Source: Nitrospira sp.
GTDB taxonomy: Bacteria > Nitrospirota > Nitrospiria > Nitrospirales > Nitrospiraceae
DNA: 46,509 nucleotides
NCBI GenBank assembly: GCA_019636815.1
Contig: JAHBWT010000026.1
Span: 1-46,509, forward strand
Direction: 5' to 3'
Within the stretch, counting starts at the first letter, position 1. Every line of letters starts with the position of its first letter. Shown here piece after piece: positions 1 to 46,509 of this stretch. Below the pieces are notes generated by a model. That model was not told the origin of the DNA, ran no database searches, and was given only the letters and a program-made list of their open reading frames with translations. The position numbers and the translations under genes were made by a program.

Positions 1-1830
1 CAAGAATGGTTCATGATCACAGGCACCGTTCATCTGCTCTCGATCTCCGGCTCACATCTCGGCCTGGTCGCGGTGGTGTTTTTTGGGGTGGTGAAACGAG
101 TCGTCCTATGGCTTCCCGCTTCATTCTTGCTGACCGTGTCACGGCGCATCACCCCTTCGCAAATTGCCATTCTCTTCACCTGGCCGGCTGTCGCACTGTA
201 CGCACTGTTGGCAGGGGCCGAAATAGCGACGATACGCTCGCTTGTCATGATTACCTTAGGAATGGCGGCTGTCTGGATCGGGCACGAACGCTATCTTGGG
301 CACGCAATGGCGGCGGCTCTTCTCATCATCGTGTTGCACGATCCTCGAGCGATCTTTGATATTTCGTTTCAGCTCTCTTTTCTATTCGTGCTCGCCATCA
401 TCAGTCTGCTGTCTCAAACAAGGGCCGAGCGCGATAGCAACGCGGATCTCCGTCGGCGTCTCCACCACCGCATCATAGCCCATGTCCTCAATGCCCTCTT
501 GATGAGTGGAGCTGTGACATTGGCGACCCTTCCCTTGGTCGCCTTCTATTTCAATCAAGTTCCATGGATGGGGGTGATTACGAACCTCGTGGCTGTCCCT
601 TTTACCGGTATTGTATTGGTGCCGCTGGGGTTGCTGGCTGCGCTATGGACAATCCTGACGGGCGGAGACTCCTTGATAATGGGAGAAGTCCTGGAGCATT
701 TGTTTTACTGGATGGTATCAGGGCTTCGGTGGTGCGCCAGCATTCCCGGTGGAGAGTGGTATGTCGCGGCACCATCAATTCTTATGATGATACTATTTTA
801 TTCGGGCGTCCTGCTCTCCGGCATCCATGGGGTGCCGCGTCGTTTTCAAATCACGGGTGCCGGCATGATGATGGTGCTGCTCGCGTGGTGGTTAGTCGCT
901 CCAGGCTTGCCCGGAGGCGGTGACCGGTGGCGCGTCACGTTTCTCGATGTCGGACAAGGAGATAGCGCCGTCATCGAACTACCCGATGGCAGGACCGTAC
1001 TGATCGACGGCGGAACGCGCCACAAACGGTTTGATATAGGCAGAAGGGTGGTCGCGCCGTTTCTGTGGAATCGAGGGATCCGCCGTGTCGATCTTGTCAT
1101 TGGGACACATCAGCAACTGGATCACGTCGGCGGACTGATTTGGATTCTCCGTCACATGCCCGTCGGACAGTTTTGGGGCGGAGGCATCGCTCGGCCCGAG
1201 CAATTCGCCCGCGACCTTCAATCCGTGCTTCACTTTCGTGGAATCGAAGAACACGTTGCAACCATCGGCCAAGACCTGCTGCATTCCGGCCCCTGTCAGT
1301 TGACGATTCTCAACCCGCCCGAACAGTCCCCGGGGCGTGATGAAGTCCAGCTCCAAAGCGGAACCTCGTTGAATAACCATTCCATCGTGTCAAGGCTTCA
1401 ATGCGGTGCTCACTCGATCTTGTTCGCTGCCGACATTGAAGCCGGTGGATTGAGTCGGTTGACGATAGACGGCCGCCGTCCCGTGACAGTATTGAAGGTG
1501 CCCCATCATGGAGCACGCAGTTCCCTGGATCGGGAGTGGATCCGCCAACTCAACCCACAGTATGCAATCATCTCGGTCGGGGCCGGTAACCCATATGGGC
1601 ATCCCGGGCAGTCAGTGCTTCAAGCGTATAAGGATCAAGAAACCGCAGTCTATCGTACTGACCTTGACGGAGCAGTTTTGGTCACTGGACGACTCTCCAC
1701 CTCTGCGTTCACCGTAGAACGTATGCGTGATCTCGTGATGGAACCCGTCGATCTGCTCAACTGCCCATGGCAATGTGAACACGACAACTGGCACCGGCTC
1801 TTCGTCTCGTTCAGCGGTCGCTCTCGATAA
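1..1830 (+). CDS. comEC: ComEC/Rec2 DNA uptake channel, 5'-truncated by window start
   Basis: Inner-membrane channel protein that moves single-stranded DNA into the cytoplasm during transformation. The reading frame is open from base 1, so the N-terminal part lies outside the window. The visible part starts inside the competence domain ([12 protein letters not shown], typical of the family) and has many hydrophobic segments. It ends in a metallo-beta-lactamase-like domain. Counting from the first visible Met at 13, LDVGQGDS is at about 311-318 followed by VLIDGG, the HxxxxH-type motif HQQLDH is at 366-371, and PHHGARSS is near 497-504. This two-domain order is that of full-length ComEC. The Zn-site residues look largely kept. 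mtnA follows 41 bp downstream on the same strand. Family assignment is secure; transformation competence of the host is not shown. Confidence 0.93.
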
Positions 1831-1871
1831 AGACTTGCACTCTTCCTCCGTTCCCGCTAGAAGATCTCTCC

Positions 1872-2903
1872 ATGGTTCCCACGGTGGAATGGAAAAACGG
1901 CGCGGTCCGTTTGCTCGACCAAAGCAAACTTCCCGGATCGATAGAGTTCCTTGATTGCCGCGACTATCAGACTGTGGCGGATGCGATTCGTACGTTGAAG
2001 GTTCGAGGGGCCCCGGCGATCGGAGTCACGGCAGCGATGGGGGTCGCGTTGGGGGCAGAAAAAATCGACGCGAGTGACTATCCGACCTTTTCGCGAGCAG
2101 TACTCAAAATCTGTGATGAGCTGGCGGCGACCAGGCCGACCGCTGTGAATCTCTTCTGGGCGATTGAACGGATGAGACAGAAACTCGAATCACTGCGGGA
2201 TTATCCGATCCCATTCATAAAAAATGCGCTCATCGACGAATCTCAAGTAATACTCGAAGAAGACATCGCGCTCTGTAAAACCATGGGGCGGCATGGCGCA
2301 GAATTGATCCATGACGGGGAGACGGTTTTAACTCATTGCAATGCCGGTTCACTCGCGACGGCAGGCTATGGAACCGCACTCGGAGTCATCCGTGCTGCAT
2401 GGGAACAAGGCAAGAAAATCAACGTCATTGCCGATGAAACTCGCCCTGTTCTTCAAGGTTCTCGCCTCACTGCATGGGAGCTCATGCAGGACAAGATACC
2501 AGTCACACTCATAACGGACAACATGGCCGGTTCGCTCATGAGACAGGGGAGAATTCACCTCTGCGTCGTCGGAGCGGATCGAATTGCCGCAAACGGAGAT
2601 GTGGCCAATAAGATCGGCACCTATTCCGTGGCGGTCTTAGCGAGGGCTCACAATATTCCCTTCTATGTCGCGGCTCCCTATTCCACCATCGACCTCAAAA
2701 CAAAATCGGGAGACGAGATTCCGATCGAGCAGCGAAATGCCTTAGAAGTGACAACCATCCACGGCAGCCATCCGGTCGCCCCCAAAGATGTGGCGGTCTA
2801 TAACCCGGCCTTTGACGTGACACCGGCCGAACTCATTACCGGCATTATCACCGAGCGCGGGGTTTTTAAACCGGATGAGCTTGCGGCACAGTTTCGATCC
2901 TGA
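1872..2903 (+). CDS. mtnA: S-methyl-5-thioribose-1-phosphate isomerase
   Basis: Isomerises methylthioribose-1-phosphate to methylthioribulose-1-phosphate in the methionine salvage pathway; a cytoplasmic enzyme of the eIF2B-like fold. The 343-aa length is normal for MtnA. Diagnostic motifs are present: [13 protein letters not shown] (46-58), the catalytic Cys in [12 protein letters not shown] (C156), [14 protein letters not shown], and the catalytic Asp in [10 protein letters not shown] (D236). The ATG at 1872 gives the usual family N-terminus, although no strong ribosome binding site is visible. No other methionine salvage gene is seen in the window, so the rest of the pathway must be elsewhere or absent. 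Confidence 0.96.
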
Positions 2904-3564
2904 TAGGGGAAGCTCGTCTTGCAACGCAAAGGGTGCGTCAGGGACGGTTCGACACGCGTTCCTCGCGCGCCACATCCCGAATCATCGGTTTTCGATCCGG
3001 TGAGTTTGATCAGGGACACGTGGGAGGGTCCGGTGCGGAGGGTGTTTTTCCCAAGAGACTCCGGCTCCGTTTCTCGTGAACGTCAAAGCGGTACGGTTCT
3101 TGGCGCCCCCCGAATATAGGACGGCGAAAACAATCCGGTCCGGATACTGAACTCATCGGTCATGGCCTCGCAGTGGACGGTCAGGGACAGGGGGCCGGCC
3201 TGCAGGTCGGTGATTTTTTGACGCGGATCGGACTTGTTCGCAAATGGCGCCTTCCTGTACGGTGCTGGGCTGCCCAGGGATACGATCCTGTCCGGGAGTG
3301 CCACGGAAAACAATACCACTTTCGGTTTCGTCGAAATGAATCCGTCGGGTGCTGCAAGAGGTCATAGCAGGATCGGGCTGGCCTTGGGGGTGCCGAACAG
3401 AGGCTCCGTTTTTGACCAGTATATGACCGATTTGTGAGGATCTGTCTCCGAATTGAGCGTATCCAGCTCGGCGTGATTAAGCCTTGCACCGGCCAGGTCC
3501 GGCGGGACTGCCGGTCGAAGAATTCGTCCTTGCTCATCAGGTCATTGATGACATCAAAAGCATA
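2904..3564. other. Gene-poor stretch between mtnA and the IS element
   Basis: About 660 bases with no convincing gene. Several short open frames on both strands overlap each other, none has a recognisable domain, and none has a good start signal. A plus-strand frame ending near 3437 has a protein-like composition (for example TTFGFVEMNPSG) and could be the remains of a gene, but I cannot name it. The stretch directly borders an insertion sequence, which fits a decayed region. Confidence 0.5.
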
Positions 3565-3580
3565 GGGGCTGTCGTAGATA
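3565..3580 (+). repeat. Left terminal inverted repeat of the IS1595-family element
   Basis: GGGGCTGTCGTAGATA matches the reverse complement of 4260-4275 at 15 of 16 positions. It lies 40 bp upstream of the likely original transposase start codon. Confidence 0.8.
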
Positions 3581-3604
3581 ACGGAAGTTATTTAGGATGG
3601 CGGG

Positions 3605-4256
3605 ATGTCGCGAAGGCGTTGTCGATTAAGCAAGAAAATGCAGTTTGAGGTTGTGCGAGTGCTTTGTACTCGAGACGACGGCGCGAGCCGCCGCCGATTT
3701 GCTCGGTGTGCAGGCAAATACGGCAGCCCTCTTTTATCACAAACTTAGATGGCTGATTGCTAGCAAGATGGCTGAGAGTGAGCCGGAGCTTGGTGTGTTT
3801 GAATGCGACGAAAGCTATTTCGGTGGTGTCCGTAAAGGGAAGCGCGGCCGCGGGGCGGCTGGTAAAGTGTGCGTGTTCGGCATTCTGAAACGTGGCGGCA
3901 AGGTATACGCGCTTCCCATTGCTGACGCCAGCAGCAACACCTTGCTGACAGCCTTACCGACGAAGGTGTTAGCGGATTCCGTCGTCTCTACCGACCGCGT
4001 GCCCAGCGACAACATTCTCGACATTGCGGGCTTCAAGCATCGCCGGGTCAACCACAGCAAAACTTTTGTCAGTCGGCGCGACCATCACATCAATGGGATT
4101 GAAACCTTTTGGAATCAATCCAAGCGGGTACTCCGCAAATACAATGGCATCCCGCGCAAACACTTCTTCCTGTTCCTGAAAGAGTGTGAGTTCCGGTTTA
4201 ATTATGGTTCCCCCAACCAGCAACTTGCTCAGCTTCGCAAATGGGCTAAACTCTGA
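3605..4256 (+). pseudogene. IS1595-family transposase, frameshifted near its N-terminus
   Basis: DDE-type transposase of the ISXO2/IS1595 group. The C-terminal frame (3645-4256) has FECDESYFGG (first Asp), a second Asp in VVSTDRVPSDN, and the Glu in HHINGIETFWNQSKR, followed by the usual EFRFNYG end. The natural N-terminus is in another frame: ATG at 3605 reads MSRRRCRLSKKMQFEVVR, and the sequence then continues as CFVLETTARAAADLLGVQ in the frame of the catalytic domain. The switch lies at about 3655-3662 and needs +1 or -2 bases. The rest of the gene is intact. It could be an inactivated copy, a sequencing error, or (less likely) programmed frameshifting, since no slippery run is visible at the joint. 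Confidence 0.85.
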
Positions 4257-4259
4257 GGG

Positions 4260-4275
4260 TATCTACGACAACCCC
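4260..4275 (-). repeat. Right terminal inverted repeat of the IS1595-family element
   Basis: TATCTACGACAACCCC is the inverted partner of 3565-3580 with one mismatch. It begins 3 bp after the transposase stop codon (TGA, 4254-4256). Confidence 0.8.
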
Positions 4276-4329
4276 AAGTATTATGATCGTTGCGGATAAG
4301 AACCTCCGAACACCACTGATGTCGTGTGT

Positions 4330-5681
4330 ATGGCCATAGTACGGAAGCCTACGAGAATGAGCCGTCCCGTTCGAGCATGCCTGTTGGTAGGTCTCGTGAC
4401 CACAAGCGTGATTGCCGGAGTTCTGTTGAGTGAACTGATTTTACGATTGGCTGGCTATACGACTCAGGTCAAAATTCCTGACCGTCACATTCTCATTCCA
4501 CAGTTCTACTTCAAGGCCGATCCATTGAACGGTTATGATATCGCCGATAATTTTTTTGACGCGCCCTTCAATTTTTCGGACTATATCCGCATCCACGGGG
4601 CGCCGTTCATGATCTCATCCAACAATTTAGGTTGTCGGGATCAATCCTTCGATCAAGAAGGTGATTATGTGTTACTGATTGGAGACAGCTTCACCTGGGG
4701 ATATGCTCCGCTTGAACAGACCTGGGGGCAGTACTCGAGCAGTTCGTCGGTATGAGGGTGCTAAAGTGCGGAGTCTGGGGATATGGGACGCGCCAGGAGC
4801 GGGGCAAGCTGGAGGCCGTCGTTGCGCGGGCAGGAAGACCGCGTTTGGTTATTGTCGGGTATTTTGTGGGGAATGATCTCCTAGATGACTACCTGTATCC
4901 ACAGATAACGGTGGTCGACGGACGCCCTGCTAGGATGGTTGAGCTGGTAGATGTAAAGCGCGGCGGCCGCAAATTCCTATCTGAGGACGAACAACAAGAA
5001 CGGCATCGTAAATTCTTAGAACGGAAGGTTGCCGGTGAACAGAAACCCTCCGGCTTCACCAACAGGACGAAGGATTTTTTTTCGTATCATTCGGTCCTGT
5101 ACGATCTTTTCCGACAATTCCGAGGTTCGGGATCTCTACGACGGATGGCTGCCCGACTCGGATTGGTAGAGCCACCGTCACCGCTGCCTCTGTCCCCTGA
5201 GCTGGCAATTTTTCAACCCACAGCTGAGGCACCTTGGCTGGAGCAAGCATGGAAAGAACATTTCGCAAACCTGCGGCACTTGAGATCGGCGGTGGAAGCG
5301 GAAGGAGCTACCATGCTGGTAGTCATGTTTCCTAGTAATGTTCAAGTTGATAAATACTTACGACCTCAGGAGCGCGATTTACAGTGGGAGTATCCTAATC
5401 AACGGCTGACCGAGTTCTTTCAACAAGAACATATCGCATTCTTGGACCTACTGCCCGAATTCCAGCGTCATGTGCGTCTCCCAGGAAGGCTAAATTGGGG
5501 TAGTCATAACGACTTGTATTGGCCTCATGATTCTCACCCGAATGTGACGGGTAATCGTTTGGCGGGATTGCTTGTGGCGGAACATTTACTACAGAGTTCA
5601 TACAATTTTTTATCGGAGGAAGGGACACGCCTATCCGACGTGAAAAAACGACTGGTTGAATTGACCCAGATGCCTCGATGA
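4330..5681 (+). pseudogene. Membrane-anchored SGNH/GDSL-type hydrolase, single-base frameshift
   Basis: Two overlapping reading frames together make one SGNH-hydrolase-like protein of about 450 aa. The first part has a hydrophobic N-terminal segment (about 20 residues after MSRPVRAC) and the nucleophile block LLIGDSFTWGYAP. The second part has the C-terminal catalytic block HDSHPNVTGNRLAG. The first frame stops at 4754; the expected continuation (LEQFVGMRVLKCGVWGYG) is in the next frame, so one base is missing (or two are extra) at about 4731-4735, inside GGCAGTACTCGAG. Such proteins act on acyl or acetyl groups of envelope glycans, but no specific substrate can be read here. The start is uncertain: ATG 4330 or 4357 (weak GGAAG upstream of 4357). 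A sequencing error would restore a normal gene. Confidence 0.72.
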
Positions 5682-5710
5682 ATGCGCTGGTTGTTCATTC
5701 AGAATTCTGC

Positions 5711-6109
5711 ATGTTGAAGGCGGATGTGTTCGACAGAGGACAGGTGACCCACCCCGAGGTGGGCACACCCCAGGATGACGTGCTCTCGCCGCTGCTGGCG
5801 AACATCTATTTGCATGAGGTGCTGGACGTGCGGTTTGAGGACGTGGTCACACCACGGCTGAAAGGCCAAGCGTTTCTGATCCGATATGCGGATGATGTCA
5901 TCATCGTGTGTGGGCGAGAGGATCTGGAGAAATACCGCAAGGCACTGCTGGATGAGGAGATGACGGCGATTATACAGGAGACGGCGGCGGAGGTTGCGGA
6001 TCGGTTTCCCATCGAGATGGAAGCGATTGGAATGGACAAGAATCACATCCATCTGCTCTGCAGTGCGTATCCGAAAATGGCACCGAGACGGATTGTGCAG
6101 ATGATGAAG
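5711..6109 (+). pseudogene. Chimeric mobile-element remnant: group II intron RT fragment joined in frame to IS200-type TnpA fragment
   Basis: One open frame (ATG 5678, stop 6235) joins pieces of two unrelated mobile elements. The first half, about 5711-5920, is the palm part of a group II intron reverse transcriptase: GTPQDDVLSPLLANIYLHE near 5762, then the catalytic IRYADDVIIVCGRE with YADD at 5885-5896. The second half, about 5921-6109, is the middle of an IS200/IS605 Y1 transposase: KYRKALLDEEM, then the HUH metal motif HIHLL at 6044-6058, then RRIVQMMK. Both parts lack most of their parent proteins (no RT N-terminus, maturase or X domain; no TnpA catalytic Tyr helix). The frame stays open across the joint. 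It ends in a perfect palindrome starting at 6101. Its start overlaps the stop of the SGNH gene by 4 bp, probably by chance. Confidence 0.8.
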
Positions 6110-6142
6110 CTCCCCGCAGCTTGCTGCGGGGAGCTTCATCAT
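6101..6142. repeat. Perfect 20-bp inverted repeat with 2-bp centre
   Basis: Arms 6101-6120 and 6123-6142 are exact reverse complements, separated by TT. The GC-rich core is CTCCCCGCAGC / GCTGCGGGGAG. It begins exactly where homology to the IS200-type transposase is lost. It could form a strong hairpin as DNA or RNA. It resembles REP-like palindromes linked to Y1 transposases, or a bidirectional terminator; no T-run follows on either side. Confidence 0.85.
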
Positions 6143-6412
6143 GCCCGGCGAACGCGCTTACGCCTCACTGCAGCAGTTCAGCAAGGCCTCTTGGTCTTGG
6201 CGCGTAGCACAGTTCTGGCGCTCACACCTGCCTAGCCGGAGAATAGGGCTCACGCTCCCGCCTTGACGGCGGTCAGACCGCTGCGTACCGTGCGCTCGTG
6301 GTCACGGAGCCAACGCTCAAAGGTCATGGTTCTCCACTTTGCTGGAGCGAAAGAGGTCGCTATAATACGCGACGACCCAATTGCTATTTTGAGATGTGAA
6401 GAAGGGAGCATC
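6110..6412. other. Non-coding stretch with palindrome, debris and promoter
   Basis: Besides the palindrome and the promoter given separately, I see no supportable gene. A 25-codon minus-strand frame (6327 to 6250, starting MTFERWLRDHE) has a plausible protein composition but is too short to name. Confidence 0.4.
6338..6366 (+). promoter_or_regulatory. Likely sigma70-type promoter for the membrane-protein gene at 6413
   Basis: A perfect -10 hexamer TATAAT lies at 6361-6366. A weak -35 (TTTGCT at 6338-6343, 17-bp spacing, or TTGCTG at 6339-6344, 16-bp spacing) precedes it. The next gene starts at 6413, giving a leader of about 40 nt with a good ribosome binding site. Confidence 0.5.
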
Positions 6413-6952
6413 GTGCCGAAACTTATTAACGTTCATCAGCCACAGCACACGACGCAACAGGCTCTGGAGTATGTGAAGGTGCACATACTCATGCCGTCCG
6501 GTTTTCTCGGCCTGATTTGTTTGATCGGTGGAGTCGGAGGATTAGGCTATCAGTGGTTTGCGACCGACACCTATACGTGGGATACGTTTTATCAGAGTTC
6601 CGGGTTATTTCTGTCAGGTATCGGATTGGGAGCTGGGCATACGCTGTACCAGCGATATCTGTTCCGTGAATTCCCGGAGGTTTGGGCGGCACGAATGAAA
6701 CACCGTTTGGAGAGAATGAAAGGGAGGCTGAAGAAGAAATCGGAACCCGCGGATTTTGACCATCCCGGTCGGCAGGTGGTTCCGTTCGCCTATATCGCAG
6801 GCATCACCCTTCTGGTGGGGAGCGCCATTGCCGCAGTCGCCTACGGACACGTTCACATCGTTCCTGCGCTTTTTCTGCCCTGGGCCGGGTATTATTGGGC
6901 ACGACTGATATTATGGCGGAAGGTGATCACGGTCCCAAAAGTGAAGGCATGA
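6413..6952 (+). CDS. Small membrane protein of unknown function
   Basis: About 179 aa, function not recognised. The frame is open further upstream, but GTG 6413 is preferred because GAAGGGAG lies just before it (6401-6408) and a TATAAT promoter lies ~50 bp upstream. The protein has two hydrophobic pairs: one around MPSGFLGLICLIGGVGGLG plus SSGLFLSGIGLGAG in the first half, and one around IAGITLLVGSAIAAVAYG plus VPALFLPWAGYYWARLIL near the end. A basic loop (HRLERMKGRLKKK) lies between them, so about four membrane segments with a positive cytoplasmic loop are likely. It ends 6 bp before the convergent lpxD stop. Confidence 0.7.
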   Translation: MPKLINVHQPQHTTQQALEYVKVHILMPSGFLGLICLIGGVGGLGYQWFATDTYTWDTFYQSSGLFLSGIGLGAGHTLYQRYLFREFPEVWAARMKHRLERMKGRLKKKSEPADFDHPGRQVVPFAYIAGITLLVGSAIAAVAYGHVHIVPALFLPWAGYYWARLILWRKVITVPKVKA

Positions 6953-6958
6953 GAGATC

Positions 6959-8059
6959 TTATCTCTTTTTCGGGCGAGTCCCCCGCGGTCGAGACGGTCG
7001 TTCAGGGATCTTTTGCAGACGCGCTTCGAGCGTCATTACACGCGCTTCCAAATCCCGCACGAGCTGCTTCAACTCAGGCAGCTGAAAAATGACTCCCTGT
7101 ATTTTGAACGCTTTTTCACGCGGCATCGCAGGAATCCCTCCGACAATCTGATTGGATTCGATGCTGCGATTGACCCCGGCCTTCGCCGCAATCAGCACTT
7201 GATCACCGATGGTCAGATGATCGGAAAGACCGGCTTGGCCACCGATCATCACATGACGGCCGATCGTCGTGCTGCCGGCAATACCGACCTGTGCGACAAG
7301 AATGCAGTGCTCTCCCACGGTCACGTTGTGGGCGATTTGAACCAGATTGTCCACCTTCGTGCCTTGCTTGACCAACGTCCGTCCGAATGTGGCTCGGTCG
7401 ATCGTGACGTTGGCTCCCAGCTCAACGTCGTCCTCGATGGTGACGCCTCCGAGTTGAGGAATTTTGTGATGACGGCCTTGATGCTGGACATACCCGAACC
7501 CATCGGCTCCGATGACGGTTCCACTGTGGACGATCACTCGTGCGCCGAGTGAACAGCCCTCACGAACCACCACGTTGGGATATAAGGTGCAATCGTCTCC
7601 GATCGTGACATCGGATCCCAAGAAGACTCCCGGGTAGAGCGTGACCCGATCGCCGATCTTCACCCGATTGCCGAGCGTGACGAAAGGCCAGATGGACGGA
7701 TCGGCTCCCACCCGTACATCGGAACCTTGTGTTACCTGTTCGGCAATGCCGCGGGGAGCCGGAGTAGGAACGAAAAATTTCTGCGCGATGTGCGCGAAGG
7801 CCAGCATTGGATTGTCAACGACGATTTGCGGGACCGCAAGATCCGGCTGGTATCGATGAACCAGCAGCGCCGCGACCGCAAGATTGGCTGCTGCCTTAGC
7901 CATTTTCTCGTTCGTCACAAACGAGAGAGCCTGTGGGGCAGCCTGCCCCAGGCTTGTGAGGCTGACGATCTGCGTCTGGTCGTCGCCATGGATCGTACCG
8001 CCGACAACCTGATGGATCTGAGCCAGTGTGATAGGGGTAGGTCGTTGAGGTGTGCTCAT
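6959..8059 (-). CDS. lpxD: UDP-3-O-acylglucosamine N-acyltransferase
   Basis: Transfers a 3-hydroxyacyl chain from acyl carrier protein to the 2-amino group of UDP-3-O-acylglucosamine, the third step of lipid A synthesis. At 366 aa it is slightly longer than average because of a basic C-terminal tail (RPSRPRGTRPKKR). Family features are an N-terminal uridine-binding domain (about 1-100), a left-handed beta helix of hexapeptide repeats (about 105-330), IGADGFGY (183-190), and the catalytic His in VQIAHNVTVG (H244). Its ATG overlaps the stop of the upstream ACP gene by 4 bp (ATGA), so the two are translationally coupled. It is the last gene of a minus-strand cluster lptF-lptG-KS-ACP-lpxD, which ties acyl supply to LPS assembly. 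Confidence 0.96.
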   Translation of the reverse strand: MSTPQRPTPITLAQIHQVVGGTIHGDDQTQIVSLTSLGQAAPQALSFVTNEKMAKAAANLAVAALLVHRYQPDLAVPQIVVDNPMLAFAHIAQKFFVPTPAPRGIAEQVTQGSDVRVGADPSIWPFVTLGNRVKIGDRVTLYPGVFLGSDVTIGDDCTLYPNVVVREGCSLGARVIVHSGTVIGADGFGYVQHQGRHHKIPQLGGVTIEDDVELGANVTIDRATFGRTLVKQGTKVDNLVQIAHNVTVGEHCILVAQVGIAGSTTIGRHVMIGGQAGLSDHLTIGDQVLIAAKAGVNRSIESNQIVGGIPAMPREKAFKIQGVIFQLPELKQLVRDLEARVMTLEARLQKIPERPSRPRGTRPKKR

Positions 8060-8535
8060 CGGGTTGCGACCTTTTTCTTTGTTTTCGAAGCGGTAGAAGG
8101 CATGGATTTAGGCTTCTTGGCGGAGACGGATGTACGCTTTGTGGATGCTGATTTTGTGGAAGCCGGTTTTTTTGTCGAAGAGGATTTCGCCGATGTCGAC
8201 CTGGATGGAGCGGACTTTTTTGATCCTGACTTGGTGGAGGCTGTCGTCGGCTTGGGTGATTCAGGCTTGGAGATATCGGGAGATTCGGCGAGACGTCGCT
8301 GAACATACGCGGCCACCGAGCCTACCGTACTCAGTCCTGGAAGGTCCTGGTCTGGAATCTGAAGTTTAAATCGCTCTTCAATCTCGAAGAGCAGTTCAAT
8401 GACGGCTACCGAATCGAGCCCCAGATCATCACGCAGATGATGGGCCTCGGTAATTGAGGCAGGGTCTCGTTTGAGATAGCTGGCCAGCGCATGGACAATT
8501 TTTTCAGTGACCTGGGGATCGATCCGTTCAGTCAT
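8056..8535 (-). CDS. Acyl carrier protein with long basic Lys/Ser/Thr/Pro-rich C-terminal tail
   Basis: Residues 1-85 form a normal acyl carrier protein: the phosphopantetheine site is LGLDSVAVIELL with S42, followed by acidic helix EIEERF and DLPGLSTVGSV. This carries acyl chains as thioesters. Residues ~86-159 form a tail built almost only of Lys, Ser, Thr, Pro and Ala (short repeats such as STKKPASTKSAS), like the tails of histone H1-type proteins. Ordinary ACPs are about 80 aa and very acidic, so the tail reverses the overall charge. The frame is a clean single ORF with AAGGAG before the ATG. It sits between a ketosynthase gene and lpxD, which suggests it feeds lipid A acylation. The role of the tail (membrane, nucleic acid or LPS binding) is unknown. 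The primary housekeeping acpP is probably elsewhere. Confidence 0.92.
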   Translation of the reverse strand: MTERIDPQVTEKIVHALASYLKRDPASITEAHHLRDDLGLDSVAVIELLFEIEERFKLQIPDQDLPGLSTVGSVAAYVQRRLAESPDISKPESPKPTTASTKSGSKKSAPSRSTSAKSSSTKKPASTKSASTKRTSVSAKKPKSMPSTASKTKKKVATR

Positions 8536-8614
8536 TATGGGTGCTCCTTCAGTGGGATGAGGCTCTTCGCAGCTGAATTGGGTGGAGGGGCCTCATTATC
8601 ATTCGATCATTTCT

Positions 8615-9871
8615 CTAGGCGACAAATTTCTTAAAGACGACTGTGGCATTGTTGCTGCCGAATCCGAATGCGTTCAAGAGGGCATAGCGGATCTTTCGCT
8701 CCTGGACAGCTCGCCGGATCCCGCTCAATCGGCAGTCCGGGTCCGGCTCCTCGTAGTTGGCGGTTGGGTGGATCTGCCCGGTGTGAATGGAGAGGGTCGT
8801 TGCCACTGCGCCGATCGCTCCAGCCGCGCCTAATGTGTGGCCGACGAGCGACTTCGTGGCATTGATCGCAATTTTATCCGCTCGACTCTTAAACAGCGTC
8901 TTGATGGCCTTGGTCTCGACGGCGTCGCCGATCGTGGTGGAGGTCGCGTGCGCATTGATATAGTCCACCTGATCCTGGCCGATGCCGGCCGACTTCAGAC
9001 CGATTTTCATCGTCGTGCAAATTTCCTGGCCATCTTCCTGAGGGATGACCATATGGTAGGCTTCGCTGGTCGCCGCGTATCCAGCCAGTTCAGCATAGAC
9101 TCTCGCCTTCCGCTTCTTGGCATGCGCCCATGACTCTACGATCAAAGCGGCAGCACCTTCTCCCATCACGAATCCGTCGCGGCGTCGATCAAAGGGCCGT
9201 GACGCTCGCTCCGGAGCATTGTTGAATTCACTCGAGAGCGCACGTAAGGAGCAAAAGCCGGCAAAGACCAATGGAGTGATGCTTGCATCGGCTCCGACCG
9301 CGATGACCACATCGGCTTGACCGGTGCGAATGCAGTGTAAGGCCTGGCCGAGTGCATGGGCGCTGGAAGAGCATGCCGTCGAGATGGTGAGATTCGGTCC
9401 CTTTGCGCCGTGGGCCATGGCGACAATACCGGAGGCGGAGTTCAGCGTAATTGTCGGAATGAAATTCGGGTGCACGCGATGAGGTCGCTGGGTCTCAAAG
9501 AGTTGGGTGATTTCTCGTTCCCCCATCACCATGCCACCCATTCCTGCTCCAACGATCACACCCACACGATGAGGAGCTTCTTTTGCCATGTTCAGACCGG
9601 CATCAGTGAGCGCTTCCTTCGTGGCAACCAAGGAAAACTGCGCGTAGCGATCCACGCGACTGGCTTGTGTGGGCGACAGATATTGCTCCGGTGCAAAGTT
9701 GTGGACCTGGCCGGCCACCTGTGAGCGATACCCGGACATGGGAAACCACCCAAGTGACGGGATCGTCGTAATTCCCGATCGACCGGCAAGAGCCGATTTC
9801 CAAAATTCACTGACGCCGATTCCAATAGGAGACACCACTCCGAGACCAGTGATCACTACGCGCGAGGCCAT
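8615..9871 (-). CDS. fabF: Beta-ketoacyl-ACP synthase II-type enzyme
   Basis: Condensing enzyme that extends acyl-ACP with malonyl-ACP in fatty acid synthesis. I chose ATG 9871 (MASRVVITGLGVVSPIG) rather than the upstream ATG at 9895, because GGAGGG sits 6 nt before it and it gives the standard FabF N-terminus. Length is then 418 aa, normal for FabF. The thiolase-fold triad is complete: C167 in TISTACSSSA, H308 in NAHATSTTIGD and H345 in KSLVGHTLGAAG. It lies in the same direction as, and 79 bp upstream of, the tailed ACP gene and 79 bp after lptG. Because it is clustered with lpxD and lptFG, it may be a dedicated enzyme for lipid A acyl chains rather than the main FabF; the symbol is by family. 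Confidence 0.9.
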   Translation of the reverse strand: MASRVVITGLGVVSPIGIGVSEFWKSALAGRSGITTIPSLGWFPMSGYRSQVAGQVHNFAPEQYLSPTQASRVDRYAQFSLVATKEALTDAGLNMAKEAPHRVGVIVGAGMGGMVMGEREITQLFETQRPHRVHPNFIPTITLNSASGIVAMAHGAKGPNLTISTACSSSAHALGQALHCIRTGQADVVIAVGADASITPLVFAGFCSLRALSSEFNNAPERASRPFDRRRDGFVMGEGAAALIVESWAHAKKRKARVYAELAGYAATSEAYHMVIPQEDGQEICTTMKIGLKSAGIGQDQVDYINAHATSTTIGDAVETKAIKTLFKSRADKIAINATKSLVGHTLGAAGAIGAVATTLSIHTGQIHPTANYEEPDPDCRLSGIRRAVQERKIRYALLNAFGFGSNNATVVFKKFVA

Positions 9872-9950
9872 ACGTATCCCTCCTTCAATGGGCATCTCCG
9901 GCGCCTTTCTTACCGGAAGACCAGAACTGAGTCAACTAGGAAACCATAGT

Positions 9951-11042
9951 TCAATGGCGAACTTTGAGCAACAGGTAGAGTCCAAAGCTCAAGAAGACCG
10001 CGTTTGCCATCCAGCCGGCCAGCATGGGTGCCAACGCTCCCCCTCGCCCCAATGCAATCGCGATGGAGTGGGTCGTCCAGTAGCAAAACCCCACGATGAA
10101 TGCCTGTCCAATGCCCACCGCCATGCTGCCTCCACGCGTTCCACTCCGCCGAAGGCTCAAGGCGATGCCTACGATCACCATCACGACAGTGACCAGTGGA
10201 AATGCCACACGGCCATAGTAGTCGGTCAGCAAGCGGGTAAAGGAAAAGCCTTCATGCCGGAAACGCTTCAGATAATTGCGTATCTCTCGAAACGTCATGG
10301 TTTCCGAGTTTCCGATGAGCGAACTGGAGAAGTCGTCCGGAATAAGCGGGATCTTGATCAGCTGCTCGGTGAATTGGACGCGCTCGGCTGCGTCGCCATC
10401 AAAAAACCGGCGATGATGGCCATTCAACAACATCCAACCGTCAGGAGTATACCGGGCTTCTTCCGCTTCGGTCAGGTGTTCGAGTTGAAAGGGGGAGCGG
10501 AAATAAAAAATGCGCACTCCTCGCACGGTCGTGCCGGTGGTGTCGATTTCACCGATTTTCATGAGGGCATTGGCGCTGATGCGAGCCCAAGGCTGGACGG
10601 CCTGGATGGTGACGGGAGCCGGTTTTTGTTCGATGTGGATCACTCGAACTTCTTCGGCCTTCTCCGAAGCAAGCGGGATAATGGTCGAACTGAAGGTGAG
10701 GAGAACCAGTGAGACGGCGCTGGCGAAGAGAAGAAAGGGGGATGACATCCACAGCAAACTGATTCCACAGCTGCGCATGGCGGTGATTTCGTTGCTGCGC
10801 GCGAGGAGGCCGAGGGTCAACAGAGTTGAAACCAGTATGGCGAACGGAGCCACTTGAAACGAAATGGAAGGAACTTTCAAGACGAAGTACGCCAGGATGG
10901 GAAGAATGCCGGATTCATATCGAAGAAAGCGACGGACCTTCTCAAAGAAATCGATCACCAGGTAGATGGTGACCAATCCGGCAAAGCACATGCCGAAGAT
11001 TTTCGAGAATTCGCGAAGGATATAGCGAAACAAAATCGTCAT
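9951..11042 (-). CDS. lptG: LPS export ABC transporter permease LptG
   Basis: One of the two membrane subunits of the LptB2FG transporter that extracts lipopolysaccharide from the inner membrane. At 363 aa it has the YjgP/YjgQ layout: two or three N-terminal helices, a conserved SNEITAMRSCGISLL coupling segment (about 84-98), a large periplasmic beta domain in the middle, and three C-terminal helices (PLVTVVMVIVGIALSL and on). It begins 4 bp after the end of the companion permease gene, so they form one operon. Of the pair I assign this one as LptG by gene order and C-terminal helices; the two families are similar, so the F/G choice is less certain than the family. Confidence 0.9.
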   Translation of the reverse strand: MTILFRYILREFSKIFGMCFAGLVTIYLVIDFFEKVRRFLRYESGILPILAYFVLKVPSISFQVAPFAILVSTLLTLGLLARSNEITAMRSCGISLLWMSSPFLLFASAVSLVLLTFSSTIIPLASEKAEEVRVIHIEQKPAPVTIQAVQPWARISANALMKIGEIDTTGTTVRGVRIFYFRSPFQLEHLTEAEEARYTPDGWMLLNGHHRRFFDGDAAERVQFTEQLIKIPLIPDDFSSSLIGNSETMTFREIRNYLKRFRHEGFSFTRLLTDYYGRVAFPLVTVVMVIVGIALSLRRSGTRGGSMAVGIGQAFIVGFCYWTTHSIAIALGRGGALAPMLAGWMANAVFLSFGLYLLLKVRH

Positions 11043-11046
11043 GACG

Positions 11047-12138
11047 TTATTGTCTGCTCATCCGCGCGAACATGACCACCGTAATTGCCGCAAATATGAT
11101 GTTCGGCAGCCAGGCACCGAGGAATGGATGAAGGACAAGAGCGGTCACCAAGAAATCGCAGCCGACATTGAGCACATAGAAGGCAATGATGATCCCCACG
11201 CCGACGGCAAATCCACCGACACGACCGGACCGCTTGGACACAATGCCGACCGGCACTCCGAGTAAGCAGAATACGAGGGAAGCGGTCGGGAATGCCAGAT
11301 CTTTGTAATATTCCATCAGGCGCCGAAGAGCGCCGGCATCTTTGCCATCGGTTTCAGCCAAGCGTGCCATGATTTGATCATAGGACGGACGTTCCTCTGT
11401 GGCCGCGTAGCTGCTCAGGTTCAGATTGATCTTGATGTCATACTTGGCAAACGCAATCTCCCGGTACTGGTCGTCTTCCCGAGGTCGGCTGTGAATCGTG
11501 CCGTTGATCAATCGTAGCGCGACGTGATCGTGCTCAGGGTCCATAAATACGTGGTATTGCTGCGCCACGATAATTCGTGGCTCATTGGGCAGGCGTTCGT
11601 CGGAGATGAAGATGCCATCATGAGGCTGACCTGGCTCGCTCTCCGGGACATAGATCATCATCCGTGGAATCGGCTCATTGAACGTGCCTTGCTCCAAGGC
11701 CAAGACGAGTTGGTCTTTGAGCAGATTGAGGGCGACTTTCTTCAAGTTCAGCGAGCTCCATGGTTGTCCCCATTGGGACAACACCAGTGTCAGCGTACAG
11801 ACGAACACAGAAAAAAGAAGCACCGGCTGTGAGAGGCGCAGCAGGCTGAGTCCGGCTGCTCGCATGGCAACGAGTTCTTTATCGAACGATAATCGGCCGA
11901 ACGCCGTAATGGAAGCGATGAGGCCGGCGATGGGCAACGTGAGCACGAGACCGGAGGGGAGCAGCATGGCAATCACTTTCAGGACCGCCCAGAATCCCAC
12001 CCCTTTCGAGACGAGCAACTCGACAAGGCGGAGGAGCTCTCTCGTTAACATCACGAAACAGAGCGCCCCAAGGCTGAGGCCGAATGGAGAAAGAAGTTCC
12101 GTGAAAATGTAGCGGTCGAGGAGGGTTCGTAGGATCAC
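11047..12138 (-). CDS. lptF: LPS export ABC transporter permease LptF
   Basis: Partner membrane subunit of the LptB2FG lipopolysaccharide exporter. The 363-aa protein shows the same fold as the next gene: N-terminal helices, FDKELVAMRAAGLSLLRL coupling segment, a periplasmic beta-jellyroll region (for example GIFISDERLPNEPRIIVAQQ, in line with LptF), and C-terminal helices (ASLVFCLLGVPVGIV). The start codon is GTG at 12138; no strong ribosome binding site is seen. It is the first gene of the minus-strand cluster. The 302-bp gap to the divergent cold-shock gene must hold its promoter. Confidence 0.91.
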   Translation of the reverse strand: MILRTLLDRYIFTELLSPFGLSLGALCFVMLTRELLRLVELLVSKGVGFWAVLKVIAMLLPSGLVLTLPIAGLIASITAFGRLSFDKELVAMRAAGLSLLRLSQPVLLFSVFVCTLTLVLSQWGQPWSSLNLKKVALNLLKDQLVLALEQGTFNEPIPRMMIYVPESEPGQPHDGIFISDERLPNEPRIIVAQQYHVFMDPEHDHVALRLINGTIHSRPREDDQYREIAFAKYDIKINLNLSSYAATEERPSYDQIMARLAETDGKDAGALRRLMEYYKDLAFPTASLVFCLLGVPVGIVSKRSGRVGGFAVGVGIIIAFYVLNVGCDFLVTALVLHPFLGAWLPNIIFAAITVVMFARMSRQ

Positions 12139-12440
12139 AAGATCTCTGGATCGAGGAAATGTTGCACACTATAGGGAAGTCCTTGTCCCTTGTAAATACA
12201 GGAGAAATTCCGCTCAGCGAAGATTCGCTTGACAGAATATCAGCCCTGTGTTACATGCTGCGCGACTTTCCTCTGAAATGATGGGTTCCGTGAGCGATGT
12301 ATCACTCCTGCAGGTGCCCGTCCCCTCGACCAACCGAATTCTTGTCCGGTCCATTTTCATTCTGCATAGTGCGAGGCCATGTGACTTAAGCGAGAGAGCT
12401 GCGTTAAGTGATTGTAGTTGTTGACAAAAGGAGGAGTTCT
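12139..12440. other. Divergent intergenic region between lptF and the cold-shock gene
   Basis: About 300 bases without a gene. On the plus strand it holds a promoter-like pair starting with a perfect TTGACA (12229-12234) and a leader of ~180 nt before the cold-shock start. It must also carry the lptF promoter on the other strand, which I could not pinpoint. Confidence 0.5.
12229..12257 (+). promoter_or_regulatory. Candidate promoter of the cold-shock gene
   Basis: A perfect -35 TTGACA (12229-12234) is followed after 17 bp by a weak -10 TACATG (12252-12257). Transcription would begin near 12264 and give a ~175-nt leader before the GTG at 12441. Long leaders are typical of cold-shock mRNAs, where they regulate stability and translation. 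Confidence 0.4.
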
Positions 12441-12659
12441 GTGAAAACAAAAGGAACGGTCAAGTGGTTCAACGATCGAAAGGGGTTTGGGTTTATCCGC
12501 CTCGATAGCGGAGAGGACGTGTTCGTTCATTACTCCGCGTTACAGGGGGACGGCTTCAAGACTCTCAAAGAGGGTGAAAACGTGGAGTTTGATATTGTGC
12601 AAGGAGCCAAGGGGCCTCAAGCGGCTAACGTTCTCAAGTCGGCGATCGCTGCATCCTAA
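12441..12659 (+). CDS. Cold-shock domain protein
   Basis: Single cold-shock domain RNA/ssDNA chaperone of 72 aa. GTG 12441 is chosen because AAAGGAGGAG lies directly upstream and it gives the standard start [17 protein letters not shown]; the frame is open further upstream without homology. RNP1 (KGFGFI) and RNP2 (VFVHY) are both intact. The protein ends [10 protein letters not shown], which is normal for the family. It stands alone, divergent from lptF and upstream of a TPR gene. Confidence 0.95.
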
Positions 12660-12688
12660 AGAAGACGTTCCTCCTTAGTGTTTGGCGG

Positions 12689-12724
12689 AAGAGCCGGTCC
12701 TCCGAACAGGGGGACGGCCTCTTC
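12689..12724 (+). terminator. Possible hairpin terminator after the cold-shock gene
   Basis: AAGAGCCGGTCC (12689-12700) can pair imperfectly with GGGGGACGGCCTCTT (12710-12724), around a loop of about 9 nt. It is GC-rich and starts 30 bp after the stop codon, but no T-run follows, so a Rho-independent role is only possible. Confidence 0.35.
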
Positions 12725-12812
12725 TGCTGGGCCAGCCCTCCGCCTGATTCTCCCATTTCCTAGACAAAACTCATTGAGACTGTTAGCGTTTGACTGTTCT
12801 GGAGGAATGATT

Positions 12813-14813
12813 GTGCCACCGGATCGAAGTCGCATTCTTCAGCAGGCCCAACTCCTTGCTTCCCGTGGACAGTTCGAATCGGCCATCGCCGAATGGAAGA
12901 AGCTGGCCACGGAAATACCCGGCGACGGCAGCATTCATAATTCTATAGGGGATTTACACCTCAAGCGGAACGCTCCAGGAGAAGCCGCTACGGCCTTTCT
13001 TCAGGCGGCATCGGCATTTCGAGCGGAAGGTGCCACACTCAAAGCGATCGCCGCGTTCAAGAAAGTCCTCAAATGTGATCCCACACGCTATGAAGTGTAT
13101 CGTCACCTCGGTGATCTGAATGTCGAACGAGGACTCACGAGCAGCGCGGTTCAAGACTATCTCACGCTGGGGAAGTACTACTTGAAGGAGCGTCGAGGGA
13201 AAGACGCGCTCGAAATCTACAAGAAAATCGTCACTCAGGATCCTTCGAATCTCAACGCGCAACAGCGCGTCGCCGAGCTCTGCGTCCAGGAAAACCAGCA
13301 GGATGAGGCGACCAAGGTGTATCTCCAGCTGGGCCGCGAGAGGTCGGCGCAAGGGCGGTACGATGAGGCGAAGGATGCCTACCTTGCCGTTCTTCGGATC
13401 GATCCCGCGAACAGTGAAGCGGCACAGTTCGTAGAGAGCTTACAGAAAGGTGGAACCGGAGCGGTTAAGGCGCTCAAACCAAGTTCTCCAACAATCAGGC
13501 AAAAACCGTCCGAACCGCTTGACCTTTTGGCCGAAGCGACGCGACGTATCGAAGAGAAGCAATATGAGGGCGCGGAGGCGATCTTAAACCAGATACTCAC
13601 GCGGGAACCAGGTAATCCGCAAGTCTGTCAGCTCCTGGCTCGGTTGCATTTGCAACGAGGCGACGTACAAGTCGCATTGGGGGAATATCGCTTCTTGGCA
13701 AGTGCGGCGCTACGTGCACATGATCTCATGCTGGCCGAATCGTTGATTCAGGAGTTTCTGTCTGCAGAGCCGAACTCAGTGCCTTTACTGGAGCTCAACG
13801 GCGAGTTGTTCGAGGAAAAGGGAGATCACTCTGGCGCGGCGTTTCACTATGCCAAAGCGGTCGAACTGCTCTTGGAACATCCTGAGCCTGGAATGGAAAG
13901 CCTCCACGAAGAACTCTTTGAAAAGGTGAGAGCCCTGTCCAACGATGAGACATTCGTGAATCGGTTGGCGGCGAGGATACACGGAGGTGCTGCGGTAGAG
14001 CAGGATGGGGCCGCCCAGACTGCTTCCTCGCCGGACACTGTACTGAACAGCAGGTCTGTCTTGGATGTGAGGGATGAGCCTCAGGAGAGTGGATTGGAAC
14101 AAGGATGTCCGAGCGGTCTACCTGAGGTAAGTGAGGAAGTTGAGAGGTTTTCACTTGCGGGGGCGGAACCGGACGACGTGAATCCCTTTACCAAGGATCT
14201 CGGGTTGCAAGCAGCAAAGGCGACCCACGTAGTGGACACTTATCCAAAGGCGGCTCAACCCGCATCGGCACGGCCGGCACCTGCTCCCCAGACGGCGACG
14301 CTGTTCCCACCAGTCCCAGATTCGGCACAATCTGCCGTCGTCTCACCCTCAGTCCACTCGGGGACTCCGGACATGTCATCCGCGGCTCTCGAGGCGGTGG
14401 CAAAGGAGTCCGTGGAGCCTCCCCCGGACTACGAAGCGCACTACGCGTTAGGTGTGGCCTACAAGAACATGGGACTGTACGAAGAGGCGAAGGAAGAATT
14501 CCAGGTGTCGATGAGCAGTGATTCGTTCTATCTCGATTCAGCACTGATGACGGCGGTCTGTCTCAAGGAAGAACATCACATCGCTCTCGCCATTCGCGGG
14601 TTGGAGACGGTCTTGGCAGATCCACGGTGTGAGGGGGCCAAGGGCCAAGCCATTCATTATGAATTGGGTCTCCTCTATGAAGCGGAGGAACAGTGGGAAA
14701 AGGCTGCTCGGGCATTTCAGTCGATTCCTTCTTTCCACGATGTCCCGCAGCGATTGGAGCTTCTGAAGGGAAAACACGGGAGGGGAGACCTCGGTTTTCG
14801 GTACGCCTCGTAA
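12813..14813 (+). CDS. Large tetratricopeptide-repeat protein with Pro/Ala-rich linker
   Basis: TPR scaffold protein of about 666 aa, specific role unknown. The likely start is GTG 12813, since GGAGGA (12801-12806) lies 6 nt upstream; ATG 12807 directly abuts that site and earlier starts give a non-conserved leader. The N-terminal half is a run of TPR units (for example AIAEWKKLATEIPGDGSIHN, VYRHLGDLNVERG, ALEIYKKIVTQDPSNLNAQQ, AKDAYLAVLRIDPANSEA, AILNQILTREPGNPQ). A low-complexity Ala/Pro/Ser linker follows, then a second TPR block (YEAHYALGVAYKNMGLYEEA). No signal peptide or membrane segment is evident, so it is probably cytoplasmic. The two-block layout resembles TPR proteins of motility or secretion systems, but no such gene is nearby. 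Confidence 0.85.
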   Translation: MPPDRSRILQQAQLLASRGQFESAIAEWKKLATEIPGDGSIHNSIGDLHLKRNAPGEAATAFLQAASAFRAEGATLKAIAAFKKVLKCDPTRYEVYRHLGDLNVERGLTSSAVQDYLTLGKYYLKERRGKDALEIYKKIVTQDPSNLNAQQRVAELCVQENQQDEATKVYLQLGRERSAQGRYDEAKDAYLAVLRIDPANSEAAQFVESLQKGGTGAVKALKPSSPTIRQKPSEPLDLLAEATRRIEEKQYEGAEAILNQILTREPGNPQVCQLLARLHLQRGDVQVALGEYRFLASAALRAHDLMLAESLIQEFLSAEPNSVPLLELNGELFEEKGDHSGAAFHYAKAVELLLEHPEPGMESLHEELFEKVRALSNDETFVNRLAARIHGGAAVEQDGAAQTASSPDTVLNSRSVLDVRDEPQESGLEQGCPSGLPEVSEEVERFSLAGAEPDDVNPFTKDLGLQAAKATHVVDTYPKAAQPASARPAPAPQTATLFPPVPDSAQSAVVSPSVHSGTPDMSSAALEAVAKESVEPPPDYEAHYALGVAYKNMGLYEEAKEEFQVSMSSDSFYLDSALMTAVCLKEEHHIALAIRGLETVLADPRCEGAKGQAIHYELGLLYEAEEQWEKAARAFQSIPSFHDVPQRLELLKGKHGRGDLGFRYAS

Positions 14814-14840
14814 AGTCCGGCATCATTCCCCGATCACGCC

Positions 14841-15797
14841 TTAGTTGACTCGATTCGGCGCCGTTCGATTCTCCAACAGGGCGGTAATATTGTCGAGACA
14901 GATGAGTCCCATACGAACGCGAGTCTCCAGGGTGGCTGATCCTAGATGAGGAAGAAGGACCATATTCGGCAAGGAAGTCAGACCGGCGGAGACCAGCGGT
15001 TCCTGTTCGTAGACATCCAGCGCAGCGCCCGCGATGGTTCTTGTCTTCAGCGCCGACACCAAGGCGGCTTCATCAATGACCGGACCTCGAGACGTGTTGA
15101 TGAGATATGCGGTCGGCTTCATCAGCGCTAGCTCACGTTGACCGATGAGATGATGAGTGGTCTCGGTCAGCGGGACATGGAGCGAAAGAAAATCGGATTG
15201 CGCGAGGACGTCATCGAGGGGCAGCCACACCCACGTAGTTCCAGGTGAACTGGGAACGAGACGATGGCTGGCATACAGGACCGACATCCGAAACCCGGCC
15301 GCCCGTTGCGCCACCGCCTGACCGATCCGTCCCATCCCGATTAGGCCCAGGGTTTTTCCAGAGACATCGGCACCCAGCATTTGTGTCGGTGTCCATCCGG
15401 GCCAGGTGCCGGTTCTGACCCAGGTATCTCCCTCCACCACTCGTCGGGACACAGCCAACAGCAGGGCCCACGTCAGATCGGCGGTGGCGTCGGTCAGGAC
15501 GTCCGGAGTATTGGTCACGACGATGCCGCGCTGGGTGGCGGCAGGCAGATCGATGTTATTGTACCCGACCGCGTAGTTGGCGATAATTTTCAGCTTCGTC
15601 GCGTGAGAAAGCAACGATGCATCGATACGATCAGTCAGCGTACAGATGACCGCGTCAGCCTGATTGAAACCATGACGTAACTCATCTGCCGTAGGGAGGT
15701 GGTCTGCCGGAGCAAGAAGCACGTGATAGTTTCGGGGGATGGCATCGAGCACTGGCTGAGGCAATCGCCGGGTGATATATAAGGTGAGTCGATCCAT
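14841..15797 (-). CDS. D-2-hydroxyacid dehydrogenase (glyoxylate/hydroxypyruvate reductase type)
   Basis: NAD(P)-dependent reductase of 2-oxoacids such as glyoxylate. The 318-aa length is normal. The Rossmann motif GLIGMGRIGQAVAQ is central, and the catalytic set is complete: Arg in INTSRGPVIDEAAL, Glu in ALDVYEQEP, and His in LLPHLGSAT. NYAVGYNNIDLPAATQRGI is typical of the glyoxylate reductase (GhrB/GyaR) branch. It is convergent with the TPR gene and divergent (88 bp) from a GlcD/GlcF-type oxidase. This suggests both act on glycolate/glyoxylate or lactate/pyruvate; the exact substrate cannot be read from sequence. Confidence 0.9.
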   Translation of the reverse strand: MDRLTLYITRRLPQPVLDAIPRNYHVLLAPADHLPTADELRHGFNQADAVICTLTDRIDASLLSHATKLKIIANYAVGYNNIDLPAATQRGIVVTNTPDVLTDATADLTWALLLAVSRRVVEGDTWVRTGTWPGWTPTQMLGADVSGKTLGLIGMGRIGQAVAQRAAGFRMSVLYASHRLVPSSPGTTWVWLPLDDVLAQSDFLSLHVPLTETTHHLIGQRELALMKPTAYLINTSRGPVIDEAALVSALKTRTIAGAALDVYEQEPLVSAGLTSLPNMVLLPHLGSATLETRVRMGLICLDNITALLENRTAPNRVN

Positions 15798-15885
15798 GGT
15801 GCGATGTATTGTAGGAGAAATCGGCGCTCAGGGACAACGACATGGGGTGCCAGGGGATCTGACAAACTAGGATACAGGACGTGTT

Positions 15886-18723
15886 ATGACCACCTCCTCT
15901 TCATTGATCCAACCGACGAGATCTCATGCAGTCGCAAATGATCTTCGCGCCATCCTAGGGTCGGAGAAAGTGAAGGGCGATGGCCCCACACTTACCGCCT
16001 ATGCCGTGGACGCCAGCATCTACCGCGTTCCGCCACAAGCCGTCGTGTTGGTCGAGTCGGAGGATGATATCGCCGCGACGGTCGGCTACGCCGTCTCACG
16101 AGGCATTCCACTGACGCCTCGAGCCGCCGGGACGAATCTGACCGGTTCCGCCATCGGTTCCGGGATCATCCTCGATGTGTCACGAATGAATCGAATCCTC
16201 GAAGTGAATCGGGAGGAAAAATGGGCGCGGGTCCAGCCGGGTATCGTTCTGGCGGAATTGAACAAGCGGCTTAGCTTGCACGGGCTCTTGTTTGGCCCCG
16301 ACCCATCCAGCGGAGACATGTGCAAACTGGGCGGCATGATCGCCAATAATTCCTCCGGTCCGCACACGTTGCGGTACGGCTCCGTGAAAGACAATATCCA
16401 GGGGATTCGGCTGTGCCTGACTTCCTCGTCCTGGATCGAAGCCCGATCCTACGCGCTCGATGATCCGATGCTTGAACGGTTACTGGCGTCCGCGCCGGCA
16501 TTGCGCGACGTATTCGTATTGGCCCAGGCCAATGCCGACCTCATCGCTGCCAGACGACCGGCGGTCAGCAAGAACAGCTGCGGGTACAATCTTTTCGAGG
16601 TAGCCGATGGACTGGCGCGAGGCTATTTCGACCTCCCGAAGTTATTTGTCGGCAGCGAAGGCACGCTTGGTGTCATGAGCGAAGCGACGCTCACCTTGGT
16701 GGACAAACCCACGTCTACACTGACCGCGCTCATTCACTTCCAACACCTGGAAGAAGTCGGTGACGCCGTGCCACAGATCCTCACGCTTCAGCCGAGTGCC
16801 TTGGAGGTCATGGATGCCAATACCCTCAACTTGATCGGACGAGAGAAACACGGCATTCCTGCCGATGCAGCAGCCACCCTGTTGCTTGAGTTGGACGCCG
16901 ATTCGGGTGAGATCGATCTCCGTGAACGGGCTGACGCCCTGGGTGTGATCTGCCGATCCTATACGCTGGCGTCGGAACCCACGTTCGCGTTCGATGCCGA
17001 ACGGCGTGAGCAGCTCTGGAAAGCGAGGAAGGCGTTGTATCCGACTCTGTACCGGTTCGATCCGAGGAAGAAACCGATCAACTTCGTCGACGATGTGGTC
17101 GTCCCGGCTGAGCGCATCAGCGAGCTGATCCGATACCTGGAGGGGTTCTTCGGTGGGCAGCAGGTTCCTGTGGCCGTCTTCGGCCATATCGGAAACGGCA
17201 ATGCCCACATCGTGCCGTTGTTGGATGTGAATGATCGCGGCGACTTCGAAAAAATGGTGCAGGCCTACCACGAGATCCATGCGACCGTGCTGGATCGGTT
17301 CGGCGGATCGATTTGTGGAGAACATGGCGACGGGCGTGTTCGGGCCGAGTTCGTCAAGCGCATGTTCGGCGACGAACTCTACGACCTCTTTGTGCGGGTC
17401 AAGAAGGCCTTTGATCCGGGCAATGTCTTGAACCCCGGTATCAAACTCAGCGAAGCCTCCTTCACGGACCATATCGACTACACGCGACTCTCGAAATCCT
17501 GCGCGACGTGCGCGAAATGCAACTCCGTCTGCCCGGTCTACGACGTGTTTCAATCGGAAGACATGAGTGCGCGCGGTTGGTTCGAGATCGTCACCGCCGG
17601 CGACTATAGCTATCTCGATTCCAAGCGAGTGGTCGAATCCTGCCTGAACTGCAAATCGTGCCGCACCATTTGTCCCGCCGGTGTGGATGTGTCCGACCTG
17701 ATTCTGCAGAAACGCGCGCAGCATCCCAACCAGTTGGCGGGTTGGATCTTCCGGCGCCAGGCTCACGGAGCCGCGTTTGAATCGTTCTTGCGCTTCCTCG
17801 GGAGGACGCAACACATCTGGGACCGGCCGTTTTTACGAAAGTTGCTGGATCGAATCACAGCCCCGCTCATGAAGGCGCTGGCTCCGACCGCCCGCCTCCC
17901 GCATGATCTCGTGCTGCCTAGGTTGGCCCAACGGCACCTGCGTGAGCGGTACGCACACCTGATCCCGAGTGGAACGACCGCCTCATCGACCCGGACGGTG
18001 GCCTACTTCCACGGCTGCGCCGCCAACTATTTCGATGATGGGGTAGGGGACGCCGTGATCGAGGTGCTGAAGAAACACGGGGTGGAGCCGGACCTGCCTC
18101 CCCAACGATGTTCGGGAACGCCGATTCAAACCTATGGGCATGTCGATCTGACGCGCGAAGGCGCGCGATGTAATCTTCAATCGTTCGCGGCCTATGACAC
18201 GATCGTCACCGGTTGTGCCTCATGCACGCTCATGCTGAAGGATTATCCCACACTGTTTCAGGATGGAGAGGACCGGCGGCAGGCCGAAGCATTGGCCAAG
18301 AAGGTGGTACACATATCGGAATTCGTCGCGCGGTCAACCGCGCGTCCGCCGATGGCCAAGGCCCATGGGGCGACCGAACGCGTCACCTACCATTCGTCCT
18401 GTCATCTCAGGGCGGCAGGCGTCACAAAAGAGCCGCGGCAAGTCCTCTCGTCCCTGCCCGGAGTCGATTTTGTTGAGATGCAGGATGCCGACCGGTGCGC
18501 CGGAGGCGCGGGCACCTACATCGTCAAAGATTACGACACAGCGCAAAAGATCTTCGATCGGAAGGCCGGTGCGATTACGCGATCCGGCGCGAACGTCGTC
18601 GCCACCAGTTGTCCGGCCTGTATGATTCAACTCAAGAACGGGTTGCGTGACTCCGTCCAGGTCAAACACGTCGCGCAACTTCTTCAAGACGCCTATCAAG
18701 CAGCCGAGCGAGAGAACAGCTGA
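15886..18723 (+). CDS. Fused FAD-linked oxidase and Fe-S/CCG oxidoreductase (GlcD-GlcF type)
   Basis: A 945-aa fusion that likely oxidises a 2-hydroxyacid (D-lactate or glycolate) and passes electrons on to quinone or another carrier. Domain order: FAD-binding type-4 domain with PRAAGTNLTGSAIG near residue 78; FAD-oxidase C-terminal domain ending with the GHIGNGNAH and CGEHGDGRVR motifs; two 4Fe-4S motifs, CATCAKCNSVC (539 on) and CLNCKSCRTIC (586 on); then two cysteine-rich CCG domains, HGCAANYFDD (~710) and HSSCHLRAAG (~837). Key Cys residues are present in all four. The GlcD and GlcF functions, separate in E. coli, are here one chain. It is divergent from a hydroxyacid dehydrogenase, which fits a glycolate/glyoxylate or lactate cycle. 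Membrane association is expected but no membrane segment is seen. Confidence 0.9.
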   Translation: MTTSSSLIQPTRSHAVANDLRAILGSEKVKGDGPTLTAYAVDASIYRVPPQAVVLVESEDDIAATVGYAVSRGIPLTPRAAGTNLTGSAIGSGIILDVSRMNRILEVNREEKWARVQPGIVLAELNKRLSLHGLLFGPDPSSGDMCKLGGMIANNSSGPHTLRYGSVKDNIQGIRLCLTSSSWIEARSYALDDPMLERLLASAPALRDVFVLAQANADLIAARRPAVSKNSCGYNLFEVADGLARGYFDLPKLFVGSEGTLGVMSEATLTLVDKPTSTLTALIHFQHLEEVGDAVPQILTLQPSALEVMDANTLNLIGREKHGIPADAAATLLLELDADSGEIDLRERADALGVICRSYTLASEPTFAFDAERREQLWKARKALYPTLYRFDPRKKPINFVDDVVVPAERISELIRYLEGFFGGQQVPVAVFGHIGNGNAHIVPLLDVNDRGDFEKMVQAYHEIHATVLDRFGGSICGEHGDGRVRAEFVKRMFGDELYDLFVRVKKAFDPGNVLNPGIKLSEASFTDHIDYTRLSKSCATCAKCNSVCPVYDVFQSEDMSARGWFEIVTAGDYSYLDSKRVVESCLNCKSCRTICPAGVDVSDLILQKRAQHPNQLAGWIFRRQAHGAAFESFLRFLGRTQHIWDRPFLRKLLDRITAPLMKALAPTARLPHDLVLPRLAQRHLRERYAHLIPSGTTASSTRTVAYFHGCAANYFDDGVGDAVIEVLKKHGVEPDLPPQRCSGTPIQTYGHVDLTREGARCNLQSFAAYDTIVTGCASCTLMLKDYPTLFQDGEDRRQAEALAKKVVHISEFVARSTARPPMAKAHGATERVTYHSSCHLRAAGVTKEPRQVLSSLPGVDFVEMQDADRCAGGAGTYIVKDYDTAQKIFDRKAGAITRSGANVVATSCPACMIQLKNGLRDSVQVKHVAQLLQDAYQAAERENS

Positions 18724-18802
18724 GTCTGTCTTGCCGATGGTGTATAGTGCACACCGCTCTCACCGCGAAATCGGCATCGGTGCATGACTTGTTGAGGATG
18801 CA

Positions 18803-19081
18803 ATGGTATCGGTGCAGATATTCGGTCACATGTTACGCGCAGTCGTCGATGAGAGCGAGATCGAAGTCCCCGTGACAGGTCAGGCCACCGTGAAGCAACT
18901 GATCGAAGCGAACCCGGCGCAGCTGGGGGGCTTGCTCCAGTACATCAAGAGCCGCGAAGCGCTCATCACGATCAACAAGAAAATCGGCTCGGAGGATTCG
19001 ATCGTCAAAGACGGCGACACTGTGAAGTTCTCGTTCCAATCTCGTACCTCGTACGACGGCACAAGAGATATTCCCACCTAA
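18803..19081 (+). CDS. ThiS/MoaD-like beta-grasp protein without C-terminal Gly-Gly
   Basis: A 92-aa protein with the length and pattern of sulfur-carrier beta-grasp proteins: VSVQIFGHMLRAVVDESEIEV, then TVKQLIE, and a final GDTVKFSF strand near the end. ThiS and MoaD act as sulfur carriers through a C-terminal Gly-Gly. Here the chain ends SYDGTRDIPT, so that activity would be lost unless the tail is processed. It lies 79 bp after the oxidase gene and 178 bp before yjbQ. Assignment to the superfamily is moderate; function is unknown. Confidence 0.6.
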   Translation: MVSVQIFGHMLRAVVDESEIEVPVTGQATVKQLIEANPAQLGGLLQYIKSREALITINKKIGSEDSIVKDGDTVKFSFQSRTSYDGTRDIPT

Positions 19082-19259
19082 GCATTCACCAGCCTGCCAA
19101 CAGTTCCTATTCTGGGATCAGGTCCGCGTCGCTTCCTCCATCCATGAGGGATCACTCCGTGAGATGAGTCGGGACAATCGACACCGCGCGGGCCCCCGCT
19201 CTTGCAACAGCCGTCTCGGCCTCCTAAGATAAGCTTTCTTCGAGAGGGAGACTTGCCGT

Positions 19260-19661
19260 ATGCCTGAAATGCTCACCATCAGAACGACAGCTGCGAAAGA
19301 GGTGGTGGATCTTACCGATCGGCTGGAGGCGATGATCCGTAAGGCGAAGATGCAGGAGGGGCTCTGCGCCCTCTTTGTGGCCCATACGACAGCGGCCTTG
19401 ACGACCGGCGAAATCGGGGAAGGGACCGAGCAAGACCTCCTGCAGGTGGTTGAGAAGATGATTCCGCGCATTCAGTTCCAGCACGCGCATGATCCGACGC
19501 ATGCCTGGTCGCACATGGCCTCGTCGATTCTGGGGCCCTCGCTGACCGTGCAGGTGTCAGGTGGCAAGTTGCTGCGTGGTACTTGGCAATCGGTGATACT
19601 GGTCGAGTTGGACGGCCCGCGAGATCGCACGGTGCACGTGACGTTGGTGCCGTTGAATTGA
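19260..19661 (+). CDS. yjbQ: YjbQ/UPF0047 family protein
   Basis: A 133-aa protein of the YjbQ family, which has thiamine-phosphate synthase side activity in some members, with true function unresolved. Diagnostic blocks are present: LCALFVAHTTAALTTGE, the acidic EGTEQDLLQVVEKM, HAHDPTHAWSHMASSILGPS with its clustered His residues, and GTWQSVILVELDGPRDR near the end. GAGAGGGAG lies shortly before the ATG. A ThiS/MoaD-like gene precedes it on the same strand; a shared thiamine-related role is possible but not shown. Confidence 0.92.
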   Translation: MPEMLTIRTTAAKEVVDLTDRLEAMIRKAKMQEGLCALFVAHTTAALTTGEIGEGTEQDLLQVVEKMIPRIQFQHAHDPTHAWSHMASSILGPSLTVQVSGGKLLRGTWQSVILVELDGPRDRTVHVTLVPLN

Positions 19662-19697
19662 GGCTAACGAGGTGCCGACGGATCTTGAACCATGTAG

Positions 19698-19808
19698 ATC
19701 TGGGAAGAAGGCGGTCCGGACGTTCTCATTTGGAGTGGTCTCTCACCCAAGGGCCTTATAAGCCCACCTCCATCGCTCATCCTCAAGGTGCCCTCGCTCG
19801 TGCGGTGA
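19698..19808 (+). pseudogene. C-terminal remnant of a DUF2442 gene
   Basis: Translation from 19704 reads EEGGPDVLIWSGLSPKG and ends LKVPSLVR then TGA at 19806-19808. It matches the tail of the intact DUF2442 gene at 20360-20659 (PDVLIWGGLPPKT ... LKLPSLVR). An in-frame stop at 19695 and lack of homology further upstream show only the tail is left. It is the degraded first copy of a duplicated module. Confidence 0.75.
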
Positions 19809-19889
19809 TTCTCAACCTTCCTCCTCAATCGCGCGATTCGGTGTGATAGCTGACAGATGCTGTCTCCGAGCCTCGCAGTAATTCAAAAC

Positions 19890-20050
19890 TCAGCACGCCT
19901 GTCCTGAGCACGGTTGAAGGCCAGCACTTGTGCCTTCCGCGATGGAGCTCAGGCAATCCAAACCGTAACTGTCAATTCTCTATTCGAAATTTACGACTGG
20001 GTTTATAAAAGGGGGAAAGTGATTTCTTTGAGGGAAACGGGTAAGCTTCC
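19890..20050 (+). repeat. Direct repeat R1 (~160 bp)
   Basis: About 160 bp shared with 20746-20907 in the same orientation, with scattered substitutions. It follows a DUF2442 3' end in both places. It ends 31 bp before the DUF4160 start here and 34 bp before the hsdR start in the second copy. Both copies keep a TATAAA element and the string GGGAAACGGGTAAGCT. Confidence 0.88.
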
Positions 20051-20081
20051 AGCGATTAATTGGGCTGGGAGATAGGACACG

Positions 20082-20343
20082 ATGCCTGAACTATGCCGGT
20101 TTTTCGGCATTATCATCCGCATGTACTACAATGATCATGATCCGCCGCACTTTTATGCGGTGTACGGTGGAGACGAAGCTCTGATTGACATCGATACCTT
20201 TGTCGATTGTTCGTGGTGAATTGCCTCGTCGTGCGTTGGCAATGGTGCTAGAATGGGCGGTGTTGCATCGGGAAGAATTACGAAGAGACTGGGCGTTGGC
20301 CAGGAGCGGCCGTACGCCAGTTCCCATCGCGCCGCTGGACTAG
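20082..20343 (+). pseudogene. DUF4160 protein gene with single-base insertion
   Basis: The reading begins MPELCRFFGIIIRMYYND, followed by HDPPHFYAVYGGDEALI, the standard DUF4160 N-terminus. It runs into a stop at 20217. The normal second half (SIVRGELPRRALAMVLEWAV ... PIAPLD) is in the next frame and ends at TAG 20341-20343. Removing one T from the TTT at 20199-20201 restores a continuous DUF4160 protein (IDTLSIVRGELPRRA). So it is either inactivated by a 1-bp insertion or has a homopolymer sequencing error. GGGAG lies ~10 nt before the start. DUF4160 genes are commonly paired with DUF2442, as here; the pair has been viewed as toxin-antitoxin-like, but its function is not established. Confidence 0.85.
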
Positions 20344-20359
20344 TTCCAGAAGAGGAACC

Positions 20360-20659
20360 ATGGCGATGCTGAGGATCCGAGAGGCCGTAGCAGGGGAGGG
20401 CTTCACGCTTCGACTGACACTAAGCAACGGTGCTGTCGTGGAACGGGACATTGCCGATCTCCTTACGGGTCCGGTGTTTGAGGAGGTTCGCACAGATCCA
20501 ACGATTCTCCGGCAGGTCAGCGTGGAAGCCGGAACAGTCGTGTGGCCAAACGGTGCCGACCTAGACCCCGATGTCCTCATTTGGGGCGGTCTTCCGCCAA
20601 AGACTCCCGCCAACCCACCGCAAGCACTCACCCTCAAGCTTCCGTCGCTTGTACGATGA
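20360..20659 (+). CDS. DUF2442 domain protein
   Basis: A 99-aa protein. The DUF2442 pattern is clear: LRLTLSNGAVVERDIADLL, GPVFEEVRTDP, then GTVVWPNGADLDPDVLIW. It starts 16 bp after the DUF4160 gene with AGAGGA before the ATG, so the two form an operon. DUF2442 proteins are small soluble partners of DUF4160 proteins; the function is unknown. Repeat R2 follows the stop codon. Confidence 0.88.
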   Translation: MAMLRIREAVAGEGFTLRLTLSNGAVVERDIADLLTGPVFEEVRTDPTILRQVSVEAGTVVWPNGADLDPDVLIWGGLPPKTPANPPQALTLKLPSLVR

Positions 20660-20745
20660 TCCGATGTTTTCTCTTCAACTCGCGCCACTGCGCCTGACGC
20701 TTCAGGTCAGACCAATTTCACGCCTCTGCCAGCCCATCAACCAAT

Positions 20746-20907
20746 TCAGCACGCCTGTCCTGAGCACGGTCGACGGGCAGCATTTGTGCCTTCCGTGATG
20801 GGATTCAGGCAGTCCAAACTGTAACTGTTAATTCTCTATTCGAAACTTACGACTGGGTCTATAAAAGGAGGGGAAGTGATTTCTTAAAGGGAAACGGGTA
20901 AGCTCCC
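20746..20907 (+). repeat. Direct repeat R2 (~160 bp)
   Basis: Second copy of the repeat at 19890-20050, offset about 856 bp and in the same orientation. It lies in the 282-bp gap between DUF2442 and hsdR. The conserved TATAAA and following purine-rich string sit ~75 bp before the hsdR start, so the repeat may supply its promoter. Confidence 0.88.
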
Positions 20908-20941
20908 GCAGAAAACTTCCACATCGGACGAGATTTTTCTT

Positions 20942-23410
20942 GTGGCAGACCTCGACAAGAAATCCCTGAGCGAACGCGACATTTGCACGAAATTCATCAC
21001 GCCCGCCGTCAAGCAGGCGGGATGGGATGAGATGTCACAAATTCGCGAGGAAGTGTACTTCACGAAGGGGAGAATCATTGTCCGCGGTAAACTCGTCACT
21101 CGCGGCAAGGCCAAGTTCGCAGACTACATTCTCTACTACAAGCCGAACATACCCATCGCTCTGATTGAAGCCAAGGATAACAACCACAGCGTCGGTGACG
21201 GTATGCAGCAGGGTCTGGAGTATGCCGCGACGCTTGATATTCCGTTCGTCTTCTCATCGAATGGCGACGCCTTTGTCTTTCATGACAGAACCGGTCAGAG
21301 CGAGAAACGAGAGTCCGAACTCACGCTCAATGCGTTTCCCGCACCAGAGACCCTCTGGCAGAAGTATCGCGCCTGGAAGGGGCTTGCATCCACGCAAGAA
21401 GAAATCGTCTTCCAGAATTACCACGACGATGCGAGCGGCAAGGAGCCTCGCTACTACCAGCGTATTGCAATCAACAAGACAATCGAAGCCATCGCGAAGA
21501 GCCAGAATCGTATCCTCCTCGTCATGGCGACGGGGACAGGCAAGACCTACACCGCCTTTCAAATCATTTGGCGCTTATGGAAAGCCAAGCAAAATAAACG
21601 CATTCTCTACCTGGCTGATCGCAATGTGCTGATCGACCAAACCATGGTCAATGACTTCCGCCCATTTGGGAAAACGATGGCTAAGCTCAGCACCGGCTCC
21701 AAGACGATTGAACGTGAGGACAGTAGCACTGTTGAGCTGCCCCTGGCCGTGGACAAGAAACATCGGCGGATCGATACGTCCTACGAGATCTATCTCGGAC
21801 TTTACCAAGCCATCACGGGGCCGGAGGAAAGCCAGAAGCTCTACCGGGAACTCTCTCGGGATTTTTTCGATCTCATCGTCATCGACGAATGTCATCGCGG
21901 CAGTGCCGCAGAGGATTCCGCCTGGAGAGAGATTCTCGACTACTTCTCCAGCGCCACTCAGATCGGTCTCACGGCCACGCCGAAGGAAACTGAGTACGTC
22001 TCGAACATCCACTACTTCGGCAAGCCGGTGTACAGCTATTCGCTGAAGGAAGGTATCCGCGACGGTTTCCTGGCACCGTATAAAGTGGTGAAAGTTCATT
22101 TGGACGTAGACGTGGAAGGCTACCGTCCGACCAAAGGAGAGATCGACAAATATGGACAGGAGATCGAAGATCGTATCTACAACCAGAAAGATTACGACCG
22201 GAATCTGGTCATCGACGAGCGGACCAAGCGCATAGCCCGAAAAGTGACCGAGTTCTTAAGGGAAAGTGGCGACCGTTTTCAGAAAACCATTGTCTTCTGT
22301 GTGGACGTCGAACACGCCGCACGTATGCGCCAAGCCCTGATTAACGAGAACCACGATCTTGTCCAGCAGAACGAACGCTATGTCATGCGGATTACTGGCG
22401 ATGATGCCGAAGGCTGCGCCCAGCTCGGGAATTTCATCGATCCGGAGGCGAAATATCCGGTGATCGTGACGACTTCACGATTGCTTTCCACTGGGGTGGA
22501 TGCCCAGACCTGCCGCATGATCGTGCTCGACCGCGAAGTCGGCTCCATGACCGAGTTCAAGCAGATCGTCGGGCGCGGGACTCGCGTCCATGAGGACACT
22601 AAGAAGTACTATTTCACGCTCATCGACTTCCGCAAGGCCACCAACCATTTCGCCGACCCCGACTTCGACGGCGAGCCAGTGCAGATCTACGAGCCGGGCG
22701 AAAATGATCCGGTAGCACCGCCGGACGATGTGCTGCCACCGGCTGATGCGGAAGACCCGATCCCACCGATCCCGGACGAGGACGAACGGGTCATGGTCGA
22801 TCCCGATCAGCCGGACATCACAATTCCGCCGGGCGGGACTCAGCCGCGCAAGTACTACATTCATGGTGACGAGGTCAGCGTCATCGCGGAGCGGATCGAG
22901 TATCTCGATGAATACGGCAAGCTCGTCACAGAAACTCTGCGCGACTACTCCAAGAAGAACCTTCGTAAGCGCTATGCCAGCCTCGACGCATTCCGCAAGG
23001 GTTGGAGCAGCGCCGTGCGCAAGCAAGCGATCATTGAGGAACTGGAAAGTGAAGGGGTGATGCTTGAACCATTGGCTGACGAAGTGGGGAGGGATCTCGA
23101 TCCCTTCGATCTGATCTGCCATGTGGCATTCGACCAGCCGCCGCTTACCCGGCAGGAGCGTGTGGAGAATGTTCGCAAGCGGGATGTCTTCACCAAGTAC
23201 GGCAAACAAGCCCGCGCCGTGCTGGAAGCGTTGCTCCAGAAGTATCAGGACGAAGGCGTCACGAGCCTCGACGATCCGCAGATCCTCAAGATTTCGCCAT
23301 TCGATGCTATGGGCACGCCCATTGAATTGTTGAAAACGTTTGGCGGACTGCCCGGCTTTGAAAAGGCCGTCCATGAACTTCAATCCGCGCTGTATCAGAG
23401 AGCTTCTTAA
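20942..23410 (+). CDS. hsdR: Type I restriction-modification system, endonuclease/translocase subunit R
   Basis: ATP-driven motor and nuclease of the HsdR2M2S1 complex; it cuts unmodified foreign DNA after translocation. Length 822 aa. The N-terminal PD-(D/E)XK nuclease has D61 and the E76-A-K78 pair in [10 protein letters not shown]. The SF2 helicase follows, with Walker A MATGTGKT (195-202) and DECH (315-318) in [10 protein letters not shown], then the helicase C domain ([26 protein letters not shown]). The C-terminus is of the EcoEI_R type, after a Pro/Asp-rich linker. The start is GTG 20942 with a weak ribosome site. hsdM follows 3 bp downstream. All catalytic motifs are intact. Confidence 0.96.
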
Positions 23411-23413
23411 GCT

Positions 23414-24862
23414 ATGTCTGTTCGCAACACCGTCAAATCTATTCAAGACATCATGCGCCAGGATAGCGGTGTTGATGGAGATGCCCAGCGCATTTCTCAG
23501 CTCTGCTGGATGTTCTTTCTGAAGATCATCGACGACCAGGACTTTGAACTCGAAGCGATGCAGAAGGACTACCGGTCACCCATCCCGAAGAAGTTCCAGT
23601 GGCGCACCTGGGCTGCTAATCCCGAAGGCATTACCGGCGAACCGCTCATGGCCTTCGTCAATGATGAGCTGTTCCCTTCACTGAAAGAGTTAACCGGTAA
23701 GGATGGTCGCCGCCGGGTCGTGCGCGATGTCTTCGAAGACGCCTACAACTACATGAAGTCCGGCCAGCTCATGCGGCAGGTGATCAACAAGATCAACAGC
23801 GTCGACTTCAACAACCTGACCGAGCGCCAGCATTTCGGTGACATCTACGAACAGATCCTGAACGATCTACAGAGTGCCGGCAACGCGGGCGAGTATTACA
23901 CGCCCCGTGCCGTGACTGCTTTCATGGCGGATCGTATTGATCCACACCCAGGCGAGATTCTCTTCGACCCGGCCTGTGGCACAGGAGGCTTTCTTACTTG
24001 CGCCATCCGGCATATGCGCAATCGCTACGTGAAGAAACCAACCGACAAACAGAAGATGCAGCAGGGGTTGCGCGCCTGCGAGAAGAAGCAGCTCCCGCAC
24101 ATGCTCTGTGTCACGAATATGCTGCTGCATGGCATCGAAGATCCCTCCTTCGTCCGCCACGACAATACGTTGGCTAGGCCCTATATCAGCTATGGCCAAG
24201 CCGACCGTGTAGACATTGTCCTGACCAATCCGCCCTTCGGTGGGAAAGAAGAAGACGGCATCGAAAGCAATTTCCCCAAACACTTTCAGACGCGCGAGAC
24301 GGCGGATTTGTTTCTCGCCCTCATCGTGCGGATGCTCAAAGCGGGTGGGCGCGCCGCGGTCGTCCTACCCGACGGCTCGCTGTTCGGTGAAGGCGTCAAG
24401 ACGCGGCTCAAAGAGCATCTCATGCAGGAGTGCAACCTCCACACGATCGTCCGCCTGCCCAACAGTGTCTTCAAACCCTACGCCAGCATCGGGACGAATC
24501 TGTTGTTCTTCGAGAAGGGCGAGCTGACCAAAGATATCTGGTTCTACGAACATCGCATTCCCGACGGCCAGAAGGCCTACTCGATGACGAAGCCGATCCG
24601 CTTCGAACATCTGAAGCCCTGTATCAACTGGTGGGGCGGAGCGAAACGCAAGGGGCGGAAGGAAACCGAGGTTGCCTGGAAGGTGACGGCCGACGAAGTC
24701 AAAGCCCGTGGCTACAACTTGGACTTTAAGAATCCGCATACCGTCGCCGACGACCACGGCGATCCGGAAGAGCTCTTGCAGAAACTTGAGGCTGCCGAAA
24801 GGGAAACCGCCAACCTCCGCGATCAGCTCAAGGCCATTCTGGAGAAGGCTCTGCTGCGATGA
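23414..24862 (+). CDS. hsdM: Type I restriction-modification system, methyltransferase subunit M
   Basis: N6-adenine DNA methyltransferase subunit that protects host DNA and is also needed for restriction. At 482 aa it has the HsdM N-terminal helical domain (about 1-140), the SAM motif FDPACGTGGF (184-193), and the catalytic NPPF (272-275). The C-terminal coiled segment (LEAAERETANLRDQLKAIL) should contact HsdS. It starts 3 bp after hsdR and overlaps hsdS by 4 bp (ATGA), so the three genes are one operon. Confidence 0.97.
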   Translation: MSVRNTVKSIQDIMRQDSGVDGDAQRISQLCWMFFLKIIDDQDFELEAMQKDYRSPIPKKFQWRTWAANPEGITGEPLMAFVNDELFPSLKELTGKDGRRRVVRDVFEDAYNYMKSGQLMRQVINKINSVDFNNLTERQHFGDIYEQILNDLQSAGNAGEYYTPRAVTAFMADRIDPHPGEILFDPACGTGGFLTCAIRHMRNRYVKKPTDKQKMQQGLRACEKKQLPHMLCVTNMLLHGIEDPSFVRHDNTLARPYISYGQADRVDIVLTNPPFGGKEEDGIESNFPKHFQTRETADLFLALIVRMLKAGGRAAVVLPDGSLFGEGVKTRLKEHLMQECNLHTIVRLPNSVFKPYASIGTNLLFFEKGELTKDIWFYEHRIPDGQKAYSMTKPIRFEHLKPCINWWGGAKRKGRKETEVAWKVTADEVKARGYNLDFKNPHTVADDHGDPEELLQKLEAAERETANLRDQLKAILEKALLR

Positions 24863-26592
24863 ATACGGCGCAACTCCTTTCTTGCTTTGACCGCATTAGT
24901 GAGGCATCCGACGCCATCCCGCGCCTGCGCCGTTTCATCCTTGACCTTGCCGTGCGGGGAAAGCTGGTAGAGCAAGATCCCAGAGACGAACCAGCATCAG
25001 AACTGCTCAAGCGGATTCAGGCGGAGAAAGAACGGCTTGTGAAAACGGGTGAAATTAGAAGGCAGGAACCAGCACGTCCAATTGACGAGCAAGAAGTGCC
25101 GTTCGAAATCCCGCCTGGTTGGTGCTTGGTGCGTTTGATCGATGTGCTGACCAAACTCACCGACGGGACACACCATTCCCCCACAAACCTGGCAGACGGC
25201 GACTTCAAATACATCACGGCAAAGAACATAAAGCCTGAAGGCGTATCGCTCGCAGACGTCTCTTATGTGACAGCCAAGGTTCATCATGAGATCTACGCGC
25301 GGTGTAATCCCGAGAAGGGGGATATCCTTTACATTAAGGACGGAGCCACAACCGGTATTGTGGCAATTAATGATCTCGATGAACCATTCAGCATGTTATC
25401 CAGCGTTGCGCTGTTGAAGCTATCGCTCCATGTTTACAACCGTCTCATAGTTGAGTTTCTACGGTCCCCTTTCTTCTATATGCAAATGCGCGGTTTGATG
25501 AAGGGAGCGGCAATCACTCGAGTTACGCTAAAGCGAATGGCTCCGGCACTTATTCCTCTTCCTCCGCTGGCTGAACAACACCGCATCGTCGCCAAGGTAG
25601 ATGAATTGATGGCGCTCTGTGATCGGCTGGAGGTGGCGCAGGCAGAGCGGGAGAGCCGGCGAGATCGACTGGTGTCGTCGTCGTTGAATCGCTTGAACAA
25701 TGGCGCAGACCTCGACGCCTTCCCCAAGTACGCCCGCTTTTACTTGAACCACCTCCCACGACTCACCACGAGCCTCGAACACATCCAGCAACTTCGCCAG
25801 ACCATCCTCAACCTCGCCGTCCGAGGGAAGCTCGTTCCTCAAGACCCCAATGACGAACCCGCTTCTGAACTGCTGAAACGTATTCAGGAAGAAAAGGCGA
25901 GGTTAGTGAACGCAGGCATTCTAACTCAGCAGAAGCTGACAACCAGTGCACCAAAAGAACTCGCATTTGACTGTCCGATGAACTGGGTGGCAGTGGACTT
26001 TAACGACGGCTGCAATCTTGTCACGAGTGGCTCGCGCGGCTGGGCGGAGTTCTATTCCGACTCCGGGCCGAAGTTCATTCGTGCCCAGAACATCCGATTT
26101 GGACGACTTCGGCTTGATGATCTTGCCTGCGTCAGGCTACCCAAGAAGGCAGAAGGAACTCGAACTCAAGTTTCTAAAGGTGATCTGTTGATCGTCATCA
26201 CCGGTGCCGGCGTCACGAATCCAGCGTTGTTGGATCGTGAACTAGGCGAGGCATATGTTAGCCAACATGTTGCTCTGATTAAGCCCATAACAAGAAGTCT
26301 TTCTCGTTGGCTTCTCATTTGCCTGATGGCACCAGCCGGAGTGCGATCAGAATTAGTTGAGCGTGCCTACGGTGCAGGAAAACCGGGGCTAAATCTTGAC
26401 AATATTCGTTCTTTGAGAATCGCTCTCCCACCTCTCGCCGAACAGCACCGCATCGTCGCCAAAGTCGAAGAACTGATGGCCTTGTGCGACCGGCTAGAAG
26501 CGCAGCTCACCACCACCCAAACCGAAAGCCGTCGCCTCCTCGAAGCTGTATTGCATGAGGCAATGACCCCGACACTGAAGGAAGCAGGATGA
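24859..26592 (+). CDS. hsdS: Type I restriction-modification system, specificity subunit S
   Basis: DNA-recognition subunit that sets the bipartite target of the type I complex. The 577-aa chain has an internal duplication: each half has a conserved region (FILDLAVRGKLVEQDP and TILNLAVRGKLVPQDP, then EPASELLKRIQ), a variable target recognition domain, and a second conserved block (PPLAEQHRIVAKVDELMALC and PPLAEQHRIVAKVEELMALC). The two variable domains differ, so they should recognise two different half-sites. The target sequence cannot be read from the protein. The gene is intact and overlaps hsdM by 4 bp. Confidence 0.96.
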   Translation: MNTAQLLSCFDRISEASDAIPRLRRFILDLAVRGKLVEQDPRDEPASELLKRIQAEKERLVKTGEIRRQEPARPIDEQEVPFEIPPGWCLVRLIDVLTKLTDGTHHSPTNLADGDFKYITAKNIKPEGVSLADVSYVTAKVHHEIYARCNPEKGDILYIKDGATTGIVAINDLDEPFSMLSSVALLKLSLHVYNRLIVEFLRSPFFYMQMRGLMKGAAITRVTLKRMAPALIPLPPLAEQHRIVAKVDELMALCDRLEVAQAERESRRDRLVSSSLNRLNNGADLDAFPKYARFYLNHLPRLTTSLEHIQQLRQTILNLAVRGKLVPQDPNDEPASELLKRIQEEKARLVNAGILTQQKLTTSAPKELAFDCPMNWVAVDFNDGCNLVTSGSRGWAEFYSDSGPKFIRAQNIRFGRLRLDDLACVRLPKKAEGTRTQVSKGDLLIVITGAGVTNPALLDRELGEAYVSQHVALIKPITRSLSRWLLICLMAPAGVRSELVERAYGAGKPGLNLDNIRSLRIALPPLAEQHRIVAKVEELMALCDRLEAQLTTTQTESRRLLEAVLHEAMTPTLKEAG

Positions 26593-26648
26593 TTGAGAAT
26601 CGTCAAGCCAAGCCCATTTTCATGGCCGAATGACAGGCAGGTGACTGC

Positions 26649-28142
26649 GTGACAGGGAAGAACGGCAAGCCAGGTGTCGACGCACGTATCTATTTCACAG
26701 ACTTTTTCGATGTCAGTGAAAATACGCTTGAGAGTTACGGTGCGTTCAACGTCTCGCTGATTAACGACCTACCCTTATTTATTGATCCCTTCTTGCTCTT
26801 TGATAGCGAAGAAGAGAAGTACAAATCATTACATGACGAGATCATCCGTTATGTGAAGTTCCTGCGGGATGTTTCCATCGAAACCTCTATCAGCAGGGGG
26901 TTAGTAGACTATTGGTTCCGTTTTCCTGAGGTAAGTCAGAACTGGCTTGGCTTCAGTCGAAAGGGGAATAGAGGAAGTGGGCTTGGGGCTGACTTCGCAA
27001 GCGTTTTGCATCATAACCTGCACCGGGTGTTCCGGGATTTTGGATCTGAAAGCATTACACGCGGCAGTCACTTGGAAAAGCTCTGTCTTCTCAGCGGGGG
27101 AGTAGGAAGGGATCACTTAAGTGATTTCACCACTAATCTGATCAAAGGCTATTTACTTGAGTACACGCAGACATTCGCGAGGGAACATGTTGAGCCAAAG
27201 CTACGGCGAACATTTGCGGTCGATAAAGTGAGCTTCGACTACGACACGAGGCGCTGGCGTCGTGGACAGTACGACCTCCCAGTATTCTTGGGTGACTTTG
27301 TACTCCTAACACCGAAGGAAATCCTGACAAAAGATGAGGCATGGATTAATCGGAGCGAACTCTTGGAACAGTTTGAAGAGATTTGCACTTCGGTTCCCGA
27401 CGCCCAGTTACGTGCCCAGGTAAATGAATATTTCTTACGCCGCCTTGCTGAAGAGATGACAGAGCAAGAACGACGTGCTGTGGCCGCGGCGACAGCGGAA
27501 CAATTCCCAGCCGTGCTCGACTACTATATCAAGCATAAAGAGGACACAGGAGAAGAGGCACATAAGGTCAGCAGTCTGAAGGTACGGGAGACCGAAGTCC
27601 AGTTTGGAAAACACATTCGCGATCTTGTCGGAACTCACCTTGTCGGCACTGAATTCTATGAGCTTGGCGATAGCTTCGAGGAAAGCCTCCGTCGGGTTCT
27701 GTTTTTGAAAGACGTGCTCGAAAACAAAGATGGATACCGTGCTTTTTATTTGGACGGAAAACCAATTAAGCGTGAGGCAGACCTGCAGATCATGTACCGG
27801 TTGACGTGGTATGCAACGTCTTATGATGTGAACCGGGAACTAAACAATGGTCGCGGCCCGGTTGATTTTAAAGTGTCAAAAGGTACAGCAAATAAAACGC
27901 TGGTCGAGTTTAAGCTGGCCAGCAATAGCAAGTTGAGACAGAACCTGCAGCACCAGGTAGAGATCTACGAAGCGGCAAACGATACGTCGAAATCGATCAA
28001 GGCGATCATGTATTTTACGGAAACCGAATTTAGTAAGGTTCAGAAGATTTTGAAGGAGCTGAACCTGTTGGAGCGAAGAGATGTTGTGCTGATCGACGCC
28101 AGGGATGACAACAAGCCGTCGGCATCAAATGTTAAAGACTGA
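26649..28142 (+). CDS. Predicted PD-(D/E)XK nuclease-like protein downstream of hsdS
   Basis: A 497-aa protein with no name I can assign. The C-terminal third shows a PD-(D/E)XK-type nuclease core: a helix READLQIMYRLTW, then GPVDFKVS with D406, then LVEFKLAS with E420 and K422, then a Gln-containing helix (LQHQVEIYE). This is the order of the restriction-endonuclease fold. The N-terminal part (YFTDFFDVSENTLESYGAF, LPLFIDPFLLF) looks conserved in style but is not recognised. The start is GTG 26649 with a weak AGGTG upstream. It begins 56 bp after hsdS on the same strand, so it is probably transcribed with the restriction operon. A DNA-targeting defence role is inference from the fold and its neighbours. 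Confidence 0.75.
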   Translation: MTGKNGKPGVDARIYFTDFFDVSENTLESYGAFNVSLINDLPLFIDPFLLFDSEEEKYKSLHDEIIRYVKFLRDVSIETSISRGLVDYWFRFPEVSQNWLGFSRKGNRGSGLGADFASVLHHNLHRVFRDFGSESITRGSHLEKLCLLSGGVGRDHLSDFTTNLIKGYLLEYTQTFAREHVEPKLRRTFAVDKVSFDYDTRRWRRGQYDLPVFLGDFVLLTPKEILTKDEAWINRSELLEQFEEICTSVPDAQLRAQVNEYFLRRLAEEMTEQERRAVAAATAEQFPAVLDYYIKHKEDTGEEAHKVSSLKVRETEVQFGKHIRDLVGTHLVGTEFYELGDSFEESLRRVLFLKDVLENKDGYRAFYLDGKPIKREADLQIMYRLTWYATSYDVNRELNNGRGPVDFKVSKGTANKTLVEFKLASNSKLRQNLQHQVEIYEAANDTSKSIKAIMYFTETEFSKVQKILKELNLLERRDVVLIDARDDNKPSASNVKD

Positions 28143-28601
28143 GGGTTACAACAGGTTTGCTATCGCGGCTATGCCAGCTCTCTCTGGATGACCGGGTGGC
28201 AGAAGGGTGGGGTCTGGCCTTGCAATCGCACAGATTCTGGAAACCAATGACGCGGGAGTGATCTGGAGTGGGCCGGCTTTCCGGCGGGTTTTCTGCCGCC
28301 TGATGCCGGCGTGATTGCGGAGCTCGTTCACGCTATCGTCATTGGTCCCAATCCAGAGAAAATTGCGTCGCGCCTCGTAATCATCCATCCTGGCATGATT
28401 GCCAGGAATCTGGCTCTGTCGCTGCGACGTGGCGCGGTGATGGCGGACTCTGCGGCTGTTGTGGTTTCAGTTCGGCGAGGAATTGCTAAGGGTGAGGTCT
28501 GGTCTTGAATCGTGCATGCCCTTCAACGAGACTCCATTCAATACAACTTATGAGGAAGATAAAAATGTACCGGGAGCCTTTTCCTGACCCTAATTGGTGT
28601 G
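28143..28601. other. Intergenic stretch with two partial repeat copies
   Basis: About 460 bases without a supportable gene. It carries repeat-like copy A near 28206-28230 (GGTCTGGCCTTGCAATCGCA) and direct repeat B at 28491-28535. A 65-codon plus-strand frame inside it has no recognisable domain. Confidence 0.5.
28491..28535 (+). repeat. Direct repeat B, upstream of the HEPN-like gene
   Basis: About 45 bp shared with 29972-30018 in the same orientation, with a few substitutions and a short indel (core GGTCTGGTCTTGAATCGTGC). Together the two copies bracket the gene at 28602-29945. Confidence 0.8.
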
Positions 28602-29945
28602 ATGAGTGAATTAATTCCCGTCGTTTATCGTGCCGACGATGAGAATAGGCTTATCGACCTCGGTACTGCTGACGTCGAAGTGACATGCGATGGGCAGAGC
28701 ATTCAGGGCAATGGGCGAGCGAGAATTTGCCTGCAACCTGAGCTGAGGCTGAGCGTAACAGTTGATTTTGCAGAGCATCGTGGTTTTCAGGTGGGGATGA
28801 CGGAAGGTGAGGTCCGGTTGAAATACGGCGAGGCCACGCTGTGCAATGCGCTTCCGGTCCGGGTGCGAGACTTGTTCTCGGGAAATGGCAAGAGCGAAAT
28901 CGAATTCGTGCCAACGCCACAGAAGATGGCGATGCGTACACATCAGCGACTGCGGCTGGAAACGGCGATCTTCCATATCATGAACTTCCGGGCGTTTCAC
29001 TGTAGAACGGGGCATGCAAGTGTTTTGTTTCAATCGGATCCCAGCAAGGTGCGAAGGCTTGGCCGGGTGCTCCTGGAGCATGACGGATGGGAAATTGAGA
29101 TCCAAGAAGTCCCGGATGCGAGAAGAGTCATAGAAATTTTGAATACAAACGGCGGGAACGGGATTACTCATGTCGGGAAAGTCAGACGAAGGAGCGGCAA
29201 AACTTTCACAATTGATGTGCTCAGACGCACGATGCGTGATCTGCACCTGTTCCTATCCTTTGCGCGAGGCTCGTGGACTCCCGTAATGCTGCCGGTGGGA
29301 TTCGATAAACAGGGGAGCAAGGTATTCAAAGAGTGGGGTGTGCCTCTTGGGGAAGGCTGGAAATCCTGTATGACATGGTTTGATGACCATCACGGCGAGG
29401 CGTTAGCACATCTTTATTCGGGTTTTGTAACACTTCTGCATGATCAGGCGATGGGTGACGCAGTATCACAGGCTTTGTACTGGTATCTGAGGAGCAACAA
29501 GGCCGGAGGCGGTGTCGGCCCAGATGGTGGCCTTATTCTCAGCCAGGCGGCTCTTGAACGGCTGGCCTGTGCATATTTGGCGAAGCACAATCTGCCAACG
29601 AATGGGAAGATGGGAGAAGTTCTTGCGAGAGCTTGTAAGGATATTGGACTTTCAAGGAGCCTTCCGATTCCGAAGAGCTTACGCAAACTTCACAATACAA
29701 ATCGAAGCCTGAAAGGAAAATGGCGGCATGGACTCCATGCGTTGGTGGATATAAGAAACGAGCTGGTTCACCCACAAAATTGGCTAGGTAGGCATAGAGG
29801 AAAAATTATTCCCGAGGCATGGAAGCTGGCGCAATGGTATATCTCCCTAATCATATTACGTCTCTCAGGCTATAACGGCCAATACAGCAATCGCCTGTGT
29901 GCACGCTGGCGTGGCGAGGTCGAGAACGTGCCATGGCAAAGATGA
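28602..29945 (+). CDS. HEPN-motif protein of unknown function, candidate defence RNase
   Basis: A 447-aa protein. ATG 28602 is preferred over GTG 28599; no good ribosome binding site is visible. The C-terminal region is helical and contains HALVDIRNELVHPQNW (Arg ~385), which fits the R-x4-H catalytic motif of HEPN ribonucleases. The N-terminal ~200 residues look beta-rich and are unlike any family I recognise; a middle block (SKVFKEWGVPLGEGW, HLYSGFVTLLHDQAM) leads into the helical part. The general layout, a large N-terminal domain with a C-terminal HEPN domain, is that of abortive-infection proteins such as the ApeA group, but I cannot claim that family. It lies 460 bp after the PD-(D/E)XK gene and is flanked by direct repeats, which suggests a transferable cassette. 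Confidence 0.7.
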   Translation: MSELIPVVYRADDENRLIDLGTADVEVTCDGQSIQGNGRARICLQPELRLSVTVDFAEHRGFQVGMTEGEVRLKYGEATLCNALPVRVRDLFSGNGKSEIEFVPTPQKMAMRTHQRLRLETAIFHIMNFRAFHCRTGHASVLFQSDPSKVRRLGRVLLEHDGWEIEIQEVPDARRVIEILNTNGGNGITHVGKVRRRSGKTFTIDVLRRTMRDLHLFLSFARGSWTPVMLPVGFDKQGSKVFKEWGVPLGEGWKSCMTWFDDHHGEALAHLYSGFVTLLHDQAMGDAVSQALYWYLRSNKAGGGVGPDGGLILSQAALERLACAYLAKHNLPTNGKMGEVLARACKDIGLSRSLPIPKSLRKLHNTNRSLKGKWRHGLHALVDIRNELVHPQNWLGRHRGKIIPEAWKLAQWYISLIILRLSGYNGQYSNRLCARWRGEVENVPWQR

Positions 29946-30256
29946 AGTGACCACAAAAATGTTAGGCGTAATGTGGGGTCTGGTCTTGAATCGTGCCTGC
30001 CCTTCTACGAGACGATACTCCATCAGCTAGGTCGACCCTGTATCCCAACGAAAGCGAAAAGAAGCGACTGCTCGACGCGATGTTGTTGGCTGTGCCAAAA
30101 TAACCTCCTACAGGTGCGGCCTGTGAGGTAGCGATGACGACTCCTGCTGCGAAATGATCCCGATTCAGGGCGCCATTGCCGAGATAGTACGGTGCATTTG
30201 TGGATCGAGAACTTGCCGCAAGCCTCGGTCTACCGGAGCAGGAAGATAAGAAAGCC
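29946..30256. other. Intergenic stretch with repeat C and a possible minus-strand gene fragment
   Basis: About 310 bases. Next to repeat C, the minus strand from about 30220 down to 30025 reads as a protein-like stretch (for example AAGVVIATSQAAPVGGYFG and RFFSLSLGYRVDLADG), whose alternating pattern resembles an outer-membrane beta-barrel strand. It has no proper start and runs into the repeat, so at most it is a gene fragment. Confidence 0.35.
29972..30018 (+). repeat. Direct repeat C, downstream of the HEPN-like gene
   Basis: Second copy of repeat B (core GGTCTGGTCTTGAATCGTGC, then TGCCCTTCTACGAGAC). It lies 26 bp after the stop of the HEPN-like gene. Confidence 0.8.
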
Positions 30257-30451
30257 ATGAAGGTCAAGTATGACGAGGAAGTGGATGTGCTCACAATCGA
30301 ATTGAGCGATGCTTCTGTGGAGGAGAGTGATGAGGACAAACCTGGTGTGATTCTGGACTATGACAAGGAGGGGAACATCGTTGGCATTGAAATTCTCAAC
30401 GCCTCAAAGCGGGTGCAGAATCCGAAATCTGTCGAATACGCTGTTGCCTAA
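30257..30451 (+). CDS. DUF2283 family protein
   Basis: A 64-aa protein beginning MKVKYDEEVDVLTIELSD at ATG 30257, with GGAAGATAAG upstream; a longer frame from 30200 is open but adds unrelated residues. The DUF2283 hallmark GVILDYDKEGNIVGIEILNAS is present. Proteins of this family are often encoded beside small DUF4258 partners in toxin-antitoxin-like pairs, but no partner is found upstream here. Function is unknown. Confidence 0.88.
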   Translation: MKVKYDEEVDVLTIELSDASVEESDEDKPGVILDYDKEGNIVGIEILNASKRVQNPKSVEYAVA

Positions 30452-30514
30452 TCGCCTTTCCAAGGCAGAGTTTTCACCGGAGTCGGTTTACTTCTTTGAG
30501 AAGGGAGAATGCCA

Positions 30515-30895
30515 ATGACACGATATATCACTCGACGAGCTGTCGCACTCGCTGCAGTGTTCGTCCTCGTCACCGCCACCATGCTGCCGTTGCAACCGGT
30601 ATTCGGTGAGGGCGGGGCACGGCGTGATGTGATACGTTTCGAGGAGCAGAACCGCCAGGATGCTATCAAGCTCGCCAAAGAAGCGGTGGATCATGGCAAA
30701 CAGGGTCATGTTGGCGCGCTCCTGACAAGTGCGGAAGCTGCGCTACAGTACGCCCTGAAAGCAGGCAAGGCTCCGCATGTGGGCGAAGGGATCGGAGAGC
30801 TGAAGCGTGCCATTGAGCATGGGGAAGGGGGGCATGCCGACGTGGCCACCAAACACGCCGAACTCGCTGTCACGCACCTATCGGAGATGAAGTAA
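30515..30895 (+). CDS. SmbP-like small periplasmic metal-binding protein
   Basis: A 126-aa protein. ATG 30515 is favoured over ATG 30509 because GGGAG then has proper spacing. It begins with basic residues (MTRYITRR) and a hydrophobic signal segment (AVALAAVFVLVTATM), with cleavage likely near VFGEGG. The mature part is helical with regularly placed His residues (AVDHGKQGHVGALL, KAPHVGEGIGELKRAIEHG, GHADVATKHAELAVTHL). This is the pattern of SmbP, a copper/metal-binding periplasmic protein first known from Nitrosomonas. Metal sequestration in the periplasm is inferred from this similarity. Confidence 0.82.
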   Translation: MTRYITRRAVALAAVFVLVTATMLPLQPVFGEGGARRDVIRFEEQNRQDAIKLAKEAVDHGKQGHVGALLTSAEAALQYALKAGKAPHVGEGIGELKRAIEHGEGGHADVATKHAELAVTHLSEMK

Positions 30896-30941
30896 GGGAG
30901 CCTGAGAACACAGCACCGGCGAGAGAGACCAGATGGGGCGC

Positions 30942-31436
30942 TTATGCTGCTTCTTCGTTACTGGCCGTGGGGCTTCTGTTTGTGTTCATCCATTCAAGCC
31001 GGGCAGCCAGGGTGGATTGGAGGACGAGTAACTCGTCCTGCCCCAGCGGGTTCGATTGGATGCAGCGCTCACGGGAGAGGCCGGCTTGCTGAATCGCCGG
31101 CGTGAATGTCTCGATCTCGTCGTCGATCCAGAACCATTCGCGGCCCTTCAGTTTCGGCACGGCCTGTTCGAGCCAGACCACTTTATTCTCGCAGTTCGTC
31201 CAGTTGGCATGCCGGAACGGCGGCAGTTCCGGAAGGCTCTGGAACTTCTCGCAGGAGAGGAGAGACAACAGGGTCTTAATCTTGTCTGACTCCCACGAGG
31301 TCAGCCAGATCACCTCGAAGTGTTTGTGTGCCCACGCGAGCCACGACTTCACTCCGGGGCGGAGTTGGAACTCGCCCGCATAGTCTCCGAACAGCACCCC
31401 GTCGATGTCATGAAATAAAATCGATGCGGGTGTCAT
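30942..31436 (-). CDS. HAD-like phosphatase-fold protein
   Basis: About 164 aa from ATG 31436, chosen because GGAGGAGG lies 4 nt upstream; an earlier in-frame start adds only a basic octapeptide. The HAD nucleophile motif is HDIDGVLFG with D10 and D12; motif II is IWLTSWES, and the acidic motif near the end is WFWIDDE. The basic residue of motif III is probably in the KLKGREW segment. No cap domain is evident, as in small single-domain HAD proteins. The substrate is unknown. Confidence 0.8.
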   Translation of the reverse strand: MTPASILFHDIDGVLFGDYAGEFQLRPGVKSWLAWAHKHFEVIWLTSWESDKIKTLLSLLSCEKFQSLPELPPFRHANWTNCENKVVWLEQAVPKLKGREWFWIDDEIETFTPAIQQAGLSRERCIQSNPLGQDELLVLQSTLAARLEWMNTNRSPTASNEEAA

Positions 31437-31529
31437 CGGCCTCCTCCTCCCTAAGCCCAAACCATAAGACAGACGCGTACCGAGGGCAAATGGAATTGCA
31501 TTTGTCGCAGGGACGTGAAGAGGCCGACT

Positions 31530-32213
31530 CTATCGCCGGAGGAACGCGATCCAGCGCCACAGGTTCAGCAAACTGGCGAGGGACGCGGCCACGTAGGTCA
31601 AGGCGGCGGCGGTGAGGATGCTGCGAGCACCCCGCTCATCATCCGGCGCCAGGTAGTTGCCCTGCCGGAGAACGGGCAGGGCGCGTCTAAAACTGGCGTC
31701 CCACTCGACCGGCAGCGTGATGAGGTGGACCAGCGTGGAGATCCCCATCGTCGCGATTCCGGCCATCATGACGAGGACACCCGCCGCCGGAGTCCGGGCC
31801 AAGCCCGCCGCGATCGGAATCCCCATCATAATGACCGCTCCGACCTTTTCGGCTCCCTGCGCGACCCGCACGAGCCTGGTGCGCTCCGCAAGTGGCTGGT
31901 ACCCCAGGTGGTCTTGAATGGCGTGCCCGACCTCGTGGGCCGCGACCGTAATCGCCGTGAGCGATTTCCCATCGAAGATGGCAGGTGTCAGACGAACCGC
32001 TTTGGCGATCGGATCGTAATGGTCGCCTTTCTCAGTCGGTTCGACCTTGATGTGCTGCAGGTCGAACCGATTGAGCAGGTGGCGGGCCAATTCTCCTCCG
32101 GTCCCCGGATAGTCAGGACGGGGCGTGTTGTGCTTGGCAAATACTCGCCTGGTCCAGAGTTGCGGGCCAAAAATGACGAGGCCGATGACGATCAAGAATA
32201 GGACAAGACGCAT
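31530..32213 (-). CDS. Membrane zinc metallopeptidase, YugP-like
   Basis: About 227 aa from ATG 32213, which gives the membrane-segment N-terminus MRLVLFLIVIGLVIFG; AAGGAG lies somewhat far upstream (~13 nt). The zinc motif HEVGH is in AAHEVGHAIQDHLGYQP, followed by typical YugP-family hydrophobic segments (VGAVIMMGIPIAAGLA and MMAGIATMGISTLVHL), then the third-ligand region EWDASFRRALPVL. Such proteins are integral inner-membrane peptidases of unknown substrate. Confidence 0.88.
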   Translation of the reverse strand: MRLVLFLIVIGLVIFGPQLWTRRVFAKHNTPRPDYPGTGGELARHLLNRFDLQHIKVEPTEKGDHYDPIAKAVRLTPAIFDGKSLTAITVAAHEVGHAIQDHLGYQPLAERTRLVRVAQGAEKVGAVIMMGIPIAAGLARTPAAGVLVMMAGIATMGISTLVHLITLPVEWDASFRRALPVLRQGNYLAPDDERGARSILTAAALTYVAASLASLLNLWRWIAFLRR

Positions 32214-32374
32214 CGTGTCCGCTGATCTCCTTCTACGCTTGTCAGGTGAACCACCCGACAGAGGTTCTGGGCCCACCCTGTTGAGGAAGGCCGCCTCTCC
32301 AGATAGGCTACCACAAGTGACGCCAAGAATCGGCCCTGAGTCCTCACCGAGATTGAATGTAAACCGGGACGCTA

Positions 32375-33352
32375 TTAATGCTTCCGTTGAGAGCGTCTTG
32401 TCTGATCACGAAATCTCGCCGGAGGGACTCCAAACTCCCGCTTGAAGGCGCGATTGAAGGACGGCTCGGACTCGTATCCCACATCGCCCGCCACCTCCGC
32501 CACATTCTTGGATGTGGACACCAACGCGTGAGCGGCGAGCTGCAACCTCCAGCGCGTCAAGTACCCGATCGGGGTGTCTGACAGATAATGTCGAAATCGC
32601 TCGGCCAGCACGGAGCGGGACAAGCCGACCTCATTGGCGAGCGAGGCAATGGTCCAGGGGTGGGCCGGCTGCCGATGCAGGAGTGCCAGCGCCTTTCCGA
32701 CTTCCGGATCGCGCACGCCGGCGAGCCAGCCTGTTTGCGACGGCGGCAACTTCGCGATGTACCGCCGCAACGTTTCCACGAACAACGCCTCCGACAACTT
32801 GGCGATGACGGCGGCGCCGCCTGGCCCAGACGCTTCCGCGTGATCGACGGAGTAGCGGAACGTATCTTCCAACCACTGTCCTGACGGGCTGTCCCGGATA
32901 TGGACTTTGACGATCGGAGGAAGCCCGGCCAGAAAGACTTGACAGAGTTGGAGATCGCAGGTCAGGTAGCCGCAGATCAGCTTGGTGAGTTCTCCGCCGC
33001 CTCCGACTTGAGAAATCATACGTCCTTCGGCCAGCACCTGCCGTAGTTGTGCCACGCTGTCGATCGGTGTGACGGGAGGGCCGTTGCCCATAAAATGCGC
33101 GTTGCCTTGTGGAAGGATGATGATATCGCCGGCTTCAAGAGACACCGCGCGGCCGTCTTCTTCGATGCGAACGTATCCTTTACCATCGGTCACGAGATGA
33201 AAGATGATGACGTGCTTGGGACGGGCGGGAAGATGCGACGCCATCGTGCCGGCGTCGGGTTCGCGTGCGCACCACGGCGACGAAAATTCACCGTTGAAGA
33301 AGACCGCGCCGTCCAGTTTCACGGCTCTCAGAACTTCAGACAGCACATCCAT
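32375..33352 (-). CDS. AraC-family transcriptional regulator with cupin domain
   Basis: A 325-aa regulator. The N-terminal half is a cupin-type sensor (VIIFHLVTDGKGYVRIE, GDIIILPQGNAHFMG). The C-terminal half has two helix-turn-helix units, TIASLANEVGLSRSVLAERF and VAEVAGDVGYESEPSFNRAF, with the AraC signature FGVPPARFR. The substrate sensed is unknown. It is divergent from the SAM methyltransferase at 33550 across a ~200-bp region with a palindrome, so it probably controls that gene and itself. Confidence 0.93.
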   Translation of the reverse strand: MDVLSEVLRAVKLDGAVFFNGEFSSPWCAREPDAGTMASHLPARPKHVIIFHLVTDGKGYVRIEEDGRAVSLEAGDIIILPQGNAHFMGNGPPVTPIDSVAQLRQVLAEGRMISQVGGGGELTKLICGYLTCDLQLCQVFLAGLPPIVKVHIRDSPSGQWLEDTFRYSVDHAEASGPGGAAVIAKLSEALFVETLRRYIAKLPPSQTGWLAGVRDPEVGKALALLHRQPAHPWTIASLANEVGLSRSVLAERFRHYLSDTPIGYLTRWRLQLAAHALVSTSKNVAEVAGDVGYESEPSFNRAFKREFGVPPARFRDQTRRSQRKH

Positions 33353-33421
33353 ATGGATTCCGAGTCGGTGAGGTACGGGGTCCGGCTAAACAAATCGGAC
33401 GTTAGGATAAGTGCGTTGCAG

Positions 33422-33441
33422 CTTAGCATTCTCCTGCTAAG
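33422..33441. promoter_or_regulatory. Palindrome between araC-type gene and methyltransferase, candidate operator
   Basis: CTTAGCA (33422-33428) and TGCTAAG (33435-33441) are perfect inverted 7-bp arms with a 6-bp spacer. The site ends 18 bp before the -35 element of the methyltransferase promoter, which is where an activator would bind. Confidence 0.5.
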
Positions 33442-33459
33442 AGCGCCAGACGAGCTGAT

Positions 33460-33488
33460 AAGACACCAAACCGCCTCTCTCGTATAGT
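33460..33488 (+). promoter_or_regulatory. Promoter of the methyltransferase gene
   Basis: -35 AAGACA (33460-33465), 17-bp spacer, and -10 TATAGT (33483-33488). The start codon at 33550 follows after a ~55-nt leader. The weak -35 fits an activated promoter. Confidence 0.55.
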
Positions 33489-33549
33489 GCGAACAGAAAC
33501 AGCACGGCGCATCGACGGCGCCGTCAATCGATCACACAAGGAGGCCATT

Positions 33550-34368
33550 ATGACGAGTGCAACGATTGGAGAAATGGACAGTATAAAAGCTCGGCTCAAA
33601 TCAATCTGGACGGCGGGAGACTATGATCGTTTCTCGCGATTCATGGAAGGCGGGGCACGGGAATTTTACGAACGCTTGAACATTGCGCCAGGCTGCAAGT
33701 TGCTGGATATCGCCTGTGGATCCGGGCAACTGGCGCTGATGGCGGCAAAAGACGGCATCGAGGCGACCGGCGTGGATATCGCGGGTAACTTAGTGGAGCG
33801 GGCACGGGGCCGAGCGCAAGCGGAAGGGTTGAGAGCTCGCTTCGACGAGGCTGATGCCGAGGCACTGCCGTTTGACGACGCGAGCTTCGACGTCGTGACC
33901 AGTCTGATCGGCGCGATGTTCGCCCCCCGTCCCCAGTTGGTTGCCCAAGAATTGCTCCGTGTGTGCGTACCGGGAGGCACCGTCGCCATGGCCAATTGGA
34001 CGCCGCAGGGATTCATCGGGCAGATGTTCAAGGCCGTATCAAAATTCATCGCGCCGTCCGGGATGCCGGCGCCGGTCTTGTGGGGTGACGAAGCCACCGT
34101 GCGCGAGCGGCTTGGCCACGGACTCTCGGAACTGCGCCTCACGAGGCGGCAATACCTCTTCGACTATCCCTTTCCGCCGTCGGAGGTCGTAGAATTCTTT
34201 CGCCTGTATTACGGGCCGACGAACAGAGCATTCGCGTCGCTTAACGCCGAGGGACAAGCACAATTGCGGCAAGAGCTCGAAACACTCTGGACAACGCACA
34301 ACCGAGGCGGGGCGGACTCCACCATCGTCTTTGCGGAATATCTGGAAGTCGTCGGTATTCGGGCGTGA
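33550..34368 (+). CDS. Class I SAM-dependent methyltransferase
   Basis: A 272-aa enzyme. ATG 33550 is preferred because AAGGAGG lies just upstream; the frame extends further back without homology. SAM motif I is LLDIACGSGQ (51-60), followed by TGVDIAGNLVERARG and DAEALPFDDASFDVV, the usual Methyltransf_11/25 pattern. The acceptor is unknown. The gene is divergent from an AraC-type regulator and followed by a secreted TPR protein on the same strand. Confidence 0.9.
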   Translation: MTSATIGEMDSIKARLKSIWTAGDYDRFSRFMEGGAREFYERLNIAPGCKLLDIACGSGQLALMAAKDGIEATGVDIAGNLVERARGRAQAEGLRARFDEADAEALPFDDASFDVVTSLIGAMFAPRPQLVAQELLRVCVPGGTVAMANWTPQGFIGQMFKAVSKFIAPSGMPAPVLWGDEATVRERLGHGLSELRLTRRQYLFDYPFPPSEVVEFFRLYYGPTNRAFASLNAEGQAQLRQELETLWTTHNRGGADSTIVFAEYLEVVGIRA

Positions 34369-34419
34369 CCGCGGTCAGCAAAGAATATCCAATTTGTCAC
34401 ACGCTATGAGGAGGCTGCC

Positions 34420-36111
34420 ATGAAACCATTACGATTACTCTCGCTGACTGGAAGGAGGGACGCCCTGAAGTCCTCCCGCATCATTATGTTTGCTACGGCT
34501 GCTCTACTTGCCTGTGCCGCTCCAAGCTGGAGTACAGAGTCGACGGCAGCGCCCGCGTCGCCGCCGAGCCTGTCTGACACGGTCCCTCTCTATACAAACC
34601 TCGGTTCTTACTACAAACGCATCTCCACTCGAGTCCCGGCCACTCAGCAGTACTTCGACCAAGGCCTGCGACTGGTCTACGGATTCAACCATGCGGAAGC
34701 GATCCGCTCGTTCACGCGTGCTGCAGAGATCGATCCCACCTGTGCCATGTGCTACTGGGGGATCGCGCTCGCCTATGGGCCGCATGTCAACGCCCCTATG
34801 GACTCGGCAAGCGGAATCGCCGCCTACGCGGCGGTGCAAAAAGCGCTGGGGCTCAAGTCCCACGCCGCGGCGCCTGAGCGCGCGTACATCGAGGCGCTCG
34901 CGCTGCGCTACGAGGCGGACCCACCAGCCGATCGTGTCCGGTTGGACACGGCGTATTCGCAAGCAATGGGGAAGGTCGCGAAGACCTATCCCAAGGACCT
35001 CGACGCCGCGACTCTGTACGCCGAATCGCTGATGGACCTTCGCCCGTGGAACTACTGGCAACCCAACGGTACTCCCTACCCCGGCACCAAGGAAATCGTA
35101 CGCCAGCTCGAAAGTGTCATCTCGCGCAATCCTAATCACCCCGGCGCGTGTCATTACTACATCCACGCCGTCGAGGCGGTGAACCCGAAGGCAGCGGTGC
35201 CATGTGCCGAACGGCTCGCTCGGCTCATGCCGGGGGAGGGGCATATGGTCCACATGCCCGCGCACATCTTCATCCGCGTCGGACGATGGAACGACGCCGT
35301 GCAGGCCAACCACCACGCCATCCACACCGACGAGGTATTCATCGAAGAGCAGCGCCCGATGGGCGTCTATCCGCTCGCGTACTACCCGCACAACATCCAC
35401 TTCCTCGCCTTCGCTTCCACGATGGCGGGGCGCAGTGCCAAGGCGATCGAGGCGTCTAATACACTCACCACCAAGGTGAACCTCGACGCCGCGCGCCAGG
35501 TCGGGCTGCTGCAGGAGATGCTGCCGTATCACGCGCTCACGCTCACAACATTCGGAAAATGGGACGAGGTGCTTGCCGCACCGCTTCCACCGGAGGACAT
35601 CCGCTTCTCGTACGCCATGGCCTGCTACGCCCGCGGCGTGGCGCATGCAGCCAAGGGAGCGTGGGCGGAAGCCCAAGCCGCACTCGACCAGGTGACGGCG
35701 ACCGACGCCGCGACGCCCGCAGGTGCTGAAGGGAAGACCTCGCTCTCGATCGCCGTACACGCGCTGTCCGGCGAGATCGCGATTCGCCGCGGCGACCTCG
35801 ACGCGGGCATCAACCACTTCCGAGAGGCGGCCAAGATCGAGGACGGGGGACTCTATTTCGAACCGCCCAAGTGGTACTACCCGATTCGGCACTCGCTTGG
35901 TGCCGCGCTGTTGAAAGCGGGACAAAATGCCGAGGCTGAGAAGGTGTATCGCGAAGACCTCCGTCGATTCCCCGAGAACGGCTGGTCCCTGTTTGGGCTC
36001 GGGCAGGCACTCCGGGCACAGGGGAAGAAGAATGAGGCGGCCGCTGCGGAAGCGCGCTTCCGCCGTGCGTGGGCGGGCACGGACGTGACGCTGACGGCAT
36101 CGAGATTCTAG
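34420..36111 (+). CDS. Secreted tetratricopeptide-repeat protein
   Basis: A 563-aa protein with GAGGAGG before the ATG. It begins with a basic region and a hydrophobic export segment (IIMFATAALLACAAPSWS; signal peptide likely, and a Cys at that place could also be a lipobox). The rest is TPR-like: AEAIRSFTRAAEIDPTCAMC, CHYYIHAVEAVNPKAA, HMPAHIFIRVGRWNDAVQ, AEAEKVYREDLRRFPENGWS. The HxxxH-rich and C-containing blocks recur in this family of export-type TPR proteins. Function is unknown. It shows unusually high GC codon use in comparison with the genes around 26-30 kb. Confidence 0.85.
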   Translation: MKPLRLLSLTGRRDALKSSRIIMFATAALLACAAPSWSTESTAAPASPPSLSDTVPLYTNLGSYYKRISTRVPATQQYFDQGLRLVYGFNHAEAIRSFTRAAEIDPTCAMCYWGIALAYGPHVNAPMDSASGIAAYAAVQKALGLKSHAAAPERAYIEALALRYEADPPADRVRLDTAYSQAMGKVAKTYPKDLDAATLYAESLMDLRPWNYWQPNGTPYPGTKEIVRQLESVISRNPNHPGACHYYIHAVEAVNPKAAVPCAERLARLMPGEGHMVHMPAHIFIRVGRWNDAVQANHHAIHTDEVFIEEQRPMGVYPLAYYPHNIHFLAFASTMAGRSAKAIEASNTLTTKVNLDAARQVGLLQEMLPYHALTLTTFGKWDEVLAAPLPPEDIRFSYAMACYARGVAHAAKGAWAEAQAALDQVTATDAATPAGAEGKTSLSIAVHALSGEIAIRRGDLDAGINHFREAAKIEDGGLYFEPPKWYYPIRHSLGAALLKAGQNAEAEKVYREDLRRFPENGWSLFGLGQALRAQGKKNEAAAAEARFRRAWAGTDVTLTASRF

Positions 36112-36146
36112 CGGATAGAGAACGATAAAGAGCGGTCGTGGAGTTT

Positions 36147-36177
36147 GGGGTCGGAGTGGTGCAGGCCTTCCGACCCC
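36147..36177. terminator. Hairpin between convergent genes
   Basis: GGGGTCGGA (36147-36155) and TCCGACCCC (36169-36177) are perfect 9-bp arms around a 13-nt loop. It lies between the TPR gene and the convergent yajD gene and could end transcription from either side. There is no T-run. Confidence 0.5.
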
Positions 36178-36238
36178 CTTCGTACATTCCTGACGAAGGC
36201 GAGAAACAAGGTCATTCCATACTTCGGGCCTCGCTCGA

Positions 36239-36541
36239 TCAAGCGCGTTTGAGCAGATTGGCGAAGGGCGTGAACGGTCGATCCATCTCCGGCCTCGACT
36301 GAGATTCGTTCGATCCACTGCCTACTTGATCACGCTGATGTTCGTTGTCGTGGCAGTAAAGGCAGAGTAATTCCCAGTTACTGCCGTCAGGGGGATTGTT
36401 GTGATGGTTGTGGTCTTTGTGATGAACCGTGAGTTGGCTCAGCTTTTTGCCGTCAAACTCGCGCCCGCAGTGAGCACAAATCCAGGGCAATAATTTCAAC
36501 GCGCGCGCTCGGTAGGGCTGCTCGTGATGGCTCCGTACCAT
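36239..36541 (-). CDS. yajD: YajD-type HNH nuclease family protein
   Basis: About 100 aa. ATG 36541 is chosen since GGAGG is ~5 nt upstream; ATG 36553 and longer starts are open. The HNH core is intact: two zinc-type CxxC pairs (CAHCGREF and LCLYCHDNEH) and the HH-N-H pattern VHHKDHNHHNNPPDGSNWELL. It ends in TPFANLLKRA, close to the conserved YajD C-terminus. Predicted metal-dependent nuclease; biological role unknown. Convergent with the TPR gene. Confidence 0.92.
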   Translation of the reverse strand: MVRSHHEQPYRARALKLLPWICAHCGREFDGKKLSQLTVHHKDHNHHNNPPDGSNWELLCLYCHDNEHQRDQVGSGSNESQSRPEMDRPFTPFANLLKRA

Positions 36542-36760
36542 GCGAGCCTCCATGAGAAGGGCGACTCGGCACAGAGATATTGTACGCCAAGTCTGCAAAA
36601 TGAACCACACTGCGAAAACAATTTCTGCCATCGCCTCTTCGCCCTGATGTGGGGAGGGGGGAGGTGGTGGGAAACTATTGCCCCTCTCATGCTCCTGGGA
36701 GATACTGGGGCCTCATTGCGTCACGGTCGCAGGAATGGTCGCCAGATAATCGGAGGGGAC

Positions 36761-37489
36761 ATGAAAGAGAAAAAGGGGAAGGGAAGGGGAGGGGATACGG
36801 ACAAGACGAGTGAGATACGCGTGGGGAGCGATCCCTTTCAGCGCCTGCTGGGGTTGATGTTCAAGGCGCATCCATGGCACGGCGTGTCCATCGGTGAGGA
36901 AGCCCCAGGCGTCGTCACGGCCTACATCGAAATCGTCCCGACCGATACGGTTAAATACGAAGTCGATAAACACAGCGGTTTTCTGAAAGTGGATCGGCCG
37001 CAGCGGTTTTCCAACTACTGTCCGGTCTACTACGGTCTGATTCCGCAGACCTACTCCGGAGAGCGGGTGGCCGGTATCTTTGCCAAACGCGCTCGCCGCA
37101 AGGGCATGGTCGGGGACGGCGATCCGCTCGACATCTGCGTGTTGTCGGAGAAGAGCATTCCGCACAGCGACATCCTTCTGACGGCGCTGCCGATCGGCGG
37201 GTTGAGCCTAGCCGACGGCGGTGAGGCCGATGACAAGATCATTGCCGTGATGCGAGACGACGCGGTCTATGGAAATTTCACGGACATGTCACAATGCCCA
37301 ACGGCTCTTCTGGATCGTCTCCGGCATTATTTCCTCACCTATAAGAGTGCGCCCGGGGCGACTCATCATAAGGTGGAAATCACCGGCATGTACGGGCGAG
37401 AGGAAGCGCTGAAAGTCATCCGTGCCGGCCACGCCGACTATCGCGCGAAGTATCCTGAGCTGAGTTCTTTGTGGCCGAAGAATCTGTAG
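36761..37489 (+). CDS. ppa: Inorganic pyrophosphatase (family I)
   Basis: Cleaves pyrophosphate to two phosphates, driving biosynthetic reactions. The 242-aa protein starts at ATG 36761 with GGAGGGG upstream; the frame is open further 5' but lacks homology there. The metal motif GDGDPLDICVLSE is intact, as are KYEVDKHSGFLKVDRP and NYCPVYYGLIPQTY. The extra N-terminal ~25 residues are very basic (KEKKGKGRGG), so the chain is longer than the usual bacterial enzyme (~175 aa). It stands alone with yajD divergent upstream. Confidence 0.93.
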   Translation: MKEKKGKGRGGDTDKTSEIRVGSDPFQRLLGLMFKAHPWHGVSIGEEAPGVVTAYIEIVPTDTVKYEVDKHSGFLKVDRPQRFSNYCPVYYGLIPQTYSGERVAGIFAKRARRKGMVGDGDPLDICVLSEKSIPHSDILLTALPIGGLSLADGGEADDKIIAVMRDDAVYGNFTDMSQCPTALLDRLRHYFLTYKSAPGATHHKVEITGMYGREEALKVIRAGHADYRAKYPELSSLWPKNL

Positions 37490-37554
37490 CGTACCACCGT
37501 TGAGACCACCGGTCTGAAATGTGTATGGTACGAGCATATCGAGGAGATGCTCCC

Positions 37555-38394
37555 ATGCCATTGACCACATACAATCACGTTCCCATTCCCTCCTTCATGT
37601 ACGGCACGGCGTGGAAAAAAGAAGCCACGACCGGACTGGTGCTGCAAGCGGTCGAAGCCGGGTTCACCGCAATCGATACGGCGAATCAACTTGTTCATTA
37701 CGATGAAGCACGAGTGGGGGAAGCACTCTTGCAATTAGCACAACAAGGCATCACCCGCGACAAGCTGTTTGTGCAAACGAAATTCACACCCATCAACGGT
37801 CAGGATCATCGTCTCCCGTACGATGCGCGCGCGAGCATCACGGCACAGGTGCAGCAATCTTTTGCCGGCTCGCTTGCACACCTCCATACCGACTATCTCG
37901 ACTCGTACGTGTTGCATGGGCCCTATTCTCGGCGGGGGGTAGGGACAGAGGATTGGGAAGTCTGGACGGCGATCGAATCCCTCTATGATGCCGGCAAGAC
38001 GAAGATGATCGGGGTCAGCAACGTCACGGCCGATCAGCTGACGTTGCTCTGCGCCAAAGCCAAGCACAAGCCGATGGTGGTGCAGAACCGTTGCTATGCA
38101 GCCTTTGGGTGGGATAAAGAAGTACGTGAGATTTGCCAGGCTAACGGGATAATTTACCAGGGGTTCTCACTCCTGACGGCGAATCGTGAAGTCTTCAGCG
38201 ATCCGGAGATCAGGGCCATGGCGGCTCGGCATGACGCCACTCTGGCCCAACTCATCTTCCGATTTGCCATGCAAGTCGGCATGCTGCCTCTGACCGGCAC
38301 GACGAATTCTCAACACATGAGGGAAGATCTCGAGTGCGAGCGGTTCAACCTGTTGCCGGAAGAAGTTGCTCAGATCGAAACCATCGGCCTCTAG
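37555..38394 (+). CDS. Aldo/keto reductase
   Basis: NADPH-dependent reductase of 279 aa with TIM-barrel fold. ATG 37555 is chosen since GAGGAG precedes it; an ORF starting at 37519 is open. The catalytic set fits: Asp in FTAIDTANQLVHYDEARVG with a nearby Tyr, Lys in LFVQTKFTPI, and His in YVLHGPYS. The C-terminal cofactor region GMLPLTGTTNSQHM is typical. Substrate unknown. DUF488 follows 7 bp downstream. Confidence 0.93.
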   Translation: MPLTTYNHVPIPSFMYGTAWKKEATTGLVLQAVEAGFTAIDTANQLVHYDEARVGEALLQLAQQGITRDKLFVQTKFTPINGQDHRLPYDARASITAQVQQSFAGSLAHLHTDYLDSYVLHGPYSRRGVGTEDWEVWTAIESLYDAGKTKMIGVSNVTADQLTLLCAKAKHKPMVVQNRCYAAFGWDKEVREICQANGIIYQGFSLLTANREVFSDPEIRAMAARHDATLAQLIFRFAMQVGMLPLTGTTNSQHMREDLECERFNLLPEEVAQIETIGL

Positions 38395-38401
38395 CGACAA
38401 C

Positions 38402-38770
38402 ATGAGGATTCAGGTCAAACGTGTCTATGAGCCGGTGGCCAAGTCCGATGGCTTCCGCGTGTTGGTCGATCGGCTCTGGCCGCGGGGGCTTTCCAAATCT
38501 GACGCGAAGCTTGATCTATGGCTTCCAGATCTCGGTCCATCGACCGCTCTCCGGCAATGGTTCAACCACGATCCGGCACGGTGGACAGAATTCTGCCGCC
38601 GATATCGGGCCGAGCTGAAGGAGAAGAAGGCACTTCTCGCAACGATCACAGGACAGGCAAAAACTCGCCCGGTCACACTGCTCTACTCCGCCAAGGACGA
38701 GCAACATAACCAAGCCGTCGCGCTGCAAAGCGTTCTGCTAAAGCGAAAAAGTGCTGTTAGGCGATCATGA
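38402..38770 (+). CDS. DUF488 (YeaO-type) protein
   Basis: A 122-aa protein. ATG 38402 starts RIQVKRVYEPVAKSDGFRVL, the usual N-terminus, followed by the signature VDRLWPRGLSKSDAKLDLWL. DUF488 proteins of this type are small soluble proteins of unknown function, sometimes named YeaO. It begins 7 bp after the aldo/keto reductase stop and is probably co-transcribed. Confidence 0.92.
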   Translation: MRIQVKRVYEPVAKSDGFRVLVDRLWPRGLSKSDAKLDLWLPDLGPSTALRQWFNHDPARWTEFCRRYRAELKEKKALLATITGQAKTRPVTLLYSAKDEQHNQAVALQSVLLKRKSAVRRS

Positions 38771-38846
38771 GGACGACTAAGAGACTCGCGCCAAGGCGCA
38801 GACCCCAATTGTCTCGCCGATTTGTAAGCCGAGGAAGGAGATTCAC

Positions 38847-40301
38847 ATGATCCGACCACTCGTCCGAATTGCGGCCGCCGCGATGTGTGGCGCAATCGTG
38901 CAGGCTACGACTCCGGCGATTGGCGTCTGGGAACGTTTCCATGGCGACGCTGCCAATCGCGGCTTTGCCGATGTGAACACCAAGCCAGCCGCTGGGGGCT
39001 CCTTCAGCGTTCCCGGTCTCGGCACGTTCGCGCTGGGCGCGGGTCCTGTCATCGCACCCGATGGAAGCGTCTATCTCGGCACGCAGGAAGGGAAGCTCAT
39101 CGCTCTTCATGCGGACGGCAAGCCGTTCTGGAGTCGGGACATCGACGCAGACGAGGCGATCGCTGCTTCGCCCGCCATCGGCGCGGATGGTTCGGTTTAT
39201 GTGATCGGCGCCAAGTCGAAGATCGCTAAAATAGGAAGGTTCAAAAAGACGGAAATCGTGTCGACCTTGTATGCATTCAACGCCACCGGCGCCTTGCTCG
39301 CGCGGACGCCCTTCCCGACTCGGACGGGCCTTCATGGCGCCACCACGGCGCCACCCAACATCGTCAGCGTAGGCGGTAAGGAGATCATTCTCGCGCCCGC
39401 GACCTATAGAAATCGCAACATAAACGGCGTGGAAATGCGGCTTATCGGATTCTCGCCCAATGGGGGCGTCGTATTCGATCAATTAGTGGCCGGACAGCCG
39501 GGGACCGCAACCGGCGGCGCGACGGCCGAAGGCAAGGGAATCAGCGCGTCCGATGCGTTTTGCCTTATTCCCCCCTTAGGCCTCGTCTATTGCGCGATTT
39601 GCGGATTCGGCCAATGCGACTACAATCCGCCTCGGGATCCGGGGGCCCCCCCGCCCATGCCCGGCGTCGGTGTCTTTACGTTCGTCGGCGGTGGCGCGCC
39701 GCATGTCATCGTCAGCGACCAGCGTCACACCATCAGAGGATTCACCGCGACCTCCGCGGCCGGTCTGACCGGTACGTTTCGGGTACGCGATGACGGACGA
39801 TCTTTCGTTTCCGCGCCGATGGTCCTGCCTAACGGCCACACGCTTGTCAGCACCGGCGGCGAAGAAATCGTCTTCACCGGACCCAATGAGACCAAGCTGC
39901 CGCCTATCCGCAGCCCCGGCCTAGTTTATGGACCGGCGACGCTCACCGTGAACGGCTTCGCCGTTGTCGTCGGCGCGTCCGGACTCGCGGTCTTGAACAA
40001 CGGCAAAGTGGTGTCACAAGCGTCGCTTCCGCCGTCCTATACTTCGGCCGCGGCATCGCGCACGCATGTCTTCGTCTCGACAACCGACGCCTTCATCACC
40101 TTCGACGCCGACGCGAAGCTGGAATTGCAGAGGTTCGACTGGGTCGGAGGCGGACGATCGTTGCCGGCAATCGGACCCGACGGCCGAGTCTACGTGATCG
40201 CCTCCGACATCCTGTTCGTATTCCCGCCGCCGCTCAAGGTTTTCGAGCCGCTCCCGCGCGTGCCTGGCGCTGTCCTACAAAAAAACCCCGGCAGACAATA
40301 A
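38847..40301 (+). CDS. Secreted PQQ-like beta-propeller protein
   Basis: A 484-aa protein with GAGGAAGGAG before the ATG. The N-terminus (MIRPLVRIAAAAMCGAIVQA) is an export signal. Repeated beta-propeller blades are visible: GPVIAPDGSVYLGTQEGKLI, SPAIGADGSVYVIG, LPAIGPDGRVYVIA. Such proteins bind other proteins or, in enzymes, PQQ; no PQQ-enzyme active-site motif is evident here. An inserted segment (FCLIPPLGLVYCAICGFGQC) brings four Cys close together, which could be a disulfide pair set or a metal site. Function unknown. Confidence 0.85.
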   Translation: MIRPLVRIAAAAMCGAIVQATTPAIGVWERFHGDAANRGFADVNTKPAAGGSFSVPGLGTFALGAGPVIAPDGSVYLGTQEGKLIALHADGKPFWSRDIDADEAIAASPAIGADGSVYVIGAKSKIAKIGRFKKTEIVSTLYAFNATGALLARTPFPTRTGLHGATTAPPNIVSVGGKEIILAPATYRNRNINGVEMRLIGFSPNGGVVFDQLVAGQPGTATGGATAEGKGISASDAFCLIPPLGLVYCAICGFGQCDYNPPRDPGAPPPMPGVGVFTFVGGGAPHVIVSDQRHTIRGFTATSAAGLTGTFRVRDDGRSFVSAPMVLPNGHTLVSTGGEEIVFTGPNETKLPPIRSPGLVYGPATLTVNGFAVVVGASGLAVLNNGKVVSQASLPPSYTSAAASRTHVFVSTTDAFITFDADAKLELQRFDWVGGGRSLPAIGPDGRVYVIASDILFVFPPPLKVFEPLPRVPGAVLQKNPGRQ

Positions 40302-40353
40302 GCGCCGTGACATGCGGCTTGCCCAGGAAGACGGCGCCAGGTAATGTATCTCG

Positions 40354-40506
40354 ATGGATGATACGGGTTGGATGATTGTCATCGGGATCGGTGGGGTGGT
40401 GCTTTGGATGGTGATTCACCATCGGTATCGCCGTTGGAAGGCTGGAAAGTTAGCCGACAAGCTGTTGGACGATGTGATCAAAGGCAGGGACACCTTTCGG
40501 CGATAA
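40354..40506 (+). CDS. 50-aa single-pass membrane peptide
   Basis: ATG 40354 to TAA 40504-40506. MDDTGW is followed by a hydrophobic helix (MIVIGIGGVVLWMVI), a His/Arg-rich junction (HHRYRRWK) and a soluble tail (LADKLLDDVIKGRDTFRR). This arrangement fits an N-out, C-in small membrane protein. It lies just upstream of the tag gene. No ribosome binding site is strong and the product has no recognised family, so it is a moderate call. Confidence 0.55.
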   Translation: MDDTGWMIVIGIGGVVLWMVIHHRYRRWKAGKLADKLLDDVIKGRDTFRR

Positions 40507-40532
40507 AACCGGGCTGTGCGACGACTATCGGA

Positions 40533-41108
40533 ATGAAACCGAGGATACGATGCCCATGGGCCGGCGACAAGCCGCACATGATCCGCTACCACGACCGGGA
40601 GTGGGGGAGGCCGGTGCATCGCGATCGTCGGCTTTTTGAAATGCTGCTGCTCGAAGGGGCACAGGCCGGTCTGACCTGGGACACCATCTTAAAGCGCCGT
40701 GAGAACTATCGAAAGGCGTTTGCTGGGTTTGATCCCGCGAGGATGGCCAAGTTCACAGCCAGCACGAAGAAACGGCTGTTGAACGATCCTGGCATCATCC
40801 GAAATCGATTGAAGATTGATGCGGCGGTGACGAACGCACAGGCTTTTCTGGTCGTCCAGAAAGAATTCGGCACCTTCGATCGGTATGTGTGGCAATTCGT
40901 CGGCGGGAAACCAAAGTTAAACAACCGCCGGACGATGGCGGATGTACCGGCCACGAGTCCGGAGAGCGAGGCACTTTCAACAGATCTCAAGAAGCGGGGG
41001 TTCCGCTTCGTAGGAAGCACGATCGTCTATGCCTTCATGCAGGCGGTGGGTATGGTGGACGATCATATCAACGGCTGTTCCGCCAAGACACGAGTGCAAA
41101 TCAGGTAG
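40533..41108 (+). CDS. tag: DNA-3-methyladenine glycosylase I
   Basis: Base-excision repair enzyme that removes 3-methyladenine from alkylated DNA. ATG 40533 gives 191 aa, the usual size, with the standard start RCPWAGDKPHMIRYHDREWG. The four zinc ligands of Tag are all present: C7, H20, and the H and C of DDHINGC near the end. LFEMLLLEGAQAGLTWDTIL and KKRGFRFVGSTIVYAFMQA are family signatures. The upstream frame is open but unrelated. Confidence 0.95.
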   Translation: MKPRIRCPWAGDKPHMIRYHDREWGRPVHRDRRLFEMLLLEGAQAGLTWDTILKRRENYRKAFAGFDPARMAKFTASTKKRLLNDPGIIRNRLKIDAAVTNAQAFLVVQKEFGTFDRYVWQFVGGKPKLNNRRTMADVPATSPESEALSTDLKKRGFRFVGSTIVYAFMQAVGMVDDHINGCSAKTRVQIR

Positions 41109-41160
41109 GAAAATCGACGGAGTCCGCTGACTGACCGATCTCTGCCGTGAGGCCGGCCTG

Positions 41161-41190
41161 CCTGATCGATGGGTCGTTGCCGCGATCAGG
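41161..41190. terminator. Weak hairpin between convergent tag and MDR genes
   Basis: CCTGATCG (41161-41168) and CGATCAGG (41183-41190) are perfect 8-bp arms around a 14-nt loop. The right arm covers the MDR stop codon. It could act as a bidirectional terminator but has no T-run. Confidence 0.3.
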
Positions 41191-42184
41191 TCGCTATCCG
41201 CATCAACACTTTCCCCATCGGGCCCTGTGCCAATCGTGCGAATCCATTTTGTACGTCTTCAAACGAAACGATGCTGTCCACCAGTGGGCGGCGTCCGATG
41301 GTCTCAAGTCGAGTGACGATCTCTTTCCACGCAGCTTGGGCTGCCTGAGCCGTATAGTCGCCGACCGAGACACCGCCCATACGAATACGGCGGAACAGTA
41401 AGGTGGCCGTATTGAACTCAGGGACTGTCCCGCCGCTCCTGCCGACGATGCTGATCCGTCCACCATAGCCAAGAAGGGCGATGATGTGAGGTAACAGCCT
41501 GCCACCGACGCAGTCGATAACGAGGTCTACTTTCTTTGGACTGATTGCAGCAGATATGGACGTCACGAGGTTCTTGTCCCCTGGATCAAAAACGAAATCA
41601 GCTCCGAGCACTTTCAGTCTGGTTCTTTTCTCTACGTCACGTGATAAAGCCACGACGATCAGGTTCATCGATTGTCCGAGCAGCACTGATGCCACACCGA
41701 CTCCGCCTGACGCACCGGTTACGAGGAGAACCGATCCGCCCGGTGGCGGTGTCGGAGGGTCGCTCCACTGCGTCAAAGCCTGCCAAGCGGTTAAGAAGAC
41801 CAGCGGAGCGCCGGCCATTTCTTCGAGAGACCAGCCGACAGGGATTTGTGTCACACTTTCCGCGGGCACGACGACTTTCTCGGCCAGAGTGCCTGGCATG
41901 TCGACTCCCGCCAAGCAGCGCAGGATCCCGACCGTTTCGCCCACGCGGACGCTATCTACCTCGGTTCCTATCTCTAACACGTCACCCACTCCGTCACGTC
42001 CGAGGATGTGTGGCAGGGTGGGTTTTGCCGGGTACAGCCCTTGCGCCAGAAACGCATCAGCGGGATTGAGCGCGGCATACTTCACTTTCAGCAGTACATT
42101 TGTCAGACCAGGCTGAGGATCAGGCACCTCGCCGAGCCGTAACTGTTCGACCCCACCGTAGGTGTCCATTAACCAGGCGCGCAT
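41186..42184 (-). CDS. Quinone-oxidoreductase-like MDR family protein
   Basis: A 332-aa medium-chain dehydrogenase/reductase, zinc-free quinone reductase type. Visible blocks are NPADAFLAQGLYP in the substrate domain, LPHILGRDGVGDVLEIG, and the NADP-binding SVLLVTGASGGVGVASVLLG. No catalytic-zinc Cys/His set is evident. It lies 81 bp downstream of the acyl-CoA dehydrogenase gene on the same strand, so it may belong to that operon; its substrate is not known. Confidence 0.9.
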   Translation of the reverse strand: MRAWLMDTYGGVEQLRLGEVPDPQPGLTNVLLKVKYAALNPADAFLAQGLYPAKPTLPHILGRDGVGDVLEIGTEVDSVRVGETVGILRCLAGVDMPGTLAEKVVVPAESVTQIPVGWSLEEMAGAPLVFLTAWQALTQWSDPPTPPPGGSVLLVTGASGGVGVASVLLGQSMNLIVVALSRDVEKRTRLKVLGADFVFDPGDKNLVTSISAAISPKKVDLVIDCVGGRLLPHIIALLGYGGRISIVGRSGGTVPEFNTATLLFRRIRMGGVSVGDYTAQAAQAAWKEIVTRLETIGRRPLVDSIVSFEDVQNGFARLAQGPMGKVLMRIAT

Positions 42185-42265
42185 AGGTTTCTCACTGCCT
42201 TATTAGTGAAGCGGTATGACGCCGTGACCGTCTCCAAGCGCTCTTTTGGCAACGTCATGTTCAAA

Positions 42266-44209
42266 TCAAACAACCTTGCGGATATCCTCTTCTTCGGTCC
42301 TCACGGCCGGCTTGTTCCGAAAGTAGTCTTCAAGATCGCGCCGGATAATTCCACTGGTGAGTGAGGGGTATCGACGGTCGATGGCTTTTGCCCCAACCAT
42401 CGCCACAATGGCATCCTGATTGCGGATCAGTTCTTGAATGTTTTGTTCGACTCGTTGCTTGGCTTCTCGAAAGCTTTCTTCAGCCAGATCCCAATCCTCC
42501 GGATGGCCGGCGGTCCGCTCTTGTGCTTCGGCATACAACGCTGTCGCTGTGATCACCAAAAGATCTTCCCCGATCATTTCGATCCGGTTTTGTCGGCCTT
42601 GATCGTCTCGAAGTGCCTGCCGATGGAGCAGCATGGTGTAAAAAATGGTCCGTGCCAGTCGACGACTCGTTTGTTCTACAAAGAGCAGCGTGGAGCGAAC
42701 CTTCGGATGTTGGAACTCTGGGCGAAGCGGTAATCGGCTGCCTCTCCATTGGCTCCGGTACCAAGGAATGTAGAATTTCAAGAGTTGCCGCAACTCGTCG
42801 AGTTGACGAACAGCCGTCGCTCCTTCATCGAAGAGGTGTCGGGCTCTTTCAAGATGCATGTTGAGACCCTCGCGGGCGACGAACGGTCGTAAGATATCAG
42901 TGGCACCTTCACCGATTCGGTACATCTCCGCATCGCGGACCAGTTGTTCGATGCCGAAAGCAGGTTCTCCGCGAAGCCGCTTCGACTCGGCTGTTTCGTA
43001 CCCCATTCCTCCGAAGATGGTCTGGGCATCTTTTAAGAACTGGATGGTCTTTTCGGAGCAGAAGAGCTTGGCAATGGCGGCCTCGATCCGGATATCGTAT
43101 CTGTGTTGATCCGCCATTCGCCACACGGTGGTCGCAAGCGCTTCCATGGCGAAGAGGTTCGAGGCCATGCGGCCCAATCTCATGCGCTGTGTCTGCCTTG
43201 TACTGAGAGGTTTCTGAAAGGTGAGTCGCTGATTGGCCCGATCGAGCGTGGGTTGCCAAGCTTGTTTGGCCATGCCCAAGCAAATGGCAGGGATGCTGAC
43301 GGCCCGACCCACGTTGAGGATGGTCAAGGCGTACCTGAGCCCGTGGCCCACTTCACCGATCACGTTCGCTGTCGGCATGTGGACATCAGAGAAGGTCATG
43401 TAGGCGTTCTCGATGCCTCGGCACCCCTCAAACTGACATCGCTGTCGCACGCGGACACCGGGTGTGTGCATGTCGAGAATGAAGGTGGTGTGAACGTGGT
43501 CGTCGGCTCCATTGCCGCCCGGGACCGGCATCCAAGTCGTCCGGCCATTGTTTTCGCTTCGTCTCGCGGGCACCCGCGCGACCAATGTGATGTACCGGGC
43601 GATGGGCCCGTTGGTGCACCACAGCTTCTCGCCGTTCACGACAAACGCCGTCTCAGAGGAATCCAAGACGGCCTCAGTCGCGATGTTTGCGGCGTCAGAT
43701 CCGGTGATCGGCTCCGTGAGCGCGAAAGCCGAAACCGCTTCCCGTGCCACAAGGGGGAGATACGTGCGCCGCTGCTCCTCGTTGCCGAACATGAGGATTG
43801 GCATCGCGATGCCGATCGATTGCGGCACGGCGACGGTGAGGGCCAGTGCGTTACTCCAGCTCGCCATGAGCATGAGCGCGCGACCGTAGTTCATGTACGA
43901 AAACCCGAGCCCTCCATACTGCCGGGGAATTTTCATGCCGAATGCCCCGAGCGCGAAGAGTCCTTTCAGGACAGAGTCAGGGATCTTGGCCGTCCGTTCG
44001 ATTTCATCAGGATCAACATTCGCCGTGAGGAAGGCCTCCAAGCGTGGGTGAAACTCTTCCCAGGCGGCGTTGTCTTCCGCGGCTTCCTCTGGAGCGAGCA
44101 GGAGGGAAAAGTCGGGCTTCCCGGCAAATAGGCCCGCCATGAAACTCTGGCCGCTCAACCGCTCTCGGGCCTCTTCGATCCGCTCGAGCCCCTTGAACAG
44201 GTTGGCCAT
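42266..44209 (-). CDS. Acyl-CoA dehydrogenase, long form
   Basis: FAD enzyme that introduces a double bond into acyl-CoA. At 647 aa it is longer than the usual ~380-aa forms and resembles the very-long-chain type with an added C-terminal domain. Motifs: FALTEPITGSDAANIAT, WCTNGPIARYITLVAR, QTIFGGMGYETAESKRLRGE, and the catalytic Glu region MYRIGEGATDILR. AAAGGAG precedes the ATG and overlaps the end of the tryptophanase-family gene, 9 bp upstream. This close linkage suggests a pathway from an amino acid to an acyl-CoA; this is inference. Confidence 0.92.
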   Translation of the reverse strand: MANLFKGLERIEEARERLSGQSFMAGLFAGKPDFSLLLAPEEAAEDNAAWEEFHPRLEAFLTANVDPDEIERTAKIPDSVLKGLFALGAFGMKIPRQYGGLGFSYMNYGRALMLMASWSNALALTVAVPQSIGIAMPILMFGNEEQRRTYLPLVAREAVSAFALTEPITGSDAANIATEAVLDSSETAFVVNGEKLWCTNGPIARYITLVARVPARRSENNGRTTWMPVPGGNGADDHVHTTFILDMHTPGVRVRQRCQFEGCRGIENAYMTFSDVHMPTANVIGEVGHGLRYALTILNVGRAVSIPAICLGMAKQAWQPTLDRANQRLTFQKPLSTRQTQRMRLGRMASNLFAMEALATTVWRMADQHRYDIRIEAAIAKLFCSEKTIQFLKDAQTIFGGMGYETAESKRLRGEPAFGIEQLVRDAEMYRIGEGATDILRPFVAREGLNMHLERARHLFDEGATAVRQLDELRQLLKFYIPWYRSQWRGSRLPLRPEFQHPKVRSTLLFVEQTSRRLARTIFYTMLLHRQALRDDQGRQNRIEMIGEDLLVITATALYAEAQERTAGHPEDWDLAEESFREAKQRVEQNIQELIRNQDAIVAMVGAKAIDRRYPSLTSGIIRRDLEDYFRNKPAVRTEEEDIRKVV

Positions 44210-44218
44210 GGCGCTCCT

Positions 44219-45625
44219 TTAGGCTGTGATGGGTTGCAGCTGTAACGATTCTTGGAATTCTCTAAATCGCGCGGTGAAGTGGCGCAGCGCCGGGGCCTCA
44301 TGGGTCAAGACGAGGCCGCGAATGAGCTCGCGCCTTCGATGTAGCTCTATGATCGATTCTGCGACATATGTCATCTGCATGTTCGTGTAGACACGTCGCG
44401 GAATGGCCAACCGGACCAGCTCCAGCTCAGGGTGAATCGTTCGACTCGTCACAGGATCCTTTTTCCCGAACATGAGGGTGCCGATTTCAACGCCGCGGAT
44501 GCCGTAGTCCCGATACAGCGTGACAGCCAGCGCTTGGCCAGGAAATTGGGACAGTGGGATATGGGGGAGGAACGCTTTCGCATTGAGGTAGATCGCGTGG
44601 CCCCCGATCGGTTTGAGAATCGGCACTCCACCTCCTTCCAATAGTTCGCCCATATAGCGAACCTGGCCGATACGGAACCGCAAATATTCCTCGTCGAGAG
44701 CCTCTTCAAGTCCTCTGGCCATGGCTTCGAGATCGCGTCCCGCCAGGCCTCCATAGGTGGGAAACCCTTCGACAAGAATCAGCATGTTGGTGATCTCTTG
44801 CACCCACCGGTCATCGTTGAAGCTCAAGAACCCACCGATGTTCACGAGCCCGTCTTTCTTGGCGGACATGGTGCAGCCGTCGCCGTAGCTGAACAGTTCC
44901 CGTGCGATCGTCAGCAGTGGTGTATTTGCATAGGCCGGCTCCCGCTCTTTGATGAAAAAGCAGTTTTCCGCGAACCGACACGCGTCGAAAAACAACGGGA
45001 TCCGATATCGGTTGAGCAGCAGTCGGGTTTGGCGGATATTCTCCATCGACACCGGTTGGCCTCCGCCGCTGTTATTGGTGATGGTGATCATCACAAGCGG
45101 AATGTTTTCGCGGCCCACGCGATGAATGGTTTCTTCCAGCCGATGGAGGTCCATATTCCCCTTGAAGGGCAACTCGCAATGCGGGTCGTAGGCTTCCTTG
45201 ATCGCGAGGTCAAGCGCCTCAGCACGCTGATGCTCGACGTTGGCCCTTGTCGTATCGAAATGGATGTTATTGGGGACGCACATGCCGGGCTTGACGATCG
45301 TCGAGAAGAGAAGATTCTCGGCCATACGCCCCTGGTGCGTCGGGATGACATGCTTGTAGCCAAAGATCGACTGGACGGTTTCTTCCAAGTGGTAGTAGTT
45401 TCTGCTGCCGGCGTAAGACTCATCCCCCAACATCAGTCCCGCCCACTGTCGATCGCTCATGGCTGACGTGCCGCTATCGGTGAGCAGATCAACGTAGACG
45501 CTCTCGGCCGGGACATGAAAAAGATTGTACCCGGCCTCGCGTAACAACCGGTCTCGTTCCTCGCGCGTTGTACGCCGGATAGGTTCCACGACCTTGATCT
45601 TGAACGGTTCGGATGGGAATTTCAT
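44219..45625 (-). CDS. tnaA: Tryptophanase / tyrosine phenol-lyase family beta-eliminating lyase
   Basis: PLP enzyme of 468 aa that splits aromatic amino acids to indole or phenol, pyruvate and ammonia. The PLP lysine is K257 in CTMSAKKDGLVNIGG. Much of the chain resembles tyrosine phenol-lyase (LLTDSGTSAMSDRQWAGLM, YGGLAGRDLEAMARGL). However, three residues that tell the two enzymes apart are of the tryptophanase kind: D124 in HFDTTR (Thr in phenol-lyase), V379 in IRGVEIG (Arg381 in phenol-lyase) and H449 in ALRHFTARF (Phe in phenol-lyase). I therefore call it tryptophanase, with substrate uncertain. The ATG overlaps the stop of the upstream regulator by 4 bp. The TnaC-type leader of E. coli cannot be judged here, since a regulator gene lies directly before it. 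Confidence 0.88.
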   Translation of the reverse strand: MKFPSEPFKIKVVEPIRRTTREERDRLLREAGYNLFHVPAESVYVDLLTDSGTSAMSDRQWAGLMLGDESYAGSRNYYHLEETVQSIFGYKHVIPTHQGRMAENLLFSTIVKPGMCVPNNIHFDTTRANVEHQRAEALDLAIKEAYDPHCELPFKGNMDLHRLEETIHRVGRENIPLVMITITNNSGGGQPVSMENIRQTRLLLNRYRIPLFFDACRFAENCFFIKEREPAYANTPLLTIARELFSYGDGCTMSAKKDGLVNIGGFLSFNDDRWVQEITNMLILVEGFPTYGGLAGRDLEAMARGLEEALDEEYLRFRIGQVRYMGELLEGGGVPILKPIGGHAIYLNAKAFLPHIPLSQFPGQALAVTLYRDYGIRGVEIGTLMFGKKDPVTSRTIHPELELVRLAIPRRVYTNMQMTYVAESIIELHRRRELIRGLVLTHEAPALRHFTARFREFQESLQLQPITA

Positions 45626-46509
45626 GTGACGGATCTCGTAAAGCGCTTCAGTTCTGCCTTAAACGCCTGAGGATTAGAATAATCGAACACGTACCGGGTC
45701 ATATCAAAGAGTGGTGCGGGGTCCAGATCGCGGAGAAGCTCCGGCTTCCACGTGATCTGCAATTGATTGATCATGGTGATCGGTGTGGGCGCTCCGACAA
45801 CGCCGAGCTGGACTTGACCATAGGATTGGGAAAAAATGAGAATTTCTCGGTCGAACATGGCGGCGTTGAGATCGCTCGCCGCGCCTTGGCGCTTGTAGTC
45901 CTCTTCAAACCGTTGAAACGCAGGAGCACGCTCCAGCTCCTCGCGGAACGAATAGAAGAGCTTGATCCCCACTCGCTGTTGGTCGTCCATGACTTGAATG
46001 GCGTCAGCCACGACCGATTCCTGCCGCATTTGCTCTCGTGTCAGAACCAAAAGGCGACGAATGATCACACCACGTTTCACGGCCTCCTGGTTTGCCAAGA
46101 GATAACTCGGATAGAGGGCCTCGCCTTTTTTCCAGATGTTCCATCGCTCCATCAATGCATCGATCGAATGCTCAGCCGTTTGGACCAGCCGGACTGCTTC
46201 GGCATTGGCCTCAGCTCCTTGATAGGTCAGAGTCCGCGTCTCCAGTTCACGCAGTTCTTCTCCGATGGCCGCCACCTTACGGGGAATGTATTTCGGGCTC
46301 TTTGGAACGTGGAGCATCACATCGACGGCCGTGAGTGCCAAGGTCCAGTACTCTTTGGCTTGTTTCGGGGCTTTGTCCTTTTGAGCGATCAGGAGAAGTT
46401 CCACCGGGTTTTTGTTCAGGAGTTTCGCGATCTTGATGCACAACTCCGGCTTCGGGATCTTGAGCCCACGACGCATCAGGTTGGCTTCCGGCTGGGCGAT
46501 ACCCAGTTT
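45622..46509 (-). CDS. XRE-type HTH regulator with C-terminal effector-like domain, 5'-truncated by window end
   Basis: The frame is open to the window edge, so its N-terminus lies outside; the first in-window ATG at 46476 is internal. The visible N-terminal residues, KLGIAQPEANLMRRG, then LKIPKPELCIKIAKLLNKNP, are the second half of an XRE/Cro helix-turn-helix domain. The following ~240 residues have a helical part and a mixed C-terminal part (REILIFSQSYGQVQLGVVG, PITMINQLQITWKPELL), with no family I recognise. The gene overlaps the tryptophanase gene by 4 bp and probably regulates it. Confidence 0.8.
   Translation of the reverse strand, partial: KLGIAQPEANLMRRGLKIPKPELCIKIAKLLNKNPVELLLIAQKDKAPKQAKEYWTLALTAVDVMLHVPKSPKYIPRKVAAIGEELRELETRTLTYQGAEANAEAVRLVQTAEHSIDALMERWNIWKKGEALYPSYLLANQEAVKRGVIIRRLLVLTREQMRQESVVADAIQVMDDQQRVGIKLFYSFREELERAPAFQRFEEDYKRQGAASDLNAAMFDREILIFSQSYGQVQLGVVGAPTPITMINQLQITWKPELLRDLDPAPLFDMTRYVFDYSNPQAFKAELKRFTRSVT

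Follow-up and report, generated by a model that had tools for sequence, protein, structure and literature searches.

A putative single-gene PD-(D/E)XK defense nuclease with its own recognition half, encoded behind a type I restriction operon of Nitrospira

The gene that directly follows a type I restriction operon in the stretch of Nitrospira DNA analyzed here (46,509 nucleotides, hereafter the window), and that we named REL, probably encodes a single-gene anti-phage, or anti-mobile-element, DNA nuclease with its own recognition half, independent of a cognate methylase and of the Hsd proteins (Table 1). Computation revealed a gene that is autonomous in its location, modular in its front half, associated with defense genes and equipped with the predicted fold and the residues of a nuclease. 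The REL family is unnamed: motif and protein libraries offer only phrog_30194 and, remotely, PDC-M36A, and neither PADLOC nor NCBIfam models the family as such. No description of it was found in open papers (subscription papers and preprints were outside the scope of this search). If our reading is right, REL represents a widespread unnamed single-gene defense family, one half of which is without a solved structural relative.

Table 1. Positions of REL, its domains and the adjacent type I genes in the window.
Feature	Position	Strand	Description
hsdR	20942..23410	+	822 aa, EcoAI/FtnUII family type I restriction subunit; NF046051 1191 bits; PDLC03049
hsdM	23414..24862	+	482 aa; PF02384 (N6_Mtase) 3e-72; PDLC03025 8e-218
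hsdS	24859..26592	+	577 aa, two TRDs; PF01420 (Methylase_S) in two stretches; PDLC03179
hsdS-REL gap	26593..26648	+	56 bp
REL (nuclease gene, named here)	26649..28142	+	497 aa, GTG start; 37-row family alignment
N-terminal domain of REL	26682..27683	+	residues about 12-345; predicted recognition or sensor half; motif DLPLFIDPFLLF
C-terminal PD-(D/E)XK domain of REL	27684..28139	+	residues 346-497
Catalytic candidates of REL	E397 27837-27839; D406 27864-27866; E420 27906-27908; K422 27912-27914	+	

The initial annotation had described a 497-aa reading frame on the same strand as an intact hsdR-hsdM-hsdS operon, 56 bp past the hsdS stop. Both the reading frame and the intact operon were confirmed: the three upstream genes encode full-length products of an EcoAI-type type I system (Pfam, NCBIfam, and PADLOC), and the match of HsdR to the EcoAI family (NF046051) spans the whole model. 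The hsdS gene overlaps hsdM by 4 bp, and a consensus scan of the gap between hsdS and REL detected no terminator-like or promoter-like site, which makes it plausible that REL is co-transcribed with the hsd genes of the window. REL is present as a single copy in this genome and its product shows no homology to HsdR, HsdM or HsdS by any Pfam, NCBIfam or PADLOC match. We also observed a 14-codon open reading frame (26589-26633, + strand) whose start overlaps the hsdS stop within an ATGA; it shares the frame of REL and terminates at a TGA ahead of the GTG start. REL itself begins at an overlap of this kind in L006, L036 and L037. This short frame could be the relic of an older REL start, or could be due to chance.

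Several lines of evidence support the prediction that REL carries a PD-(D/E)XK nuclease domain: invariant residues, predicted topology and structural matches. The pattern from which a nuclease fold had initially been read (D406/E420-x-K422) is by itself no evidence, because D-x(10-16)-E-x-K is present in 70% of composition-preserving shuffles of REL; what sustains the signature is its conservation in homologues and the predicted fold. Across 37 aligned homologues from many phyla, residues E397, N399, GRGP401-404, D406, E420 and K422 are invariant. When nine plasmid and viral rows were included, the E, D, E and K were kept in 45 of 46 rows; the C-terminus of L049 is divergent in this larger alignment. 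The C-terminal tail NKPSASN is also invariant.

The AlphaFold2 model of the full protein (pLDDT 81, pTM 0.80) presents a C-terminal topology of alpha-beta-beta-beta-alpha-beta-alpha-beta, with helices at residues 376-385, 429-443 and 458-470 and strands at 393-396, 407-410, 416-423, 449-455 and 479-483. In this model, D406 immediately precedes strand 407-410 whereas E420 and K422 are inside strand 416-423, which is the layout of PD-(D/E)XK enzymes. The conserved D, E and K, preceded by a glutamate at a strand end or close to a helix (E397), are the residues expected of this superfamily. Using VIA-align, residues ~340-490 were matched to BglII (Z 6.2), CdiA-CT (5.7), EcoRV (5.5), Bax1 (5.3), Can2 (5.3), BamHI (5.2), Shedu (4.8) and McrC (4.8), all Z-scores being modest and below 8, the range flagged by VIA-align's own warning. 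Most of the matches are nucleases of restriction or defense systems, and many are PD-(D/E)XK enzymes, consistent with the invariant residues. Structure prediction and fold search of the full protein, as the initial annotation had proposed, thus gave a predicted PD-(D/E)XK core rather than a fold lacking it. Foldseek searches with the whole model against the PDB and viral libraries gave no match with E <= 0.001, and sequence searches of the PDB with the single protein and with a profile gave nothing credible. The sole match of REL in the Pfam and NCBIfam scans is to PDDEXK_9 (PF08011), over the active site and below the curated cut-off (15.3 bits; cut-off 25.5). PDDEXK_9 is the C-terminal nuclease of AAA-ATPase-like proteins, and REL lacks the AAA ATPase part.

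The N-terminal ~350 residues had been reported to match nothing, and this statement was nearly right. It stands for solved structures. When residues 1-372 were modelled separately (model m60752043e761; pLDDT 85, pTM 0.85), Foldseek found no solved structure that matches the N-terminal half (best E 0.71), and VIA-align returned mostly short, helical matches with a best Z of 4.4 over 82 residues, although such an absence does not prove a new fold. It does not stand for sequence families: the PADLOC profile of PDC-M36A (positions 8-245 of 457) aligns with residues 16-260 at 2e-19, and phrog_30194, a phage protein family without assigned function, matches REL over nearly its full length (residues 14-485; 1.3e-31). 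Profile comparison with hhalign aligned REL columns 14-349 to full-length PDC-M36A (98.5%).

PDC-M36 is a PADLOC candidate composed of the genes PDC-M36A and PDC-M36B, and we found no open paper that names it. The homology of PDC-M36A to REL covers the N-terminal ~250-310 residues and includes a common motif, D-x-PL-hydrophobic-x-DPFLL. Like REL, PDC-M36A ends in a nuclease-like part (RDLIFYN...E-x-K, read by eye), but the C-terminal nuclease of REL could not be aligned to it. In addition, the small partner gene PDC-M36B lies directly 3' of PDC-M36A in L003 and L004 and is absent around REL; in the neighbor clusters, the PDC-M36B cluster (c5) adjoins no close REL homologue. Membership of REL in PDC-M36 was rejected on these grounds, the match being confined to the N-terminal half and PDC-M36B being missing, and PDC-M36A is a relative of REL by its front half. 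Conversely, the protein of L005 (619-1914) combines a REL-type nuclease domain (hhalign 96%) with an unrelated N-terminal half; this protein also keeps the conserved end, as ...PSASK. Because PDC-M36A shares the front half and L005 only the C-terminal nuclease, we consider the two halves of REL to be recombining modules. Both halves are equally conserved in the 37-row alignment. It is possible, if rather doubtful, that the N-terminal ~345 residues form a new sensor fold common to PDC-M36A, which would be plugged into different nuclease modules and would sense one common phage-infection signal. A shared sensor fold that responds to one signal across phages, satellites and R-M operons would imply single-gene immunity that is widespread and relies on a trigger not yet described.

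A scan of species genomes identified 40 REL loci across many phyla with 45-73% identity. Members of the family occur in Proteobacteria, Nitrospirota, Verrucomicrobia, Bacteroidota, Actinomycetota and other groups, as well as on phages and satellites. The gene is rare: any match was found in 17 of 395 Nitrospirota genomes (about six full-length) and in 3 of the 369 genomes of one class. Matches were also obtained in 21 plasmid records and at seven loci of viral contigs, and tblastn with REL against annotated phages gave no match. We estimated a dN/dS of 0.04-0.08, indicative of purifying selection, in six REL pairs among which hsdS-linked, solo and prophage-type copies are represented; two additional pairs were saturated. 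Broken copies were observed in L032, L040, L045 and L055; such copies are usual for defense genes.

We then compared the neighborhoods of 41 loci (the window and 40 homologue loci). REL lies directly 3' of hsdS in seven of them (the window, L006, L007, L012, L036, L037 and L042), with a 4-bp overlap between its start and the hsdS stop in L006, L036 and L037, and in L010 it is the last gene of a longer run that contains hsdRMS. Adjacency to hsdS was observed in 6 of 36 genomes, against 0.03 expected from the hsdS density of these genomes when loci are treated as independent (P about 8e-13); the value becomes P 3e-4 if island clustering raises the chance 30-fold. Six of the linked or near-linked loci fall within one clade of 11, and the linkage arose in at least three lineages. 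This recurrent position directly behind hsdS, together with the 4-bp overlaps, speaks for REL as an accessory subunit or helper of type I systems, for instance as an additional nuclease that the HsdRMS complex would recruit. However, most REL homologues are without hsd neighbors, and solo copies were found on P4-like, prophage and myophage contigs. The linked systems also differ from one another: HsdM of the window is close to its counterpart in L012 (3e-184) and much less so to those of L010, L036 and L042 (1e-45 to 1e-51), which indicates that these type I systems belong to different families. Finally, REL has remained open in Methylobacter (L007) beside a decayed operon whose hsdS is reduced to a 3' piece with an internal stop; neither hsdM nor hsdR was detected on this 10-kb contig when five sets of Hsd proteins served as tblastn queries. 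A helper role is therefore quite improbable, and REL as an obligate accessory of type I systems was rejected, being contradicted by the solo loci and by L007. The initial annotation had suggested either an accessory nuclease or an independent defense effector; our results disfavor the former and favor the latter. The adjacency to hsdS in at least three lineages could nevertheless reflect a looser functional coupling with type I systems.

Other defense genes were found next to REL. A type III res gene is located 21 bp upstream of REL in L033 and an MmeI-type gene 76 bp upstream in L029, whereas AbiV (L016) and RmrA (L046) adjoin it directly. PDC-S71 adjoins REL in L023 and the SIR2-type PDC-S65 overlaps it in L024. 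Downstream of REL, L008 carries the DISARM genes DrmA and DrmB, whose clusters are also present in L031. In L012, REL is followed by AbiJ and GmrSD-like genes, and in L042 by a GmrSD-like gene. On two conjugative plasmids of Paenarthrobacter (L048, 1197-8572, and L090), a methyltransferase, a DEAD/DEAH helicase, a GIY-YIG nuclease and a REL homologue form an overlapping operon, possibly an unusual R-M-like system. The survey of homologue neighborhoods that had been suggested for this gene thus identified hsdRMS, type III, MmeI, DISARM, GmrSD-like, AbiJ, AbiV, SIR2, RmrA and the P4 psu-int hotspot as recurrent, and the homologues did not prove to lie mostly outside defense neighborhoods. This recurrence supports a defense role for REL. 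At five loci (L014, L022, L028, L030 and L041), the gene directly upstream of REL is a housekeeping gene (SNF transporter, SelB, ATP-grasp, ACCA and GyrB); these neighbors fit a solo gene, yet they give no positive sign of defense.

Some of these neighbors are of the Abi type (e.g., AbiV, AbiJ and SIR2), which would also fit abortive infection: the N-terminal half would sense a phage protein or the inhibition of the neighboring R-M system and would release a nuclease that destroys both host and phage DNA, following the logic of PrrC but with a DNA-cutting effector. The sensor-plus-nuclease layout of REL agrees with such a role, as do the broken copies listed above, which are fairly common, as expected of a costly gene. 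On the other hand, solo copies without an R-M neighbor cannot be guards of R-M systems, the AlphaFold2 topology and the family scans revealed no NTPase in REL, and no antitoxin-like partner recurs beside it in the neighbor clusters. We consider abortive infection unlikely, although less so than a helper role.

In the P4-like satellite L050, REL (1606-3099) is the sole gene between a P4-type integrase (218-1486) and a Psu-like gene (3478-4050), with a P4-type primase further on. The psu-int interval of P4 is a reservoir of antiviral systems (PMC9122126), and this placement is that of the L050 homologue rather than of the window copy. In the prophage-type contigs L051 and L052, REL is located next to genes for terminase or head closure, and in the myophage contig L054 the homologue (6663-8144) separates the tail tube gene from the tail sheath gene, on the opposite strand in each case. 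L055, which is near-identical to L054, carries a broken copy. Freestanding phage homing endonucleases are inserted between phage genes in the same manner, and the opposite-strand insertion of L054 and the varied insertion sites of REL would be expected of a selfish or homing-type nuclease that spreads itself between genomes and has no part in defense. This explanation is very improbable in view of the strong and repeated association of REL with many unrelated defense genes and with the P4 defense hotspot, of its cargo-like position as the last gene of operons and of an N-terminal half that is as conserved as the nuclease half.

Our preferred reading remains a direct restriction of foreign DNA by REL. 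Some feature of foreign DNA or of replicating phage DNA would be recognized by the N-terminal domain or would activate it, and the C-terminal PD-(D/E)XK domain would cut DNA with a metal held by D406, E420 and K422, as the predicted fold and residues suggest. Neither a cognate methylase nor neighboring Hsd proteins would be needed. Solo copies lack a methylase, so that self-protection must lie in the trigger (modification, DNA structure, or a phage factor). The trigger is the least certain step, and our first guess would be a modification-dependent or DNA-structure-dependent cut. REL would spread via islands, satellites, prophages and plasmids and would repeatedly be placed last behind restriction operons, where co-transcription is possible. 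In this position, it would most plausibly cover what R-M misses, by analogy with type IV systems embedded in type I operons.

One such type IV system, encoded within a type I operon, is TgvAB (PMC11411939). It acts against phages that evade type I restriction through modified DNA, R-M and modification-dependent restriction being complementary (PMC11411939). For the position of REL in its operon, TgvAB may be taken as a direct precedent: in the TgvAB/GmrSD family too, extra restriction genes lie within a type I operon or after it. REL differs by the lack of the GmrSD domains DUF262 and DUF1524 (HNH); it has a predicted PD-(D/E)XK nuclease and consists of one protein in solo loci. Neither domain appeared among the Pfam matches with E values of up to 1, and the identification of REL as a GmrSD type IV enzyme was rejected. 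Shedu (SduA) resembles REL in concept, as a single protein with a variable N-terminal half and a PD-(D/E)XK nuclease. The VIA-align score of its nuclease domain against REL is level with that of many PD-(D/E)XK enzymes, and the N-terminal half of REL matches no solved structure. Identity with Shedu by sequence was also rejected, as no Shedu, SduA or DUF4263 match was found in Pfam or PADLOC at E up to 1. Overall, REL would be a PD-(D/E)XK defense nuclease with an undescribed recognition half. Since self-protection appears to lie in the trigger and TgvAB offers a precedent, we ranked direct restriction first, abortive infection second and a type I helper third. If this is correct, restriction operons would serve as docking sites for independent nucleases, and the idea of embedded type IV systems would widen to include PD-(D/E)XK enzymes as well as operons of type I, type III and MmeI type.

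The island of the window may contain a second defense gene. A 448-aa protein is encoded 456 bp 3' of REL (28599-29945, + strand) with a C-terminal RNELVH, a HEPN-like R-x4-H, and presents no Pfam, NCBIfam or PADLOC match. Its homologue on an E. coli plasmid (L091; 28% identity) lies immediately 5' of type I hsdM-hsdS and a DUF262 gene, which suggests that the 448-aa protein may also function in defense. Small DUF2442 and DUF2283 genes are located at 20360-20659 and 30200-30451, one on each side of the island.
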